In this document: one piece after another, positions 1 through 64,000 of the stretch | Position numbering within the stretch: position 1 is the first letter of the stretch | How the letters are laid out: each line of letters begins with the position of its first letter | Source: a bacterium (Candidatus Blackallbacteria) CG13_big_fil_rev_8_21_14_2_50_49_14 | GTDB taxonomy: Bacteria; Cyanobacteriota; Sericytochromatia; UBA7694 | Assembly: GCA_002783405.1 (NCBI GenBank) | Contig: PFGG01000072.1 | Span: 1-64,000 of the forward strand | Direction of reading: 5' to 3' | DNA: 64,000 nucleotides | Position numbers and translations under genes: made by a program | Notes under the pieces: model-generated | What the model saw: only the letters and a program-made list of their open reading frames with translations | What the model was told of the DNA's origin: nothing | Database searches by the model: none

Positions 1-157
1 GACCCTGCTCTATGCCTCTGTTCTTGCTTTTCTCAACTGAACTCAAAAATTCAGTCTTTCATTCTGAAGCACTGATTCTGTGCAGGCGCAAAGCAGAAAT
101 CCAGCTCTGAGTGCTATGATTAAATCAGCGAGAGTTTCAGGAAAAGAGGCAATACAA

Positions 158-382
158 ATGGCTCAAGAACAAAATGAATCCCAATTGATAGAGGAAGAAG
201 AAGATTTGGATGAAGCACTGGGAGAGGATTCTGATGTATCTTATACCCTGCTAACAGATGGGCACGAAGAATATGAGAGCGCAGATGAAGAGCTGGATGG
301 GGGTGAAGACGATGATTATTACGACGCCGATGATAGCTACGACGGCGATTTCGATGAGGGAGGGGGAGACTCAGGTTTCTAA
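158..382 (+). CDS. Small, extremely acidic protein of unknown function
   Basis: A 74-residue protein. About half of its residues are Asp or Glu, with several Tyr and Gly in the C-terminal half (DDDYYDADDSYDGDFD). It has no signal peptide, membrane segment or recognisable domain and is probably disordered. The ATG at 158 is preferred because AAAGAGG lies about 9 nt upstream. In-frame GTG (80) and ATG (116) starts exist but lack a Shine-Dalgarno sequence. The gene ends 6 nt before the TPR-glycosyltransferase gene, so the two are probably co-transcribed and could work together. Whether it is a partner, an acceptor or unrelated cannot be told. I do not recognise a family. Confidence 0.6.
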   Translation: MAQEQNESQLIEEEEDLDEALGEDSDVSYTLLTDGHEEYESADEELDGGEDDDYYDADDSYDGDFDEGGGDSGF

Positions 383-388
383 ACCCAG

Positions 389-2503
389 GTGAGTGTTCCC
401 CAACTCCCCCAGCAGGAGGATGCGCCAAAACGCTATCAACGGGCTTTAAAAGCAGAATCAGAAAATGATAGGCTCTTGGCCCTTGAACTTTATCAAAACC
501 TGCTTCACGACGCGCCAGATTTTCCCAATCTTCACTACAGATTGGGTATTTTATTGCATCAGACAACGCCCTTTGAAGCCATCCCCCATTATCGGGAAGA
601 ACTTCGTTACCGGCCTGATTTCTGGGGCTGCCGCAATAATTTAGCTTTGTGCCTCGAACAGACAGGCCAGTATGAAGCAGCCCTGGCCGAGTTCCACAAA
701 GCCCTTCAAGACTGCCCAGCACAGGCTGAGGGTGAGCAAGCACGGATTTTGGAAAATATCGGTGATCTGTTTTTTACGCAAAATAAACTCCGTGAAGGTC
801 TTGGCTATTTTCAACGGGCACTTGCCCTGCAGGCCGTGAACCCCCGACTCCAACTTAAAATTGCACGTTCTCAGCAGCGTCTGGGTCAGATTTTAGAAGC
901 GATACAATCGCTCAAAAAATCCCTTCAACTGTACCCCCAATCCGCAAAAACCTGGTTTTTACTCGGACATCTCCAGGCGGGGCTTTTGCAGTTTGAATCC
1001 TCCTATGCAAGTTACCTGATAGGGTTGAAAATGCCCTGTTCAAACTATGAAAAGGCTTTGGCCTGTCTGCACATGGCACATGCCCTGAGCGAAACAGGAA
1101 AAATAGAAGAAGCAGATGCGATCTTGTCGCAGGGCTTGAACTATGAAGCTTTAGACGGCTTGCGCCTGGCCAAAGCCTGTCTCTTGCCCCCGATTTATCG
1201 AACGCAACAAGACCTCATCCTTTGGCGAAATAGATTTGCAAACGCACTCCAAGCATTCCAAGCAAGTCCTTTTACCCTGCGAGATCCTGTCCGCGAAGTG
1301 GGTTCCCTGCCCTTTTACCTCCCCTACCAGGGTGAAAATGATCGCGCTTTGCTCGAAAAGCTTTCTGCCATCTATCAAAGCATTTTGCCCCCCGATGAAG
1401 AAAAACCTTCCCGCTCAAAATCCAATCGCCTGCGCCTGGGTATTGTCTCTCATTATTTTCACAAACATTCTTTAATGGAATGCTTTGGAAATCTGATTTT
1501 GGCCTTGCCTCAGGATAGATTTGAACTTGGTTTTTTTTCCCTGGATCCCCTGCTAGAAGATCAGGTCACTTTAAAGCTCAAACAGCGTGCAGATTATTGG
1601 GATGATCTGCCCCATGAGTTAAAGGCACAGCGCAAAGAAATCCTGAAATGGCATGCCGATATCCTACTTTATACCGATCTCGGTACACATCTTCCCACCT
1701 GGCTCTTGGCCCATTCCCGCTTGGCCCCCTTGCAATGGGTATTGCCCGGACACCCCGTCACTTCCGGCTTGAAATCAATCGATGGCTTTGTCAGCAATAT
1801 TTGGTTAGATACCCCAGAGGCACAGGCACATTATACAGAACCCTTGATTCGGCTTCCGCTGATGCCCGCTTACGTTCCCTTGCCTCAAGCTGTAAAAACC
1901 AAGTTCAGTCGTTTAGATCTGGGGCTGCCAGAAAATAAAAGAATCTATCTCTGTCCTGTCAGTTTGTATAAAATTCATCCCCAAATGGATCCCCTGTTTA
2001 AAGCGCTTTTGGATCAGGATCGCGAAGGCATTGTCCTGATGCTGAACCGCCCCCAATCGCTCCTTGACCAGCATTTGAAAGAAAGATTTTATCAAAGCAT
2101 CGGTCCCAATGCTGAAAGAATCTGGTTTGTGCCCTGGTTTACCCCTGAACGCTTTCTTTCGCTCTTAAGCAACTGCGAAGTTTTACTTGAACCCTTTCCC
2201 TTTGGCAATGGCACCACACTGTTTACAGCTTTTGGGATGGGCATACCGGTAGTGACCTTACCAGGCAGCTTTGCCAGAGGTCGGTTTGCCCATGCATTTT
2301 ACGAACAAATGCAATTGGGGCATCTTGTGGCAAACTCAGAAAAAGACTATCTTGAAAAAGCGCTCAGTTGGGCAAAGCAAAAGGAGTTAAGGCAAGCAGT
2401 TTCTCAAGCCATCATCCAAGCGCATCCCCGCTTATTTCAAAACCCGGAAGCGCTCAATACTTTTTGTGAGGCCCTCTGCAAGGCACATGAACACGCCAGA
2501 TGA
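389..2503 (+). CDS. TPR protein with SPINDLY/OGT-type (GT41) glycosyltransferase domain
   Basis: A 704-residue protein. Residues ~10-270 are tetratricopeptide repeats. Residues ~345-700 match the bacterial GT41 (O-GlcNAc transferase/SPINDLY) catalytic region: LRLGIVSHYFHKHSLM opening, GHPVTSG near 454, YKIHPQMDPLF (the Lys-containing motif that contacts the UDP moiety in OGTs) and LLEPFPFGNGTT near 600. Family members transfer sugars to Ser/Thr of proteins, with the TPRs selecting the target. A close homologue lies at 32002-34437. Flagellin or another envelope protein could be the target in this probably flagellated organism, but that is inference. The start is a GTG with no strong Shine-Dalgarno, so coupling to the preceding acidic ORF is likely. 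Confidence 0.88.
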   Translation: MSVPQLPQQEDAPKRYQRALKAESENDRLLALELYQNLLHDAPDFPNLHYRLGILLHQTTPFEAIPHYREELRYRPDFWGCRNNLALCLEQTGQYEAALAEFHKALQDCPAQAEGEQARILENIGDLFFTQNKLREGLGYFQRALALQAVNPRLQLKIARSQQRLGQILEAIQSLKKSLQLYPQSAKTWFLLGHLQAGLLQFESSYASYLIGLKMPCSNYEKALACLHMAHALSETGKIEEADAILSQGLNYEALDGLRLAKACLLPPIYRTQQDLILWRNRFANALQAFQASPFTLRDPVREVGSLPFYLPYQGENDRALLEKLSAIYQSILPPDEEKPSRSKSNRLRLGIVSHYFHKHSLMECFGNLILALPQDRFELGFFSLDPLLEDQVTLKLKQRADYWDDLPHELKAQRKEILKWHADILLYTDLGTHLPTWLLAHSRLAPLQWVLPGHPVTSGLKSIDGFVSNIWLDTPEAQAHYTEPLIRLPLMPAYVPLPQAVKTKFSRLDLGLPENKRIYLCPVSLYKIHPQMDPLFKALLDQDREGIVLMLNRPQSLLDQHLKERFYQSIGPNAERIWFVPWFTPERFLSLLSNCEVLLEPFPFGNGTTLFTAFGMGIPVVTLPGSFARGRFAHAFYEQMQLGHLVANSEKDYLEKALSWAKQKELRQAVSQAIIQAHPRLFQNPEALNTFCEALCKAHEHAR

Positions 2504-2560
2504 GACTCAGCATAAAAGGGTTTAGCCCGACAGATACAGCGAAGCAGCAGGAAGTAAATC

Positions 2561-3691
2561 ATGCACCATGAAGTAAAGCAGTTTTGGGGTGAGCCGAAAG
2601 CCATTACGGAACCTGAAAATGTTCACTATTTACTTGAACATTACAGTTGCAAACAGGAAGATCTTGAATATTTCAGACGCATGGTAGATACCCTGCTCTA
2701 CGAGTTATTGCGCAGCCGCAAACTGGAAATTCACAAAATCGAAAGCCGGGTCAAAAGTTTATCCAGTCTTGAAGAGAAAATTAAACGCAAAGGCTATGCA
2801 TCCCCTACGCAAATTACAGATATTGTCGGCATTCGCCTGATTTGCTATTTGGAAGATGAAACGGTTTCGATAGCAGAGATGATTGAAGAAGAGTTTGAAA
2901 TTGACCTGCAAAACTCCATCAATCAAACGCAACTCAAACGACATTCAAGAGAATTTGGCTATCAATCAATTCATTATGTGGTCAGGCTCAACGACAAGCG
3001 CAAAAAATTACCTGAATGGGCAGCTTATTCTGAAACAGCCTTTGAAATCCAAGTCAGAACGATATTGCAACATGCCTGGGCTTCGATCGAGCATATGTTG
3101 CAATATAAATCCCTGAGTGAGGTGCCTGCTCATTTTTCACGGGATTTTTTGATCATTTCAGCCCTGCTTGAAGACGCCGACCACCATTTTCAAAATTTAA
3201 AGCATTTGATCGAAAAACAAAAAATTGACGACAGCAATAATTTTGAGCAGGGTTTTTTGGATCGCGCCATCGATCGTTCCTCGGTGGTGGCCTTCTTAGA
3301 AACCCCCTTGGTGAAATATTGGACAGAACAGGCCCTTCAGGCAGGATACCGTCCCAGCGGAGAAACCGATATGGCCCGTTCACCCGCAACCACCAGTTTA
3401 TTGGAATTTTTGGAAAAACTGGAAATAACCAATATCAGCGCCTTAAATACCTATTTAAACAAGCTCAAAGGGGAAGGAGAGGCTTTTTTAAGCCAACTCA
3501 GAAAAGAGGTAAAACCCAGCATCGTTTTAAATGCCGTACCCCAATACCTGATACAGCACTTGCTGCGCTATGCCTTTCGAAACGATCCAAAAGTGTTTCG
3601 TGTGATCGAACAAAAATCACTCGGCCAGGAAGTACGCCAAAATATGTTAGATATTTTGGGTCTGCAAGCCCCCGAAGCCCACAAAAAATGA
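2561..3691 (+). CDS. RelA/SpoT-domain protein, putative (p)ppGpp synthetase (small alarmone synthetase type)
   Basis: A 376-residue protein. Residues ~65-185 carry the RelA_SpoT nucleotidyltransferase signature: ITDIVGIRLICYLEDE (85-100), FGYQSIHYV (132-140) and FEIQVRTILQHAWASIEH (161-178), whose Glu162 matches the conserved catalytic Glu of EVQIRT motifs. There is no HD hydrolase, TGS or ACT domain, so it resembles stand-alone synthetases (RelQ/YjbM type) but with a long extra C-terminal half (~190-376) of unknown function. The predicted reaction is pyrophosphate transfer from ATP to GDP/GTP. AGGA sits 8 nt before the ATG. It is followed by a strong bidirectional terminator. Whether it is an active synthetase is inferred from motifs only. 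Confidence 0.82.
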   Translation: MHHEVKQFWGEPKAITEPENVHYLLEHYSCKQEDLEYFRRMVDTLLYELLRSRKLEIHKIESRVKSLSSLEEKIKRKGYASPTQITDIVGIRLICYLEDETVSIAEMIEEEFEIDLQNSINQTQLKRHSREFGYQSIHYVVRLNDKRKKLPEWAAYSETAFEIQVRTILQHAWASIEHMLQYKSLSEVPAHFSRDFLIISALLEDADHHFQNLKHLIEKQKIDDSNNFEQGFLDRAIDRSSVVAFLETPLVKYWTEQALQAGYRPSGETDMARSPATTSLLEFLEKLEITNISALNTYLNKLKGEGEAFLSQLRKEVKPSIVLNAVPQYLIQHLLRYAFRNDPKVFRVIEQKSLGQEVRQNMLDILGLQAPEAHKK

Positions 3692-3724
3692 AAAAGCCTT
3701 GAAAGAATCGCTTTCAAGGCTTTT
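3692..3724. terminator. Bidirectional intrinsic terminator
   Basis: A perfect 14-bp stem (3692-3705 with 3711-3724) around the 5-nt loop AATCG. A-tract and T-tract flanks make it usable from both strands. It separates the alarmone synthetase gene from the convergent lipoprotein gene. Confidence 0.85.
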
Positions 3725-3742
3725 CAAACCTAGCTGGGGTGC

Positions 3743-4756
3743 CTAAACTTTAAAAATACTGTCGCTTAAACTGGCAGGAAACGACAGACTGGGCAAAGTG
3801 AGTCTGAAAAAGGGTTCTTTGCCATTGGCATCGCTGTACATTTCCCAGAGCATAATGCCATAGGTCGCGGGATCATAGCCAATATATTCAAAGCTGATCC
3901 GTGAATCCAAGCTATTGGTACCTGAGGTAGATACTTTGAGGATATTGATCTTGCTGCCGTTCAAAGTGGTCGTCCCCACCAATTCTGCAACATAACCACT
4001 TGAGAGACGACGAACCACCCCAAAGAAATCATTATCATCCAAGGGATAGCCATTGTTGGAAGCGACACGTTCGTCGGTCTTGTCGAGATCCGTGGTAATA
4101 AAACTGAGGTTTCCACCGGGACGAATCTTTACCTTGGTACCTGAACCTGAAGTGTAAAGCACCTTTGCACCTGAAGCACCAGAGGAAGAATAAGAAACTT
4201 CAATTTTCACCTGGTTGGGCTGTTTTGTGTACATTTTCAACTTATTCGTGGTCACTTTGCCTGTTTTAAGGTTTTTCTCAACCTTTTCAACAGAGGCATC
4301 AATAAATGGCGCACTTTTGACTTTGTTTAAGAGCTTTTGAAGTTCTTGTTGCCCTTTTTCTTTGGCACTCAGCTTGGGAACCGCAGTGGCAGTGGGTTTG
4401 GGAGTCGTCGTGGTCGTCGTAGGTTTAACTGTCGTGGTTCCGGTAGTAGAACTTGTAGTGGTGGTTGAAGGGCGGGTTGGCGTGGTGGTCACTGGAACAG
4501 GCAGATTATCATCAGTTGGTCGAATATCGAGTTTATCCAGCTTGGCGCTGATTTCTTCTAGGCCTGCCATAATTTTGGGAATTGCGGCTAAAAGTTCAGC
4601 ATCTGATCTGCTCGAAGTGGTCAATCCTGTGCCCGTGGTAAGGCTCGTCGATACGCTGTTCAGGTCATCTTTACTGCCACAGCCGGGCAATAAAAGTCCC
4701 GCTGATAATAAACTGGCCGATAGAACGCGAAGAATGGCAGGGCGAAAGCTCGTCAT
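3743..4756 (-). CDS. Lipoprotein, paralogue of the adjacent gene, possible LolA/LppX-like fold
   Basis: A 337-residue protein. The N-terminal signal peptide ends in a type II lipobox (LLLPGC, Cys near 26). A short coil region follows (LLAAIPKIMAGLEEISAKLDKLD), then a Thr/Pro/Ser-rich linker (~70-125) and a C-terminal globular domain (~130-337) with a repeated Val/Ile-Lys beta pattern (TNKLKMYTKQPNQVKIEV, KVKIRPGGNLSF). The domain pattern resembles sequences annotated as outer-membrane lipoprotein-sorting/DUF1571-like (LolA fold), but I cannot confirm this. About half of the globular domain is identical to the next gene (4881-5888), pointing to tandem duplication. A phased TTAA repeat lies upstream (4779-4816). 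Predicted location: envelope, lipid-anchored. Confidence 0.75.
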   Translation of the reverse strand: MTSFRPAILRVLSASLLSAGLLLPGCGSKDDLNSVSTSLTTGTGLTTSSRSDAELLAAIPKIMAGLEEISAKLDKLDIRPTDDNLPVPVTTTPTRPSTTTTSSTTGTTTVKPTTTTTTPKPTATAVPKLSAKEKGQQELQKLLNKVKSAPFIDASVEKVEKNLKTGKVTTNKLKMYTKQPNQVKIEVSYSSSGASGAKVLYTSGSGTKVKIRPGGNLSFITTDLDKTDERVASNNGYPLDDNDFFGVVRRLSSGYVAELVGTTTLNGSKINILKVSTSGTNSLDSRISFEYIGYDPATYGIMLWEMYSDANGKEPFFRLTLPSLSFPASLSDSIFKV

Positions 4757-4778
4757 GTCGTCTTCTTTACTCCCCAGA

Positions 4779-4816
4779 GGTTAATTTTTGGTTAATCTGA
4801 ATTAATTATAGATTAA
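4779..4816 (-). promoter_or_regulatory. 11-bp-phased TTAA repeats (putative regulator box)
   Basis: TTAA cores begin at 4781, 4792, 4802 and 4813 (spacing 11, 10, 11). The first two are complete GGTTAA copies on the + strand. They lie 22-60 nt upstream of the lipoprotein start codon. The same architecture occurs upstream of five other genes in this window. Confidence 0.5.
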
Positions 4817-4880
4817 GAAATTGAAAGCTTGCGCGTGAGGGAACCAAATACATAAGATTATTATACCTGATGATCCCTGA

Positions 4881-5888
4881 CTAAATCTTAAAGGTACTGT
4901 CTGGCAAGGAATCCAGATACTCAATGGTGGGCAAAACCAATCTGAAATAGGGTTCTTTACTGCCACTCTTGTCAAAGATTTCCATCATGCGAATGGCATA
5001 GGTCTTGGGATCATAGCCGATATGTTCATAGGCGATGCGCGGGTCCAAAGAATTGCTACCTTCAGCGGTTACTTTCAATACATGAATTTTGACACCCGCA
5101 ACAGTCGTCGCACCAATCAACTCGGCCTTATAGCCTGAAGACAGACGGCGGTAAACCCCAAAGAAATCAGTGCTGTCGAGTAAATATTTATTCACAGAGA
5201 TCAGGCGGTCGTCTGTTTTGGCTAAATCGGTGGTCACAAATCCCAAGGCCCCTCCAGGACGAACTTTGACCTTGGTGCCTGAATCAGATGTATAGGTTAA
5301 TTTGGTGCCTGAACTGCCCTTGCTTGATTGAATAACCTCAATTTTAACCACATTTGGTTTTTTAGTAAAAAGTTTGAGCTTATTGGTTGCGGTTTCGCCC
5401 GTACTTAGATTTTTTTCTATCTTTTCAACCGTGGCCTGCACAGCTCCGGCATTGTGAAAGGTGTCTAAAACCTTCATCAATTCAGAGTGACCTTTTTCTG
5501 CAGCGGTGGGCGCGGCCTTGGCAATTGTTTTGGGGGGAGCAGCAGAGCGCGTAAGCGTTTTGGGCGCAGACGCAGTACGGGAAGTTGTTTTGGATGTTGC
5601 CACAGCACTTACTGCTTGGTTTTTTGCTGGTAAAGTTACATCATTGACAGGTGTAACCTCCAGCGCATCCAAACGGGCTTTGATACTGTCAATGCCTGCC
5701 ATGATTTTAGGCAGGGTCGACAAAAGTTTATCCTGTGCAGCACTGTCTGAAGTACTGCTCGCGGTTTTCGGAATCTGCATCGAAGAGAGAGGAAAAGGAG
5801 AATCATCTCCCCCACTTCCACAAGCTGATAAAATCAAACTGAAAGACAGAATCAAACCTGCAGAACGGCTCCAAATAGGATGATACAT
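4881..5888 (-). CDS. Lipoprotein, tandem paralogue of the 3743-4756 protein
   Basis: A 335-residue protein. It has a signal peptide with lipobox LSAC (Cys22), the same short coil segment (LLSTLPKIMAGIDSIKARLD), an Ala/Ser/Thr/Lys-rich linker (~85-125) and the same C-terminal domain as its neighbour (KVEKIEKNL-type start, KVKVRPGG, FFGVYRRLSSGY, HIGYDPKTYAIRMMEI). GGGAG stands 8 nt upstream of the ATG. The linkers have diverged (Thr-rich versus Ala/Thr/Lys-rich) while the domains stay conserved, as expected after gene duplication. It is transcribed in the same direction as its paralogue, with 124 nt between them. Function unknown; an envelope role is inferred from the lipid anchor. Confidence 0.75.
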   Translation of the reverse strand: MYHPIWSRSAGLILSFSLILSACGSGGDDSPFPLSSMQIPKTASSTSDSAAQDKLLSTLPKIMAGIDSIKARLDALEVTPVNDVTLPAKNQAVSAVATSKTTSRTASAPKTLTRSAAPPKTIAKAAPTAAEKGHSELMKVLDTFHNAGAVQATVEKIEKNLSTGETATNKLKLFTKKPNVVKIEVIQSSKGSSGTKLTYTSDSGTKVKVRPGGALGFVTTDLAKTDDRLISVNKYLLDSTDFFGVYRRLSSGYKAELIGATTVAGVKIHVLKVTAEGSNSLDPRIAYEHIGYDPKTYAIRMMEIFDKSGSKEPYFRLVLPTIEYLDSLPDSTFKI

Positions 5889-6004
5889 CTCAAATTCTCC
5901 CTACGCACCTGTATATTTCAGGCTTTTGATACATGTATTATCCTGTCATCTCTGAAGAATCTTGCAGGCAAATAGTTAAATAACATTAAAGGTAATGGTA
6001 AATA

Positions 6005-6730
6005 GTGTTTAATTTATGGGTTAAAGTACAAATTCTTTGTATCTTGCTGCTGACTCTGGATTTTTGGCAACTCAATCAGCCAGCTCAAGCTTCTGAACAA
6101 ATCGGAGCTTGGGTTCGGTCTCTTGTTCAAGAAGCCTATCCTGAATTAAACGCAGAAAGCCTGACCATCAGCACGTTTTCTGAGCCTGACAGTTATTTTC
6201 AAAGCAATTTTGAACCCTTGAGTCTTTTGAATGCGCACCCTGTTTACAAAATCCAATACAACCCCCTGATTTGGCAGAAGCAATGTCCCCCAGAAGCGAT
6301 AAAGGGCATTCTCGCCCATGAATTGGCCCATACCCTCGATTACCATCAGGGTAAAATACCAGGATTGTTTTTGCTGCTCAATCAAATCCGCTTATATCCT
6401 GGTTTACGTCGCTACGAACGCCGCACAGATCTTCAAGCCATCTATCGGGGATATGGTCAAGGTTTGAAACGCTACCGAGACTGGATTTATGCCCAGCTCA
6501 GTCTGGAAGAACGGATTCGCAAGCAGGAAATTTACTTTACGCCAACAGAAATAACACTGATTGAAAACGCGTTTAAGTTGGCAGAGAAATCAAATCAAAG
6601 AGAAGCACTCTTTCAGTATTGGTATGCGCAAACCCCCTTAAATCAGAGCGAAATTCAGGCAGGGCTTCGTCATTTTAAGCTCGAAGCGGATCTGGGCATT
6701 AGAGCTGACGCGCACAGCCCTCATAATTAA
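6005..6730 (+). CDS. Putative secreted/membrane-anchored zinc metallopeptidase (HExxH)
   Basis: A 241-residue protein. It begins with a hydrophobic segment (VQILCILLLTLDFWQL) that could be a signal peptide or anchor (predicted cleavage after AQA near 29). Residues 105-109 are HELAH inside ILAHELAHTLDYHQG, the classical zincin motif. Downstream Glu138/Asp142 in YERRTDLQAI could supply a third ligand, as in E-x-x-A-D type peptidases. I do not recognise a precise family. The start is GTG, with AT-rich TTAA/GGTAA elements just upstream (5974-6002) that weakly resemble the phased repeat seen elsewhere. Divergent from the lipoprotein pair; tail-to-tail with the next lipoprotein gene, which it overlaps by 32 nt. 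Confidence 0.65.
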   Translation: MFNLWVKVQILCILLLTLDFWQLNQPAQASEQIGAWVRSLVQEAYPELNAESLTISTFSEPDSYFQSNFEPLSLLNAHPVYKIQYNPLIWQKQCPPEAIKGILAHELAHTLDYHQGKIPGLFLLLNQIRLYPGLRRYERRTDLQAIYRGYGQGLKRYRDWIYAQLSLEERIRKQEIYFTPTEITLIENAFKLAEKSNQREALFQYWYAQTPLNQSEIQAGLRHFKLEADLGIRADAHSPHN

Positions 6731-7484
6731 TCCCGCGAAACAGAAGCTGGACTTTAAAATCCAGCGTCTGTCCTCCATCCTGACAGGGTTCCTTGCGAAA
6801 AGTGGCCTGGAGGGTTTCAGACTCTGCAGATCGGTATCTGAAGGTATATTTCCACTGATTTCCTTCAATCACAGGGGCCTGCCAATTCATACTTTCAACC
6901 ACAGGAAACTCACCCTCCAGTGATTTAAAATAAACCTGATTGTGTTTTAAAATCTGAAGCGACCATTCAGGTCGGTGGCCCGTGGCAATGAAATCTGTCG
7001 GAAAACAGCGGCCATCAGAAACCCAATTCTGAATCGTAAGCACAGAATCTACGCGCAAAGCCTTGCGATATCCTGAAGCAAAACCATCACCACTCGTTAA
7101 AGCCAATTCTCTGGCTTTGAACTCAAGATAGACCGGTTCTAAATCAATTAAGCCTTGAAGCGCAGCATGACGTTTCATTAAGACACCCTCAGGATCTTCA
7201 ACCCAAAGCTCTTCCTTGCTGCCACAGGCTTTAAAATACTGAAGCCCTTCACCCGAAAGAAAAATGCCACGGTAAGTTTTAACAGCGGGCAGCGATGCCT
7301 GTTGGGGTTTCGAAGAGTTTTTGATCAGGGGAAGCCCTGAACTGTCTTGAGGACTGGAAGCGGTTGAAGCCTGTGAGGATGCGTTGGGATCCGTATCCGG
7401 CGAATGGGTAGAATCCTGCTGGGGAGGGCATGCCGATAAAAAGAGGAGTGCGAACAGACCGAAAAATATGCCCGGTTTCTTCAT
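6699..7484 (-). CDS. Lipoprotein with COG3650/NlpE-like domains
   Basis: A 261-residue protein from the ATG at 7484 (AGGAG 11 nt upstream; an in-frame TTG at 7493 sits too close to it). Signal peptide with lipobox LSAC, then a Ser/Gln/Pro-rich linker to ~60. Residues ~65-150 (YRGIFLSGEGLQYFKACGS, LWVEDPEGVL) resemble the NlpE/COG3015 type, and residues ~160-260 (FIATGHRPEWSLQI, then a C-rich end) resemble the COG3650 'G-x-E-P-W-S' domain of envelope lipoproteins. Family assignment is from pattern recognition only. The coding ends overlap the convergent metallopeptidase gene by 32 nt. Confidence 0.65.
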   Translation of the reverse strand: MKKPGIFFGLFALLFLSACPPQQDSTHSPDTDPNASSQASTASSPQDSSGLPLIKNSSKPQQASLPAVKTYRGIFLSGEGLQYFKACGSKEELWVEDPEGVLMKRHAALQGLIDLEPVYLEFKARELALTSGDGFASGYRKALRVDSVLTIQNWVSDGRCFPTDFIATGHRPEWSLQILKHNQVYFKSLEGEFPVVESMNWQAPVIEGNQWKYTFRYRSAESETLQATFRKEPCQDGGQTLDFKVQLLFRGINYEGCARQL

Positions 7485-7703
7485 ATGCCCCAATACTCCT
7501 TCAACCTAGCGTAGAAGCATACTAACTCCAATTGGATCTGAAGGCAAACCAGATATCCACTTGAAAGGCGAAATAGTTCCTGTGATTTTTCAGGAATAAA
7601 GGCCATATTCTATCTAATTCAGGCATTGCGGAAAGGTGTATCAGAGAGGATGTTCATGTTACAATAAGCTTATATAAAGCATAAGTTAAGGATGCTATTT
7701 TCA

Positions 7704-8873
7704 ATGTCTCAATTTAAAGGCGCTGATTTTTATCAGCTGGATGACCTGCTTACTGAAGAAGAAATTATGGTCCGCAATACCGTGCGGGATTTTGTTGAAG
7801 AAAAGTTTTTACCTCTGGTCACAGAGCATTACCGCAATGGAACCTTTCCCCATGAAATCGTTCCTCAACTCGGCGAATTGGGCCTCTTGGGCCCTAGCAT
7901 TGAAGGCTATGGCTGTGCTGGCCTGAATTCTATTGCCTATGGCTTGATTTGCCAGGAACTCGAACGCGGAGACAGCGGTCTTCGCAGTTTTGCCTCGGTG
8001 CAAAGCTCGTTGGTAATGTATCCGATTTACGCCTACGGCACTGAAGAACAAAAACAGAAATGGCTGCCCCAATTGGCAAAAGGCACTAAAATTGGATGTT
8101 TTGGCCTGACCGAGCCCGATTATGGCTCAAACCCCGGTGGCATGATCACCCGTGCCAGAAAAAAAGGCGATACCTATGTGCTGAACGGCGCTAAAATGTG
8201 GATCACCAATGGCTCTGTCGCTGATATTGCTGTGGTTTGGGCCAAAGATGACGAAGATGAAATCAGAGGCTTTCTGGTTGAACGCGGCACACCAGGCTTT
8301 AAGGCCATTGATATTGAAGGAAAATTTTCGCTGCGGGCTTCAGTCACCTCAGAACTGGTACTTGAGAATTGTGAAATTCCGGCTGAAAATATGCTTCCCA
8401 AAGCCTCTGGACTGAAAGGGCCGCTCGGATGCTTGAGCCAGGCCCGCTATGGGATTGCCTGGGGCGCGCTGGGCGCAGCCATGGCCTGTTATGACACCGC
8501 CCTTGACTATTCCAAAAATAGAATCCAGTTTGATAAACCGATTGCGGGCTTTCAATTGGTTCAACAGAAACTGGTGGGAATGATCACCGAAATCACCAAA
8601 GGCCAACTCTTGGCCTGGAGACTGGGTCAATTAAAGGATCAAGGAAAAATCCGCCACCCCCAAATTTCAATGGCGAAAATGAACAATGTGAAAATCGCAT
8701 TGGATATTTCACGGGTCGCACGTGATATTCTCGGAGCGAATGGCATCGCCGATGAATATCCCATTATGCGTCATATGGGCAATTTAGAATCTGTCTATAC
8801 CTATGAAGGAACCCATGATATTCATTGCCTGACCATTGGTCGGGATATTACAGGCATAGCCGCTTTTAACTGA
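7704..8873 (+). CDS. gcdH: Glutaryl-CoA dehydrogenase (acyl-CoA dehydrogenase family)
   Basis: A 389-residue FAD enzyme, full length for the family. It oxidises and normally decarboxylates glutaryl-CoA to crotonyl-CoA in lysine/tryptophan degradation. Visible signatures are RSFASVQSSLVM (94-105) with the substrate-carboxylate residues Arg94 and Ser98, GCFGLTEPDYGSNP (131-144), KFSLRAS (207-213) and TYEGTHDIH (366-374) with catalytic Glu368. These match vertebrate GCDH far better than other acyl-CoA dehydrogenases. The ATG at 7704 is chosen because AAGGA (7688-7692) is 11 nt upstream; an ATG at 7692 would overlap that site. The gene is monocistronic with its own terminator. No other lysine-degradation gene is in the window. 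Confidence 0.93.
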   Translation: MSQFKGADFYQLDDLLTEEEIMVRNTVRDFVEEKFLPLVTEHYRNGTFPHEIVPQLGELGLLGPSIEGYGCAGLNSIAYGLICQELERGDSGLRSFASVQSSLVMYPIYAYGTEEQKQKWLPQLAKGTKIGCFGLTEPDYGSNPGGMITRARKKGDTYVLNGAKMWITNGSVADIAVVWAKDDEDEIRGFLVERGTPGFKAIDIEGKFSLRASVTSELVLENCEIPAENMLPKASGLKGPLGCLSQARYGIAWGALGAAMACYDTALDYSKNRIQFDKPIAGFQLVQQKLVGMITEITKGQLLAWRLGQLKDQGKIRHPQISMAKMNNVKIALDISRVARDILGANGIADEYPIMRHMGNLESVYTYEGTHDIHCLTIGRDITGIAAFN

Positions 8874-8922
8874 TCAAACTAAGCTTCAATTTTCACAGGT
8901 TTAAACCGTGAAACGAATCTGA

Positions 8923-8954
8923 AATACAGCCAAGAATTTTTGGCTGTATTTTTA
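8923..8954 (+). terminator. Intrinsic terminator after gcdH
   Basis: An 11-bp stem AATACAGCCAA/TTGGCTGTATT (8923-8933 with 8940-8950), a 6-nt loop and a following T-tract. Confidence 0.8.
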
Positions 8955-9055
8955 TTGTAGGAAAATTCTTAATCCACTCATAGAAACCGTCTGATACGCC
9001 TTGCTAAGAGAAACTCATAAAATGAAGCCAGTATCACTTTGCAAAGGGCGTATGC

Positions 9056-9300
9056 ATGCAGATCAACTATTCCTTATCAGAAGATATCTATATCCTCGAA
9101 GTAGCAGGGAGTTTAACGGGCTACAAAATAGTTATTTCTATTTGGCAGGACTTCAGCATGAACCCCTGCTCATGTTTGAAATTTCACACATGGATCGCTT
9201 GTTTAAGACCTTCCAGAATGTCGAAGCCGCCTATGCCTGTCTTCACCAGATCTTAAAAAACAAACAAGCCTTAAAAGGCTGGGAACCCCTAAGTGCCTGA
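9056..9300 (+). pseudogene. Broken STAS-domain gene (anti-sigma factor antagonist type)
   Basis: Reading from the ATG at 9056 (AAAGGG 7 nt upstream) gives MQINYSLSEDIYILEVAGSLTGY, a typical STAS-domain N-terminus, until about 9124. The continuation in that frame is nonsense. In the frame one base earlier, from about 9133, the sequence reads FYLAGLQHEPLLMFEISHMDRLF and on to KALKG-like helix, a typical STAS C-terminal half (last strand and helix). The central part, including the DSSG phosphorylation motif, is absent. A deletion of roughly 30-40 codons combined with a frameshift explains this. A 99-residue ORF (9001-9300) covers only the second half in frame. Confidence 0.7.
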
Positions 9301-9376
9301 AATTGATTAAAACTGATTGACAGTCAGTACAGGCTAAAGGCATCATACATCCAGCAAGGATTGAGGAGTTTTATTG

Positions 9377-10114
9377 ATGTACAAAGCGCTGAAAACTGGC
9401 TTCCTGGCACTTGGCTGTTTTATTGCAGTTCTGAGCTTACAGGCTCAAGCCCCCTACCGTACCCAACCCCAGCAGGAACAAAGCCATGGAGAGATAGATC
9501 CTGCACTGCTGATACCTGCCAAAGAGGCCTATGAAATGCAAAAGAAAAATCTGGCAGTATTTGTCGATGTGCGCAGCCGCTTTGAATACAATGCTGAACA
9601 TATTCAAAATGCAATTTCTTTTCCCTATAAAGATATTTCCATGACCAACCAGTTTCCCTTTCCCAAAGACAAAAGCCTGGTCATGTATTGCGGCTGCCCC
9701 CATCACCTCTCGGGAATGAGTGCAGAAATTCTCAAAAAACAAGGCTATAGCCAGGTCAAAGTGATCAATGAAGGCTATTGGGGCTGGAAACAAATGGGAT
9801 TACCAATTGTTCAAGGCCCCCCTGAAGCTTTAAAGAGAATCTCACAAACCATTGAAGGCCAGTTAACTGACGCACAAAATCATCCCCTTGCCTACCACGA
9901 TGTCTTTGTTGAGCATTTGCCTACCGGTCAGCTAGAAGCTGCCCGAACCAACTCTCAGGGGCATTTTCAGATGCACTTGCATTTTGCCTCAGTCCTGCCA
10001 GAAGAACAACTGGCAATCGGGCTGAAAGATATCCGCCTGACACGCCTGACACTTAAAGAGCTTGAGAAACCCTTGAAATTAAGCCTGCCTTTAAAAACAG
10101 CGCAAGCGCAGTAA
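9377..10114 (+). CDS. Secreted rhodanese-domain protein with C-terminal carboxypeptidase-regulatory-like domain
   Basis: A 245-residue protein from the ATG at 9377 (TTGAGGAG upstream with 8-nt spacing). The signal peptide ends near AQA (22-25). Residues ~45-140 are a rhodanese domain: FVDVRSRFEYNAEHIQNAISFPY (62-84), then the active-site loop YCGCPHHLSG with probable catalytic Cys105, and the closing GYWGWKQMGLPI. Rhodaneses transfer sulfane sulfur or bind thiol-linked ligands. Residues ~150-245 (TIEGQLTDAQNHPLAYHDVFVEH) look like a transthyretin-like/carboxypeptidase-regulatory beta domain. The unusual Cys-Gly-Cys loop leaves the catalytic role open. Monocistronic; periplasmic location inferred. 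Confidence 0.82.
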   Translation: MYKALKTGFLALGCFIAVLSLQAQAPYRTQPQQEQSHGEIDPALLIPAKEAYEMQKKNLAVFVDVRSRFEYNAEHIQNAISFPYKDISMTNQFPFPKDKSLVMYCGCPHHLSGMSAEILKKQGYSQVKVINEGYWGWKQMGLPIVQGPPEALKRISQTIEGQLTDAQNHPLAYHDVFVEHLPTGQLEAARTNSQGHFQMHLHFASVLPEEQLAIGLKDIRLTRLTLKELEKPLKLSLPLKTAQAQ

Positions 10115-10136
10115 GAGGTCTTTTGCAGCCTAAAAC

Positions 10137-10165
10137 TGGATATTTTAGCCACAATCGCTTATGAT
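10137..10165 (+). promoter_or_regulatory. Candidate sigma-70-type promoter for fliD
   Basis: TGGATA (10137-10142), a 17-nt spacer and TATGAT (10160-10165): 4/6 and 5/6 consensus matches, about 60 nt before the start codon. No convincing sigma-28 motif is seen. Confidence 0.4.
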
Positions 10166-10227
10166 AAAGGCAAGATGGATCTGAGCATTTTTGTGCATAA
10201 TGCGTCTCACAACAGGAGGTTGTAAGC

Positions 10228-12015
10228 ATGTCTACAATATCTTTTGGCGGTTTGGCTTCGGGTCTGAACACCGATTCAATTATTCAGCAGTTACTGGCAA
10301 TTGAAAGCCGTCCACTGACCTTGCTCTCTCAACAGCGAAGCAATTATCAAAATCAAATTGACGCCTATAAAGATATCAATACGCGTCTGAGCGCACTTGA
10401 AAACAAGGCTTTTGCCTTAACACAAATCAGTTCCTTAATCGGCCGCAAAGCGAGCTCTTCAAATAGTAACTCTCTCCTGGCGACCGCCAACGCCAATGCA
10501 TTGACGGGTTCTTTTCAAGTTGAAGTCCTGCAATTGGCAAGCAACTCAAAACTGCAAACAGGAAATTTAGCGGGCCAAGGCAATAACCAAGGCGGAATCG
10601 CTGATGTCGCCACTGATTTTAGCGGAGAAACACTCACGCAACTCAATTCTGCCAACCGTTTAAGAGAAGCCTTAACTGAGGGCAGTTTCTTTGTCAATGG
10701 TCAACAAATTACGATCACCAGTGGCTCTACCCTGAATTCAATTTTCACAGATATTCAGAATGCCACAGGGGCGACAGGTGCTTTGGCATATGACCCAGCC
10801 AAAGGCGGCCAGACACTTACATTTTCTAGCCTCAGTGCCATCAATTTAAGTTCGGGCAGCAGCAATTTTTTGTCGGTTTTCAAACTGGATACTGCCGCTT
10901 ATGCTGCAGGCAGCATAAGCAGCACTGACGCGGTCAATGGGGTGAGAGCCGATCTAAAATTGGATAATTCGGCTGGAGCAACCAATCTCGCACAAACCGT
11001 TGCCTCTGGCGTTTTAACGCTCAACGGTGTCGCCATTGCATACAATGGCGCAAATGACAGCCTCAATGATCTGATCCAAAGAATTAATCTTTCTGATGCA
11101 GGTGTCAACGCAAATTATTCTTCCCTGGGGGGAGGAAAGCTCGTTATTACACAGAAAACGACGGGTCCGCAGACCACCAGTTTTTCTGATACCGGCAATT
11201 TATCCCAAGCCTTGGGATTGAGTGCTCCTGATTCTGTGATCGCAGGCAATGCTGCCCAAATTAAAATTGATGGCGGCAGCACCCAGTATTTTACACGGAA
11301 CTCTGGCATCCAAGCTGCTGGATTAGAAGGCGTAACGCTTGATTTACGCGAAGCGAATCCTGGCAATCCTTTTACTGTCACTGTCAACGCCGACAGCGAA
11401 GCCGCAGTCGGCCAAGTTCAAGGGTTCGTGGATCAATTCAATGCTGTTGTGAGCAGAATTAACGAACTGACAGCTTATAACCCCAGCACCAAAGCTCGCG
11501 GCACCCTGCTTTCAGATTTTACGGTCAACAACGTCAAAGACCGTTTGTTTAAGCTCGTATTTGGAACGGTTACGGGCTTAACACAAGGCAATGAGCGAGG
11601 CACGCTTTCAGAGCTTGGGATTTCGACGGGGGCCATCGGCAGTGTTGCGGGTACAACCACTTCTTTGCAACTGGATGCCAGTAAACTGACACAAGCCCTA
11701 CAAGACACCCCCACGCGTGTGGCGCAAATCTTTGGAGCCACAGCGACCAGCAATGGAAGTGCGGGCATTATGAGCCAATTTAAAACCTATTTGGACGGAC
11801 TCAGCAATGCCACCGGAACCTTTAATCAAAAACAAAAAGTTGTCTCGGGTCAGATTGATTTAATTGACAGCCGAATCGAAAATCTCAACAAACGCTTAAC
11901 TTCACGTCAAAAAATTTTGGAACAACAATTTAGCAGCATGGAAAAAATTCTTTCCCGCTTGCAAACCCAACAGTCTGCCTTGAGCAATTTAATTACCCAG
12001 CTTTCAGCCAAATAA
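10228..12015 (+). CDS. fliD: Flagellar hook-associated protein 2 (filament cap)
   Basis: A 595-residue protein. FliD caps the growing flagellar filament and promotes flagellin folding. The N-terminus SFGGLASGLNTDSIIQQLLAIE and following coiled coil (1-100) are the FliD_N signature. A Ser/Thr/Asn-rich variable core spans ~105-340. FliD_C (~345-590) ends in the coiled coil SRIENLNKRLTSRQKILEQQ and a Met-containing helix, as expected for interaction with filament subunits. AGGAGGT stands 8 nt before the ATG. No other flagellar structural gene is adjacent; the convergent kinase gene ends 18 nt away. No export signal peptide is present, consistent with flagellar type III secretion. Confidence 0.93.
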   Translation: MSTISFGGLASGLNTDSIIQQLLAIESRPLTLLSQQRSNYQNQIDAYKDINTRLSALENKAFALTQISSLIGRKASSSNSNSLLATANANALTGSFQVEVLQLASNSKLQTGNLAGQGNNQGGIADVATDFSGETLTQLNSANRLREALTEGSFFVNGQQITITSGSTLNSIFTDIQNATGATGALAYDPAKGGQTLTFSSLSAINLSSGSSNFLSVFKLDTAAYAAGSISSTDAVNGVRADLKLDNSAGATNLAQTVASGVLTLNGVAIAYNGANDSLNDLIQRINLSDAGVNANYSSLGGGKLVITQKTTGPQTTSFSDTGNLSQALGLSAPDSVIAGNAAQIKIDGGSTQYFTRNSGIQAAGLEGVTLDLREANPGNPFTVTVNADSEAAVGQVQGFVDQFNAVVSRINELTAYNPSTKARGTLLSDFTVNNVKDRLFKLVFGTVTGLTQGNERGTLSELGISTGAIGSVAGTTTSLQLDASKLTQALQDTPTRVAQIFGATATSNGSAGIMSQFKTYLDGLSNATGTFNQKQKVVSGQIDLIDSRIENLNKRLTSRQKILEQQFSSMEKILSRLQTQQSALSNLITQLSAK

Positions 12016-12033
12016 TAGGATAGAAACGCTGAG

Positions 12034-14073
12034 CTAGGGGCAGGTCTTTTTACACGCCGAAGTATTGCCATAGCGACAGGCTGCTTTCCAGTCGGCCTGG
12101 GCTGAAGTACATTTTTTTAAAGCCTTGTATACATCGCCACGGTTATTGAGGAACCTAGGAGTTTGAGGCTCCAGTTGGATAGCTAGATCATAGTATTCAA
12201 GCGCTTTAGTATACTCTTTTTGTCTTTCATACAAATACCCCAAATTGTTCATTGGGGACGTATATTTGGGGTTGAACTCAAGTGCTTTTTGATAATATTC
12301 GATCGCCTTGGGATTGTTTTTCTGATCATCATACACCAAACCCAGATTATACCAGGCCGTTGCATACTTCGGAGACTGACGAATGGCTTCAAGATAGTGG
12401 CTGATGGCTAAATCATACTCCTTAAGATGGTAATACGATAAACCGAGTAAATTATGCGCAGAGGCATAATCAGGAGAAGCTGCAATTGCGCCTTTTAAAG
12501 CCACAATCGCCTCAGAATAACGCTTAAGTTTGATCAAAAGATCCCCTTTATTGTAAAAGGGCAACGAATATGCTGGAAATCTTTTCATTGCCTCATCATA
12601 GGCAGTTAAGGCCTCAGGATAGCGCTTTTGCTGCTCATATACCCAGGCGATATTGTTCCAGGGATATTTATAATGAGAATCAATTTTGATGGTTTCTTGA
12701 AAATCAGCCAAAGCCTTGTCGTATTGTTTGTTTTCAATATAGGAAAGCCCCCGGTAATTCAGGGAATCTTTGTGTTTGGGCTTAACTTCTAAGCTTTCAG
12801 TAAAAGCACGGATCGCAGAATGATAAAGATTCATCTGATAGTAATTCCAGCCCATATTGTACAAACTCTCAGGATAATCTTCAGGGGCGATAGCATAGGC
12901 TTTTTTATAGTCTTCAATTGCCAAGGCGTATTGTTTCAGTCTGCCCCGGCAAATTCCCCGTTTGAAATAAATTTCAGCGTCTTCAGCAAAGGATTCCAGA
13001 GCTTTGTCAAAATATTGATTGGCACGAAAACAGCTTGAGGCACCATAATAAATCAGACCCAAACTACGGGCTTCTTTGGCATTGATCGAGCCGATTGGCT
13101 TATAACTTGGAACAGAGCTCGGTGCAGTAGCAGACCTGTATTTCACAGAATGAGATTTCACTTCCCAAATGCTGAAAGCACTGATAAGCACCAATGCACC
13201 AGCGGCAATGGTATAGCCCACGGATTTATTCTGTTTCTTCGTTTCTGGAGTTTCTGACAGCTTAATTTCCTGACGGCCCAAAAGCTTTTGAAACTCTTTT
13301 AATACCTCGCGTGCCGAGCCAAAACGGCGTTGGATATCGGGCTCAATCATACGCTCCAAAACTTTGGCAAACTCCCCTGAAATATTGACATGCGGCCGAA
13401 AATTGAGTTTTAAACCCTTTTTTTCAATCTCATGGGGCTCTCGATGGGAGAGTAAATAAATCAGGGTCATGCCCAGAGAATAGAGATCCGAGGCGGGCGC
13501 AGCATCGCCATTCATCTGTTCAATCGCCATATAGCCAAAGGTTCCCACGACAGTGGGTGTAGCCCCTTGTTTCTGTCTGAGGGTTTCTTTTACTGCCCCA
13601 AAATCAATCAAATAGGGAGTTTGGCTCTTGGAAAGCAGGATATTTCCAGGTTTGATATCACGGTGAATAATCGGAGGAGAAAAGGAATGTAAATAATCCA
13701 AGACCTCGAGTAAAAGACTCCCCAGTTTGATCACTTCTTTCTCAGTAAAAAAGCGCCCCCTCTCAATGCTGTCTTTGAGGCTCTGTCCTTCAATAAATTC
13801 TTGTACCTGAAAATATTTTTCTTCCTTCTCCGATTTCACAGTCAATGATTCATAAAACCGAGGAATATTGGGATGATTCAGATTGGCAAGAACTTTGGAT
13901 TCTCTTTCAAAAAGCTCAAGTGATTTCCAATCTTCAAGATTTTGAAGATTCAAGGATTTTAAGGTACACCAACGGCCAGAGTTGCGATCTTTGGCTTTCC
14001 AGGTCGTAGCAAATCCGCCTCGACCCAATTCCTGATGGAGTTCAAATCTCTGATTAATGACAATAAGGCTCAT
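12034..14073 (-). CDS. Membrane-anchored Ser/Thr protein kinase with C-terminal TPR array
   Basis: A 679-residue protein. Residues ~10-265 are a Hanks-type kinase with every key element: GRGGFATTWKA glycine loop (17-27), Lys39, IIHRDIKPGNILL with catalytic Asp139, IDFG (156-159), and the APE-equivalent GYMAIEQM. A single membrane segment at ~285-304 (GYTIAAGALVLISAFSIW) separates it from about nine TPRs (~335-670), which by topology lie outside the cytoplasm, ending in a Cys-rich tail. Cyanobacteria and relatives carry many such kinase-TPR receptors. Substrate and ligand are unknown. It follows the small 14080-14361 gene by 6 nt, so the two form an operon. Confidence 0.9.
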   Translation of the reverse strand: MSLIVINQRFELHQELGRGGFATTWKAKDRNSGRWCTLKSLNLQNLEDWKSLELFERESKVLANLNHPNIPRFYESLTVKSEKEEKYFQVQEFIEGQSLKDSIERGRFFTEKEVIKLGSLLLEVLDYLHSFSPPIIHRDIKPGNILLSKSQTPYLIDFGAVKETLRQKQGATPTVVGTFGYMAIEQMNGDAAPASDLYSLGMTLIYLLSHREPHEIEKKGLKLNFRPHVNISGEFAKVLERMIEPDIQRRFGSAREVLKEFQKLLGRQEIKLSETPETKKQNKSVGYTIAAGALVLISAFSIWEVKSHSVKYRSATAPSSVPSYKPIGSINAKEARSLGLIYYGASSCFRANQYFDKALESFAEDAEIYFKRGICRGRLKQYALAIEDYKKAYAIAPEDYPESLYNMGWNYYQMNLYHSAIRAFTESLEVKPKHKDSLNYRGLSYIENKQYDKALADFQETIKIDSHYKYPWNNIAWVYEQQKRYPEALTAYDEAMKRFPAYSLPFYNKGDLLIKLKRYSEAIVALKGAIAASPDYASAHNLLGLSYYHLKEYDLAISHYLEAIRQSPKYATAWYNLGLVYDDQKNNPKAIEYYQKALEFNPKYTSPMNNLGYLYERQKEYTKALEYYDLAIQLEPQTPRFLNNRGDVYKALKKCTSAQADWKAACRYGNTSACKKTCP

Positions 14074-14079
14074 GGGCCT

Positions 14080-14361
14080 CTATTGTATCCAAAAAACCTG
14101 CAAAAACCAATTTTTTAATTGCTTACGCAAAAAGATACGCAAAGGATGAAGTTGTCGGATCAGACTGTCGATTTCCCGAGAAACGGTTTCACGTCGGTTC
14201 TGAAGGTGGGCTTCAATTTGGGAGGTGGGCAAATCTACTTCCTGGAGGGTTTCGGGCCCTTTTACCCCTTTGATCTGAAAAGACTTGGGCAAAACTTTGG
14301 CACGAAAATCAATCTGGCGAACATCATTCAAAACCTTTTCCAATGTGAGCACGGGTTTCAT
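14080..14361 (-). CDS. Small conserved-looking protein upstream of the kinase
   Basis: A 93-residue protein from the ATG at 14361; GGAGAG lies about 9 nt upstream, while an in-frame GTG at 14367 sits too close to it. Mixed charged sequence with a basic, hydrophobic C-terminus (LRIFLRKQLKNWFLQVFW) that could be a membrane-associating helix. There is no recognised domain. Its stop codon lies 6 nt before the kinase start, which argues that it is real and co-translated with the kinase; a role in kinase regulation is possible but only inferred from position. Confidence 0.6.
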   Translation of the reverse strand: MKPVLTLEKVLNDVRQIDFRAKVLPKSFQIKGVKGPETLQEVDLPTSQIEAHLQNRRETVSREIDSLIRQLHPLRIFLRKQLKNWFLQVFWIQ

Positions 14362-14483
14362 TGACACAATCTCTCCTTACAGGGTGGGGGAAGAACTGTT
14401 TTTAGGATAAAAGCGATCCGAGTCACACTTCAGTGATGCAGGTCTCGTTTGAGCAATTTTGCGTGGAATTTGAGAAGAAAACG

Positions 14484-14516
14484 AAAAAAATAAGCCCGCT
14501 GATGCGAGCTTATTTT
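14484..14516 (-). terminator. Intrinsic terminator downstream of tRNA-Gln
   Basis: On the minus strand AAAATAAGCTCGC pairs with GCGGGCTTATTTT (one G.U) around a 4-nt loop, followed by further T residues. It lies 7 nt past the tRNA 3' end. Confidence 0.75.
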
Positions 14517-14522
14517 TATAAA

Positions 14523-14594
14523 CAGGGGTGCAGGGATTCGAACCCCGGTATGTCTGAACCAAAATCAGATGCCTTACCGCTTGGCGACACCCCT
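14523..14594 (-). tRNA. trnQ: tRNA-Gln (anticodon UUG)
   Basis: 72 nt on the minus strand. Acceptor stem AGGGGTG/CACCCCT, D-arm with AAGCGGTAAGG, anticodon stem TCTGA/TCAGA around loop TTTTGGT (anticodon TTG), T-arm GGTTCGAATCC and discriminator G. CCA is not encoded. Confidence 0.95.
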
Positions 14595-14624
14595 GGGCAA
14601 ATTGCGACGGAGAACCGTACGCCG

Positions 14625-14655
14625 ACAGGTTCAAGAACCTGTGCTTTAAATGCAC
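14625..14655. promoter_or_regulatory. Two adjacent palindromes upstream of tRNA-Gln
   Basis: ACAGGTTC-AA-GAACCTGT (14625-14642, perfect 8-bp arms) runs directly into GTGC-N7-GCAC (14641-14655). The rest of the 14595-14857 gap shows no gene. The palindromes could be operator sites or transcript secondary structure; no function can be assigned. Confidence 0.35.
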
Positions 14656-14766
14656 TTTTCAATTTTACCACAGGTCTTTCAGTGAACAAGGAGATAGCCT
14701 CGCGAAGACGAAAAATATTTAGCCCCAGCCTGAGTAATCTTTGCCTTTAAAGGCCCCAAGCCCTAC

Positions 14767-14795
14767 TTGACAAGTCTTAGGAATAAAAATAAACT
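14767..14795 (+). promoter_or_regulatory. Candidate promoter for the 14858 lipoprotein gene
   Basis: A perfect TTGACA (14767-14772), a 17-nt spacer and TAAACT (14790-14795), followed by an A/T-rich leader. Confidence 0.45.
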
Positions 14796-14857
14796 TAAAA
14801 AATCAGATAAATATTTATATTTTTATAAGTTTTCAATTAGATATCGAGGCCTTCCAG

Positions 14858-15418
14858 ATGAAAAAAGCATTTCCCATCTCACTCATATTTATCATTGCGG
14901 CCTGTAGCGCACAGACAAATTTAACGCCAACCCTTCCGCAAACAGGGGTTAGCGCCCAAAATAGTCCCAGAATCCTTGAAACTTTTAAAGGCTATTTTTT
15001 AAAATCCAGCACAGATAGCCTAAAACACGCAGAAATGGGCATGCAGGTGCGTTCATTATTGGGCAAAACCTATGATAACCGGAACTCTGCGGCCAGGAAC
15101 TATCTTTTTTATACGAACCAGACCCAAACTTTCGCAACAGCCACAGGCCCAGTCAGATTGGGAAAAGACGGCCTTTTGTATTTTGAAAGCTTGGAAATCT
15201 CCCAAGGTTCAACCCATCGGGTCTATTACCGTTTAGGAAAATTCAATCCCCTTCCCCCTGTTCCAAGTGAAGGAACCGCGATAGCTTTCCAATTGGATCC
15301 GGGTGTGAGCCTGAAAATGGACTGGCGCGGGATCAACCCCATGAATCATGATGAACTACATTGGTCGATTCCTCCGGCAGTACAAGCTCAAAGCCTGAGC
15401 TCCGATTTGTTTTTATAA
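14858..15418 (+). CDS. Small lipoprotein of unknown function
   Basis: A 186-residue protein. The signal peptide has lipobox IIAAC (Cys17). The mature part has no family I recognise; it alternates short hydrophobic strands and polar turns (RVYYRLGKFNPLPP, FQLDPGVSLKMDWRG), suggesting a small beta-rich periplasmic domain. It has a good TTGACA-type promoter and appears monocistronic, since the next gene starts 73 nt later behind its own AT-rich region. Envelope location is inferred from the lipobox. Confidence 0.65.
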   Translation: MKKAFPISLIFIIAACSAQTNLTPTLPQTGVSAQNSPRILETFKGYFLKSSTDSLKHAEMGMQVRSLLGKTYDNRNSAARNYLFYTNQTQTFATATGPVRLGKDGLLYFESLEISQGSTHRVYYRLGKFNPLPPVPSEGTAIAFQLDPGVSLKMDWRGINPMNHDELHWSIPPAVQAQSLSSDLFL

Positions 15419-15491
15419 ACACGCCATTTCTCTGAAAAAATAATCCATAAGCATATATTTATCGGGTCTAAATTTGTTACCATAAACAGAG

Positions 15492-16886
15492 ATGCAATTC
15501 TGCATCAGTCCAAAGAACAGGGTTAAGGGCACTCATTTGGACCTGAATATCATTATTACAACCAATGGCCCAGGTGAAATAGCTGCCTGGGTTCAACCTG
15601 TGGTAGAAAAACTTCGCAATCTTGTTCCACATGCCAGAATTATTATCGCACTGGTACCCTGTCCCCACAGCAGTGGTTATGAGGCCCAGGTCAGCAGCCG
15701 TTTTTTAGGTGCCAGTGTACTTCTCCCCTCTGAAACCACCCATTTTCTCTTAACGGGAAAACTCCCCCCCCATGTGGTTTTGGCGCGTGAAGGGGTCATT
15801 CTTCACCTCGGAGGCGATCAGCTTTTTTCAGTCAGTCTGGGCTGGAGAACGCGTTTTCCCGTTGTGGTTTATACCGAAAAGCTTGCCCAATGGCCCAGCC
15901 AGGTTCAACGCTTTCTTTTACGGGATGAGGGATTGTATACCCAGCATCGCAAACACAAAATTCCTGCCCATAAACTCGTCACCGTCGGTGATCTGATGGT
16001 CGACTCAGTGCATCCGACCCTGTCATCTACAGATGCCCGTAACAAGCTCAATCTGAGCCAATCCATGCCAGTGGTTTCACTGCTTCCGGGCAGCAAGCCT
16101 TTAAAAGTACTGTATTCAACTTCCTATATGCTTAAAATCGCAGATGAGCTGAGTTATCTCTTACCTGAAACTCAGTTTATTTTGCCCCAATCCCCCTTTA
16201 CACCTTTGGCGCAATTGCGTGAAGCAGTTCAGGATCCGCGCTATATTTCAGTACTTGGGGGTGTTCCCGGCAAAATTGTACATGATCGCAACAGCACCTT
16301 TATCGTGACACCCCAAGGCAATAAAATACAAGTCGTACCCCCCACCTGGAACCACAATGCCCTTCAGGTTTCAGATCTGAGCATTACACTCCCAGGCACC
16401 AATACTGCAGAACTAGCAATTTTGGGGATCCCCATGGTCGTCATTCTGCCGCTCAATAAACCAGAAGTATTGCCCGTCGAAGGCCTCGGCGGGCAACTCT
16501 GCCGCCTGCCGCTCCTCGGCCCCGCATTGAAACGCCTTCTGATTCATCAGATCCTCAAAAAATTGCGTTTTGTCTCCATTCCCAACCAAAAAGCAGAGCG
16601 CCTCTTGGTGCCTGAGATTGTTGGAAACACAGACCCGCTTGAAATTGCCCAAAAGGCCTTTCAATTGTTGATGGATCCGCTGCATCGACGTGAAACCAGT
16701 CTCACCCTACGTTCGCTCATGCCCGCACAAAATACAGCCGAAACCTTGGTGCAAAATCTGCTCGAAATTTTTGAGTTGCATTATGCCTGCCATCCCCACC
16801 CCATTCCTTATCGGCACCTTGACTCCAGTCATCCGCCTCAACCCACTGACTCTGATTCTACCAGTGGCACCAAACGGTCAGGTTAA
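15492..16886 (+). CDS. LpxB-like glycosyltransferase (lipid-A-disaccharide synthase-related, GT19)
   Basis: Up to 464 residues. The opening NIIITTNGPGEIAAWVQPVV, LLPGSKPLKV (donor-site region), the GTNTAELAILGIPMVVILP segment and LVPEIVGN tail match the LpxB/GT19 fold, especially the longer cyanobacterial 'LpxB-related' proteins. True LpxB condenses UDP-diacylglucosamine with lipid X; the substrate of this branch is uncertain, and no other lpx gene is present here. The ATG at 15492 is the longest start. A TTG at 15537 with AAGGG 8 nt upstream begins right at the conserved domain and may be the real start. The last ~35 residues are His/Pro/Ser-rich and low in complexity. Confidence 0.72.
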   Translation: MQFCISPKNRVKGTHLDLNIIITTNGPGEIAAWVQPVVEKLRNLVPHARIIIALVPCPHSSGYEAQVSSRFLGASVLLPSETTHFLLTGKLPPHVVLAREGVILHLGGDQLFSVSLGWRTRFPVVVYTEKLAQWPSQVQRFLLRDEGLYTQHRKHKIPAHKLVTVGDLMVDSVHPTLSSTDARNKLNLSQSMPVVSLLPGSKPLKVLYSTSYMLKIADELSYLLPETQFILPQSPFTPLAQLREAVQDPRYISVLGGVPGKIVHDRNSTFIVTPQGNKIQVVPPTWNHNALQVSDLSITLPGTNTAELAILGIPMVVILPLNKPEVLPVEGLGGQLCRLPLLGPALKRLLIHQILKKLRFVSIPNQKAERLLVPEIVGNTDPLEIAQKAFQLLMDPLHRRETSLTLRSLMPAQNTAETLVQNLLEIFELHYACHPHPIPYRHLDSSHPPQPTDSDSTSGTKRSG

Positions 16887-16917
16887 ATGAGCCGCTTTTG
16901 CTCAGGGCACTTGAACA

Positions 16918-19900
16918 ATGGGTGAAATCAATAAAATTGGCTCAAACCCTTTTGATGTAAAAATTACACAACTGGGGCCAGATCAGCGTTTCAAGCGCGA
17001 AACAGCCATTACGGATGAAGAACAAAAACGCGATTCATCTCCTCAACAACAGCAGACCTCAACCCCTCAATCTCAGGCTCAAAACCAGGAAAATCCTGGC
17101 ATGACGGGCATGTTAGAAGCGCTGAGAAAACGTCAGGAAGAACAAAATACCAACGAATATATTGACCGACGCGCCGCGCAACAAAGAGAACGCAACCGAC
17201 AGGCCTCTGAAGACTATATCCGCAATGTCAATGAAGTCCGTGAAGAATTGGCCGAAAAAGCCGATGAAATGCTTGAGGATACCAAGGGCTACAACAAGGT
17301 CTATACCTCACGGCTTCAAGACATCAGCCAAAAACATGTGGAAAAACTACTGAAACACGAATCAAAGCACAAGCTGGTCGAAAAAGCTAAAATTTTGAAA
17401 CAGGAGGGCCAAAAAGAACAGGACCAGAAACAGCCTGAGCTTTCCTCAGCCAAGGCAAAGATCAGACCTGAACTCTCAAAGCTGCTGAATGAACGCAGCG
17501 AAAAACAAAACGAAAAATTGTCAGCAAAAGCACAAGAGACGGACGAAGCGCAAAGCCACCGTAAATTGCTTGACAATGCGGTTAATAAACTGCGCATGAA
17601 ACTGGGAGGCGCACATATCAACCCCAGCAAAGGTATTCCTGGGGAATTAAACCCGATCTTGCAACAAGCTGGCGCAGACTATCCGCTGGGCCCCAAACGT
17701 GAAGCAGGTGTCTTCAGACCCGATCTTGAACAGGTCGAACATTCGATCGCCCATTCCCGCGCGCTGAAGAATGAAGAGGGCAATCGCTATATTCCACTTG
17801 AAGAAGCAGATGTCCAAAAATTGATGTATGAAAATAAATTGCCGCTTCACCAGTCCATGGTGCAGTCGTTGTTGTTGGCTTCGCATCGTCTGCGGGACTC
17901 AAGCCACCATTTTCAAAAAGCGGCTGTTTTAATTGCAACAGCAGGCCTGATGCCCGAAACCAATTTAATGCAGGTCGTCACTGACGCCCTGCGAACCTAC
18001 GAAAAATACCTTCGGCCCAGTATTTTGCGCAAACTTCTGCACTATATCATGGGCCAAAAAATCCAACAGATGAATCAGGGACAAAAAAGTCTGAATACCC
18101 CCTTGATTGAGACGCCTCTTTCAGAAGATGATCCCCTTTTGCTTCAAACCCAGTTTGTTCCAAACTTTAAAGGCGGAAAAGGTAAATTGGCAACCGGCTT
18201 GCCCGCTCAACAAGCGCCTTTGCCCAGCAACCCAGATCGCAGCAAATCCCCCCTCTACAAAGCCATGGCACGCGAAGAAGTCAAAATTCTAACGCCAGAA
18301 GAAATTGCAAAAGCCTATGACGAAGCCCCTGATATTCACCCCTTGCACGAAGAAGTCACTCAGCTTTTAAAGAAATTTGGACTGCCAGCCAGTAAACTCA
18401 TGGTCCAACAATTGGTGCAAAGTGCTCAGGGCAATCCCCTCAAAGCCCAGGCCATGGCCCTGCAATTGGCCCAGGGAAAAGCCTTACAACCTCAAGCCCT
18501 GGAGAGTTTGGAACAGGCCTTGATACAGCTAACGCCTGAAGAACGCGCCTTGCCCCCCGAAGCACTCTTTGAACGTTTGGGTCTTGAGATCAATGATAAA
18601 TTAAGAACCCGACTGACAGATCTTGATTCCCAGGAAAATCAACCAGAGCAGCTCAGTCGGGCTCAAAATCAAAAATGGCTTGAACTTTTAAAAGGTCCCC
18701 TGTCAGCATTTCGTCCGCACCTAGAAAAAGCATCGATACCAGCCAAAGAATCGATTCTCCTGCTTCAAAGCCTTGCAGAGAGAACCGAAACACTCAACAG
18801 TCTCATGCCCCGTTTACAACAAGCCTTCCGATTGCAGCCCAGCCAAGCGTTGGAAATGGCTGAGAAGATCAGATCAGGTCTTAAAACTGCAGTGGATACA
18901 CTGCAAATCCCAACGGATCGCAGCCTAAAAGCTGAAAGCAAAATGCAATTGACGCAAGCCTATGCCAAAGTTTTAAAAACAGGATCTGATCTTCAGCTGA
19001 TGCCTGAGCTGATTCAACGTTTACAATGGCAAAGACCGGTCACCTTAAGCGTAGAAGGGATGCAGCCCGAAGACTGGCAGTTACCTGAAACCCAGCTTAC
19101 GACTCCGCTCCCCCAAAATCAAGACGTTCAGAAATCTGAAAATACCCTGTTTGACGCTCTTTTGGCCAAACTTCCTGAAAACACAGTCAAAATGCTTGAG
19201 AAAATGCCCATGGCCCGCAATGCACTGCAACAGATTTTGACTTTGGCCGAAAAAACAGGCTTAAACGAGCCCATGCTCAAGCAATTGGAAAAACGTTTCA
19301 ATCAAACAGACGTGCTTCCCCTGCTGCAACGTGCAGAGCACCTCAGTCCTCTCTTAAAACAAAGTCTTTCCCAATGGGCGCCCCCTGCGGGTCAGGTCCT
19401 CAGCCAGGAAAGTCAACAGCAGCTCCTGCATGTGATCGGTCAACAACTCGACAAAGGGGGGCAAGCCTATCTCTTGCCACGCGTGATGGCAGATTTGCGT
19501 TGGATGGCCCCAGAAAAAATGTCAAAATCACTTCCGAGTTTGCAGGCCACCCCCCTTGCCAATTCAGCGCCACAAACAGCCAAAGCGCAAGCAAGCGAGC
19601 CTGTAACACAAAAAACCAACCTGGTGAGTGCTTCAAAAACCAGCAGCCATCCTGCCTTGCCAAAACTTGAGCAACCAAACCAACCCTTCCATCCCACCCT
19701 TTGGGTGGATCAATGCCTTGAAAACGTATCCTTGATCAGCCCTCAGCAAAAACAGATCACGCGAGAAAGCCTCTTGTTGCTGGCCCAACTTTCCGAACGC
19801 ACCGAAACGCTGGAAAAATTATTGCCCAAGGTCAGCCAGCTGATTCAAACCCAACCCCAACTGACGGTGCTTCAACTCGAAAAAATTCAACCGGCTCTGC

Positions 19901-22900
19901 AAACAGCCTTAGAGCAATACCTGGCAGCCGGGGCACAACCTTTGGCTCAGAACAATCAAAAGGCCTTTGTTGAAGTCATTACAGGCTATTTACAAACCCG
20001 TCCGCTGGGCATGGAATCGGTTTCCCAAAATCCGCTTGAAAGTCTCTGGAGTCGTTTTTATTCAGGTGAAATGCCAGGAAAACTGCAAAACGTTCTTGAA
20101 GAACCCGAAGCACGACAAGGCTTTATGGATCTGCATCGCCTGATTCAGGATTTTGAGCTCAGCAGCTACAGTCAGCAATCCGCTCTCAAAACCTGGCAAG
20201 CATGTCTGCCCGAGCTGGCCCAGAGATTATCCCAGTTGCCGCAAATTCTGCAACCCACCCTTGAACATTTAAACAATTATCCGCAACAGCAATGGCTCGT
20301 TTCTGGCACGCTCCAAAATCGCATCACACAGGCCCTGCAACAATTTCTCACAACCGGGCAAGCTGAGGCCTTGCAGACAGTTCTTGTGCGTTTCATGACA
20401 GAAAACCCACATCAAAGAGACCCCTTGCCTTTGGTGGCAGAACGTCTGCGTCAATGGGGACTAAATGCAGAACCCGCACTGTCACAGCATCTCTGGCAAT
20501 TGGCTGGGGGTTCCAAGGATCGCCTGGATGCTTTGGCCCTTTTAAATCAGAACCACTTGCCCTTGGTTCCAGAAAATACGGAATTGGTGCTCAGCTTTCT
20601 CAAAGGTATCCCCCCCCAAAACCGCTTTCAAAGTGCAAGTCAAATTCTCAGTTTTCTGAGCCCACGCCTGATCACCTTAATCGACCAGAAACTGCGCGCA
20701 GAAAATGCCCAGGCTCCAAGCCCAGAACTCAAAAACGAGAGCGGCAATCGCTTGCCTATACTTTCTCAATTCTTGGCACAACCCTTGCCTGGAAGTTTGA
20801 ATAAAATTCAAGCCACCCTGCAATCCATGCCCAACCCATTTCTCGTTTTTGATGAACTGGAGCAAGCCATCAGCCAATTGAGCGTTCTTTTTACCCAAAC
20901 CCCCAAAGCTCAGAACATTCACCAGTGGTTGCTGCTCTTCAAAACACAGATCCAGGAACTGCAAACGCTCTTGAAACAATTCCCCATGCAGATTCCCCTC
21001 TTGCCCAGCACGTTGGATCCCATGCGAGATCTTCTGATGAAAATGCAAAGCGCTTTTCTGGAATTGGAAAATACTTTTGATGCAGAGGGCATTTTACTGC
21101 CCCGTACAGGTGATTGGCTCGGAAGACTGCCAGCCCAACTCAAGCAAATATTAACCAGTCTGGTTCAAAATCAGGCCTTGCCAAGTGATGCCTCTCTGTT
21201 GAGCAGAGCTTTCATTCAAAAAATGAACCCCTTTGCTCTGGAAATGAGTAAGTTTTCTCAAAACCTTGCAGAAACACAGAATAGCTTAGAGATTTATCGT
21301 CAGCAACGCGCTCCACAAACGGATCTGGAATCTTTGCACCTCGATTTACAAAATTTTACTCAGAGTTTAGTCCAAGCCCAAGCCAAACCCGGAAAAGAAC
21401 AGGCCCTTCAAACGATTCGTCAGTTTATTCGACAACTTTCAAGCCCAATCAACCATTCTGACAGTATCATGAAAGCTTTTCTCGAGCTGGAAGCTGAGCT
21501 CAAACCGCTCTTACAAGCCCCCCCCGAATTGGGCACCTGGAGTTCACGTTTGCCCGTACAAATCATGAGCCTGCTGTCTCAACTGCTTGCGCCTGAAGAG
21601 GTGCCACAATTGCTTGCACAAACACAGCAGGTCTTGCCCCGAATGATGCTGCTCTTGAAACAATTGCCTGAAACACAATCCAATACTCCGATTGCTGAAC
21701 AAACGCTCTTTCTCCCCCAAGAATTGCCCGAGTCAGCATTGCAAGAAATTAACAAGATTCAAGAAATGCCCCAAGATCTCGTCGCACTTCAAAATTATTT
21801 GAAGGCTTTGGGTATTCCAATGCATCAAAACGACAACTTACAGCAAATTTTGGATTTAGCCCAGGGATCACGGGAGCGTCTGGATACTATTGCCATGCTC
21901 TTGCGCAGCCAGATGCCTTTATTGCCTGCCCATATTCAAATCATGGCAGAATATGTTCGGCTTTTGCCCCCGCAGGAACGTTTCAAAAGTATCTCTCAAA
22001 TTCTCTTGTATTTGAGTGATACCTTGATTGAAAAAATGAAAGCCGAGCTGAAACAGAAAGGCAAACCGGCCCATCTCAACAGCCTGGCGCAAGGCCAAGG
22101 TTGGGAATTGGACGAAGAAGCAGAGGCGACAGGCTCCAAACTCTTAAAACAATTCCCAGGAGAGGTTTCAAAGGACACCTTGGAAAGCATGCGCTATCTG
22201 CTCAAAAGCCCTTTGCCCAAAACCCCGCAAAATCTTGAAAAGCTACAAACCTTGATGCATATGCCTTTTCAACCGCAACGTCTTTTGCAACCTGCTCAAG
22301 AACCTTTGGCCCATCTCTTAAGCCTGCTTCAAGTAACCCTGCCCGCTGAAGCAGCCTATACCCTGGCAGCCAAAAATTTTATTCAAGCCGTTCTCAATTA
22401 TTTCCAAAACCTGCAAACGATTCTTTCACCCGCTCAACAAGCCCAATTGGGCCCGTGGTTAATGTCATTGACACAAGCACTGGAAGAAGAAGAACAGGCC
22501 TTTATAAAGCGACTGGAAAAGCTTGAATCCGAACTTCAGGCCGAGGGAGGAGAAAAAACGCATCAAAAAGAAGGTTGGCTGGGCCGCATTCTGCGACAAG
22601 TCAACGGAATAGCACAACGAATAGAAAAGCAAGCCCCTGATCAACAGGAAGAAGTCAAACGCATCCTTCAGCGTTTTCAGCAGGAAGCCAGACATCTTCA
22701 AGCTCAACTTTCAGGGCTGCAAACCTACCTCAGTGCAGAAGCTGTTCAGAGTCAAATCAGCGGGCCAGCTCAGTCACTTGAACCGCAACCCTTGCTGATG
22801 ATTCCTGCCTATATTCAGAGCCTGGGGTATCCCGTAGAAATCTGTCTTCAGGAAAACCCCAAAGAGAAAGAAAGTGGCTCAGGAAAGAGTGGTGGCTCAC

Positions 22901-23178
22901 AAATTCAACTCAGCGTAAAAACGCATACCCTGGGAACCCTGATTTTCCAGATTTCGACCCAAGGAAAGGCCTTGCATCTACGTTTGGGCGTCGAGAAAAA
23001 ATCAACCCAAGCCTGGATTCAACCCTATCTCGAGGCCTTGCCTCAGAAGCTTTCGGATCTGCCCTGGGAGATTCAATCCCTGCAAACCTATCTGATTGCT
23101 CCAGAATACCAAGGGCACAACCTGATTGCACGGCAAATGCGCACCAAATACCGACAGGGCGCTATCGACGCCCTTTAA
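16918..23178 (+). CDS. Giant (2086-residue) helical protein with FliK-like C-terminal domain
   Basis: No signal peptide. Residues 1-230 are very rich in Gln, Glu and Lys, with predicted coiled coil (REELAEKADEMLEDTKGY). Residues ~450-1930 consist of Leu/Gln/Pro-rich helical units with internal duplications: LLLLQSLAERTETL (613) with LLLLAQLSERTETL (952); AGGSKDRLDALALL (~1196) with AQGSRERLDTIAML (~1648); DWLGRLPAQLKQIL (~1398) with TWSSRLPVQIMSLL (~1538). Residues ~1960-2086 (IQLSVKTHTLGTLIFQIS, LHLRLGVEKK, QSLQTYLIAPE) resemble the FliK/hook-length-control C-terminal domain. FliK measures hook length by its extension, so an enormous ruler or a non-flagellar relative is possible. It is near fliD but not in a flagellar operon. 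It starts 31 nt after the LpxB-like gene. Confidence 0.7.
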   Translation: MGEINKIGSNPFDVKITQLGPDQRFKRETAITDEEQKRDSSPQQQQTSTPQSQAQNQENPGMTGMLEALRKRQEEQNTNEYIDRRAAQQRERNRQASEDYIRNVNEVREELAEKADEMLEDTKGYNKVYTSRLQDISQKHVEKLLKHESKHKLVEKAKILKQEGQKEQDQKQPELSSAKAKIRPELSKLLNERSEKQNEKLSAKAQETDEAQSHRKLLDNAVNKLRMKLGGAHINPSKGIPGELNPILQQAGADYPLGPKREAGVFRPDLEQVEHSIAHSRALKNEEGNRYIPLEEADVQKLMYENKLPLHQSMVQSLLLASHRLRDSSHHFQKAAVLIATAGLMPETNLMQVVTDALRTYEKYLRPSILRKLLHYIMGQKIQQMNQGQKSLNTPLIETPLSEDDPLLLQTQFVPNFKGGKGKLATGLPAQQAPLPSNPDRSKSPLYKAMAREEVKILTPEEIAKAYDEAPDIHPLHEEVTQLLKKFGLPASKLMVQQLVQSAQGNPLKAQAMALQLAQGKALQPQALESLEQALIQLTPEERALPPEALFERLGLEINDKLRTRLTDLDSQENQPEQLSRAQNQKWLELLKGPLSAFRPHLEKASIPAKESILLLQSLAERTETLNSLMPRLQQAFRLQPSQALEMAEKIRSGLKTAVDTLQIPTDRSLKAESKMQLTQAYAKVLKTGSDLQLMPELIQRLQWQRPVTLSVEGMQPEDWQLPETQLTTPLPQNQDVQKSENTLFDALLAKLPENTVKMLEKMPMARNALQQILTLAEKTGLNEPMLKQLEKRFNQTDVLPLLQRAEHLSPLLKQSLSQWAPPAGQVLSQESQQQLLHVIGQQLDKGGQAYLLPRVMADLRWMAPEKMSKSLPSLQATPLANSAPQTAKAQASEPVTQKTNLVSASKTSSHPALPKLEQPNQPFHPTLWVDQCLENVSLISPQQKQITRESLLLLAQLSERTETLEKLLPKVSQLIQTQPQLTVLQLEKIQPALQTALEQYLAAGAQPLAQNNQKAFVEVITGYLQTRPLGMESVSQNPLESLWSRFYSGEMPGKLQNVLEEPEARQGFMDLHRLIQDFELSSYSQQSALKTWQACLPELAQRLSQLPQILQPTLEHLNNYPQQQWLVSGTLQNRITQALQQFLTTGQAEALQTVLVRFMTENPHQRDPLPLVAERLRQWGLNAEPALSQHLWQLAGGSKDRLDALALLNQNHLPLVPENTELVLSFLKGIPPQNRFQSASQILSFLSPRLITLIDQKLRAENAQAPSPELKNESGNRLPILSQFLAQPLPGSLNKIQATLQSMPNPFLVFDELEQAISQLSVLFTQTPKAQNIHQWLLLFKTQIQELQTLLKQFPMQIPLLPSTLDPMRDLLMKMQSAFLELENTFDAEGILLPRTGDWLGRLPAQLKQILTSLVQNQALPSDASLLSRAFIQKMNPFALEMSKFSQNLAETQNSLEIYRQQRAPQTDLESLHLDLQNFTQSLVQAQAKPGKEQALQTIRQFIRQLSSPINHSDSIMKAFLELEAELKPLLQAPPELGTWSSRLPVQIMSLLSQLLAPEEVPQLLAQTQQVLPRMMLLLKQLPETQSNTPIAEQTLFLPQELPESALQEINKIQEMPQDLVALQNYLKALGIPMHQNDNLQQILDLAQGSRERLDTIAMLLRSQMPLLPAHIQIMAEYVRLLPPQERFKSISQILLYLSDTLIEKMKAELKQKGKPAHLNSLAQGQGWELDEEAEATGSKLLKQFPGEVSKDTLESMRYLLKSPLPKTPQNLEKLQTLMHMPFQPQRLLQPAQEPLAHLLSLLQVTLPAEAAYTLAAKNFIQAVLNYFQNLQTILSPAQQAQLGPWLMSLTQALEEEEQAFIKRLEKLESELQAEGGEKTHQKEGWLGRILRQVNGIAQRIEKQAPDQQEEVKRILQRFQQEARHLQAQLSGLQTYLSAEAVQSQISGPAQSLEPQPLLMIPAYIQSLGYPVEICLQENPKEKESGSGKSGGSQIQLSVKTHTLGTLIFQISTQGKALHLRLGVEKKSTQAWIQPYLEALPQKLSDLPWEIQSLQTYLIAPEYQGHNLIARQMRTKYRQGAIDAL

Positions 23179-23221
23179 TTTGCCAAACCACTCAATCTGA
23201 CCGAAATCACTCCCCAGCATG

Positions 23222-23249
23222 TTATATTCTGCTCTTATTTGGGTATAAA
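23222..23249 (+). promoter_or_regulatory. Candidate promoter for the EF-hand protein gene
   Basis: TTATAT (23222-23227), a 16-nt spacer and TATAAA (23244-23249), about 38 nt before the GTG start. Confidence 0.35.
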
Positions 23250-23286
23250 ATAATAAAATGAGCACGTTTTTAAAAGGGATCTATTT

Positions 23287-25194
23287 GTGAGCAAGATATA
23301 CGGCAATCAACAGGGCGTCAATTTTAGCCCACTGCTTCAAAAAAAACTCAATCAGGCTGACAGCAACCAAAATGGGGTATCACTCCAGGAAGTAAAAAAA
23401 ATCACGGGTGAAGATCTTCAGCTCTCACCTGAAGAAGCAAAAAAACAGGGAATCGATGAAACCAGTCGTCTGGCCCTCAATACAGCCCTCAAAGAAGCCC
23501 GCAGTACCTCAATGTCTCCCAATAGCCTTCTCTTCCCTGCCGTCGGTTCAGCTCAAACTTCTGCCCAACCCAAGCCAAAACCGACAGACTTGGATGCTGA
23601 AACCCGTCGCAGCTTGATGAAAGATCCAGAAGTTCGCACCCTGGGCAAAGGTTCACGCAATTTTCTCGATGTGCTCAATCCTGTGGATTCACCCGGTGAT
23701 GCCGTTCAAATCCGCTTGGAGGGTGAAGCTGGAGTTCGACTCTGGGGGCCCTTGGGGGTAGAAGCCAGCGGCAGCGCAGGCATTAAAGTCGCCATGGGAG
23801 ATGATGGCTTGTATTATCTGAGTTTCGATGCCCAAGCGGATATCGGGGTTGCAGCCAGTACCCAAAATGCCAAAATCAAAGCCGCTGGTGGCGGGGCCAT
23901 TGCCCAAATTTATCGCTTTGAGAACAAAGAGCAAATCAATCAATTTCTCTTAGAACAATTCAACCAAAAATTGTCCCCCGATTTACGCAGTCAATTTTTA
24001 CCGCAATTGGAACGCAATACAAAATCCATGGGTGTTCGCCCGATCACCCACACAGCTGTCTATGGAAAGGTCGCTGGACAAGTAAAATTGGGCAAAGTCG
24101 AAGTAGATGCCTCTTTCGAACGGCGCTCAACCACAGCCACCTATCGCACCCCTTCAGGAAAGTCTGTGGTCAGCCATGACAGAAGCGATACCACCCAAGT
24201 CAATCTCAAACTGGGTGAGCGGGTCAAACTCTCTGGAACCTATACACATTTCCATATTGATAAGGATCCTTGGATCCCTGAAAATACGGGTACCTACAAT
24301 AAAATTGAAGGCAATATTTCACTCACCTTCACCAAAGAAGAAGTCGCAGCCCTTTCCAAAGGTCAAAAACTGGGCATGACAGCGGGGATTGGCCTGCAAC
24401 TCAGTCTGATGGCTACAGATATGGGTTTGACGGGGGCTGCAGCAGACAAATTTATTGGGTCGGTGATGGAAAAAGCCGCAAAGAATATTCAAGGCGCAGA
24501 GGGCAGCAAGAAATCCTCTTCACTGACCCTGGGTATTGCCCTGCAGGCACAATGGGAATCAGATCAAGATGGGGGCTCAGGAGAACTTCAGTATTTCAGA
24601 GTTGGCAGCGTGGTTTCTGTTGAAAAATCAGCCTCAGTGGATCTCGGTGTAGCCTATGGCAGCGTCAAAGGCAGCGCATCGGCCACCGATGTAACCGATG
24701 TGGTGGTCGGAAATAAGGACGAGACCTACCTGGCAGGACTCTATTTCAATAACCGCAAACAATACGAAATTGCCAAAGCAAAATTGGGAGGTTCCCAGGC
24801 CCTGGTGGGCAAGGGCAATACGCGAAAGTCTCTTGCCGCTTGGGAAAAACAATGGCAAACACAAGAAGGCAGAAACCGAACCGCCCCACTGGTCAGCGAA
24901 CAGATCAGTGATTTTGGAAAAGCGCAGAAACTCTACGATTTTGTCAGCAAAAACTTTAAAAAACTGGATGGAAATGGGGATGGTTTTATTTCAGAAGATG
25001 AGCTTTCTGCAGCAAAACGCAAACCCGAATTTTCGTCTCGGGAAGCTCAAAACCATTTGGCAGAACTCAGCCGCAAAATAGGCGATTTAGAGGAACTCAG
25101 CAATGACGAATGGGGCGATGAGAATGATGGTATCACCCTTGCAGATATCAAGGTTTATCTCGAAAACGCCAAGAATATGGTGCCCGGAAACTGA
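23287..25194 (+). CDS. EF-hand calcium-binding protein with large beta-rich central region
   Basis: A 635-residue protein starting at GTG with AAGGGAT upstream. An imperfect EF-hand-like loop (ADSNQNGVSLQEV) is at ~24-36. A canonical loop DGNGDGFISEDE lies at ~562-573 and another DENDGITLADI-type loop near 612-622, so calcium binding is likely at the C-terminus. Residues ~130-480 alternate Gly-rich beta strands (GEAGVRLWGPLGVEASGSAGIKV, AQADIGVAASTQ, GQVKLGKVEVDASFERR, GERVKLSGTYTHFHID). This looks like an outer-membrane-type or beta-solenoid surface, yet no signal peptide is visible. I do not recognise the central family. Flagellar-type or another leaderless secretion route is possible. The next gene starts 6 nt after the stop. 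Confidence 0.65.
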   Translation: MSKIYGNQQGVNFSPLLQKKLNQADSNQNGVSLQEVKKITGEDLQLSPEEAKKQGIDETSRLALNTALKEARSTSMSPNSLLFPAVGSAQTSAQPKPKPTDLDAETRRSLMKDPEVRTLGKGSRNFLDVLNPVDSPGDAVQIRLEGEAGVRLWGPLGVEASGSAGIKVAMGDDGLYYLSFDAQADIGVAASTQNAKIKAAGGGAIAQIYRFENKEQINQFLLEQFNQKLSPDLRSQFLPQLERNTKSMGVRPITHTAVYGKVAGQVKLGKVEVDASFERRSTTATYRTPSGKSVVSHDRSDTTQVNLKLGERVKLSGTYTHFHIDKDPWIPENTGTYNKIEGNISLTFTKEEVAALSKGQKLGMTAGIGLQLSLMATDMGLTGAAADKFIGSVMEKAAKNIQGAEGSKKSSSLTLGIALQAQWESDQDGGSGELQYFRVGSVVSVEKSASVDLGVAYGSVKGSASATDVTDVVVGNKDETYLAGLYFNNRKQYEIAKAKLGGSQALVGKGNTRKSLAAWEKQWQTQEGRNRTAPLVSEQISDFGKAQKLYDFVSKNFKKLDGNGDGFISEDELSAAKRKPEFSSREAQNHLAELSRKIGDLEELSNDEWGDENDGITLADIKVYLENAKNMVPGN

Positions 25195-25200
25195 TTCAAC

Positions 25201-25638
25201 GTGCAAATTTATGAAGACCTGCTGAGCGAAACTCGCTTTTTAAATGAAGAGTTAACAACACCCCCTGAATTGATCTATTCAGGTCATCACGTAGAACCAA
25301 AGCGCCTGCGAATAGCGCTTCAAACCCAGTACGAAGAACTCAAGGAATTGAGTCTGACGTGGATACTTGAGCATTCCTCAGAACTTGAACTGTTTGAAAG
25401 CCTGATCCTTGAAGCAGGTTATCAAGTCGATCTGATCAAAGCTTTGATTTTTTCAGGAAATCATCAAATCAGCCTCACCTGGCGTGCCAAACCAGACACC
25501 TTGAAAACCTTGTCTCAAAGCCTTTTGCCACTCAACCCAAATTCTGGTCTGGCGAAGGGCGATACTTCTGGTTTCGCACTTGCCAATGACTTAGACCACG
25601 ACTACCAATTTACGAAACTTGAACAATCTGAACTCTGA
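25201..25638 (+). CDS. Small protein co-transcribed with the EF-hand protein
   Basis: A 145-residue acidic, Leu-rich protein with a GTG start only 6 nt after the upstream stop, so it is almost certainly in the same operon. Mostly helical by composition (LQTQYEELKELSLTWILEHSSELELFESLILEAGYQ region). No signal peptide, membrane segment or known domain. A chaperone or secretion-accessory role for the EF-hand protein is a position-based guess only. Confidence 0.6.
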   Translation: MQIYEDLLSETRFLNEELTTPPELIYSGHHVEPKRLRIALQTQYEELKELSLTWILEHSSELELFESLILEAGYQVDLIKALIFSGNHQISLTWRAKPDTLKTLSQSLLPLNPNSGLAKGDTSGFALANDLDHDYQFTKLEQSEL

Positions 25639-25697
25639 TTTCAAAATCACGTTTCGGATCGAAGACAAAGGCTTGCATCAAGCGCCATAATAGAAAA

Positions 25698-26810
25698 ATG
25701 CAAAAAATTCGAATCTTTCTTGGCTACGTGCTCCTGCTGAGCCTGTTTTTGCAAGCCTGTGAATGGAGTCTGCCCCAAAACCAGGGAAACCCCATAAAAG
25801 CGCTCAATACTTTGCCTGAAAATACAGGTTTTAAACGGGCCTTGGCCCCCATCCCCTTCCAGTTTCCAAGGGATTCTGGCCCCCATCCAGATTTTCAGAC
25901 AGAGTGGTGGTACTATACCGGCAATTTGGCAACAGTTCAGGGAAGAAGATTTGGCTACCAACTCACTTTTTTCAGACGGGGCCTAAAACCAGGAACCCCC
26001 CAAAATTCAAATCCCTGGGCCAGCCACCAAATTTATTTTGCACACTTGGCGCTCAGTGATATTCAAGCCCAAAAATTTCATGCCCAAGAAACCTGGAACA
26101 GAGGTGCCCAAGCACAGGCTGGAGCAGAGGCCTCCCCCTTTCGGGTCTGGGTCAATGATTGGGAAGTCAAAGCATCTGGCGCGGGTTTTCAGCTGCATGC
26201 AAATACCAACGCGTTTGAACTGAATTTTCGACTCGATTCACAAAAACCAATCGTTTTACACGGCAACCAGGGTCTTAGCCAAAAAAGTGCTGAAAAGGGC
26301 AATGCTTCCTATTATTATTCTCAAACACGACTCAAAACCCAAGGATTTATCAAGCTGAAGACTCAAAGATTTGAGGTCAAGGGCTTAAGTTGGCTGGATC
26401 GGGAATGGAGTACCAGTGTGCTTTCCAAGCAACAGGTGGGTTGGGATTGGTTTTCCTTGCAATTGGATGATCAGCGAGAATTGATGCTCTATCAAATTCG
26501 CAACAAATCAGGCAGCCGGGATCCTGTTTCATCGGGCAGTTTGATTGATAAGAACGGAAAAGTGGTGCATCTTGTTGCTCAAGATTTTAAAATCTCGAAA
26601 CTGGGTGTTTGGAAAAGTCCCCAAACAGGTATTCAGTATCCCTCAGGCTGGAAAGTCGAGGTGCCGGCACATCAACTCTCACTGAGCTTAGAACCCCTTC
26701 AAAAAGACCAGGAACTCAGATTGGGTTTTACCTATTGGGAAGGCGCAGTCAAAATAAAGGCCCAAGGCATCACAGGCTTTGGTTATGTTGAATTAACAGG
26801 CTATCCCTGA
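25698..26810 (+). CDS. AttH/CrtC-type lipoprotein (predicted secreted hydrolase, COG5621)
   Basis: A 370-residue protein with a signal peptide and lipobox LQAC (Cys17). The mature domain carries the AttH/CrtC lipocalin-like signature: HPDFQTEWWYYTGNL near 65-80, YQLTFFRRGL, YFAHLALSD, GLSWLDREWSTS and GWDWFSLQLDDQRELMLYQIR. These are typical of COG5621 proteins related to carotenoid 1,2-hydratase and AttH. The biochemical activity of the lipoprotein branch is not established. A CATAAT -10-like element at 25686-25691 ends 6 nt before the ATG, so the mRNA may be leaderless. It nearly abuts the convergent SGNH hydrolase gene. Confidence 0.85.
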   Translation: MQKIRIFLGYVLLLSLFLQACEWSLPQNQGNPIKALNTLPENTGFKRALAPIPFQFPRDSGPHPDFQTEWWYYTGNLATVQGRRFGYQLTFFRRGLKPGTPQNSNPWASHQIYFAHLALSDIQAQKFHAQETWNRGAQAQAGAEASPFRVWVNDWEVKASGAGFQLHANTNAFELNFRLDSQKPIVLHGNQGLSQKSAEKGNASYYYSQTRLKTQGFIKLKTQRFEVKGLSWLDREWSTSVLSKQQVGWDWFSLQLDDQRELMLYQIRNKSGSRDPVSSGSLIDKNGKVVHLVAQDFKISKLGVWKSPQTGIQYPSGWKVEVPAHQLSLSLEPLQKDQELRLGFTYWEGAVKIKAQGITGFGYVELTGYP

Positions 26811-26811
26811 A

Positions 26812-27639
26812 TCAATTGGCTTGCGGAGGCAAAGCCTGAATTTGCTCAAAAACTTCATGGGTCCAGGATTTGGCAATTTTGGAACCCTCGGTACCCCAGT
26901 AATGCAAACCATCGCCCCCTTTTTCAGGGTATTCCGTCAAAGGACGGGAATCAATAAATGCCCCATACTGAGAGGCCGCAGCCTTGAGATGGTTGTAGAG
27001 ATTCGTTTGTTTTGAATTCGGCTTTTTACTTTCACGCCCATCGGGCGGGCCAACCCAAATAATCTGCGCTCCACTCGCTTTGGCAATTTCAGCCAGTTCT
27101 TTGACCTGGCTTTCAATCGTGGCAGCATTTGCGCCGATTAAATTGGCCCCCAAAGAAATCATAATCACCGTGGGCTGATGCTTTTTGAGCAAATCTGGAA
27201 GTTTGGGTGTGGGGTGAGGCGCGCGCCAATCCTTCGGGGCGTCCACCTTGCCCTGATCATCGCGACTGAAGAAACCAGAATGGGTAGACGTTCCTTTTAA
27301 CCACCAGGAAGGCGAAGAGCCTGCCGAGCCATAGGTTGACACCTGAGCCCCCGTGGCACGCAGTAGTTTATCCATTTCTTGGCCATAAATACCAACCGTA
27401 TGCGAATCGCCAATATGCAGAACCTTGGTCCCCGGCCCGATTAAAGGACGCCCGGACGAAAACAAATCCAAACTGGGAGAAGCTTTTGCAGAAGACGCTT
27501 CTGGGGTTTGAAAGTGATCCTCAGGGGGCGGCAACTGAATCTGGGGAAATTCAGCTTTAAACAGACTGGAAGGAGGCTTTAAACCCGCAGCCCGTAAGAG
27601 GCTCGGCAGTTGACCGTTTTGAGGTGGGATTTGAGGCAT
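26812..27639 (-). CDS. SGNH/GDSL-family hydrolase
   Basis: A 275-residue protein. Residues ~70-270 form an SGNH domain: block I IGDSHTVG with nucleophile Ser79, block II Gly around 104, block III LGAN with Asn166, and block V GDGLHYWG supplying Asp243 and His246. Such enzymes hydrolyse acyl or acetyl esters, often on cell-wall or surface polysaccharides. The first ~65 residues are Pro/Ser/Gln-rich and lack a cleavable signal peptide, which is unusual for an envelope esterase. The WWLKGTSTHSGFFSRDD loop contains Trp residues that could bind sugar. The substrate is unknown. Convergent with the AttH-like gene. Confidence 0.83.
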   Translation of the reverse strand: MPQIPPQNGQLPSLLRAAGLKPPSSLFKAEFPQIQLPPPEDHFQTPEASSAKASPSLDLFSSGRPLIGPGTKVLHIGDSHTVGIYGQEMDKLLRATGAQVSTYGSAGSSPSWWLKGTSTHSGFFSRDDQGKVDAPKDWRAPHPTPKLPDLLKKHQPTVIMISLGANLIGANAATIESQVKELAEIAKASGAQIIWVGPPDGRESKKPNSKQTNLYNHLKAAASQYGAFIDSRPLTEYPEKGGDGLHYWGTEGSKIAKSWTHEVFEQIQALPPQAN

Positions 27640-27748
27640 CAGTTCTTTCCTTATCTTGTCGCTCTGATCATTATATCGTTCTGGCCCGTGAGAATCTTGT
27701 CAGAATTCAGAAGCTGAATGCATCGCGATTGTCATCAAAAGTTTAGAA

Positions 27749-27786
27749 TTTAATATTTGATTTATATTTGTTTAACTTAAGTTTAA
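27749..27786 (+). promoter_or_regulatory. Phased TTTAA repeats upstream of the glycine-zipper gene
   Basis: TTTAA at 27749, 27771 and 27782 plus TTTAT at 27761 give a near 11-bp period. They sit 82-119 nt upstream of the start at 27868 and match the architecture seen upstream of five other genes in the window. Confidence 0.45.
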
Positions 27787-27867
27787 GCTCTAGCAGTTTA
27801 TCTCTGTTTTCAGCGATAAGTTCACTAAGACACATACATTCAAAGATCACGAACTGGAGCAAAACGG

Positions 27868-28398
27868 ATGCAAATTTCGGCCCTTACGCGCCCATCCCCT
27901 CTCAGCCTCAAAACACAGACACACCCCAGCTCCCTCACGCCAACCCCCAAAGAAAATCTGCCTTTGGGGCAGGATCAGGTTTTTCTCTCCAGCGCAATCA
28001 TACAAGTCAATCAACACCCCTTGATCGCCAGCAGTTTGGTAGGAGCTGTCGTAGGCACAGCCACAGGTGCAGGTATCGGCGCATTGCTGCCGCTGAGTTC
28101 TGCCAAAGGAATCGGTCTGGGGGCTGCTTTTGGTGGCGGAGCCGGTTTGGTAGCGGGTATAGGCACGGGCCTGGCTGTCGAGCATTGGTTAAAAGGGAAA
28201 GTTTCTGCTTCCACAGCCGGGCTGATAGCGGGAACCGTTGCTGGCGCCAGCAGTGGTGCTTTGCTGGGTATCACCCTGGGGGGCAGCAAATTGATGGGTG
28301 CAGCGGCAATCGCCATTCCAGGTGCTCTCGCAGGTCTTGCGGGTGGATTGGCAGCTTCGGTCTATCAAAAAAAACAATCCGAAGCCCCCACCCCCTAG
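27868..28398 (+). CDS. Glycine-zipper membrane protein
   Basis: A 176-residue protein. After a polar, Pro/Thr-rich N-terminus (1-45) come Gly/Ala-rich hydrophobic stretches with GxxxG spacing (SSLVGAVVGTATGAGIGALL, GLGAAFGGGAGLVAGIGTGLA, GLIAGTVAGASSGALLGITLG, GALAGLAGGLAASV). This is typical of glycine-zipper proteins that oligomerise in membranes. CTGGAG stands 9 nt upstream of the ATG. A longer overlapping frame (27768-28655) has an improbable Cys/Arg/Trp-rich composition and is discarded. Function unknown. It shares the phased-repeat upstream element with the 59980-60504 protein, which also has a Gly/Ala-rich hydrophobic end. Confidence 0.7.
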   Translation: MQISALTRPSPLSLKTQTHPSSLTPTPKENLPLGQDQVFLSSAIIQVNQHPLIASSLVGAVVGTATGAGIGALLPLSSAKGIGLGAAFGGGAGLVAGIGTGLAVEHWLKGKVSASTAGLIAGTVAGASSGALLGITLGGSKLMGAAAIAIPGALAGLAGGLAASVYQKKQSEAPTP

Positions 28399-31085
28399 CC
28401 CCTTTGCAAAATTCTATTCTTTTTGCGCAGCCAGGCTTTGTAGCTTTCGTGCAAAGCAAAGAGCAGAATCGGAAAGGGCAGCAAGAGCCAGAGATCCTGC
28501 CAGGGGATATAGGCGGTATTGAATACAAATTGTATCGGCTTCAGGTTCAAGAGCATCCAAATCCAGACAAGATCAAAGCTCAAGGCACCCAAGAGGTAGG
28601 GATTGGAAAAGAAGCCAACACTCCAAGCCGAGAACTCATAGGATCGCAAGCTTAATGCATTGAAAATCTGACAGGTAACCGCCCCCAAGAGCGTCATGGT
28701 CATGGCCTGTTTATGCAGAATTGAATTGTTGATGCTTAAATCGCCATAGACCCAGCCGTGAAGCATTAAAAAGCCAATAAAGCCAAACATCGAAGCACTG
28801 ATTTCAACCATGCCGTTCATTAAATAGCCGCGTTTAAAGACCTCCCAATCCAGAATTTTTTCATGGCGATTCACGGGTGGTCTTTTCATAATATTGGCTT
28901 CAGGGGGCTCAGACCCCAAGGCAATACCGGGGATCAAATCTGAAGCCAAATCAATCGAAAGAATTTGAATCACAGAAAGCGGAAGCGGTATTTTAAAGAA
29001 AAAAGAAAATACATATGGCAAAATTTCAGGAATATTAGAAGTCAAATGATAGGTTACAAACTTTTTGATATTAAAATAAACAGTTCTCCCCTCTTCAATC
29101 GCAGCCACGATCGATCTAAAATTATCATCCAGAAGGATCATGTCCGCTGCTTCTTTGGTAACATCGGTTCCGGCCTTGCCCATGGCAATGCCGATATCCG
29201 CTTTGCGCAAAGCGGGCGCATCGTTGACTCCATCTCCAGTCATGGCTACAATTTCCCCATTGTTTTGCAGAACAGAGGCAATCAACAATTTTTGACTGCT
29301 CTCCATACGCGCAAACAATATGTCCTGAGATTTTAAGATCCGGGCCAATTCCTCTTCGGGTAGCACACGCAATTCGGAACCCGTCATCACCCGATCGACA
29401 CGCAAGCCAATTTTCCGGGCAACAGCCTCAGCAGTACGGGGATGATCTCCTGTAATCATCAAAATACGTATGCCTGCGGTATAACAATTCTGAATCGCAC
29501 CCGCCACCTCTGGACGGGGCAAGTCCATAATCGCCACAAGCCCCAAAAGGCAGAGATTTTTTTCTTCTGTGCCCTCAGCCTTAGCCAAAGCCAAAACCCG
29601 AAAAGCTTGGCTTTCAAAACGTTCTGCAGCCTGTATCATATTTTCACGATCTGCGGGTTCCAAAGGCAGGCATTGTCCCCCTTCCACCATCTGGTGGCTG
29701 CATAGATTGAGAATCACTTCAGGGGCCCCTTTTGAAAGCAGGATCTTTTTGTCTTGAAATTCAACTTCTGTCGACATCATCCTGCGTTCACTCGTAAAGG
29801 GAATTTCACCCACCCGCGTGAATCCAGCAAGCGAATGGGGAATTTTTTTACTGGCGGCCACCAAAGCCAGTTCAGTGGGATCTCCCAAGGCTGTTTGGGC
29901 TTCAATTCGGGCATGAGAATTTAAGACGGCGGCTCGAATCAAATCTTCAAGGCGCACCAAGGTATCGGCAGTCACAGCCTGGCTGTCCCAGGTTCCCGCT
30001 TGAAAATAGCCTTCGCCACTTAAATTGATCAGCTCTCCAGAGGAGAGCCAGATATGACGCACTGTCATTTCGTTGCGGGTTAAGGTTCCCGTTTTGTCTG
30101 TGCAAATCACCGTTGCAGAACCCAAGGTTTCAACTGAATCCAAATTTTTGACAAGGGCATTGCGCTTCGCCATGCGCTGACTGGCCATGGAAAGTGAGAG
30201 CGTAATCGTGGGTAAAAGCCCTTCGGGAACATTGGCAACAATCAAGGAAAGTGCAAAAATCGCAGCGGTTAGCCAGCCCTTGCCAGAAAGCAAGCCCAAA
30301 ATCAGGAAGAGAATGCCCATCGCAAAGGCAATACTGGTTAAAATACGCGTAATATCGATAATCTCGCGTTGCATGGGAGAAATGTTTTTTTTGACATCTC
30401 GCGTCAGTGTCGCAATTTTGCCAAATTCCGTTGCAGCCCCGGTAGCAAAAACCACAGCACGCCCATTGCCTGAAACGACACTGGTACCCGCAAAAACAAT
30501 ATTGCGGGCTTCCAACTCACGCGCGCACGGATCGGGTTCTGAGACCCGATTCGCGGGCATGGACTCCCCGTTCAGGGTGGACATATTGATGCGTAAATCA
30601 TGGGCTTCAATCAAAATGGCGTCGGCAGGAATCGCATCTCCTTCTTCTAAAAGCAAAATATCTCCCGGCACGATTAAGCTGGCATCAATCTTTTGCTGCC
30701 TTCCCCCCCGAATTACGCGGTTAAAGGCTGGCATGAGCCGCAAGAGTGCCTCCATGGCCCGATCTGCCTTGAACTCCTGCCAAAAAGAAAAACTGGCATT
30801 TACAAAGACGGCACCCAAGATGGCCCAAGCCAAAACATCATTGCCCTGACCCGGCTCATAGAAATTGGCGATAAAAGCCAGAACTGAAGCAACTTCCAGG
30901 AGCAGGGCAAAGAATTGCAGATATTGACGAAAATAGGCTTGAAGCCAATTTTTACGCGGACGATTGGCAATCTTATTGGGGCCAAACTCTTCAAAACGTC
31001 TGTGCGCAGTTGTTTCACTCAAACCATCAGCTTGGGTATCCAAACGTTTCAAGACTTCGGGAGCTGGTAAGCTGTGTAATTTCAT
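28395..31085 (-). CDS. P2-type cation-transporting ATPase, Na,K-ATPase-like (P2C)
   Basis: An 896-residue pump. Phosphorylated Asp330 lies in CTDKTGTLT; the A-domain loop is NGES (172-175, usually TGES); GDGVND is at 617-622. Ion-site helices look like the Na,K/H,K group: VPEGLLPT (286-293) rather than SERCA PEGLPA, SNIPEILPY (683-691; Asn684, Glu687) and SIDLASDLIPG (710-720; Asp712, Asp716). Its length fits an alpha subunit without a beta subunit, as in bacterial and archaeal P2C-like pumps. Predicted role: ATP-driven Na+, K+ or H+ transport at the cytoplasmic membrane; ion specificity is inferred. Its ATG sits 1 nt after the stop of the stress-protein gene, so the two are translationally coupled. 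Confidence 0.9.
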   Translation of the reverse strand: MKLHSLPAPEVLKRLDTQADGLSETTAHRRFEEFGPNKIANRPRKNWLQAYFRQYLQFFALLLEVASVLAFIANFYEPGQGNDVLAWAILGAVFVNASFSFWQEFKADRAMEALLRLMPAFNRVIRGGRQQKIDASLIVPGDILLLEEGDAIPADAILIEAHDLRINMSTLNGESMPANRVSEPDPCARELEARNIVFAGTSVVSGNGRAVVFATGAATEFGKIATLTRDVKKNISPMQREIIDITRILTSIAFAMGILFLILGLLSGKGWLTAAIFALSLIVANVPEGLLPTITLSLSMASQRMAKRNALVKNLDSVETLGSATVICTDKTGTLTRNEMTVRHIWLSSGELINLSGEGYFQAGTWDSQAVTADTLVRLEDLIRAAVLNSHARIEAQTALGDPTELALVAASKKIPHSLAGFTRVGEIPFTSERRMMSTEVEFQDKKILLSKGAPEVILNLCSHQMVEGGQCLPLEPADRENMIQAAERFESQAFRVLALAKAEGTEEKNLCLLGLVAIMDLPRPEVAGAIQNCYTAGIRILMITGDHPRTAEAVARKIGLRVDRVMTGSELRVLPEEELARILKSQDILFARMESSQKLLIASVLQNNGEIVAMTGDGVNDAPALRKADIGIAMGKAGTDVTKEAADMILLDDNFRSIVAAIEEGRTVYFNIKKFVTYHLTSNIPEILPYVFSFFFKIPLPLSVIQILSIDLASDLIPGIALGSEPPEANIMKRPPVNRHEKILDWEVFKRGYLMNGMVEISASMFGFIGFLMLHGWVYGDLSINNSILHKQAMTMTLLGAVTCQIFNALSLRSYEFSAWSVGFFSNPYLLGALSFDLVWIWMLLNLKPIQFVFNTAYIPWQDLWLLLPFPILLFALHESYKAWLRKKNRILQRG

Positions 31086-31086
31086 C

Positions 31087-31896
31087 TTATACCTTGGGAT
31101 AGAGAATCATGCAATTGACCGGGCTTAAATGAAAAAGGTTTTCAACGGGATCGGCCATTAAATGTCGGGTTGGACGCGGCAGTTTTCGCGAAGAAAGAAC
31201 CAAAAGCGAAATTTTGCGACTGAGAAAAAAAGCAAGAGCATCTTCTCCTCTTGGGATATGGGCAATGGAAGAGGCGATACCTGCTAATTGGCACAATGTC
31301 GTCAATGAGCGGTAACCATGGTCGGAACTTCTCAAAATCTCACGCGTTTCCTGAAAATTAAGCCCTTGCAGAGCACGCCGAGAGAGATGCAAAGCATTCC
31401 CCAAGAGTATTTCCGCCTGAAAAGAAGACGCCAAGCCAATTCCCAAGGCCATTTGATGTACATCAGGCAAACCCTTGCCTCCAAAAATACCAATGCGATC
31501 GCAGTTATACACCGTATTAAAACGATTGATGCGCACCACCACCAATTGTGAAGGCAAGCGCATGCGCACCAAATACTGGGAAACCGAATTCGTGAATAAT
31601 TCAGGTGGGTGGGCCCGCGTAGAGCAAAAGACCGTATGATAATAGTGACTTTGAATCATTTGCACCAAAGTCGGGCCGGGTTTACCTTTGCCTTTTCGAA
31701 AGCTGAGCTGAATGCCCAACTTGCCAGCCTCGACCTCGAGACGGGCAACCCGCTTCAAAACCTCATTCAAATCATCATGTTCATTCTCGACATGCAAAAG
31801 CTCTAGATCCATTCCCAAACTGTGGGCATAGCGCAGGGCATAGAGGGCTGCATGTTCAGAAATTAAATGGCTGTTTAACGCAACTGCAATTTTCAT
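31087..31896 (-). CDS. Tandem universal stress protein-like protein
   Basis: 269 residues from the ATG at 31896 (an in-frame GTG at 31920 is possible; neither has a good Shine-Dalgarno). The opening MKIAVALNSHLISEHAALYALRYAHSLGMDLELLHVE is a typical UspA-fold start. A second half begins near 140 (DRIGIFGGKGLPDVHQMALGIGLASSF) and ends in a Usp-like beta strand. The nucleotide-binding G-x2-G-x9-G(S/T) motif is not clear in either half, so ATP binding is doubtful. It is directly coupled to the P-type ATPase and may modulate the pump in response to energy or ion state; that link is inferred from gene order. Confidence 0.7.
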   Translation of the reverse strand: MKIAVALNSHLISEHAALYALRYAHSLGMDLELLHVENEHDDLNEVLKRVARLEVEAGKLGIQLSFRKGKGKPGPTLVQMIQSHYYHTVFCSTRAHPPELFTNSVSQYLVRMRLPSQLVVVRINRFNTVYNCDRIGIFGGKGLPDVHQMALGIGLASSFQAEILLGNALHLSRRALQGLNFQETREILRSSDHGYRSLTTLCQLAGIASSIAHIPRGEDALAFFLSRKISLLVLSSRKLPRPTRHLMADPVENLFHLSPVNCMILYPKV

Positions 31897-32001
31897 TGAA
31901 TTTTTAATATGCCTGGACACAAGATTATTTTCAAGCGTAACTCAGAGTCATCCCGCTTGCATTGACCCTTATCAAGCAAAAAATGCAAGGCCTGAAACAG
32001 A

Positions 32002-34437
32002 TCAATTCGATTCAAGCTGGGTTTGCAAAATGCTTTTCAGATAGCGGATCAAGGCCTGAGAGCCAGCAGAATTATTGAATAAAACATCACGACGTGCAAG
32101 AATTTCAGCCTGAAGCTTGTCTCGTTCAGCAGGATCTGTCGCCCAAAGGACAGCCTTTTGAACATACTCTGAAACCTGTTCAGCGGGAACCGTATCCAGC
32201 CCCATACGCCGATACAGAGCAGTACTCGAACGACCACGCATATAAGGATTTACGAGGGTCACCAAAGGAGTTCCGGTTGCCAGGGTCAGGTAACTGGTAT
32301 TGCCTCCGCCAAAGGGAAAACTATCAAGCACCACTTCAGCTTGAGCCATTTGTTGAAGCAAATCCTGCTTCTTGGCCCAAGTCAGGAATCTGATCCGCTC
32401 AGCCTCAGGAATAGTCTCGAAAAAGCGCTGCTGAAGCTTTTGCTCCAGCCCAGCATGCAATGAACCTTCGGGAAATTTATAGAGCAAGATTTCGGCCTGC
32501 GGATCGGCCTGCAGAATGCCTGCAAAGGCGGCATCCATTGCTGGGTGGATTTTAAAGAGCGTCATCGGGCAAAGATAGGTATGCTTTTGAGGGTCGAGTC
32601 CCAAGTCAGCTTTTGATTTCAGTTCTGCTGGCAGCTCAGGAAAGGGAAAATCAGGCAAAAGCTCCTCCAGGCAAACCAGCGACTCAGAATAATGGCTTTC
32701 TGCATCAGGGGGTTCAAGCCACTGGCTTGAAATAAAGGCATCGATGGTTGATAATCCTGTGGTGATCGGATGCCCTGCCAGCACCACCTGCCAAGGGGCC
32801 AAGCGGGAATTTGCCAGCGCAAAACTCAGGGGGTCCATGCCCAATTCAGGATACATGAGCAGATCCACAGCATGATCCATGATTGCGGTCTGGATCTCAC
32901 TGATATCTTTTCCCTCTAAACCATGCCATTTCAGGTTTAAATTTTTTAAATGCCTTCGCATCGAATCCTCACCGATTGGCCCCACAGAAAACAAATGCAG
33001 CTCAAAATCTGGTTCAGCAGCCAGACTTGAGATCAATCCAGAGAATACCCCCATGACCGCATGGTTATGAAAATAGCGAGACACCAAAGCAATACGCCAG
33101 GGGGGATGTGGGCGAAGTTTGCCAGGATTGTTTTGACGAAACTGACTTAAAAATTTGCCCCAGAGCTGCGCTTGAAGTTCCTGTTCCTCACGGCCCTGAA
33201 AACCCAGATAAGCCCAATACTGCCCCGGCATTTCAAGCGGGAGTTGGCCCAAGGGCGTTAAATCTTTTGCCAGTAAATCTGATATAGATTGTCTATACGC
33301 CTGGGCAATCTGCTCTCCCTCAGCCTCTGAAGTTAGCACAGCAGGTAAAAGACTCTGAGCCAGCCAATTTCCGCCACGACCTGGACAAAGTGCTTCTGCC
33401 TTTCGATAATGCTGGGCAGCCTGAACAAGCTCCCCTTTCTGAGCATACATATAGCCTAACCAGGTATGTGCCTCGGCTTGATTTTCTTGTGGCTCATCAC
33501 AATATTGAATGCTGTTTTTTAAATATTCTCTGGCAAAGTCTGCCTTGCCTGTTCTGGCCAAATAAAGACCTATTTCAAAATCCCCTTGATGTAACTGGGG
33601 GTCTATAATCCGCGCTTGGTCAAAATAAAACAGGCTTTCTGGGTAAAATTTCAGTTGATAAAACCCCAAGCCAATATTGTTCATGATGTGTGCATTGCGT
33701 GAATCTCTAGCCAGCCCTTGTAAAAAAGCCCGAATCGCAATTGCTGTGTCTTGTGGCGTTTGAGAAGCCATCAACAAGCAAGTGCCTAAATTATTCCAGG
33801 TTTCAGCATCATTGCGGTTGAGTTCCAGTGCTTTTTCAAACCCTGCCTGGGCTTTGGCATATTGGCCCAGGTGTAGGTAGAGCAGCCCCAATCTGCGCTG
33901 AGTTTCAGGCAAAGCAGGCTGACGGGCCAGAATTTCTTGATAGCATTTTTCAGAAGCCTCAAATTGCCCCAATTCCAGGTTTAAGTTTCCCAAAAGCAAC
34001 CAGGCATCTAATTGAGAAGCATATAACTTGAGACAGTCTTCCAATTTTGATTTTGCTTCTTCCAGCTTGCCCTGGTTGCCCAAAATAGCAGCATATTCCA
34101 CCCATAAATCGGGGTATTGCTGATTTTTACTCAGAAAATCAGCAAGGATCTTTTCTGCCTGTTCTGGCGCATTTCGCAGCGTGAACCATTCCGCTAATAA
34201 ATGCACATAGTGCGGATGCCCTGGATCGCGTTCATGTGCTTTTTCATAATAAGTTCGGGCGATTTTCCAGGCATGTCGGGCCTGGGCAATTTCCCCCAAA
34301 AGTGCCAGTGCAGGCGGAGAATCAGGACGATAAGTCAGCAGTTTTTGCAAATGCTGTTCAGCCTGTTCTAAACGCCCCTCTGCCCAGTTTTTTTGAGCCG
34401 CTTGCCAATGCAGATGGGCTGGGCCTTGGGATGGCAT
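32002..34437 (-). CDS. TPR protein with SPINDLY/OGT-type (GT41) glycosyltransferase domain
   Basis: An 811-residue protein with about ten TPRs (~1-370) and a GT41 catalytic region (~450-800): WRIALVSRYFHNHAVMGVF, LAGHPITTGLSTIDAFI, LFKIHPAMDAAF (conserved Lys) and LDSFPFGGGNTSYL. It is homologous across its length to the 389-2503 protein but has a longer TPR array, suggesting a different target set. The start codon abuts the gloB stop (TAGATG), so it is co-translated with gloB. Predicted cytoplasmic protein O-glycosyltransferase; donor and acceptor are unknown. Confidence 0.88.
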   Translation of the reverse strand: MPSQGPAHLHWQAAQKNWAEGRLEQAEQHLQKLLTYRPDSPPALALLGEIAQARHAWKIARTYYEKAHERDPGHPHYVHLLAEWFTLRNAPEQAEKILADFLSKNQQYPDLWVEYAAILGNQGKLEEAKSKLEDCLKLYASQLDAWLLLGNLNLELGQFEASEKCYQEILARQPALPETQRRLGLLYLHLGQYAKAQAGFEKALELNRNDAETWNNLGTCLLMASQTPQDTAIAIRAFLQGLARDSRNAHIMNNIGLGFYQLKFYPESLFYFDQARIIDPQLHQGDFEIGLYLARTGKADFAREYLKNSIQYCDEPQENQAEAHTWLGYMYAQKGELVQAAQHYRKAEALCPGRGGNWLAQSLLPAVLTSEAEGEQIAQAYRQSISDLLAKDLTPLGQLPLEMPGQYWAYLGFQGREEQELQAQLWGKFLSQFRQNNPGKLRPHPPWRIALVSRYFHNHAVMGVFSGLISSLAAEPDFELHLFSVGPIGEDSMRRHLKNLNLKWHGLEGKDISEIQTAIMDHAVDLLMYPELGMDPLSFALANSRLAPWQVVLAGHPITTGLSTIDAFISSQWLEPPDAESHYSESLVCLEELLPDFPFPELPAELKSKADLGLDPQKHTYLCPMTLFKIHPAMDAAFAGILQADPQAEILLYKFPEGSLHAGLEQKLQQRFFETIPEAERIRFLTWAKKQDLLQQMAQAEVVLDSFPFGGGNTSYLTLATGTPLVTLVNPYMRGRSSTALYRRMGLDTVPAEQVSEYVQKAVLWATDPAERDKLQAEILARRDVLFNNSAGSQALIRYLKSILQTQLESN

Positions 34438-35208
34438 CTAAAAACGATCCTTGACGGCGCGTAAGACTCTGAAAATATCTTCAGGGGTATGTGGGCGTCC
34501 CGGCTCAACAGACTCAGTAAACGCGATCACAGCAGGCTCCTCGCAACGCAAAAATGGGTTGGTTTTGCGTTCAAGGCGCAACGTGGAAGGAGTTGAAAAG
34601 TGTCCCTGCTGACGCGCAGCGCGCGTCGCTTCAAGTCTGGCCTGAATATCTGAATTTAAAGGTTCTACTTCCAGTGCAAATTCAAGATTGTGGGTGGTGT
34701 ACTCATGTCCAAAATACAATTCAGTTTCTAAAGGACAGGCACCAATGATTTGATTGAGAGAATGATACATTTGAGCAGGCGTTCCTTCAAAAATTCGCCC
34801 GCAACCTGCAGCAAAAAGTGTATCCCCCGTAAACAAAGCTTGGCCTACCGCATAGGAAACGGCCCCCAGCGTATGCCCAGGATTAAACAGCACACGAAAA
34901 TTGAATCCAGCCAGTTGAAAGAGATCTCCCCCTTCCAAAAAATGGGTCTGTCCAGGGATTCGGCCCTGATCCGAAGCATGAGCATAGACTTCAAGCTCAG
35001 GAAAAACCTCAAGTAAACCCGCATTGCCCCCCGTATGATCCCAATGGTGATGCGTATTTAAAATAGCAAGGGGACGCGCCTGGTATTGCGCCAAGGCATC
35101 AATCAATGGCTGAGACTCAGAAGGATCCACCATCAAAGCTTCTGAATGCTGATTGAGAATCAGATAGGCAAAATTATCTTTTAAACAGGGAACCGGAATG
35201 ATCTGCAT
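34438..35208 (-). CDS. gloB: Hydroxyacylglutathione hydrolase (glyoxalase II)
   Basis: A 256-residue metallo-beta-lactamase-fold enzyme, the usual GloB length. It hydrolyses S-lactoylglutathione, the second step of methylglyoxal detoxification. Zinc motif THHHWDHTGG near 52-61, FNPGHTLGAVSY, ALFTGDTLFAAGCGR (bridging Asp), YFGHEYTTHNLEFA and the C-terminal helical substrate-binding region with RLERKTNPFLRC, where Arg/Lys bind glutathione, are all present. First gene of a two-gene operon with the TPR-GT41 protein. No glyoxalase I gene is in the window. Confidence 0.93.
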   Translation of the reverse strand: MQIIPVPCLKDNFAYLILNQHSEALMVDPSESQPLIDALAQYQARPLAILNTHHHWDHTGGNAGLLEVFPELEVYAHASDQGRIPGQTHFLEGGDLFQLAGFNFRVLFNPGHTLGAVSYAVGQALFTGDTLFAAGCGRIFEGTPAQMYHSLNQIIGACPLETELYFGHEYTTHNLEFALEVEPLNSDIQARLEATRAARQQGHFSTPSTLRLERKTNPFLRCEEPAVIAFTESVEPGRPHTPEDIFRVLRAVKDRF

Positions 35209-35333
35209 CGGATTTTACCATTTTTTGAGATCATTATAGCGGATTCAAAGCCTTGCAGCATTGCCCAGCATATGCGATCAGAGCAATGCCGAGAACAAGA
35301 TTTGCGACATGCAAACTAAATTAAAACAAATGT

Positions 35334-35816
35334 TCAGAGCTGCAGCGCGTAGCTGTCAATCCATTCGAAGCCCTCTTCATACTCTCGCAAATAACGGCGA
35401 ACAATTTCTTCCTGTTCGAAATAGCGAGGCGTATCAAATTCACGTCGCAAAGTCATTTCTACCAATTGTTGAAAGGCTGTTTGTGCACGTTTTTTCAATC
35501 CGGCCTGAAAATCCAGGGGTTGCTTTCGCGCCTCTTCAAGTGCCTGAAGCAAACGCGCCTGCTCTCGGCGCAATTTCTGCATCTGTCGTAAATAGCGTAA
35601 ATTATCGGCCCCTTGATGGGCTTCTCGATAGGCAGCGATTAAAGCTTGCCCCATGAGGATGCGTTCTTCAGTTTCATGCAGACGGAATTCAAGGTCTTCA
35701 GCGCTTGGGTTTTCATGCTCCCAAGGCATGCGCTCGTGCTCAAGCACGCCCGTTTTTGAATGGGGGGCTTCGTCTTCACAGAAATCATCGCGGTAACTGT
35801 GTTGAACTGTATGCAT
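35334..35816 (-). CDS. Charged coiled-coil protein of unknown function
   Basis: A 160-residue protein with a polar N-terminus (His/Glu-rich) followed by long helices rich in Arg, Glu, Gln and Leu (LRYLRQMQKLRREQARLLQALEEARK, ~73-98), likely coiled coil. No signal peptide, membrane segment or known domain. The ATG at 35816 lacks a clear Shine-Dalgarno; a Met at residue 30 (about 35729) is an alternative start. Separated from gloB by 125 nt in which I see nothing. Its codon use looks like its neighbours and no reading-frame competitor is better, so it is probably real. Confidence 0.6.
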   Translation of the reverse strand: MHTVQHSYRDDFCEDEAPHSKTGVLEHERMPWEHENPSAEDLEFRLHETEERILMGQALIAAYREAHQGADNLRYLRQMQKLRREQARLLQALEEARKQPLDFQAGLKKRAQTAFQQLVEMTLRREFDTPRYFEQEEIVRRYLREYEEGFEWIDSYALQL

Positions 35817-35856
35817 AATTGTATTCTACATCACAATTCAAATCCATTTCAAGCCC

Positions 35857-36570
35857 TCAATTTTTTCCGTAGGCCAGCTTCACACTTCCCAATAAGAGCA
35901 CAAATGAAAGCACAGCAATCAGACTGCCCCAAAACCAGTAAGGAAGCAAGAAATATTGCGCAATTTGGCCTGTATCTGAATACATGGCCCTGCCGCCCAG
36001 ATTGATTCTGTTCATAAATAAATAGTCCAATTGTCTGAAAGTGCCGATACAGGCTTGAACTCCCAAAAACTGAACCCCCATCTGCTGTAGGTCTTCTCCC
36101 CCTTTGGCAGAGGTCAAGAGGAGAGCTGCCCCCAACAAGGGCAAAATCACCCAGCCAAAAGGCGTGCGCACCCAAATCAGGGTGGATAGCAACAGCGCCA
36201 ATCCCAATCCACTTAAAACCATGCGCGAAGTTTGTCTTTTACTTCCCGCCAAAATAAAAAATGCGCCTGCAATCGGCGGTCCCAATAAACCACCAGCAGA
36301 GACAAAGGGTGTTGCAAAGAGCGGGCCGCCTGAATGGGTGGCGATCCCTGAACCGTTCGGATAAATCAAAAGGCTGTGAAATTTGCCCCCCAAAAGCAGC
36401 GCAGTCATGCCATGGCCCATTTCATGAAACCAGGTTGCCAAAATCGTAAAGGGATAAAGCAAATAATTTCCAAAGGGGATCTGCCATAGAAAAACAGTCA
36501 ATAGAGCAGAAACCAAAAGCCAACGAATGGCAGCCTTGCGTGAATGATCAGCACTTTCATCCAAATTCAT
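35857..36570 (-). CDS. M50B-like membrane metallopeptidase family protein
   Basis: A 237-residue polytopic membrane protein. WFHEMGHGMTALLLGG places the zinc motif HEMGH at 49-53 within an early membrane region, and several further hydrophobic segments follow (~85-105, 115-150, 205-230). This is the pattern of the 'peptidase M50B-like' family found in cyanobacteria and other bacteria. The typical second M50 motif (NxxPxxPLDGG) is not evident, so proteolytic function is uncertain. AAAGG precedes the ATG. It stands alone between the coiled-coil gene and the divergent 36826 gene. Confidence 0.75.
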   Translation of the reverse strand: MNLDESADHSRKAAIRWLLVSALLTVFLWQIPFGNYLLYPFTILATWFHEMGHGMTALLLGGKFHSLLIYPNGSGIATHSGGPLFATPFVSAGGLLGPPIAGAFFILAGSKRQTSRMVLSGLGLALLLSTLIWVRTPFGWVILPLLGAALLLTSAKGGEDLQQMGVQFLGVQACIGTFRQLDYLFMNRINLGGRAMYSDTGQIAQYFLLPYWFWGSLIAVLSFVLLLGSVKLAYGKN

Positions 36571-36783
36571 GTTATTGACCTTTTTCCGGCAAACCCAAAG
36601 TTTTCATGTGATGATTTTAGCACAGGCTGGTTCTTCACAGGTTGAAGTAAACACCGGGTCATTCTGCCTCATTTATTCTCGATTTATTATAATCTTGAAA
36701 ATTTAGCTTATTTATTAAGAGCTTATTAAATACATTTTTGAGCTTTGTTTTAGAACGCCAGAAAGAGAAAACAAGCGCCTATA

Positions 36784-36811
36784 GTTAAAATATAGTTAAC
36801 AAATCGTTTAA
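36784..36811 (+). promoter_or_regulatory. 11-bp-phased TTAA repeats upstream of 36826
   Basis: TTAA cores start at 36785, 36796 and 36808 (spacing 11, 12), in ATAGTTAA and TATAGTTAAC contexts, ending 15 nt before the start codon and touching the Shine-Dalgarno AAAGAGGG. The remainder of the 36571-36825 gap is AT-rich with no gene. Confidence 0.5.
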
Positions 36812-36825
36812 AGAGGGAAAATTCT

Positions 36826-37389
36826 ATGCAAATCAAACGTCCTGAAGGAATTTCTGGCCAGGGTATCGCAACAATTGCACGTCCCGCTCAAAAATGCACA
36901 CAGGAAATCAACTCCCTCGATCAACCCTCTCAGGTCGCTAAATGCATTGATTCGCATATTTCCAGCTCGATTGGCGGAAAAATTGAAGCTCCTTCTTTCG
37001 GTTTCTTTCACCAAGATGCCAAAGCCCTGGTCAACGAAACCCTTTCTGAAATGCGCAACAACAACCCCATGGCCTCAAAATTTGCACTGCATGAATTCAG
37101 TGCTGAATTAAGAAGCATGACCCCCGGTGAATTGGATGATGTTAAAGACGTGATTGTTGCAAAAATGGCGAGTCCCAAAAGCTCACAATCAGACCGCGAC
37201 GCCCTTATGAAAATGTACAAGCTTGCCGATGCAGCCTCAGAAAATCGCTTAAGTCCTTCTCGTCCCATGCCCAAACCTTTCCCCATTGATCCTGGCTTTG
37301 AATATCCCATGCCACAACCCGCACACCCCAATCGTCGCTTTAAAGACACTGTGATTCCATTTTCTGACCTGGCTCAAGCTGCCAATTAA
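36826..37389 (+). CDS. Small protein of unknown function, paralogue of the next gene
   Basis: A 187-residue protein with AAAGAGGG upstream. Residues ~65-150 form the conserved core shared with 37624-38133: DALV-type start, LSEMRNNNPMASKFALHEFSAEL, a helix-turn region, then MKMYKLADAASENRL. The N-terminal ~55 and C-terminal ~35 residues are variable and Pro-rich. No signal peptide or known domain. Tandem duplication with its neighbour is clear from aligned motifs (RNNNPMASKFAL versus RNNHPLVSKLAL; ADAASENR versus VETASENR). Own promoter region with phased repeats and own terminator. Confidence 0.7.
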   Translation: MQIKRPEGISGQGIATIARPAQKCTQEINSLDQPSQVAKCIDSHISSSIGGKIEAPSFGFFHQDAKALVNETLSEMRNNNPMASKFALHEFSAELRSMTPGELDDVKDVIVAKMASPKSSQSDRDALMKMYKLADAASENRLSPSRPMPKPFPIDPGFEYPMPQPAHPNRRFKDTVIPFSDLAQAAN

Positions 37390-37426
37390 GAATTCAGACT
37401 TTTTCTAATTCTCTCCATTACCTTCC

Positions 37427-37448
37427 GCCCGGCTTGCCGGGCTTTTTT
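37427..37448 (+). terminator. Intrinsic terminator
   Basis: GCCCGGC-TT-GCCGGGC stem (37427-37442) followed by six T. Confidence 0.88.
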
Positions 37449-37566
37449 ATTGGGAACTTTTGTCTGAATTTCTCTGTCTTTTGGGAAGAACAAATCATAT
37501 TAAATAAACGTTAATTGTTTGTTTTATATATGTAATAATGCTTCATTTTGATGAAAATAGCGCTAT

Positions 37567-37595
37567 ATTTAAGATATCGGTTAATGTAAGGTTAA
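37567..37595 (+). promoter_or_regulatory. 11-bp-phased GGTTAA repeats upstream of 37624
   Basis: ATTTAA at 37567, GGTTAA at 37579 and GGTTAA at 37590 (spacing 12, 11), 28 nt before the start codon. Confidence 0.5.
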
Positions 37596-37623
37596 CCTTA
37601 GAGTGTAAAAGAGGAAACGATCC

Positions 37624-38133
37624 ATGAATCTCAAAGTCTATACCCATGCCCATCAGGTCATGCCCTGTGAACCCACTTCGGGCTCTGTTACAGGTTTGGC
37701 TGTCCGTCGGTCTGAGTCCGGACCTGAGCGACTCATCTCAGCAGAACCGGATCAGCACCCAATACACCAGCAAATGCAGCTTGAACCCAAAACGAATGAA
37801 CTCTATCATCCAGTCACAGATGCCCTGGTTGAGGATACACTTGCGGATTTACGCAATAATCATCCCCTGGTATCCAAACTGGCTCTTCAACGTTTTGCAG
37901 CCCAATTGCGGCGTTTGCGCAGCACAGAATTAGAAGCCCTCAAAGAAGGTCTTTTAACCCACCGTGGACGCCAAGGTTTAAGCGACCAGGAACAGGATGC
38001 GCTCAGCAGAATGTTCACCCTGGTCGAAACTGCCTCAGAAAACAGACGCCTGCGAATTCCCCGTATGACGGCCCCTTTAACAGAGCATTATCCTGTGATC
38101 GGCCGTGGTATCGGTGAAGCTGTCAGCGAATAA
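37624..38133 (+). CDS. Small protein of unknown function, tandem paralogue of 36826-37389
   Basis: A 169-residue protein with AAAGAGG upstream of the ATG. Core at ~60-140 (DALVEDTLADLRNNHPLVSKLALQRFAAQLRRL, then LSRMFTLVETASENRRL) aligned with the preceding gene. More Arg-rich and less Lys-rich than its paralogue, so the copies have drifted. No signal peptide or domain. Its upstream region repeats the GGTTAA element and it also has its own terminator, so the whole transcription unit, not only the coding region, appears to have been duplicated. Confidence 0.7.
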   Translation: MNLKVYTHAHQVMPCEPTSGSVTGLAVRRSESGPERLISAEPDQHPIHQQMQLEPKTNELYHPVTDALVEDTLADLRNNHPLVSKLALQRFAAQLRRLRSTELEALKEGLLTHRGRQGLSDQEQDALSRMFTLVETASENRRLRIPRMTAPLTEHYPVIGRGIGEAVSE

Positions 38134-38153
38134 TCTGAAATTTTTCACTTAAA

Positions 38154-38177
38154 GGCCCGGCAAAAGCCGGGTCTTTT
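38154..38177 (+). terminator. Intrinsic terminator
   Basis: GGCCCGGC-AAAA-GCCGGGTC stem with one G.U pair (38154-38173), then TTTT. The following 38178-38351 stretch contains no gene; a TATGAT element at 38331-38336 may be the fliG-homologue -10. Confidence 0.8.
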
Positions 38178-38351
38178 CGTTTTAGGCTTCTTGCTCAGAC
38201 AGCACCATTTTCGCCAAAAAACATCTCAGACTCCTCCCGCCAATCTGCTCAATCACCGGAATGACTTGGCATGGTTTTGAATCCGTTCCCCTCTATTTTT
38301 TGCGCACAGCATAACACAGTCAGCCCCATGCTATGATTTGTTTGAGGGATT

Positions 38352-39422
38352 ATGAACTGGGATAGCTTTCATCATTGGTTGGAAACCCACTCTCTGCTGG
38401 AATTGTTTGAAAGTGGGTTTCTTTCCCGTTGCCTAACACAAGAACTGAGTTCAGCAGAAAAAGCTGCTGTATTTTTAAGGGCTGTGGGACAAGCCACAGC
38501 CGCACCTATTTTGGCGCGCCTGAAAAGCGCAGAGGTTGAAAAAATTATTCAAGCCTTAAAAACACAGGGAGATTTAGACCCCGCCTTACGCCTGGCTGTT
38601 TTGGATGAGCTGGAGCACAGTGTTCACAACCCCCTGATCCAAGGCGGAAAACAGATAGCAAGAGAGATGCTCGATCTCAGCTTTACACCTGGAAAAGCTG
38701 AAGATATTTTAAAAAAAATTCAGACCCCTGCTTTGCCTTATTTTCACTGGATGCACAAAATTTCAAACCAGGATTTGCTGGAACTGCTTGAGCCAGAGTC
38801 GATTACGCTTCAAGCCGCCGTTCTCGTTTGTCTAAGACCAGAACAAGCAGCCAGTTTTTTATCGCAACAGCTCCCCAAGATTCAAGAAGCTCTGGCCTTG
38901 CAAATCGCTCAAAAGCACCCACTCAACCAAGAAATCCTTGAAATCTTAGATCAAACACTCCTTCAAAAATATCAAAAAAGAAGCCAAACCGTTGCCATAC
39001 AAGGTCGAAAAACACTTGCAAAAAGTTTGGGGCATTTAAATATCAACCGTCGGGAAAGAGTTTTGGAGTCTTTAGGCGATATCGCCCCAGAACTTGAACA
39101 CCGGATTCGTGAAGAAATGCTGAGTCTTGAAGACCTCAACAGCTTCTCAGGCCCTGCTTTTTCACAGCTCTTGGCAGGAATGGACGATCAATGCCTGGCC
39201 TGGAGTTTAAAATTGGCGACCCCCAAATTACAACTTAAACTTCTTTCACATCTTTCCCAACGGCGTGCGGATATGGTACAAGAGTATAAAGCCTCTTTGC
39301 CCCCCCGAAAGCGTTCAGAGGCAGAAAAACATATGCGTCGCCTTTTAGAAGCCGTACTTGAATTTCAGCGGCAAGGTCGTTTGCCACATCACACAATGAA
39401 AGAAGAACCTTGGATTGACTGA
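38352..39422 (+). CDS. fliG: Flagellar motor switch protein FliG homologue
   Basis: A 356-residue protein, near FliG size (about 330-345). FliG_N/M hallmarks are LSSAEKAAVFLRAVG (~33-47), the LARLKSAEVEKI helix and LGHLNINRRERVLESLGDIAPEL. The FliG_M/C region has ISNQDLLELLEPESITLQAAVLVCLRPEQAASFL. The C-terminal torque domain is recognisable (AWSLKLATPKLQLKLLSHLSQRRADMV), but the usual MGPVRLSDVE loop is LPPRKRSEAE here, so some motor residues differ. FliG binds the MS ring and converts stator force to rotation. It is outside any flagellar operon; a second FliG elsewhere is possible. Its last 8 nt overlap the crotonase gene. Confidence 0.78.
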   Translation: MNWDSFHHWLETHSLLELFESGFLSRCLTQELSSAEKAAVFLRAVGQATAAPILARLKSAEVEKIIQALKTQGDLDPALRLAVLDELEHSVHNPLIQGGKQIAREMLDLSFTPGKAEDILKKIQTPALPYFHWMHKISNQDLLELLEPESITLQAAVLVCLRPEQAASFLSQQLPKIQEALALQIAQKHPLNQEILEILDQTLLQKYQKRSQTVAIQGRKTLAKSLGHLNINRRERVLESLGDIAPELEHRIREEMLSLEDLNSFSGPAFSQLLAGMDDQCLAWSLKLATPKLQLKLLSHLSQRRADMVQEYKASLPPRKRSEAEKHMRRLLEAVLEFQRQGRLPHHTMKEEPWID

Positions 39423-40167
39423 ACCCACCTGGATCGACAAAACATCTGGCCCGATCACGACCCTGACTTTGCGCTGCGAACGGGAACTGAATCTCTTACA
39501 TACCTCCACGATTGACGCCTTGATTGATGAATTAAAAAATTTAAAACAGGATCCTGAACTCAGAGTCTTGGTGCTTACCGGTGGAGAAGCCAAATCTTTC
39601 TGCGCTGGGGCAGATATTGGCGAATTGCTTGAACTCACGCATATTCCCTTCTATGTTGAACGGGGCCAGGAATTGATTGAATTGCTGTTTCATTTCCCCA
39701 CCCCTGTAATTGCAGCCATCAACGGCTATGCTTTAGGAGCAGGTTTTTCACTGGCCATGGCCTGTGAATTGAGAATTATGTCAGAACATGCCCGCATTGG
39801 ACAATTGGCAGTTCGCAATGGGCTGACTCCGCCCTTTGGCAATATTCAACACCTTTTGCAGGCCATCGGCCCTGTCAGGGCAAAAGAACTGCTGTATACA
39901 GGCCGCGTATTTTCTGCAAGTGAAGCAGAAGCCGTGGGCTTGGTGAATAAAGTCGTTGAGCAGGGACAATTGCTGAAAGCGGCCTATGATTTGGCCCAAG
40001 AAATCATGGTGGCCCCAGCCCACGCGATTCATTGGGTCAAACGGATTGTCAACCGCACCTTAGAGGAAGGGCATGCCGTAGGGTATTTAACGCAGGAAGA
40101 AGCACTCATCCAATGTCTTGAGGATCCACGCACACGCCAGATTCTCGAAAAATTTCTCAAGAAATAA
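39415..40167 (+). CDS. Enoyl-CoA hydratase/isomerase (crotonase) family protein lacking both catalytic glutamates
   Basis: A 250-residue protein starting at TTG inside the end of fliG. Crotonase fold features are clear: SFCAGADIGELLE (CoA/oxyanion loop), AAINGYALGAGFSLAMACELRI (second oxyanion loop) and GRVFSASEAEAVGLVNKVV. In rat enoyl-CoA hydratase the catalytic pair is Glu144 (GGGCELAMMCD) and Glu164 (FGQPE). Here the aligned residues are Ser (GAGFSLAMACE) and Ala (IGQLAV), so simple hydratase chemistry is unlikely. Other superfamily reactions (isomerase, hydrolase, lyase) or a non-catalytic role remain possible. Translational coupling to fliG is unexpected. Convergent with cysQ, 2 nt apart. 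Confidence 0.85.
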   Translation: MTEPTWIDKTSGPITTLTLRCERELNLLHTSTIDALIDELKNLKQDPELRVLVLTGGEAKSFCAGADIGELLELTHIPFYVERGQELIELLFHFPTPVIAAINGYALGAGFSLAMACELRIMSEHARIGQLAVRNGLTPPFGNIQHLLQAIGPVRAKELLYTGRVFSASEAEAVGLVNKVVEQGQLLKAAYDLAQEIMVAPAHAIHWVKRIVNRTLEEGHAVGYLTQEEALIQCLEDPRTRQILEKFLKK

Positions 40168-40169
40168 AA

Positions 40170-41054
40170 TTAAGGCGCGAGATCCTCATCGCCCTCTTCG
40201 GCATCCACTGAAGCGATTTCTGCTTGATAATGGCCTTCTAAAATGGTTTGAATTTTTTCCAAAAGTTGGGCGTGAACCACACCATTTGAAGCCACCACTC
40301 CATCACTGTTTTTAAGTTGGCGAAAGCTATAATCCAAGGGCTCACCCGAAAGATTGGTGACCTGCCCGCCTGCTTCCGTCAGAATGATTTCAGGGGCACA
40401 GGTATCCCAACAGGAAGTCATGCCTGAAAGATTTAAATAAATATCACAGGTTTGTCGGGCGATCATCGCCAATTTTAAGCCCACACTTCCCGATCGGATG
40501 ATTTCCTGAATTCCCAAAGCCTGATAAATTTCTAGAAGTTCATCGGTCAAATGTGAACGACTGGCTGCAATTTTGATTTTTGCAAAATCTGTATTGACAG
40601 AGGTTTGCATGCTTTGAATCTGCTGATCACGGCGAGAATAGGAGCCTTGCCCTTTCGCAGCCCAATACATATAACCTGTTACGGGCTGATAAACCACCCC
40701 GACCACCGGCCGGCCCTCTTCAATCATGCCAATCATGACCGAAAATTCGCCATTGTGATTGATAAATTCTTTGGTGCCATCCATGGGATCAATAATCCAA
40801 ATGCGGGAATGGGATTCTAAGCCTGAAGGCAAACTGCTTTCTTCAGAAACGACCAGATCTTTGGGAAAAGCCTTTTCTAAAGCAGAAACGATATATTGAC
40901 TTGAAGTTTTATCTGCAATCGTGACAGGTTCCTGGCCTGCTTTCATCTGAATGGCATAATCGGTATCATAATGGGTGAGAATGATCTGACCAGCCTCACG
41001 GGCAATCTCTCGCGTTAAGTCAAGTTCCCGTTGATAGGCTGTAGTGGTCGGCAT
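40170..41054 (-). CDS. cysQ: 3'(2'),5'-bisphosphate nucleotidase / inositol-monophosphatase family
   Basis: 294 residues from the ATG at 41054, 4 nt after the DUF2252 gene; a longer frame reaching 41219 would overlap that gene and is rejected. Metal-binding motifs are visible: SEE around 70-72, IDPMDGTKEF (88-97) and WDTCAPEIILTEAGG. These are the signature of the Li+-sensitive phosphatase superfamily, and the spacing and DGTKEFI form match CysQ. It removes 3'-phosphate from PAP/PAPS in sulfate assimilation or recycles PAP. It has an acidic C-terminal tail (VDAEEGDEDL). Inositol-phosphatase activity is the alternative. Confidence 0.88.
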   Translation of the reverse strand: MPTTTAYQRELDLTREIAREAGQIILTHYDTDYAIQMKAGQEPVTIADKTSSQYIVSALEKAFPKDLVVSEESSLPSGLESHSRIWIIDPMDGTKEFINHNGEFSVMIGMIEEGRPVVGVVYQPVTGYMYWAAKGQGSYSRRDQQIQSMQTSVNTDFAKIKIAASRSHLTDELLEIYQALGIQEIIRSGSVGLKLAMIARQTCDIYLNLSGMTSCWDTCAPEIILTEAGGQVTNLSGEPLDYSFRQLKNSDGVVASNGVVHAQLLEKIQTILEGHYQAEIASVDAEEGDEDLAP

Positions 41055-41058
41055 AAAT

Positions 41059-42378
41059 TCAAAGACGCCGCGAACGAACAGCCTGAACAAAGGTTTCCCA
41101 GTCAGAGGAAACCAAGCCAGCATATTGATCAGACCAAGCAGGTAAAAGCGGCAACCAGGTCTTACTTTCAGCCAGTATGCGAGCGGCTTGGCCGCTTCGG
41201 GCATGCGCTCTGGCCCCAATCAAGGCCACACTGTCCAAAAAGTCTTGAAACTCTTTATTCTTGTTCAGTTTTTCGAGATTGACGGTTTCTTTGGGCAGCA
41301 ATTCTCGGACATAAACACTGAGATTGTGTACTTTGCTGACCCCTAAGAAGGGATCCGCCTCAGGTAAGAAATAGCGAAAAGCCTGAAGAATGCGAGCGGA
41401 CTGATCTCCCCGAGAAACAGCAAAGGCCTCAGTAGAAGGCGAAGCCGCTTCCTTAAACTCAAGAATAATATCATCTTGGGGACTGGCAGAAGCACCTTCA
41501 ACCAAAACAATATAGCGGTAACGCCCAAGGCTGCCCTTGCCAGCGACCCGTGCAGCCGCATCTTTCAAACGAAAAAATGCTGCGCCCTCACGGCGTGTTC
41601 GCGCATAGAGCGTGAGCGCAGCTGCCACTTCCTGCTGAATCGCTGGAGAAATGGGCAAGATTTTGTCTGAGGGAATAAAACGTCCGGCACGCGTCATTTC
41701 ACTCAAATATTCAGCGCGGTTGAAATTGGCGGCCTGTTCAACCTGTTTGGCCGGTTTTTCGGTCAAATACCGTTGATCCAAGGGCTGCGCCAAGAGCGCA
41801 GGTTGACGCGATAAGGCCTGCAAATGAAACAAATAGCGTTCAAGAAAAAAGCCAACCAAGGCTTCGCGCTCTGAACCTTTAAAGCCATTTTCATCAGCAG
41901 CGAGTTGAATACTGACAGCCTGGCGGGCCAATTCCCAGGTATAGGGTGCCTGAGTAGCCTCATCAAAATCATTTAAATCATAGGCAAAGCGGTTACGGGA
42001 GGTTTTATAGGTTCCCATATTTTCGAGATGAAAATCACCTTGAATCCAAATCCGGGTTGGACTGGCCAAAGCGGTTTCCCGCGCCATATCATAATCAAAT
42101 AGAAAAGCGGTTGCTCTGTAAAAGGCAAAGGGTGATTCTGACATGGCCTCATATTTCAAACGAACCCATTCAGGAGCGCGTTTCTGCAATTCCAGATGGT
42201 ATTTTTGAATAAGCGGCAAGGGATCACGTGTCATGGTACTGCGCAGTTTGGTTTTAGAGGCTGTCTGATAAATGGCTCTAGGGCTCTGCTGAAATCGGGC
42301 AGAGAGGTCTGAAAAAGTACTCTGACAAGCATTCAAGGTTGCCAAAGCTGAGAGTACGAATAAACTGCGTAGTTTCAT
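41059..42378 (-). CDS. DUF2252-family lipoprotein
   Basis: A 439-residue protein from the ATG at 42378. The signal peptide ends in lipobox LNAC. The mature protein is a DUF2252 domain: TRDPLPLIQKYH, FYRATAFLFDYDMA, IWIQGDFHLENMGTY, FAYDLNDFDEATQAPYTWELARQAVSI. This family resembles kinase/phosphotransferase folds (GD-x-HxxN and DxND-like motifs) but its activity is unproven, and a lipid-anchored envelope form would have no ATP supply. In-frame TTG starts at 42384 and 42393 are possible, with AGGGG nearer to them. It lies between the M14 carboxypeptidase gene upstream and cysQ downstream on the same strand. Confidence 0.85.
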   Translation of the reverse strand: MKLRSLFVLSALATLNACQSTFSDLSARFQQSPRAIYQTASKTKLRSTMTRDPLPLIQKYHLELQKRAPEWVRLKYEAMSESPFAFYRATAFLFDYDMARETALASPTRIWIQGDFHLENMGTYKTSRNRFAYDLNDFDEATQAPYTWELARQAVSIQLAADENGFKGSEREALVGFFLERYLFHLQALSRQPALLAQPLDQRYLTEKPAKQVEQAANFNRAEYLSEMTRAGRFIPSDKILPISPAIQQEVAAALTLYARTRREGAAFFRLKDAAARVAGKGSLGRYRYIVLVEGASASPQDDIILEFKEAASPSTEAFAVSRGDQSARILQAFRYFLPEADPFLGVSKVHNLSVYVRELLPKETVNLEKLNKNKEFQDFLDSVALIGARAHARSGQAARILAESKTWLPLLPAWSDQYAGLVSSDWETFVQAVRSRRL

Positions 42379-42455
42379 TTTCAAAATTCTCAAACCCCTT
42401 TTATATTCTTTAATTATAAGCCAGAAACTGGTTATTTTTCAAAACAGAGCGTGAA

Positions 42456-43703
42456 TTACTGAAATTCACCGCCAGCCTCAATTAAACGCAGGAAAGTAGG
42501 ACGCAGGCTCACCCAGATCCGCTCCATTTCAGAAAAGCTGGGCCGGAAAGTCTGCCCCACTTCAAGGGTCATTGAAAGCGCGCCATGCTTGCCATAGGCA
42601 TAATCACGGGTCGTAGCCGTCGTGGGATACAAAATCTGCGTGCTGGTTCCACCTTTAAAGCCCAGGTTTTTAACAGTTTCCTGGTAAAGCTTTTTGAAGA
42701 TTGGGGTATGGGGAACATCCTCAGCACTGTATCCAAAAGGCCAAAGCATCATTTCACCATAGGCATGAATATCTGCGAAAATAGCAGGTTTTTTACGCGC
42801 CATCATGGCCTGAACCACCTGGGTTTCAGGCTCTGAGGCAGGGGCTGCACCACTGTAAATTTCACCATTGGGATCTGACAAACCACGTTTCCAGCTGTCG
42901 GGCACATTCAACCCCTGATAATTCCAGTGGTTATCAAAATTACGATTCAGGTCGATCCCGGTTCCATGGGTATTTTTGCGCTGCCAGGAATCCCCTTTTT
43001 CAACTTCAACACGTCCATCCACGTTGACCATGGGCAGAATAAACACTTCATGGGTATTCAACAATTCAGTAATTTTGGGGTCTTTGCCGTACTCGGAAGT
43101 TAAAAGATCCATGAGTTTCATCAGCAATTCTACGGGGGCCAATTCGCGCGCATGCACGCCCCCTGTAAACATCGTGACGGGTTTGGGGGCCCGGTTTTGA
43201 CGATTGGTGAGCGTTACTGCCCAAATATCATGATCAGATTTTCCTTGGGTTTTCTCCCAGGTATCTCCTGCATCTTCCAATTGCACCAATTGTGGATATT
43301 TTGCAGCCAATTCCTGTAATTGCTGACGCATTTGGGCATAGGTCCGGTAGCCACTGGGAAGCGGTTGACGCCCTTCCCCCATACTGCGCTCCATGCTGGC
43401 TTCATAGCGCACCTGACGCTGATTCAATTCAAGCATTTGTGCAGGGGTAATCCGCGCCAAAGCTGTTTTTTGCGCAGTTTCAATGCCAAAGAGATCCAAA
43501 CCTGCACCTGCGAGTTCAGCCAGTTCAGCGGGGCTACGCCAAAAAAGTCTGACCACACGGGGCTGACTGGATGCTGCCGCTTGAAAACGCGCCGGGGAAG
43601 AGCTATTGAGGGCTGAACTGAGATTTAAGGGGGCGCTACATGCGCTCAGAGAAAGGATTGCTGCCAAGGGCAAATGCCAAAGTTTGAGCTTGGAAAGGTG
43701 CAT
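42456..43703 (-). CDS. M14-family zinc carboxypeptidase, lipoprotein
   Basis: A 415-residue protein from the ATG at 43703 (GAGG 7 nt upstream; a TTG at 43715 is less likely). Lipobox LSAC with Cys22. Residues ~120-415 are a peptidase M14 domain: GGVHARELAP gives zinc ligands His184 and Glu187, substrate-binding Arg/Asn in IDLNRNFDNHW, FADIHAYGE gives His313, and SMTLEVG gives catalytic Glu381. It removes C-terminal residues from peptides in the periplasm or at the cell surface. N-terminal residues 40-115 are Ala/Gln/Arg-rich and may be a propeptide. The next gene downstream (DUF2252 lipoprotein) follows after 77 nt. Confidence 0.9.
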   Translation of the reverse strand: MHLSKLKLWHLPLAAILSLSACSAPLNLSSALNSSSPARFQAAASSQPRVVRLFWRSPAELAELAGAGLDLFGIETAQKTALARITPAQMLELNQRQVRYEASMERSMGEGRQPLPSGYRTYAQMRQQLQELAAKYPQLVQLEDAGDTWEKTQGKSDHDIWAVTLTNRQNRAPKPVTMFTGGVHARELAPVELLMKLMDLLTSEYGKDPKITELLNTHEVFILPMVNVDGRVEVEKGDSWQRKNTHGTGIDLNRNFDNHWNYQGLNVPDSWKRGLSDPNGEIYSGAAPASEPETQVVQAMMARKKPAIFADIHAYGEMMLWPFGYSAEDVPHTPIFKKLYQETVKNLGFKGGTSTQILYPTTATTRDYAYGKHGALSMTLEVGQTFRPSFSEMERIWVSLRPTFLRLIEAGGEFQ

Positions 43704-43835
43704 GGATAACCTCAAAGGGATTTAAATTAACCAGATTATAACATATTTTTTACTTTTTCGTTCTGCTTTTTTTTGAAATAATCTTGAAAATTTTCAGCCT
43801 TGTCAGTGGCTTTTCATGCCCTTGGCAAATTCAAT

Positions 43836-44396
43836 TCAAGCGACTTTTTCGATTGAGGTAGACTCCAAGGCTTGCATAAACTTTTCCAAAGCCTGGCTCA
43901 AGCGGGATTCTTCAAGCCCATTCAAGCGCATGTTTTCAGGATCTAAGACCTCAAAATACCGCCCCAAACTGTAAGTTCCCACCAATTGCGCCCCCCACCA
44001 AGGCACCAAAGTGGCCATTTGGGTGAGATTGGTTTTGCCCCCATTGGGACCAGGAGAGGTGCTCATCAGCAACAAGGGCTTTTCAGAAAAAAACCGCATC
44101 TGAATACGTGAAAGCCAATCGATCAGATTTTTTAAGGCCGCAGGTATTGAGCCATTGTATTCTGGCGAAGCCAAAAGAATACCATCATAGCTTTGAAGTT
44201 CTTGAAAAAATGCTTCAATTTCGGGGGGAAACCCCTGGGCTTTCTGTCGATCTGGATTGTAAATGGGTATATTGTCAAAGCGAGAGAGATCTTGAATGGT
44301 TACATCGGCGTGGATGTTTTTTGCGGCGATCTCAAGTAATTGACGGTGAATTGAGCTTTGGCTATTGCTGCCTGCTAAGGCGAGAATCTTTTTCAT
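43836..44396 (-). CDS. NAD(P)H-dependent FMN reductase / quinone reductase-type flavoprotein
   Basis: A 186-residue protein. Flavodoxin-like fold with KILALAGSNSQSSIHRQLL (FMN phosphate loop), LASPEYNGSIPAALKNLIDWLSR (signature of NADPH-dependent FMN reductases such as ChrR/YieF/AzoR relatives) and TSPGPNGG. It reduces FMN, quinones or other electrophiles with NAD(P)H. It is monocistronic. A 9-bp inverted repeat 12-35 nt upstream of the start suggests repressor control, as is common for quinone-responsive reductases. Confidence 0.9.
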   Translation of the reverse strand: MKKILALAGSNSQSSIHRQLLEIAAKNIHADVTIQDLSRFDNIPIYNPDRQKAQGFPPEIEAFFQELQSYDGILLASPEYNGSIPAALKNLIDWLSRIQMRFFSEKPLLLMSTSPGPNGGKTNLTQMATLVPWWGAQLVGTYSLGRYFEVLDPENMRLNGLEESRLSQALEKFMQALESTSIEKVA

Positions 44397-44408
44397 GGGT
44401 GCCTCCGA

Positions 44409-44431
44409 TAAACTGAACTGATTTCAGTTTA
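44409..44431 (-). promoter_or_regulatory. Operator-like inverted repeat upstream of the FMN reductase
   Basis: TAAACTGAA-CTGAT-TTCAGTTTA, perfect 9-bp arms, 13 nt before the start codon. Within it AACTGA-TT-TCAGTT (44416-44429) forms a second, tighter palindrome. A TetR/MarR/HxlR-type site is likely. Confidence 0.5.
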
Positions 44432-44490
44432 AACGGAGAACTCCATAAATAATACTGAATAAAAATAATCAAAACAATAAAAATAAGTTA

Positions 44491-45273
44491 TCATCTATCA
44501 TTGATAAGCATACGCAACTCGTGCTCTGCTGAGACCTTGAGAATTCCCCGTTTAATCAAATAGTTTCCCCAATCCTTTAAAGCGGCAGCTCCCAATTGGG
44601 GATCAGAAGTTTCATTTAAGACCTCAGCCACAATTTCTTCCCAGGCACTTTTTCCATTGCATCTTTTCAAACATTCAGCCACGTCTGAGGGCAGGGCTTC
44701 CAAACGGGAACCCGCCATATCGCGTATCAAGAGGTAATCCTGCAAGGGCAGTTCCGAACATGCCGGAAGGGGCTGGCCCAAACGCAGCCATTCCAGGATG
44801 TCGATAAAAAAGGGCCCCCCAGATATCAAACAGACCCAATCACTGAGGAGGGGCTGAAATTCTGCGGGAAAAAGAGGTGGCAAACGGTAAAACACCCGCT
44901 GCAAGAGTGCAATTTCAAAATTCAGAACCTGCGAAAGATGGGGAATGAGAAGCCCTTCCTGCTGAATCTGCTCATTTAATTGCAAGAGCAAAGCCAAGCT
45001 GAAGGAAGGCCCCAAACTGTGGGCAATCACTGTTCGCGGCATTTGCAGCAAGAGTTCCTCAAGGTATTCAGGGCCCAATAGGTTTACAATTCTGACAGGG
45101 ATATGGGATCTCAGTTTCTGCTGAAGCGAGAAACGTGCACTTTGCAACCAGAGCTCACGCTCGGAAGGCACACAGGCCGGTAAATGACTGACGGAAGCGG
45201 TGGGCAAGTCTGTCATACGGGTTTCGATAAACCATTCCTCCCAGACCTGTTCCCAAGCACTCAAACCATTCAT
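44491..45273 (-). CDS. Putative partner of the DUF692-like protein (DUF2063/MbnC-like), tentative
   Basis: A 260-residue protein from the ATG at 45273, which overlaps the upstream stop as ATGA; AAGGAG stands 8 nt before it. Residues ~45-130 read LQQKLRSHIPVRIVNLLGPEYLEELLLQMPRTV... then PHLSQVLNFEIALLQRVF. This resembles the DUF2063/HvfC and MbnC partners of DUF692 enzymes (helix, 'LLG-x-E', a hydrophobic stretch, PHL, LxFE-A). A C-terminal winged-helix-like part (~200-255, CNGKSAWEEIVAEVL, NYLIKRGIL) follows. Partner status is supported by the overlapping gene order but not proven by sequence. Confidence 0.5.
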   Translation of the reverse strand: MNGLSAWEQVWEEWFIETRMTDLPTASVSHLPACVPSERELWLQSARFSLQQKLRSHIPVRIVNLLGPEYLEELLLQMPRTVIAHSLGPSFSLALLLQLNEQIQQEGLLIPHLSQVLNFEIALLQRVFYRLPPLFPAEFQPLLSDWVCLISGGPFFIDILEWLRLGQPLPACSELPLQDYLLIRDMAGSRLEALPSDVAECLKRCNGKSAWEEIVAEVLNETSDPQLGAAALKDWGNYLIKRGILKVSAEHELRMLINDR

Positions 45274-46622
45274 GAGCGAGACTCCTTCAGCCATCTTCGC
45301 GCCTGATCCAAAGGCGTATTCAAACCCTGCTCCAAGGGATCTGCGTCAATGAGCAGTGCTTTTATTTGGGTTTGCGCCAAAATCTGACGTGCCAAGCGCC
45401 AGGCTTCAGCATAATGCGGATGCGAAAAACTGCCAGGTAATTTCAATGAAACGACCCGTTCTGCGGTAATCGGTCTGAGCCACTCCCCGGGTGAAAAACC
45501 CTGTTGCACTGCCGACTCACACAGCACGCCGAGATCTAAAGACACGCCACAATCACAGCTTTCTGCCAAGCGAGTCATTAATTCACTTTCAGCCAAACCC
45601 AAAGAAAAAGAAACCAAACTGTTCTCAAGCACCATGGGCACTGGCAGACAAGAACGCAATTCCAGAATTTTCTGAAGCACATCTTCCCAAACACTTTGAC
45701 CAGGAGGCAAAGGCAGACTGATACCGGCCTGATAACTCCAAAGCGCCAGAGGAAGCACCCACCAGGGGCTCTGGCAACGCTCCAAAAGTCGCAGCAGATC
45801 AGGTATGGCACTCTGCAAAGGTGCACCCAAACCCGAAACACGAATCAGACAGGGGTGCTGGTGGCATATCCGCAGAAGATTTTGGTCTTCAGCGGGCTCC
45901 AACCAATATTCAAACTCCAATTCAAAATAATCGGCCTTTTGAATCAGCAAAGAATCTCTGGTTTCTTCCTTCCAGAGCATTCCTGCCCCCAAAACTGGCA
46001 AATCCTTTAAATCAAAAGCGGCGGATTTGGAACGTGGCTTGCGCGCAATAATCTGGCTGATATGGTGACGTTCTACCCCTTCTGAAGCATGGGCTTCAGC
46101 CACCCAGCCTTCAAAATAAAACAAAATATCCCAACCCTGCATTCTTTCATACAGTTCTCCCAACTGCAAAACCCCTGTGGGGCGCTGGTCGAGACGGTTG
46201 ATCGAGGTCGCCCATCTTTCTTCAGCAGACGGATCCTGCTCTGTAAACCCAGAAAGAACAAGCAGCCCCCCAGGTTTGATCGCAGCTTTAAAACGCCCAA
46301 TTAAGCGGGCCCGCTCACCATGCGGAATATAGGGAAAAACATTTAAACAAAAGATCGCTGCCTGACTTTCTCGATTGAGTCGGTGGCTGCGAATGTCTTC
46401 ATGGAGCCACAGAGCTTGTTCTCCATAGCGTTTGCGTGCAGACTGAATGGCCTCTGCATCCACATCCAAGGCTGTTACTGGCAGTCCCCAGGCAGCCATC
46501 GCGGCTCCGAAATGCCCCATACCACAACCAATATCCACAACAGGGCCTGCAGGAATCCAGGGCAAAAGTGCGAGCAGATCTTCGAGATGAAGCTGTCGAG
46601 TAGAAAGAGAATTGGCTTTCAT
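45270..46622 (-). CDS. SAM-dependent methyltransferase fused to a DUF692-like (MNIO) barrel domain
   Basis: A 450-residue protein. Residues 1-195 are a class I methyltransferase (motif I VVDIGCGMG 28-36, acidic loop ALDVD 51-55, post-motif IKPGGLLVLSG). Residues ~208-445 look like DUF692, the multinuclear iron oxidase family of MbnB and TglH: LGAGMLW start, DYFELEFEYW (231-240), VPMVLENSLVSFSLG (328-342, cf. LLENPSS), CDCGVSLDLGVL (356-367, cf. CGLLLDVNN) and ALLIDAD. The family histidines in HGVGLS, SEHL and HLAGH positions appear replaced (Arg261, Leu, Lys394), so metal binding is doubtful. The barrel assignment is tentative; the methyltransferase is secure. Transcribed 48 nt downstream of tRNA-Cys. 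Confidence 0.68.
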   Translation of the reverse strand: MKANSLSTRQLHLEDLLALLPWIPAGPVVDIGCGMGHFGAAMAAWGLPVTALDVDAEAIQSARKRYGEQALWLHEDIRSHRLNRESQAAIFCLNVFPYIPHGERARLIGRFKAAIKPGGLLVLSGFTEQDPSAEERWATSINRLDQRPTGVLQLGELYERMQGWDILFYFEGWVAEAHASEGVERHHISQIIARKPRSKSAAFDLKDLPVLGAGMLWKEETRDSLLIQKADYFELEFEYWLEPAEDQNLLRICHQHPCLIRVSGLGAPLQSAIPDLLRLLERCQSPWWVLPLALWSYQAGISLPLPPGQSVWEDVLQKILELRSCLPVPMVLENSLVSFSLGLAESELMTRLAESCDCGVSLDLGVLCESAVQQGFSPGEWLRPITAERVVSLKLPGSFSHPHYAEAWRLARQILAQTQIKALLIDADPLEQGLNTPLDQARRWLKESRS

Positions 46623-46669
46623 AGCCTCATTTTAGCAAAGCAAAGTGGAAATAAGGGGCAAAAAAGAAA

Positions 46670-46741
46670 AGGCGACGGCCGGAATCGAACCGGCGAGTAG
46701 AGCTTTTGCAGAGCTCGGCCTTACCACTTGGCGACGTCGCC
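46670..46741 (-). tRNA. trnC: tRNA-Cys (anticodon GCA)
   Basis: 72 nt on the minus strand. Acceptor GGCGACG/CGTCGCC, D-arm AAGTGGTAAGG, anticodon stem GAGCT/AGCTC with loop CTGCAAA, T-arm GGTTCGATTCC, discriminator U typical of tRNA-Cys. CCA is not encoded. No terminator is visible before the methyltransferase gene, so read-through is possible. Confidence 0.96.
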
Positions 46742-46814
46742 TTAAATCTTGACCCACTTTAACATAAGCGACCATGAAAAAACAATATGAAGCAAATTCT
46801 CAGCGATACAAGCA

Positions 46815-46843
46815 TTGGGAATGTTAAAATAGCGGAGTATATT
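46815..46843 (+). promoter_or_regulatory. Promoter of the dapF operon
   Basis: TTGGGA (46815-46820), a 17-nt spacer and TATATT (46838-46843). The predicted transcript start near 46850 rules out the upstream ATG at 46787 as the dapF start. Confidence 0.5.
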
Positions 46844-46864
46844 TGCTGCAATCAGCAACACGAA

Positions 46865-47722
46865 ATGGACCAATTCATGCAAATCCCCTTTCAAAAATTT
46901 CAAGGCTTGGGAAATGACTTTGTCATTCTCGAAGCCAGAGATCTTCCCTTTGATCTGGATTTGAGCCGCTTGGCTCAAAAACTTTGCAACCGACACTTTG
47001 GCATTGGCGCTGACGGACTCCTGATTTGTCACCGCGAAAGCCGTGGAGACGCACGGATGCAAGTGATTAACAGTGATGGCAGCGAGCCTGAAATGTGTGG
47101 AAATGGCTTGCGTTGCTTTGTACGCTATCTGGCAGGCCATGAAGATCAGAGCTTTCTGATTGAAACAGGTGCTGGATTACTCAAAGCTGAATTTAGCCAG
47201 AAAAAACAATCCATTCGTGTCAATATGGGAAAACCTGTTCTCAGTCCTGCTAAAATACCTGCCCTGGGCTGGAATGAAACGCCGGTTGTATCTGCCCCTT
47301 TGCAGGTCGAAAACCACTCCTTTGAGATCACACTGGTCTCAATGGGCAATCCCCATTGTGTGATTGAAGTCGATCAAAACTGGTCAAGCGCAGATACGCT
47401 GTATTGGGGGCCCTTGCTTGAAATGCACCCCGCTTTTCCCGAACGGATCAATATTGAGTTTACTCAATTTCTGACACCCCACCTGGCCCGTGTAAGCGTC
47501 TGGGAGCGTGGAGCGGGCGCAACCCTGGCCTGTGGTACAGGTGCCTGTGCTACGCTGGTAGCTGGCGTACTCCAGAATAAATTAGAAACAGAAGCTGTCA
47601 TACAATTACCGGGTGGAGATCTCACCCTTTTTTGGGATCAGAACCAGGATCAGGTTTGGATGGACGGCCCGGCGCAAAGAGTCTTTACAGGTTCATATGA
47701 AGAAGAAGGAATGATCAGATGA
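46865..47722 (+). CDS. dapF: Diaminopimelate epimerase
   Basis: 285 residues from the ATG at 46865 (a second ATG at 46877 is equally possible). It interconverts LL- and meso-diaminopimelate for lysine and peptidoglycan synthesis. Hallmarks: KFQGLGNDFVIL near the start, NSDGSEPEMCGNGLRC with the first catalytic Cys, SMGNPHCV, and ERGAGATLACGTGACA with the second catalytic Cys. Length fits the family (~275). The longer frame from 46787 would start upstream of the predicted promoter. The stop codon overlaps the next ATG (ATGA), beginning a three-gene coupled operon. Confidence 0.95.
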   Translation: MDQFMQIPFQKFQGLGNDFVILEARDLPFDLDLSRLAQKLCNRHFGIGADGLLICHRESRGDARMQVINSDGSEPEMCGNGLRCFVRYLAGHEDQSFLIETGAGLLKAEFSQKKQSIRVNMGKPVLSPAKIPALGWNETPVVSAPLQVENHSFEITLVSMGNPHCVIEVDQNWSSADTLYWGPLLEMHPAFPERINIEFTQFLTPHLARVSVWERGAGATLACGTGACATLVAGVLQNKLETEAVIQLPGGDLTLFWDQNQDQVWMDGPAQRVFTGSYEEEGMIR

Positions 47723-48060
47723 GTGAAGAATTGAGAATTCAGCAGGCACAAAATGAAGCCATACAACGCGAAGCTGATGCTGAAAAAAAATACGAAAAAG
47801 CGACCTATAAATTTGAATTGGGCGATCTGGATGAAGCCCTGATGTTGCTGCGCACCTGTATTTCACTTTGCCCAGGCAGTTGGAAATACCATTATAATAT
47901 TGCCTATCTTTATTGGCGTAAAGATTTAATTGAAGTGGCGATCAACCATTACAAACTCTTTTTAAAATACGCTCCTGAAACAGATAAGGACCGCGAAATC
48001 ATCGAAGGCCGTATCAAATACCTTGAGGGCGAAGTTAAAAAACGGCGCCAAATCAGATGA
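47719..48060 (+). CDS. Small TPR-like protein
   Basis: A 113-residue protein overlapping dapF by 4 nt and the next gene by 4 nt (both ATGA). The N-terminal ~25 residues are a charged helix (AQNEAIQREADAEKKYEKA). Residues ~28-95 form about two TPR units (ALMLLRTCISLCPGSWKYHYNIAYLYWRKD, then ALKLFLKYAPE-type end). No signal peptide. Probably a protein-interaction module; its function in the dapF operon is unknown. Confidence 0.78.
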   Translation: MSEELRIQQAQNEAIQREADAEKKYEKATYKFELGDLDEALMLLRTCISLCPGSWKYHYNIAYLYWRKDLIEVAINHYKLFLKYAPETDKDREIIEGRIKYLEGEVKKRRQIR

Positions 48061-49793
48061 AACCCGCGAGTCCCACGAACCTTCCAAGCTGGGACAAATT
48101 GACTGAAAAATTAGCAGAACTTGCCATTACACCTGGCGCAAAACGCCTGGCATACTTGCTAAAACCTGTTTTCTCGAAACGAGAACTGGAATCTCTCCAG
48201 CGCCAGTTTCATGAGTTCCAGAATTTTTTAGCCGTTTTTCCTGCCCCTTTTAAAGGTTTTGAAGAAAAATCAGTACAAACCCTTTTAAGCCAGCTTGAAC
48301 GTAACTACTCAAATCTTTTACCGTCTCAAGAGAAAGCGTTCGAATTTTTAGTTGAACGGGCCAAAGCTTTGCGGGGGGCCTTGGAACCCCACCAGAAAAA
48401 ATGGCCAGCACTCTGGCAGAATTTTCAAACGCTTAAAATCGCTGAAGATCTGCTCAAGCGACTTGAAAAAATACACAGCAGAGATCAAAAAAACCAATTG
48501 TTCTCTCAGCGTTGGCGCCAATTTCAGGAAATCAGCAAGTTGCTTTCAGGGCTCGATTTTTTGAATGCCAAGTTTCTACTCGCACAAAGCTATCAGGGAA
48601 ACTTAGTGGCCTTCAGCAAACACCAGGAAATTCATCTTTCAGACTTTCGCTTCCCCCAGGATCTCTTACAGGACGAACCTTGTTTCTCAGGGGAGCTGCA
48701 CTGGTCAAACCATGAAAATATCTGGCTATTGACTGGCGCACATGAAAGTGGAAAGACACGACTCTTGGAAAATATCGGCTTGGCAGTGCTTATGCATCAG
48801 GCAGGTTTGCCCATTCCCGCCGCATCAGAATCTCATCTCCCTGTTTTCAGTGATCTCCAATTTTTACCTGAAGACACCCCCCTGCGACAAAGTCTGAATG
48901 AAATTCAAAGCTTGCTCAGACGCAGTTCGCTGCCCCAATTGCTTTTATGGGACAACCCGCTGACAGGCAGCAACCCAGGAGAAAGCCATGCTTTGCTCAG
49001 GGCCCTTTTACAGGAACTGGCTGGCAAACCCGTGAAATTACTGCTGGTGACGCATAACCATCTGCTTACCAAATTGGCAGATGAAAACCCTGCCATGATG
49101 CAAGTGGCCTTGGAGCGCAAGGGTCAGAACTTGAAAATTTTACCCCAGCAACGGGCCAGCAGTGAGTTATTCCTTTTGGCCCGTAAAGCAGGCTGGCCAG
49201 CAGCCTTGGTGAACCAGGCAGAACAGGCATATGCCAAGCTCAAACCTCCCAAAACCAAAGTACAAGCTGCCCAGCCCGCCAAAGCCCCCAGATTTAAGCT
49301 GCCTCAAGCCCCCCCCCAGAACGACGCTCGTCCCCGCTTGACCCCAGGAGTAGAAATTGGCGTCTGGATCTTTGTAGAAAGTCTGCGCTCCTATGGCGAG
49401 TTACTCTCGCTGCCAGACAGCAAAGGAGAAGTCAGCGTTCTGCTCGATGGCAAAAAATGGAAAGTTCAGGCCCAAGATGTCTTGCTCAGCAGTCACCGCA
49501 AAGAGAAAAAAGGGGATACGACCGGAATTCGCATCATCACCTATTCGATTGCGACCGAAGCCTGTGATCTTCACAATTTGAGAGTGCATGAAGCGGAATG
49601 GACGCTGGAAAAATTTTTGGACACTGCGACTCACGGAGGACTGCACCAGGTCAGTATTATCCATGGCAAAGGGGAAGGCGCTTTGCGACGTGCCGTTCAT
49701 GCTGCATTGGCAACTTCTCCCTATGTCAAAAGTTTTCGCCTCGCTGAATATGGCAAAGGGGACTCAGGCGTAACCGTTGTTGAATTGAACTGA
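48057..49793 (+). CDS. MutS2-like Smr-domain protein with degenerate ATPase site
   Basis: A 578-residue protein, shorter than MutS2 (~780). Residues ~1-200 correspond to a reduced MutS core (helical lever). The ATPase domain (~205-400) keeps a Walker A GAHESGKT (227-234) but the Walker B is LLLWDNP (295-301) in place of LLDE, losing the catalytic Glu. A Pro/Ala/Lys linker (~405-440) precedes a KOW-like segment. The C-terminal Smr domain (501-578) has DLHNLRVHEAE and HGKGEGALRRAV. Smr domains nick or bind nucleic acids, and MutS2 acts on collided ribosomes or recombination intermediates. ATP hydrolysis is doubtful here. The upstream gene overlaps by ATGA. Confidence 0.85.
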   Translation: MKPASPTNLPSWDKLTEKLAELAITPGAKRLAYLLKPVFSKRELESLQRQFHEFQNFLAVFPAPFKGFEEKSVQTLLSQLERNYSNLLPSQEKAFEFLVERAKALRGALEPHQKKWPALWQNFQTLKIAEDLLKRLEKIHSRDQKNQLFSQRWRQFQEISKLLSGLDFLNAKFLLAQSYQGNLVAFSKHQEIHLSDFRFPQDLLQDEPCFSGELHWSNHENIWLLTGAHESGKTRLLENIGLAVLMHQAGLPIPAASESHLPVFSDLQFLPEDTPLRQSLNEIQSLLRRSSLPQLLLWDNPLTGSNPGESHALLRALLQELAGKPVKLLLVTHNHLLTKLADENPAMMQVALERKGQNLKILPQQRASSELFLLARKAGWPAALVNQAEQAYAKLKPPKTKVQAAQPAKAPRFKLPQAPPQNDARPRLTPGVEIGVWIFVESLRSYGELLSLPDSKGEVSVLLDGKKWKVQAQDVLLSSHRKEKKGDTTGIRIITYSIATEACDLHNLRVHEAEWTLEKFLDTATHGGLHQVSIIHGKGEGALRRAVHAALATSPYVKSFRLAEYGKGDSGVTVVELN

Positions 49794-49809
49794 AAACTAT
49801 TTCATAAAA

Positions 49810-50025
49810 TCAATAGTGGGGTGGTTTTTCATTTGCCGGTTTTTCAGCTTGGTTTTCCAAAGCCAGTTTCACCCGCTCTAAGAGATGTTTATTTTGAATT
49901 TCTAAATGATAAAGCTGTTTTTGATGAGCTGCATAAAGCGTTTTCAGCTTCAGCAACTCATCATCCTGAAAAGCCAGACGGGTTTCAAGCGCAACCAGGC
50001 GCGCTTCAATATCATCGCTTGGCAT
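49810..50025 (-). CDS. slyX: SlyX-family protein
   Basis: A 71-residue protein with the SlyX pattern: IEARLVALETRLAFQDDELLKLKTL, a leucine-heptad coiled coil, and a Pro-rich C-terminus ending PPHY, which is diagnostic of the family. SlyX function is poorly defined; in enterobacteria the gene neighbours slyD/slyA and the protein forms oligomeric coiled coils. It starts 6 nt after the DUF3467 gene, so they form an operon. Confidence 0.88.
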   Translation of the reverse strand: MPSDDIEARLVALETRLAFQDDELLKLKTLYAAHQKQLYHLEIQNKHLLERVKLALENQAEKPANEKPPHY

Positions 50026-50031
50026 TTCGTT

Positions 50032-50319
50032 TTAACGCTCAGGCATCACAGGGGTCAGAGGCTCTTCGGCTTCGCCGCCAGCCACTTTGCTGATCAAAGC
50101 GCTTAAGGTGCGGGCCACTTCCACAGGCAAAATCACCCGTTGGCTGACCATGATCGGCTCTTCTTTTAAAAGCTCAACTTCTGAACTGTCGAGGGGGGGC
50201 ACATAGCCCAAATCCAGAACCACAAAATCATTTTCAGCACGCACTCTGCCGATATTGGCAAAAAGCGAAGGTGCGTTGAAATCCTTTGCCATAATTTCAT
50301 CACTGTTCAATTCGGCCAT
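50032..50319 (-). CDS. DUF3467-family protein
   Basis: A 95-residue protein from the ATG at 50319, chosen because GGAGG lies 6 nt upstream; a longer frame to 50526 has no Shine-Dalgarno. The sequence PSLFANIGRVRAENDFVVLDLGYVPP followed by a repeated strand and PVEVARTLSALISKVAGGE matches DUF3467, a short alpha/beta family of unknown function found widely in bacteria. The C-terminal EEPLTPVMPER tail is disordered. Operon with slyX. Confidence 0.8.
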   Translation of the reverse strand: MAELNSDEIMAKDFNAPSLFANIGRVRAENDFVVLDLGYVPPLDSSEVELLKEEPIMVSQRVILPVEVARTLSALISKVAGGEAEEPLTPVMPER

Positions 50320-50369
50320 GGGGTGCCTCCAAAATGTTTTCTTTTTCAGGTATCTTCCTGAACTGTGTG

Positions 50370-50398
50370 ATGATAGCATAGTTTCTATGCTGATTAAA
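50370..50398 (-). promoter_or_regulatory. Promoter with operator palindrome in the spacer (DUF3467-slyX)
   Basis: On the minus strand TTTAAT (50393-50398), a 17-nt spacer and TATCAT (50370-50375). The spacer is almost entirely the perfect inverted repeat AGCATAG-TTT-CTATGCT (50375-50391), a typical position for a repressor or MerR-like regulator. Confidence 0.5.
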
Positions 50399-50636
50399 TA
50401 CACTCCACCCCTTTGAATTGATCGAAACGCTGCAAAGCATGTTTTTATCCCGCTATGTTTCAATCCAAGAAATTGGCAGTTTTTATAGGCAACTCTGGTT
50501 GGACAGCTATGAATATGTTTTCGCAATTGATCTGGGTTTAAAACCCGATGATTTTAGCGTTTTGGGTCTCTGGAAAAGAAAATCAAATTCTCAGCCGCCA
50601 TAATCCCGACTATCTTGTCTGTTTTATAGCTCCTAT

Positions 50637-50655
50637 GTTACGCTGGGGGCGTAAC
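50637..50655 (+). promoter_or_regulatory. Palindrome upstream of bolA-grxD
   Basis: GTTACGC-TGGGG-GCGTAAC, perfect 7-bp arms with a 5-nt spacer, 26-44 nt before the bolA start. It is either an operator or a leader hairpin; no T-tract follows, so it is not a terminator. Confidence 0.5.
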
Positions 50656-50680
50656 CATCAATGCATCTGGGAGCTTATAC

Positions 50681-50956
50681 ATGATCGCCGAACAGGTCCG
50701 CGAAATCGTCGAATCTAATCTGGAAAACGCCAAAGTACACGTAAGAGATTTTACGGGTACCGGCGACCACCTTGAAATCAACGTGATCTGGCCTGGTTTT
50801 TCTGGAATGCCGCGCGTACGCCAGCAACAAACCGTTTATGCTCTTTTGAATCATTTGATTGGTGATGGCCGACCGATTCATGCGCTCTCAATGAAGACCT
50901 GGGTCACAGAACCTGAAGAACTGAGTCGGCCTGCTGACGCCTATTATGGTGTATAA
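50681..50956 (+). CDS. bolA: BolA-family protein
   Basis: A 91-residue protein with GGGAG 7 nt upstream. The class II-KH-like BolA fold is recognisable from VREIVESNLENAKVHVRDFTGTGDHLEINVIWPGFSGMPRVRQQ, the invariant-His region and the conserved C-terminal helix (ALLNHLIGDGRPIHALSMKTW). BolA proteins bind monothiol glutaredoxins through a [2Fe-2S] cluster in iron homeostasis and cluster trafficking. The grxD gene follows after 39 nt, exactly the expected partner. Confidence 0.92.
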   Translation: MIAEQVREIVESNLENAKVHVRDFTGTGDHLEINVIWPGFSGMPRVRQQQTVYALLNHLIGDGRPIHALSMKTWVTEPEELSRPADAYYGV

Positions 50957-50995
50957 TTCTTGATTTTCAAATATTTTGCTTGAAGGAGCAACCTT

Positions 50996-51325
50996 ATGAG
51001 CCGTGATGTGATCAAAGAAATTGAAAATGAAATTAAAGAAAACACGATCATGCTGTATATGAAAGGCACCCCTGATCAACCCATGTGCGGATTTTCCTTT
51101 ACCGTCGTGGAAATTCTGAATCAAGTGGGCAAACCCTATGCCTCTGTCAATATTTTGGCTGATCAGGAAAAACGCGAAGCGATTAAACAGTTTTCAAACT
51201 GGCCCACCATTCCCCAACTGTATATCAAGGGTGAATTTATCGGGGGCTGTGATATTACCCGTGAGATGTTTGAAAATGGCGAACTTCAGCAAATGGTAGA
51301 TCAGGCTGTAGCTGCCCAGGTTTAA
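50996..51325 (+). CDS. grxD: Monothiol glutaredoxin, Grx4 family
   Basis: A 109-residue protein with AAGGAG 7 nt upstream. MLYMKGTPDQPMCGFS contains the CGFS active site (Cys31), followed by WPTIPQLYIKGEFIGGCDI with the cis-Pro and glutathione-binding residues. CGFS glutaredoxins bind a bridging [2Fe-2S] cluster and deliver it to apoproteins, alone or in a heterodimer with BolA. Second gene of the bolA-grxD operon, ended by a strong terminator. Confidence 0.95.
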   Translation: MSRDVIKEIENEIKENTIMLYMKGTPDQPMCGFSFTVVEILNQVGKPYASVNILADQEKREAIKQFSNWPTIPQLYIKGEFIGGCDITREMFENGELQQMVDQAVAAQV

Positions 51326-51383
51326 TTCCTGGCGCAAAACAAGTCTGAACTTGTTTTCTTATCTCTATTTTTGATTCATAAAA

Positions 51384-51415
51384 AAAACAGCGTCCCTGAT
51401 CAGGGGCGCTGTTTT
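51384..51415. terminator. Bidirectional intrinsic terminator
   Basis: A long stem AAAACAGCGTCCCTGA with its complement (one G.U pair) flanked by A- and T-tracts, between grxD and the convergent EF-hand gene. Confidence 0.88.
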
Positions 51416-51429
51416 GTATCATTAAACGT

Positions 51430-52521
51430 TTATTTCATTAAGGCATCATAGACTTGGCGCTTATTATAGTCGGAACTCATGTTCTGACCCACCTGGCGCA
51501 TCAGGAATTCCTTTTCAGGCATATCCATGCGTTGGCTGCGCACCATACTCTTAAAGCTTTCAACTTGGGTATATTCACTGCTGATGGTGCCGATGCTGAT
51601 AATCACAGACTGTTGAGCCTGAGGAGAAAGGCGTTGGGCTTGAATCAGATTGCCCAAAACCTGACCTTTGTTATAGTCTGAACTCATTTCACGGGTAGCT
51701 TTTGCCAGTTTGATAGCGGCATCATCACGCAGACTGGGGTTTTTAGCCAAAGTTTTGAGCAATTCAGTCTGGGTATAGTCAGAGCTGATGCCTTTGCTGA
51801 TCGTTTCGACCAACATCATCTGCTCACGGGTAGACATATCAGTTTGTCCCACCAATTTATTTAAAATCTGACCTTTTTCATAATCAGAACTGAGGGTACG
51901 CACCATTTCCAGTTTCAAATAGGCACCTGAATCACGCTCAGAGTTTTGGTAAGGATCGTTGAAAGGGCTTGAAGGCTGGGGTTTAAAAGGATCATGATGA
52001 GGCGCACTGGGTTGGGGCTTGAAGGGGTCATGTGAAGGCGAATTAAAGGGATTGCTGGGAGCGGGTTGGGTAAAGGGGTTGTGGCTGGTTTGCTTGGAAG
52101 TTCCAATCGTCAGGGTGCCAGCAACCAGCGCTTCAGCAAATTCTTTGCGGGAAATGCGATTATCACCATTGCTGTCTACCGCCCGCAAAACTTCTGGGCT
52201 GGCTTGAAAATCTTCTTTCGAAATCCAGGCATCTGAAACCCAATCTGCTACAGGACGATCAAAATTCTCATTGCGCTTTGAAAAATAATTGGCAATTTTA
52301 TCAGCCGTTTCAGGATTCAGGCTGGTAATAAAGACATCCCCCTTTTCGAGAGAGGTTGCAAGTTCACGGGTACCAGCCACACCATTTGCATTGCCAATCT
52401 GGCTTTGTGCATTCCAGGAAATATTGGCTTCTGCTTTGTCTACACGGTTATTGCGATTGGCGTCCATGGCGCGGGTAATGGCCATAAAATCTTGGGATTG
52501 AAGATTGGTTAAATTCGGCAT
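51430..52521 (-). CDS. EF-hand protein with Pro-rich linker and SDY repeat domain
   Basis: A 363-residue protein without a signal peptide. Two canonical EF-hand loops: DANRNNRVDKAE (20-31) and DSNGDNRISRKE (116-127). A linker (~145-195) repeats HDPFKPQPS and NPF motifs. The C-terminus holds five helical repeats of 34-35 residues, each opening with [S]S[DE]Y (Asp213, Asp248, Asp282, Glu316, Asp351) in an S-S-D-Y-x-K-x-Q-x-L-x-x-L pattern. Similar repeats occur in bacterial signalling or peptidase-associated proteins but their role is unclear. It is probably calcium-responsive. The upstream region carries the phased GGTTAA element. Confidence 0.78.
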   Translation of the reverse strand: MPNLTNLQSQDFMAITRAMDANRNNRVDKAEANISWNAQSQIGNANGVAGTRELATSLEKGDVFITSLNPETADKIANYFSKRNENFDRPVADWVSDAWISKEDFQASPEVLRAVDSNGDNRISRKEFAEALVAGTLTIGTSKQTSHNPFTQPAPSNPFNSPSHDPFKPQPSAPHHDPFKPQPSSPFNDPYQNSERDSGAYLKLEMVRTLSSDYEKGQILNKLVGQTDMSTREQMMLVETISKGISSDYTQTELLKTLAKNPSLRDDAAIKLAKATREMSSDYNKGQVLGNLIQAQRLSPQAQQSVIISIGTISSEYTQVESFKSMVRSQRMDMPEKEFLMRQVGQNMSSDYNKRQVYDALMK

Positions 52522-52604
52522 GGTGATATCCTCTTTTCAATTTTTAACACTTGAGTTTGATACCTATACTATCGAGTGTTTTACAGAATAAATTCTTATC
52601 TTAA

Positions 52605-52632
52605 GGTTAAGAGACAAGTAATAAATGGTTAA
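52605..52632 (-). promoter_or_regulatory. 11-bp-phased GGTTAA repeats upstream of the SDY-repeat gene
   Basis: GGTTAA at 52605, AAGTAA at 52616 and GGTTAA at 52627 on the + strand: exact 11-bp steps, 84-111 nt upstream of the start codon at 52521. It could also serve the divergent KASIII operon. Confidence 0.5.
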
Positions 52633-52689
52633 TTTTGATTCAAATCAATTTACAAATAGTTTAATCTTTTCAGGTTGGAGTGCTTGTTT

Positions 52690-53787
52690 ATGCCCAAAAG
52701 AATGTTAAAATTAGCCCTAAAGACTGAAGCTAAAATCAGCCTCCCAAAGTGGAAATCCACAGATATTCTAAGCAACAAAGGCACACATAGAAAGAGCATG
52801 AAAAAAATTCAGATCGCGGGCATGGGAAAATATTTACCTCCATTGCGGGTCAGTTCCGCCGAACTTGAAATCAAAATGGGCTTGGAACCTGGTTGGATAC
52901 TCGAAAAATCAGGCGTTGAATTTCGTCATTATGTAGAAGAAGACAGCAATTCGAGCATGGGCGCAAAAGCTTTAGAAAAAGCACTTACAAATGCTGAGAT
53001 GGAATACGAGGAATTGGATCTGATCATTTCAGCGGCAGGTTCTTATGACTATCCCATTCCAGACACCTCCTGCCTGATTCAAAAAGCTGCAGGCAAAGGG
53101 CTTTCAGGTATTCCCTCCTTTACAGTCGATGCAACCTGTCTCAGCTTTCTTACCGCCCTGGATCTTGCTGCCTGCCTGATCGAAATTGGCCGCTACCGAA
53201 ACATCGCGATTGTCAGCAGTGAAATTGCTTCAAAATCACTCAACCCCCAGGAATGGGAAAGCTCTACCCTCTTGGGAGATGGAGCCGCTGCAGCCATTTT
53301 GCGCCCGACCCCAGAGGAAGAAACTTCAGCAGTCCTCAGTGCTGCCATGGAGACTTATGGAGATGGGGCTTTTTATACTTGGGTCAAAGGGGGGGGCAAC
53401 GTCTTTCATCCCCGAATTGAAGCCGAAGATCGCGAAGCTTATACTTTTCATATGAACGGCCCCGCCGTCTTGGGAATGGCCTTCAGAAAACTGCGTCCTT
53501 TCGTAAAAAAACTCTTTCAGAAGCTCGATTTCAGCCTGCAAGAGATTGAACTTTTTGTGCCACATCAGGCCTCAGGCGTTGCACTTGAAAAGGCGCAAAG
53601 CTTTTTTCGCTTGGAGGATCATCAGTTCATGAGCAATATTCGCGATCATGGCAATTGTATTGGCGCCTCAATCCCGATGGCCCTCTGTGATGCGATTTCA
53701 CAGGGCCGAGTCAAACGCGGGGATCGGGTTTGCCTGCTGGGAACAGGGGCCGGGCTCTCGCTCGGAGGCCTGGTGATGACCTATTAG
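52690..53787 (+). CDS. 3-oxoacyl-ACP synthase III-like (KASIII/thiolase superfamily) enzyme
   Basis: 365 residues from the ATG at 52690 (GGAG 9 nt upstream). Homology begins only at a Met codon at 52798 (IQIAGMGKYLPPLRVSS), which could be the real start; the extra 36 residues are basic. Active site: TVDATCLSFLTALDLA (nucleophile Cys150 by the long numbering), FVPHQASG (His) and DHGNCIGASIP (Asn), the complete Cys-His-Asn triad. KASIII-type enzymes condense acyl-CoA or acyl-ACP with malonyl units or, as in OleA, with another acyl-CoA. The ATP-grasp and OleD-like genes follow, so this copy probably belongs to a dedicated product pathway rather than housekeeping fatty-acid synthesis. Confidence 0.85.
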   Translation: MPKRMLKLALKTEAKISLPKWKSTDILSNKGTHRKSMKKIQIAGMGKYLPPLRVSSAELEIKMGLEPGWILEKSGVEFRHYVEEDSNSSMGAKALEKALTNAEMEYEELDLIISAAGSYDYPIPDTSCLIQKAAGKGLSGIPSFTVDATCLSFLTALDLAACLIEIGRYRNIAIVSSEIASKSLNPQEWESSTLLGDGAAAAILRPTPEEETSAVLSAAMETYGDGAFYTWVKGGGNVFHPRIEAEDREAYTFHMNGPAVLGMAFRKLRPFVKKLFQKLDFSLQEIELFVPHQASGVALEKAQSFFRLEDHQFMSNIRDHGNCIGASIPMALCDAISQGRVKRGDRVCLLGTGAGLSLGGLVMTY

Positions 53788-53791
53788 CCCC

Positions 53792-54973
53792 ATGAGCCGG
53801 CATTACGAAAGGGTTTTGTTTACGGGGGGGCGAAGCCCCGCAACACTCGCGCTTTTACGTCTGTTTGCAGCCCGTGGGGCACGGTGTTTTGTGGCAGAAA
53901 GTATCACGCCCAATTTAGCGGGAGCTTCTCGATTTTGCCAGAAAAATCTCAGGGTTCCCCCACCCAATCAAGATCCTGAAGCCTATATTGCTGCACTTGA
54001 AAAATACATTCAGGCTTACAAAATTGAACTCTTGGTGCCGACCTGCGAAGAGGTTTTTTTTATCTCGCGTTGGAAACACCAACTGGAAAAACAATGCACG
54101 GTCTTCACTTCAAGCATCGATATTCTGACCCATCTGCACAGTAAATACCAATTCATTCAATTACTCAAGGCCTTAAAACTTTCTGCCCCAGAAACAGTCA
54201 AAGTAGAAACAAAGAGCCAACTTGAAGCTGCTCTGGCTGAATTTCCAAGCTACGTTCTGAAACCAGAATTTTCACGTTTTTCAAATTTTGTAATGATCAA
54301 TCAAGCTCCAGAGACATGCTTAGCAAAAATCTCACCCACCGCAGAAATCCCCTGGGTCGTGCAGGCCTTTCTTGAAGGCCCCCAATATTGCTCGTACAGT
54401 GTAGCCCGAGCAGGCAAACTGCTTGCCCACAGCGTCTATGCCAGCACCTATTGCGCTGGGTTGGGTTCGACGATTTATTTTGAATCGGCAGGCATTCCTG
54501 CCATTCTCCGAATCGTCGAGAAAATCGTTGCAGCCCTGGATTATACAGGCCAGATAGCCTTTGATTTTATCCACGCGGAGGGACGTTATTGGCCCATCGA
54601 ATGCAATCCCCGTGCCACCACCGGCACCCTGCTTTTTACGGTGGATGACGATTTACCCGCCGCCTTTTCTCCCGATTACCCAGGCCCGGTGATCCATCCC
54701 AGTGGCGAAAAAAACAGCATGGTGACTTTGGCCATGTATCTATACGCTTTGCCTCAGTTAAAGTCTTTAAGCGAATTCAGAACCTGGTGGGCAAAAATGG
54801 GAATGGCAGAAGACGCTATTTTTCATTGGGATGACCTGCAACCCTTTATCAAACAATTTCAGATCATGTGGAAAACCTGGCTGCTGGCAAAAAAACATCA
54901 GGTCACACTTTTAGAAGCCTCGACCCTCGATATTGAGTGGAATGGCCATTGGCCAGCAAGGAGCAAACAATGA
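53792..54973 (+). CDS. ATP-grasp enzyme
   Basis: A 393-residue protein starting 4 nt after the KASIII stop. It has an N-terminal Rossmann-like part (RVLFTGGRSPATLALLRLF) with LLVPTCEEVFF, then an ATP-grasp domain: YVLKPEFSRFSNFVM (ATP-binding Lys), WVVQAFLEGPQYCSYSVA, GQIAFDFIHAEGRYWPIECNPRATTG (Glu/Asn metal ligands). It resembles carbamoyl-phosphate synthetase-type ATP-grasp ligases acting on carboxylates through an acyl-phosphate. Substrate unknown; the operon suggests a carboxylate from fatty-acyl condensation. The stop overlaps the next ATG (ATGA). Confidence 0.85.
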   Translation: MSRHYERVLFTGGRSPATLALLRLFAARGARCFVAESITPNLAGASRFCQKNLRVPPPNQDPEAYIAALEKYIQAYKIELLVPTCEEVFFISRWKHQLEKQCTVFTSSIDILTHLHSKYQFIQLLKALKLSAPETVKVETKSQLEAALAEFPSYVLKPEFSRFSNFVMINQAPETCLAKISPTAEIPWVVQAFLEGPQYCSYSVARAGKLLAHSVYASTYCAGLGSTIYFESAGIPAILRIVEKIVAALDYTGQIAFDFIHAEGRYWPIECNPRATTGTLLFTVDDDLPAAFSPDYPGPVIHPSGEKNSMVTLAMYLYALPQLKSLSEFRTWWAKMGMAEDAIFHWDDLQPFIKQFQIMWKTWLLAKKHQVTLLEASTLDIEWNGHWPARSKQ

Positions 54974-55965
54974 AAATACTGGTCACAGGCGCCACAGGCT
55001 TTTTGGGCTTCCGTCTCATCCAGACACTGAAATTTGAAGGTTATGAAGTGATTGCAACAGGGCGCAATCCAATCATGGCCGAAAAAATAAGCCAATTGGG
55101 AATCCCCTTTGCAGCAGGGGCCGTTGAAGACAAGGAATTTCTGATACAGATTTCGCAAGGCGCAGAAGCTGTGATTCATACGGCAGGACTCTCTTCTCCC
55201 TGGGGGCACTACGCTGACTTTGAACGCAGCAATGTCTTGGGCACCGAAGCCGTCATTGCTGCCTGTTTAAAAAACAAAATCCGCAGACTGGTGCATGTTT
55301 CAACGCCCAGTATTTATGTGATCTACGGTGATCGCGAGCAGGTGAAAGAGTCTGATCCCCTGCCCCCCCAATTTATCAATGCTTACGCAGCCACCAAATT
55401 CCTGGCAGAAGAAAAAATCAGAGCCGCTTCAGCTCAAGGGCTTGAAACAATTATGATTCGCCCCCGGGCATTAATCGGCAAAGGGGACACTGTGATCGTG
55501 CCCCGTCTGCTCAGAGCCCATCAGGAAGGGCGTTTGCGCATTATTGGCTCAGGTCAGAACCGGGTGGATCTCACTGCTGTTTCAAACGTGGTGGATGCCT
55601 TGCTGCTCTGCCTGCATGCGCCCCAGGAGGCACTGAACGAGGCCTATAATATTACCAATGGGCAGCCTGTTCAACTCTGGGAATTTTTGGCTGAAGTCTT
55701 TGATCAATTGGGGCTCAGCCTCAACCGTAAAAAAATCCCCTATTCACTGGCTTTTGCTTTGGCGTCGGGCATGGAAGCGCTGGCAAAAATGGATCCTCAG
55801 TATAAAGAACCTCCCTTAACGCGCTACAGTGTGACCATGTTGGCAAAAAATCAAACCTTGAATATTGAGAAAGCCCGCCTGAAACTGGGCTATCAACCCC
55901 GCCAATCTCTTGAAGAGGCAAGTGAGGAGTTTATCCGCTGGTGGAAGCAAACACACTGGCTTTAG
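54970..55965 (+). CDS. NAD(P)-dependent reductase, OleD/3-beta-HSD-like (extended SDR)
   Basis: 331 residues from the ATG at 54970 (AAGGAG 7 nt upstream; overlaps the previous stop). Cofactor motif TGATGFLG (8-15) and catalytic YAATK (Tyr-x-x-x-Lys). The later sequence (VIVPRLLRAHQEGRLRIIGSG, VDLTAVSNVVDALLL, EPPLTRYSVTMLAKNQTLNIEKA) is close to OleD 2-alkyl-3-oxoalkanoate reductases and 3-beta-HSD-like SDRs. It would reduce the keto group of a beta-keto acid, fitting the upstream KASIII. No OleB or OleC homologue follows, so a classical olefin pathway is incomplete here. Confidence 0.83.
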   Translation: MKILVTGATGFLGFRLIQTLKFEGYEVIATGRNPIMAEKISQLGIPFAAGAVEDKEFLIQISQGAEAVIHTAGLSSPWGHYADFERSNVLGTEAVIAACLKNKIRRLVHVSTPSIYVIYGDREQVKESDPLPPQFINAYAATKFLAEEKIRAASAQGLETIMIRPRALIGKGDTVIVPRLLRAHQEGRLRIIGSGQNRVDLTAVSNVVDALLLCLHAPQEALNEAYNITNGQPVQLWEFLAEVFDQLGLSLNRKKIPYSLAFALASGMEALAKMDPQYKEPPLTRYSVTMLAKNQTLNIEKARLKLGYQPRQSLEEASEEFIRWWKQTHWL

Positions 55966-57515
55966 CGTGGCAAGCCTGGCAGGAAGGACGGCTGAGACAT
56001 GCTCGAAAACTGGCTGAACAAGCCAGCCGCGAAGTAGCCCAGGCCAGCCCGAGGGCTCATACCCTTTTGGCACGAATTTTTTTGGACAGTCAACTCCCCA
56101 CTCTTGCGCACATGCATTTGAATGCAGGCATTGCAAATCAGACCGATCAACTCTTGCAGGCCCAAATGTGCTGGGAACTGGGCCAATTTGAAGCAGGCCT
56201 TCAGGTTTTAAGCACTTTTCCCAATCCAAATCTGTCTGAATTTCGGGTCTTGAAATTTTTACTGAGCGAGGGTCTGAACCCTTCTGAAACCCACTTTCAG
56301 GAGCTGCTCTCAAGCCCCGAATCCCCCGAGGAAAGCCGACAGATTTTAAGCTTTTGCCATGGCCAAAGTAAAAATCCCCAAAGCCTTGAAAAATGGATTT
56401 TGGGGTTAAACGGCGCTGAAAGTTTTCAGCTTGAAAGCCATTTAATCCTCGCTCAATCCTATTTTGATCAAGGGGATATTCAGGCCTCCCGCGCGTGGTT
56501 TCTCTCTGCCCAAAAATTTGCGCCTCAGAATAGCCGCATTTTGCTTGGCCTCGGGCTTTGCGCCCAGCAAAGCGGAAACAAGAACCTGGCGGAGTCCTAT
56601 TATCAACAGGCACTTCAAATCCAACCGGGACTGATTTCAGCACATTTTAACCTGGGGGTTTTGTATCTCAGCCAGGGCCAATGGCGTGAGGGCTTTCGCA
56701 AACTCGAATGGCGCCTGCAGAAACCCAGACTGAAAAAACTGCTGAAACCGCTTTGGCAGGGGCAAAACTTAAAAGAACGCAGACTGCTGGTTCAGGCCGA
56801 ATATGGGTTGGGGGATCAAATTCAATTCTGGCGCTTTTTAAGCCCCCTTTGCGAGCAAGTTGGAGCGCTTATTCTGGAAGTGCCTGCCCCCCTGTTTCAT
56901 CTGGCAGAACGACTCAACTTACCGATCACGCTTTTCAAAGAGGGCAGCGCCCCTCCGGCCTATGATTATGCAATTCCCCTGCTAAGCCTGCCTTTTCGCC
57001 TCAATTTAGCCAAAGACTCAGACATGCGCAGTTTGCCGCCCTGGAAATTGCCCCAAGTCTCAAAACCGAGTCCGAAAAGGACGCCCAAAATTGGACTGGT
57101 TTGGCAAGGGCGTATCGCCCCAGCCCACAAAAGCTACCGCCAGCTCCAAGCCCAGAAAGCCATCCCCCGTCAGCAAATTCAGGCCTGGGTTGAAGATTTC
57201 CCTGCGGCTGAATATCTTGCCCTACAACCCGATTTATTACCAGAAGCCATCCCCCCAGGCATTCAAGATGCGGGGGCTCAACTTGAAAACTTTGAGCAGA
57301 CCCTCAATCTTCTTCAAGACTTAGATGCGCTGCTCAGTATTGATTCAGCCCCCCTCCATCTGGCTGGGTCTTGCCAAGTTCCGGCGAGGCTCCTGCTCAA
57401 TGAACCACGCCCCTGGCTCTGGCCGGCCACAGGAGCAGAAACCTATTGGTATCCCCAAGTGAAATTGCTCTCCCCCCTGAACCCAGGCTTCAATCCCCTG
57501 GCAGGAATAATTTAA
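55941..57515 (+). CDS. TPR protein with GT9-like glycosyltransferase domain
   Basis: A 524-residue protein. GTG start inside the end of the reductase gene (25-nt overlap, GAGGAG upstream). Residues ~1-235 contain TPRs (SRILLGLGLCAQQSGNKNLAESYYQQALQIQ). Residues ~260-520 resemble the heptosyltransferase-like domain that follows TPRs in many bacteria: LLVQAEYGLGDQIQFWRFLSPL, KIGLVWQGRIAPAHKSYRQ and LDALLSIDSAPLHLAGSCQVPARLLL. A nucleotide-sugar glycosyltransferase role is likely; acceptor unknown. It may belong to the KASIII operon by overlap or be coincidentally downstream. Confidence 0.8.
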   Translation: MEANTLALAWQAWQEGRLRHARKLAEQASREVAQASPRAHTLLARIFLDSQLPTLAHMHLNAGIANQTDQLLQAQMCWELGQFEAGLQVLSTFPNPNLSEFRVLKFLLSEGLNPSETHFQELLSSPESPEESRQILSFCHGQSKNPQSLEKWILGLNGAESFQLESHLILAQSYFDQGDIQASRAWFLSAQKFAPQNSRILLGLGLCAQQSGNKNLAESYYQQALQIQPGLISAHFNLGVLYLSQGQWREGFRKLEWRLQKPRLKKLLKPLWQGQNLKERRLLVQAEYGLGDQIQFWRFLSPLCEQVGALILEVPAPLFHLAERLNLPITLFKEGSAPPAYDYAIPLLSLPFRLNLAKDSDMRSLPPWKLPQVSKPSPKRTPKIGLVWQGRIAPAHKSYRQLQAQKAIPRQQIQAWVEDFPAAEYLALQPDLLPEAIPPGIQDAGAQLENFEQTLNLLQDLDALLSIDSAPLHLAGSCQVPARLLLNEPRPWLWPATGAETYWYPQVKLLSPLNPGFNPLAGII

Positions 57516-57533
57516 ACCTGTTTAAATAGGGGG

Positions 57534-58037
57534 ATGAGAGTCATTTCAACACGCAGATTCGCCCAGTTTCTCATCCCTTTCCTGGCCTTCGGTGCAGTCG
57601 CCTGTAGCCCAGTAGATGCCCGTGCCCCCCAAACAGCGAGTAAAGCCACAGCTTCCCCCCTGGCCCTGATCCCAGCCAAATTTGGAGAGATTGAGCTGCA
57701 ATTGGAATTGGCAAGAACCCCTCAAGAACAGCAGACAGGTCTGATGAATCGCAAATCCTTGCCTGAAAACCAGGGCATGCTGTTTATTTTTGAACAGGAA
57801 AAAACCCTGGGATTTTGGATGAAAAACACCCTGATTCCCTTGAGTATCGCCTTTCTCAACTCAAAACTTGAGATTGTCGATATTCAGGAAATGCAAGCAT
57901 TGGACGAAACAACCCATATTTCCTTAAAACCAGCGCTTTATGCCCTCGAAATGAATCAAGCTTGGTTTAAAAAACACTCTATTCAAGTGGGAACAAAACT
58001 GACAGTTTCATTGCCAGAAGCCGCTTCCCAGCCTTGA
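57534..58037 (+). CDS. DUF192-family lipoprotein
   Basis: A 167-residue protein. Signal peptide with lipobox GAVAC. DUF192 core at ~45-160: ELARTPQEQQTGLMNRKSLPENQGMLFIFEQE, FWMKNTLIPLSIAFL and EIVDIQEM are the diagnostic motifs. DUF192 is a small beta-barrel-like family of unknown function, often exported. GGGGG abuts the ATG, so the ribosome site is unusual. Lies 18 nt after the TPR glycosyltransferase and may be in the same transcript. Confidence 0.9.
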   Translation: MRVISTRRFAQFLIPFLAFGAVACSPVDARAPQTASKATASPLALIPAKFGEIELQLELARTPQEQQTGLMNRKSLPENQGMLFIFEQEKTLGFWMKNTLIPLSIAFLNSKLEIVDIQEMQALDETTHISLKPALYALEMNQAWFKKHSIQVGTKLTVSLPEAASQP

Positions 58038-58111
58038 GGGTGCAGCCCTCACAGATCAGAAATGAAATGCAAGGCTAAAATGACCAGAGGATATAGACAG
58101 GTCTGTCAATT

Positions 58112-59875
58112 ATGAAAAATAACCGGGACAATTTAACTTCCCGATCTGCCAGGAAAAAACATACCCTTTTCCGGCAGACGTTGGTCATGCTGTGTGCATC
58201 GGGGTTTCTCAGTTTTCATCTTCCAGCTTTTGCACAACCCGCTGCTTCTGTCATTCAAAACCTGCAATACAATAACCGTGAACAAATTTTGGGATTTACC
58301 TCCACCAACCGGCCCTTGCCACAAATTCAATATTTGCCACGAGAATCGGGACGACGTGTCGTTATCGATTTGCCCGATGCGATTTTTCCCCAGGTGCGCG
58401 ATGAAATCTCGCCCAAAATTCCTGGCGTAGAAAAAGTAAGGATCAGCCAATTCACGAATGATCCACCTGCAGTGCGCATGGTGCTGGATGTTGAAAAAGA
58501 AGTCGATGTTGCCATCCGAACTGAACCTTTGGGTCAGGGTTTCCAAACCTGGATACAACCCCATCAACAGGCTGGAACAGCTCAAAAAACTTTTCGAGTC
58601 AGCCCTCCCACGATTCAACTCGCTGCGATTCAATCCGTTGAATTGAAAAAACTCGAATTACGCAATAACAACCTCTATATGGAAGGAACTGGCCCCCTTT
58701 ACCCTGAAATCCGCAAATTAGATGCAGAAGAAAAGCGATATGGCATCACCCTTTACAATGTACGCAGTCCGCTCAATGGCAAGCGTCCCGAACTCAACTC
58801 AGCACTGTTTAAGGATGTTCAAATTGCAAACAGCTCTGATCGCGTAGAAATTCAGTTTAAACTGACCCGCGACGATGTGGAAATCGTGCCATTCAGTGAA
58901 GACAATAACTGCACGATTCAATTTCTAGTACTCGCCTCCTCTAAAAACTTAGCCAAACTCGATGAAATCGAAATCATGGAAATGGATTCGACAGTGACGC
59001 GAATTCGCATTCACACGGATCGCCCCTTTGATTATCAGATTTATCCCCTTGAAAAGCCGCATCGCCTGGTGATTGATACGCTGGGAACCGTTTTAACCCA
59101 GCGGGAGGATACACGCCTGATTCGCTCCAGCGGGAATTTAGAACGAATCCGCATGGCACCCTTAAACCGTCAACAAAACTCAGATATTCGCTTTGTTTTT
59201 GATTTAAAAGGTGAAGTGGCCTATCAATACAGCACCCACGATCGCTATGTCGAAATCATTTTACAAGCCCGAGACCGGGATCGCCCCCCCCCGATAGATG
59301 AAGCCAGCCGACGTGCTTTTATTGTGATTGACGCTGGACACGGGGGCAATGATCCCGGTGCGATTGGCAAAGGGGGCATTCGAGAAAAAGAAGTGACCCT
59401 GGCTGTTTCAGATTATTTGAAACGCTACCTTGAAAACGATCAATTCAAGGTGATCTTAACCCGCGCCGAAGATTTAGAGATTCTTTTACAGCCCCGCGTC
59501 GATGTCGCAAACCTACGCAATTCCGATCTATTTATCAGCATTCATTGCAATTCAATGCCCCCCAACAATGAGCATATCAAAGGAATCGAAACCTATTACA
59601 CCACCCCCCAAAGCAAAGAATTGGCAGATGTTTTGCATCAATATCTTGTCAAAGAATTGGGCGCTCCTGATCGCAGGGTACGCAAACGGGGACTTTTTGT
59701 CACCCGCAAAACCAAAATGCCCTCTGTCTTACTCGAAATTGGCTTTGTTTCAAACCCTGAAGAAGAAGCCCTCTTAAGCAGCAGTGCTTACCAACGCAGA
59801 GTCGCCAAGGCGATTCGAGATGGAATCTATGATTATTTAAGCAAACACAAGCCACAAAGAGCGGGCAACTTATAA
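58112..59875 (+). CDS. N-acetylmuramoyl-L-alanine amidase with AMIN domains
   Basis: A 587-residue protein. The signal peptide ends at AFA-QP near 40. Two AMIN-type domains (~45-150 and ~290-385; IRIHTDRPFDYQIYPLEKPHRLVIDTLG is a clear copy) target it to peptidoglycan or the division site. The Amidase_3 domain (~400-580) has zinc ligands His410 in IDAGHGGNDPGA, Glu in REKEVT, His in ISIHCNS and the catalytic Glu in VLLEIGFVSN. It cleaves the amide bond between muramic acid and the stem peptide, typically for daughter-cell separation; its domain layout resembles cyanobacterial AmiC. Ends before a bidirectional terminator. Confidence 0.93.
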   Translation: MKNNRDNLTSRSARKKHTLFRQTLVMLCASGFLSFHLPAFAQPAASVIQNLQYNNREQILGFTSTNRPLPQIQYLPRESGRRVVIDLPDAIFPQVRDEISPKIPGVEKVRISQFTNDPPAVRMVLDVEKEVDVAIRTEPLGQGFQTWIQPHQQAGTAQKTFRVSPPTIQLAAIQSVELKKLELRNNNLYMEGTGPLYPEIRKLDAEEKRYGITLYNVRSPLNGKRPELNSALFKDVQIANSSDRVEIQFKLTRDDVEIVPFSEDNNCTIQFLVLASSKNLAKLDEIEIMEMDSTVTRIRIHTDRPFDYQIYPLEKPHRLVIDTLGTVLTQREDTRLIRSSGNLERIRMAPLNRQQNSDIRFVFDLKGEVAYQYSTHDRYVEIILQARDRDRPPPIDEASRRAFIVIDAGHGGNDPGAIGKGGIREKEVTLAVSDYLKRYLENDQFKVILTRAEDLEILLQPRVDVANLRNSDLFISIHCNSMPPNNEHIKGIETYYTTPQSKELADVLHQYLVKELGAPDRRVRKRGLFVTRKTKMPSVLLEIGFVSNPEEEALLSSSAYQRRVAKAIRDGIYDYLSKHKPQRAGNL

Positions 59876-59941
59876 GGGCTGCAGACTGCTTCAGTAAAGT
59901 AATCTTAAATCGTTTTAAGGGTCTCAAAATGCCTCAAAACA

Positions 59942-59965
59942 AAAGCCCGGCTCTGGCCGGGCTTT
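59942..59965. terminator. Bidirectional intrinsic terminator
   Basis: AAAGCCCGGC-TCTG-GCCGGGCTTT, a 10-bp perfect stem between the convergent amidase and membrane-protein genes. Confidence 0.88.
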
Positions 59966-59979
59966 CAAATTTTGATTGT

Positions 59980-60504
59980 TTATTGATTCAGCAAAGGTTG
60001 CATTTTTTCTTCATGGCTGCCTTTCAAGGCACTCAGGGTCCCTCCGCCAACGAAGGTAATCGCTGAACCTGCAGCAAAGATAGGTGCAAAACTCATTCCG
60101 ACCATTGCCCAACCCATTGCGTCTTCACCGTGGGTTACAGAAGCACCCACTACCGCAGCCCCTACAGCCAAACCCGCCAAAGCAAGAGTGCCTTTGGTTC
60201 CCCAGTTCCAGGCGCCTTCCATAAAGGTATTTTTTTCATTATCAACAGCTTTCACATCAGCCAGAACCGATCCTGACTCCGTATGCAATTGAACAAAAGG
60301 CATATCGCCTTTTTTCTGCAAAGCTTTCAAATCCAAACCATCACCTTGCAGGACATAATTTTTTCCATTGGCCTGAAAATAGACCTGATCCAGACCATCT
60401 TTTTTTCCAGCTTGATAGGCCTGTTCCAAAGCCACGCCCGGTTTTAATTCACGCAAGCTTCCGCCCAGGGACTTTCCATTGACTGTAACAACATTTAAAT
60501 TCAT
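59980..60504 (-). CDS. Small membrane protein of unknown function
   Basis: A 174-residue protein. The N-terminal ~100 residues are soluble with a beta-rich pattern (NVVTVNGKSLGGSLRELKPGV, YFQANGKNYVLQGDGLDLKALQKKG). Residues ~105-165 are Gly/Ala-rich and hydrophobic (GTLALAGLAVGAAVVGASV, AMVGMSFAPIFAAGSAITFVGGGTL), forming two membrane or glycine-zipper helices. No signal peptide. Function unknown. It shares the phased-repeat upstream element and the glycine-zipper character with the 27868-28398 protein. Confidence 0.65.
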   Translation of the reverse strand: MNLNVVTVNGKSLGGSLRELKPGVALEQAYQAGKKDGLDQVYFQANGKNYVLQGDGLDLKALQKKGDMPFVQLHTESGSVLADVKAVDNEKNTFMEGAWNWGTKGTLALAGLAVGAAVVGASVTHGEDAMGWAMVGMSFAPIFAAGSAITFVGGGTLSALKGSHEEKMQPLLNQ

Positions 60505-60976
60505 GGTTCTCTACACCTTCTCTGATTTGATAAATTTTATATCGCCCAATATTTAGATTTCTGAATTATTTTAAGTATTTTTTGAATTAAAATTAACAAT
60601 TACTTAAGCTTATTTCCCCCCTGCCCGCATAAACCCTTTTGCTGATGAAAGGGGATAAATCAAGCTATACTCAAAACAATTTGCGTTTCTGATCCTTCTT
60701 TCCGACACGCTCTTCTCTAGGGTCTTAGACAAAGAATGAGCAGGGATCTGGACATTTTTCAAAGATTAAGCTACTATTCCCATAAGACTTTCTAAAAGGT
60801 TCTGATCGATTCAAATTGTGAGATTCATCGATTCTGCTTCGACCGTTCATCCCGGCAAAACCCGCTTAAGTTTTTCTGGCCTGTATGTGTTCGTAAAACA
60901 GGCAATGAAGACCCTTCCATTTTGATCCCAGTCCCGCTAAAGTCCTTGAATTCATTGATGAAGGTATTTTAAGTTC
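60505..60976. other. 472-nt divergent intergenic region
   Basis: No gene seen. The left part holds the phased TTAA box. A TATACT -10-like element is at 60666-60671 pointing right, which would give the RRM gene a leader of about 300 nt, unusually long and reminiscent of cold-regulated leaders of RNA-binding protein genes. Confidence 0.45.
60571..60607 (-). promoter_or_regulatory. Four 11-bp-phased TTAA repeats upstream of the 60504 gene
   Basis: TTAAG at 60571, TTGAA at 60582, TTAAC at 60593 and TTAAG at 60604: exact 11-bp steps in four consecutive copies, the cleanest example in the window, 67-103 nt upstream of the start. Confidence 0.55.
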
Positions 60977-61288
60977 ATGAATATTTATGTTGGTAATCTG
61001 TCATTCCAGGCTGATGAAGAAAGCCTCTACCAGCTCTTCGCTGAATACGGCGAAGTCAAGAGCGCTCGCATCATCACCGATCGTGAAACGGGTCGTTCTA
61101 AAGGTTTTGCATTTGTAGAAATGCCCTCCGATGATGACGCCCGGAATGCCATCAGCGCCCTCAATGGAGCTGACTATCTGCGTCGTCCCCTGACCGTCAA
61201 CGAAGCGCGTCCCCGTGAAGAGCGCGGCGGCGGCGGATTTGGTGGCGGCCATCGCCGTGGTGGCGATGGAGGTGGCTACCGTCGTTAA
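60977..61288 (+). CDS. RRM-domain RNA-binding protein with Gly/Arg-rich tail
   Basis: A 103-residue protein. A single RNA-recognition motif with RNP2 IYVGNL (3-8) and RNP1 KGFAFVEM (42-49) including the aromatic RNA-stacking residues, followed by a Gly/Arg-rich tail (ERGGGGFGGG, HRRGG). This architecture is that of cyanobacterial Rbp proteins and other bacterial RRM proteins, which are often cold-inducible and affect mRNA stability or localisation. The long leader (60672-60976) may hold cis-regulation. The next feature is a strong terminator. Confidence 0.93.
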   Translation: MNIYVGNLSFQADEESLYQLFAEYGEVKSARIITDRETGRSKGFAFVEMPSDDDARNAISALNGADYLRRPLTVNEARPREERGGGGFGGGHRRGGDGGGYRR

Positions 61289-61314
61289 GCTTTAACGCTG
61301 AAGAAGCAGATATT

Positions 61315-61355
61315 CCCCGTTTTGGGTATGTTACCCAAAACGGGGCGTTCTTTTT
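61315..61355 (+). terminator. Intrinsic terminator after the RRM gene
   Basis: A perfect 13-bp stem CCCCGTTTTGGGT/ACCCAAAACGGGG (61315-61327 with 61333-61345), 5-nt loop, then CGTTCTTTTT. Confidence 0.9.
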
Positions 61356-61439
61356 GGAAGCGTTTGCTTCAAGCGTAACTTTCCGGTCGTAGCAGGCAAC
61401 TCCTCCCGTCTGAGCTCAGAGATTCGTTATACTGATGAC

Positions 61440-62861
61440 ATGACTAGCCAAGAATTACTGAATACCCATCAAAAAGCCTTGCGAATCAACCTCGAACCTA
61501 TTCGCTATGGTTCATTTGCTGAAATCGGAGCAGGCCAGGAAGTCGTTCGTTGGTTTTTTACGGTTGGCGGCGCGGCGGGGACAATTGCCAAAAGTATTTC
61601 TGCCTACGATATGAAAGTCAGTGATGCCATTTACGGACGCACCAAACGCTATGTCTGCCGCGAACGTCTTGAAAGCATGCTGGACTATGAACACAAACTC
61701 AATCTTGAGCGCTTACGGGACGAGCGCGGTGACAATACCGCTTTTTTCACCTTTGCAGATACCGTAGCTGCCCGCAGTTTTAAAGGCACAAACGAATGCC
61801 ATGGCTGGATGGGGGTGCGTTACCAAGCCCATCCCCGTGATGAAGACAGCCAGATTATTCTGCATGTCCGCATGTTGGATAAGGAAAACACCCTGCAACA
61901 AGAAGCATTGGGAATCGTGGGCGTCAATTTACTCTATGGTGCATTTTTTTTGCATCACCGCCCAGATGACTTGATTCGTTCGCTGAAAGACAATCTCTCC
62001 CCTGGCCGAATCGTGATTGATATGATTGAATTTTCAGGGATAGAGTTCCGCAATGTAGACAATCGCTTGATGAGCTTACGACTTGTTCAGGAAGGCTTGG
62101 CCAATGCCGCCGTATTTGCAGCCGATGGTCAAGTCTTGCAACCCTCAGAATTCTTTTACAAAAAGCCCATTTTGATGGAGCGCGGAAGTTTTCGACCCGT
62201 ACGCAAAGTTCATCTGGATCTCATGGAAGCAGCCTGGGATAAATTCAAACAAGAGCCGGGCGTAGAAACCGACAAGGTGATTCGGGTCATGGAAGTCACC
62301 ATGCACCATTTAACAGCCTCAGGCGGCCTTGAACCCCGAGAATTCTTGGCCCGTGCCGATGCCCTCAATGCCTGCGGCTTTCATGTGCTGATATCCAATT
62401 ATTTTGAATACTACCGTCTGGCGGCCTATCTTGCCCGTTTCAGCAAAAAGAGCATTGCCCTGGCCATGGGGATCCGCAGCTTACAAACCCTCTTCGACGA
62501 ACAGTATTATACCCATCTCGAAGGGGGAATTCTGGAGTCTTTGGGCCGCCTGTTTAAAAATGATCTCAAACTGTATATTTATCCGGCCAAAGATCCTGAT
62601 TCAGGTGCCGTGCTCACCTTGGATTCCCTTGAAATTGCTCCCGGTTTGGATAAATTATTTGGTTATTTGGTGGATAAGGGTTTGATTGTTTATCTGGATA
62701 ATTATAACCCCGATTGTTTGACCGATTATTCGCGCAATTTATTGCACCAGATTGAAACCCATCAAAGCGGTTGGGAAGAAAAAGTGCCTGAGCAGGTCGT
62801 GAAATTGATCAAAGAGCGTCATTATTTTGGCTACCACCCACATGAGGACGAGGAAGATTAA
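61440..62861 (+). CDS. Conserved protein of unknown function (sometimes annotated as nicotinate-nucleotide adenylyltransferase)
   Basis: A 473-residue cytosolic protein. The opening LRINLEPIRYGSFAEIGAGQEVVRWFFTVGGAAGTIAKSISAYDM and NECHGWMGVRYQ, QQEALGIVGVNLLYGAF, MIEFSGIEFRNVDNRLMSL and KPILMERGSFRPV belong to a strongly conserved family of alphaproteobacterial and other bacterial proteins. Database names for it (nucleotide adenylyltransferase, TonB-related) are not supported by any visible nucleotidyltransferase HxGH motif. A TATACT element at 61428-61433 ends 6 nt before the ATG and no Shine-Dalgarno is seen, so the message may be leaderless. The stop overlaps the ABC-F start (TAATG). Confidence 0.8.
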   Translation: MTSQELLNTHQKALRINLEPIRYGSFAEIGAGQEVVRWFFTVGGAAGTIAKSISAYDMKVSDAIYGRTKRYVCRERLESMLDYEHKLNLERLRDERGDNTAFFTFADTVAARSFKGTNECHGWMGVRYQAHPRDEDSQIILHVRMLDKENTLQQEALGIVGVNLLYGAFFLHHRPDDLIRSLKDNLSPGRIVIDMIEFSGIEFRNVDNRLMSLRLVQEGLANAAVFAADGQVLQPSEFFYKKPILMERGSFRPVRKVHLDLMEAAWDKFKQEPGVETDKVIRVMEVTMHHLTASGGLEPREFLARADALNACGFHVLISNYFEYYRLAAYLARFSKKSIALAMGIRSLQTLFDEQYYTHLEGGILESLGRLFKNDLKLYIYPAKDPDSGAVLTLDSLEIAPGLDKLFGYLVDKGLIVYLDNYNPDCLTDYSRNLLHQIETHQSGWEEKVPEQVVKLIKERHYFGYHPHEDEED

Positions 62862-64000
62862 TGCTTGAAATCAATGACCTGACTGTAGAATTTGGCGATC
62901 GGGCCCTCTTTCAAAATGTCAGTTTGGTTTTTTACGATAAAAAGCGCTACGGTTTGGTGGGCGCCAATGGGGCAGGCAAGTCCACTTTTCTGCGTATTTT
63001 AACAGGACAAGAACACCATTACAGCGGTGAAATCACCTGGCCCAAAGATATTCGCGTCGGGGTTTTAAACCAGGACCATTTTGCCTTTGAAGATCAGACG
63101 ATTCAAAATGTCGTGATTCAAGGTAAAAAAAATCTATGGGAAGCCCTGCAAACTCAGGATCAATTGTCGCAAAAATCTGATATGAGTTTGGAAGAAAGTG
63201 CTCTCTACGCAGAAGCTGAAGCTGTGATTCTGCGCGAAGGGGGCTATACCGCAGAGAGCGAAGCCGCCAAACTGCTGCTCGGTCTGGGTATTCCAGACAG
63301 CCACCATCGCCAACTTTTAAAAACGCTCTCGGGCGGCTATAAATTAAGGGTTCTGCTCGCACAATTGCTCTTCAGCCAACCTGAAATTCTTTTGCTGGAC
63401 GAACCCACCAACCATCTGGACATCGATTCGATCAAATGGCTTGAAAGCTATTTAAATCAGTATCCTGGCCTCCTGATTGTGGTTTCACATGACAGAGGTT
63501 TCCTCAACGGTGTATCGACACAGATTGTTGATATCGATTATGGCACCCTGAGAATCTATACAGGCAATTATGATGCCTTTGAAGCCGCCAAAGCCCTCGA
63601 AAAAGAGCAAAAAGAAAAAGCCTTGGAATCTCAGGAAAAACGCAAAGAAGAATTGCAGGCCTTTGTCGATCGTTTCCGGGCCAAAGCAACCAAAGCTTCA
63701 GCGGCCCAATCTCGGGTGAAAATGATTGAAAAAATGGAAGCGATCGAGATTCAGCCCTCTTCCAGACGCTACCCAGCTTTTCGTTTTAGCCCCCATACGA
63801 CCTCTGGCATTATTCCGCTCCAGGTCAAAGATTTAGGTAAATCCTATGCGGATAAGCAGGTCTTAAAAGATCTCTCCTTTGAAGTTGAAAGAGGGGATCG
63901 AATCGCCCTGATCGGCCCCAATGGAGTCGGCAAATCAACGCTTCTGAAAATTCTAATGCAGGAACTGGAAGCGGATCAAGGAAGTTTTCAATGGGGTCAT
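62861..64000 (+). CDS. ABC-F family ATPase (YbiT-like), truncated by the window end
   Basis: The first 380 codons are present. Tandem ABC domains without membrane segments: first Walker A GANGAGKST (34-42), LSGGYKLRVLLAQLL, LLLDEPTNHLD and VVSHDRGFL; a charged P-site tRNA-interaction linker (KEKALESQEKRKEELQAFVDRF); second Walker A GPNGVGKST near the end. The segment LNQDHFAFEDQTIQNVV and NLWEAL match the YbiT/Uup-like branch. ABC-F proteins act on stalled or specialised ribosomes. Coupled to the previous gene by TAATG. Confidence 0.93.
   Translation, partial: MLEINDLTVEFGDRALFQNVSLVFYDKKRYGLVGANGAGKSTFLRILTGQEHHYSGEITWPKDIRVGVLNQDHFAFEDQTIQNVVIQGKKNLWEALQTQDQLSQKSDMSLEESALYAEAEAVILREGGYTAESEAAKLLLGLGIPDSHHRQLLKTLSGGYKLRVLLAQLLFSQPEILLLDEPTNHLDIDSIKWLESYLNQYPGLLIVVSHDRGFLNGVSTQIVDIDYGTLRIYTGNYDAFEAAKALEKEQKEKALESQEKRKEELQAFVDRFRAKATKASAAQSRVKMIEKMEAIEIQPSSRRYPAFRFSPHTTSGIIPLQVKDLGKSYADKQVLKDLSFEVERGDRIALIGPNGVGKSTLLKILMQELEADQGSFQWGH

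Follow-up and report, generated by a model that had tools for sequence, protein, structure and literature searches.

A methyltransferase–MNIO fusion with a degraded iron site and an intact paralogue in one Sericytochromatia family

Unusual peptide chemistry continues to emerge from the MNIO (DUF692) enzymes, whose characterised members rely on a multi-iron site that is conserved. The 64,000-nucleotide stretch of bacterial DNA analysed here (the window) encodes a 450-residue protein in which a methyltransferase is fused to an MNIO barrel that has lost most of this site. What might such a protein do, and on which substrate would it act? The fusion gene and the partner gene that follows it, together referred to as locus A, are present in all five genomes of one Sericytochromatia family (G000–G004, with the window in G000), which represent four genera. 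The features of the locus in the window are as follows.

46669..46742, minus strand: tRNA-Cys(GCA), directly upstream of the fusion gene and on the same strand; linkage seen in four genomes
45270..46622, minus strand: methyltransferase–MNIO fusion gene, 450 residues (ORF, Pfam; AlphaFold2 pLDDT 88.7, pTM 0.88)
46029..46622, minus strand: class I SAM methyltransferase domain, residues about 1–198 (PF13649, 8.8e-14; fold neighbours TehB, Slr1183 and RPA2492)
46515..46535, minus strand: SAM-binding motif DIGCGMG, residues 30–36 (sequence)
45273..46010, minus strand: degenerate MNIO (DUF692) barrel domain, residues about 205–450 (PF05114, 45.8 bits; two of nine iron ligands)
45840..45842, minus strand: codon 261, Arg replacing the first iron-ligand His (alignment)
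45441..45443, minus strand: codon 394, Lys replacing the ligand His of the xHLAG motif (alignment)
45426..45431, minus strand: deletion site of the DTH ligand segment that is present in intact MNIOs (alignment)
44491..45273, minus strand: partner protein, 260 residues, PME-type-2-like (TglI/HvfC-like), overlapping the fusion gene by ATGA
44533..44853, minus strand: predicted RRE-like C-terminal domain of the partner, residues about 141–247 (strand/helix order of the model; TbiB1 fold matches)

Domain structure and surroundings of locus A

The N-terminal half of the fusion is a class I SAM methyltransferase, with a Rossmann-type domain and a GxGxG motif (DIGCGMG). Residues 27–118 match Methyltransf_25 (PF13649, E = 8.8e-14). 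The motif glycines G32, G34 and G36 are invariant in the four full-length locus A proteins, and the N-terminal fragment from G003 carries GCGDG. The closest methyltransferase folds in a PDB fold search are of generic small-molecule types, and profile and fold searches revealed no diagnostic kinship to any known peptide methyltransferase.

By sequence, the C-terminal half is a homologue of the MNIO family: residues 212–427 match PF05114 (MbnB_TglH_ChrH; E = 5.9e-12, 45.8 bits against a Pfam cut-off of 25 bits), and the match spans positions 2–242 of the 263-position profile. An AlphaFold2 model (mean pLDDT 88.7), computed from an input alignment of 17 sequences drawn from the window and related loci, contains eight alternating strand/helix units between residues 212 and 447. 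When the whole fusion was compared with the PDB, the 50 best fold matches were almost throughout methyltransferase-containing entries and included no MNIO, so the identity of the barrel rests on the Pfam match, the alignment and the order of strands and helices. The known MNIOs BufB, HvfB, TglH, MbnB, ApyH and PbsC are homologous to this domain, and the same kind of barrel is predicted for it. The fusion differs from them in its N-terminal methyltransferase and, for the window copy, in having two of the nine iron ligands.

The partner ORF begins at 45273 and encodes 260 residues. An alternative start is present 7 codons upstream (267 residues); homologues start at the 45273 Met. Neither Pfam nor NCBIfam gave a significant match for the partner, and its profile found none among PDB sequences; it was identified by profile–profile and fold comparison. 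Its alignment (nine relatives) matches the standalone cyanobacterial MNIO partners (hhalign 96.7%, E = 4.4e-10) and, over 226 columns or nearly the full length, the DUF2063-type partners of the same bacteria (93.9%, E = 1.6e-7). For the AlphaFold2 model of the partner (pLDDT 81), the top PDB match is TglI of the TglHI complex (E = 1.1e-4, probability 1.00). The RRE protein TbiB1 with its bound leader peptide is found lower among the fold matches, at probabilities of 0.4–0.9 and E-values above 0.5, and the model suggests that the C-terminal domain is RRE-like. Sequence and model thus identify a PME-type-2-like MNIO partner in the terms of PMC12452194, one that comes after the MNIO gene, lacks the DUF2063 Pfam signature and has a predicted fold of the NGO1945/TglI type. 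As outlined in the text of that survey, PME-type 2 proteins (TglI and others) likewise stand behind an MNIO gene, have no DUF2063 Pfam match and possess an RRE-like C-terminus; the locus A partner differs in its overlapping start codon and in being paired with an MNIO that lacks the iron site (PMC12452194).

These results bear out a sequence-only reading of the window, which had proposed the methyltransferase–DUF692 fusion, the ATGA-overlapping partner and its resemblance to the partners of DUF692 enzymes, and had suggested the comparison of the barrel by AlphaFold. That reading had also seen no precursor peptide beside the two genes, and the same picture holds for the family: around locus A of the five genomes, Cys-repeat scans, protein and motif searches and an all-against-all comparison of small ORFs revealed neither a conserved small ORF nor one with a Cys repeat. 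Most matches in the all-against-all comparison were due to tRNA genes or to known genes read in another strand or frame, and a TPR gene adjoining dapF was also among the shared sequences. A small ORF common to G002 and G004 was considered as a precursor and rejected, as it lies on the opposite strand (convergent) and has no Cys repeat in the part read. Promoter and terminator scans gave nothing exceeding chance.

Downstream of locus A, the window encodes an M14 zinc carboxypeptidase and a DUF2252 protein (41059–43715). Both recur downstream of the G001 locus A; there, Rrf2 and DoxX genes take the place of the FMN reductase gene.

A target outside RiPP biosynthesis, either a small molecule or a macromolecule such as tRNA, would accord with the lack of a nearby precursor, with the generic small-molecule type of the closest methyltransferase folds and with the tRNA-Cys gene, which lies 28–78 nt upstream of locus A on the same strand in G000, G001, G002 and G003; the barrel and the partner would then be remnants. 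We consider this unlikely, since a partner with an RRE-like domain directly follows the fusion gene in five of five genomes, as would fit a peptide substrate, and the tRNA-Cys linkage may be just inherited gene order.

Loss of the iron site

Nine iron ligands have been predicted for PbsC: His97, Asp133, Glu178, Asp213, His216, His247, Asp260, His262 and Glu290 (PMC12257519). Motifs were used to locate these ligands in the alignment, where the fifth position is occupied by Asn in the compared proteins (N175 of HvfB). The nine positions are invariant in all intact relatives examined, and the full set is found in every standalone MNIO compared and in the fusion of a paralogous locus, locus B. The window protein keeps Glu333 and Asp363. 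Its seven changed positions are Arg261, Leu290, Val366, Lys394, a deletion, Phe399 and Asp426, the last of which replaces Glu. The loss of metal-binding histidines noted in the sequence-only reading is real, and it is larger than was claimed there.

The extent of the loss varies within the family. Locus A of G001 retains the same two ligands as the window protein, and that of G002 retains none. The G004 protein has two ligands and a loosely aligned His in the gapped DTH region; the G003 protein, with four ligands and a similarly uncertain His, is intermediate. At the lost His, Asn and DTH positions, different genomes carry different replacement residues. There is no new invariant metal cluster in the locus A proteins: their 29 invariant MNIO positions include E234, D246 and E388 as the sole acidic residues, and no His. 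Any one of three point mutations in HvfB (N175A, D242A or H244A) is enough to abolish its activity (PMC13419390). Taken with the ligand loss in the alignment, this makes it unlikely that locus A acts as an iron-dependent oxidase.

The sequence-only reading had offered either altered chemistry or a repurposed scaffold, and the second fits better. Under altered chemistry, locus A would still oxidise a peptide, using another metal or a single iron held by Glu333, Asp363, Asp426 and other residues. The confident fold prediction and the retention of Glu333 and Asp363 in four of the five locus A proteins are compatible with such an enzyme, but equivalents of even these two residues are missing from G002, and the genome-specific replacements, the lack of a new invariant His/Asp/Glu cluster and the inactivity of the HvfB single mutants make it distinctly improbable. 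A repurposed scaffold is preferred because the ligand loss is graded across genera and because constraint has shifted onto the methyltransferase half, as described in the next section.

Paralogous locus B and reversed constraint

Locus B consists of a second methyltransferase–MNIO fusion and an overlapping partner, and is found in four of the five genomes (L031, L034, L037 and L038). It is like known MNIOs in keeping the iron ligands and in being followed by a partner gene. Loci A and B co-occur in G000–G003. Locus A is present in G004 without a detected locus B, in an assembly that is 73% complete. The methyltransferase–MNIO fusion is absent from the 381 other genomes of the phylum Cyanobacteriota (386 were searched, including the five of the family), and from 72,556 plasmid records and 50,697 phage records. 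In the searches made, partners of the locus A/B type are likewise confined to this one family.

The fused sequences form one group against all others, with support of 95/98 in the methyltransferase tree and 100/98 in the MNIO tree. Within this group, A is supported in both trees and B more weakly. The trees point to one fusion followed by one duplication, within one Sericytochromatia family, as the most likely history; independent fusions are a less likely origin of A and B.

Other MNIO arrangements occur in these and related bacteria. The genome of the window also contains a bufferin-type system (L032:4480-6478, G000:C25), in which a BufA2-like peptide is followed by a 581-residue fusion of an MNIO and a DUF2063 partner. 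In other cyanobacterial genomes (L009–L012), a TIGR04222-type membrane protein with a Ser/Gly/Cys-rich tail, an assignment that rests on the test of L009, precedes a standalone MNIO (mostly overlapping) and a short partner. In G004 (L042:35-2084, G004:C517), a standalone MNIO and a short partner lie downstream of a small membrane protein that resembles a shortened TIGR04222 protein and has no significant profile match.

The two loci are constrained in opposite directions. For locus A, the two congeneric genomes share 74.2% identity in the methyltransferase half and 49.8% in the MNIO half (Fisher p = 2e-7), whereas the corresponding values for locus B are 51.6% and 65.7% (Fisher p = 0.003). The interaction of locus and domain has a log-odds of 1.64 (bootstrap 95% interval 1.10–2.22), and comparisons with G002 show a reversal in the same direction. 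Invariant positions follow this pattern, with 79 in the methyltransferase and 29 in the MNIO half of the four locus A proteins, versus 54 and 109 for locus B. Between genera, the MNIO half of locus A is fast-evolving (27–35% identity), and even a scaffold role of this half is weakly constrained.

Varying ligand loss and a fast-changing MNIO half could also mark a decaying duplicate without function. Stop-free open frames in every genome, together with a SAM motif and a partner kept in five of five genomes and four genera, argue against decay, as does a methyltransferase half that is 74% identical within the genus, where pN is 0.18 and pS 0.73 (synonymous sites are saturated, and the rate ratios are indicative only); we regard decay as very improbable. 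Least credible of all is the view of locus A as a regulatory or scaffold component of a hetero-oligomer with locus B, and not as a methyltransferase in its own right, for although A and B share ancestry and co-occur in G000–G003, the most conserved part of locus A is the methyltransferase with its intact SAM motif, not the barrel.

Candidate precursor peptides and a proposed two-locus pathway

The lack of a precursor at locus A would be accounted for by locus B, which is located elsewhere in the genome, retains its ligands and is accompanied by a candidate Cys-repeat precursor. Such peptides adjoin locus B in three genomes.

L031:2439-2984: candidate precursor of G000, downstream of locus B
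L034, about 8840-9441: candidate precursor of G001, leader and core in different frames
L037:5132-5569: candidate precursor of G002, divergently transcribed

The G000 peptide has 181 residues and six Cys, each within a repeat such as GIYQCSAKIEPGK. The G002 peptide (146 residues) contains four copies of an 18-residue repeat, approximately GAEIYPCSAKLPEGKPGM. The homologous region of G001 encodes a similar leader and an eight-Cys core, which a frame break places in different reading frames in the assembly. Each repeat has one Cys (YQCSAKIEPGK or YPCSAKLPEGK). By inspection, the peptides have no signal peptide, which fits the association of such precursors with PME-type-2 partners outlined in PMC12452194. 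From their sequences, they are candidate RiPP precursors.

Motif and protein searches did not find the Cys-repeat peptide in G003 or G004, and the G000 genome holds a single one, at locus B. Single motif matches in G004:C843 and G001:C50 were rejected as precursors because they are not repeat peptides. The locus B peptide was also considered as a bufferin, of the BufABC type with a BufA1 or BufA2 precursor bearing a Sec signal peptide and a DUF2063 partner; this was rejected, the G000 peptide having no Pfam or NCBIfam family match. As described in the survey text, Buf_EGKCG and oxazolin precursors likewise contain several Cys near an MNIO gene, with repeated motifs in the oxazolins, and adjamnio-I precursors, which we compared by description only, adjoin MNIO and PME-type 2 genes (PMC12452194). 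Relative to these descriptions, the locus B peptides differ in their motif (Y[QP]C[ST]AK[IL]xPxGK), in the absence of a signal peptide and in the position of their gene, which comes after the partner gene or lies on the other strand and does not immediately precede the MNIO.

We propose that a single fusion and its later duplication led to a division of labour between the two loci. Locus B, with its intact iron site, would oxidise Cys residues of the adjacent repeat peptide. The barrel of locus A would no longer be an oxidase; as a folded platform, it may pair with the TglI/RRE-like partner and present a peptide to the conserved methyltransferase domain. The most likely substrate would be the oxidised Cys-repeat peptide from locus B, on which A would act in trans, or alternatively a peptide encoded elsewhere. 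Methylation could fall on the Cys-derived group that B leaves behind, which would parallel the S-methylation in chryseobasin (PMC10214503). We infer a place for locus A in RiPP biosynthesis, and hold it slightly more probable than otherwise that A is a methyltransferase on an iron-less MNIO scaffold with a peptide-binding partner, that B is a peptide oxidase, and that the locus B peptide likely serves A in trans. In a stricter version, which is less likely than not, A is a pseudo-MNIO: its barrel and RRE partner have no role other than holding a peptide for methylation, and oxidation stays with B in a two-locus RiPP pathway.

The closest precedent is ChrHI of the chryseobasin pathway, which ties MNIO chemistry to SAM-dependent S-methylation of a Cys-derived group; the methylating protein there is not established (PMC10214503). 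ChrHI is without a predicted Rossmann methyltransferase domain, whereas the fusion described here has an explicit one; ChrI, its partner, is a membrane protein of another type, and the chryseobasin precursor motif also differs (PMC10214503). The survey of about 14,000 MNIOs reports MNIO–nitroreductase fusions as a notable case (PMC12452194). These also join an MNIO to a second enzyme, but a different one, and the survey text mentions no loss of the metal site in them; the word methyltransferase is absent from its main text (PMC12452194). In the main texts of the open-licence literature, we found no report of a methyltransferase–MNIO combination or of any MNIO whose metal site is degraded. The methyltransferase, the MNIO and the partner all belong to known families, and it is their combination that is new within this literature.

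If the stricter version is true, locus A would provide the first known MNIO pseudoenzyme, and the two loci would constitute a two-locus RiPP pathway with a new family of multi-repeat Cys precursors. Within one genome, the intact locus B offers a natural control, and the repeat peptide is a ready candidate substrate, so that oxidation and methylation can be studied independently of each other. An MNIO without its iron site, kept together with its partner across four genera, would show how this scaffold can be given a second use, in holding peptides for another enzyme.
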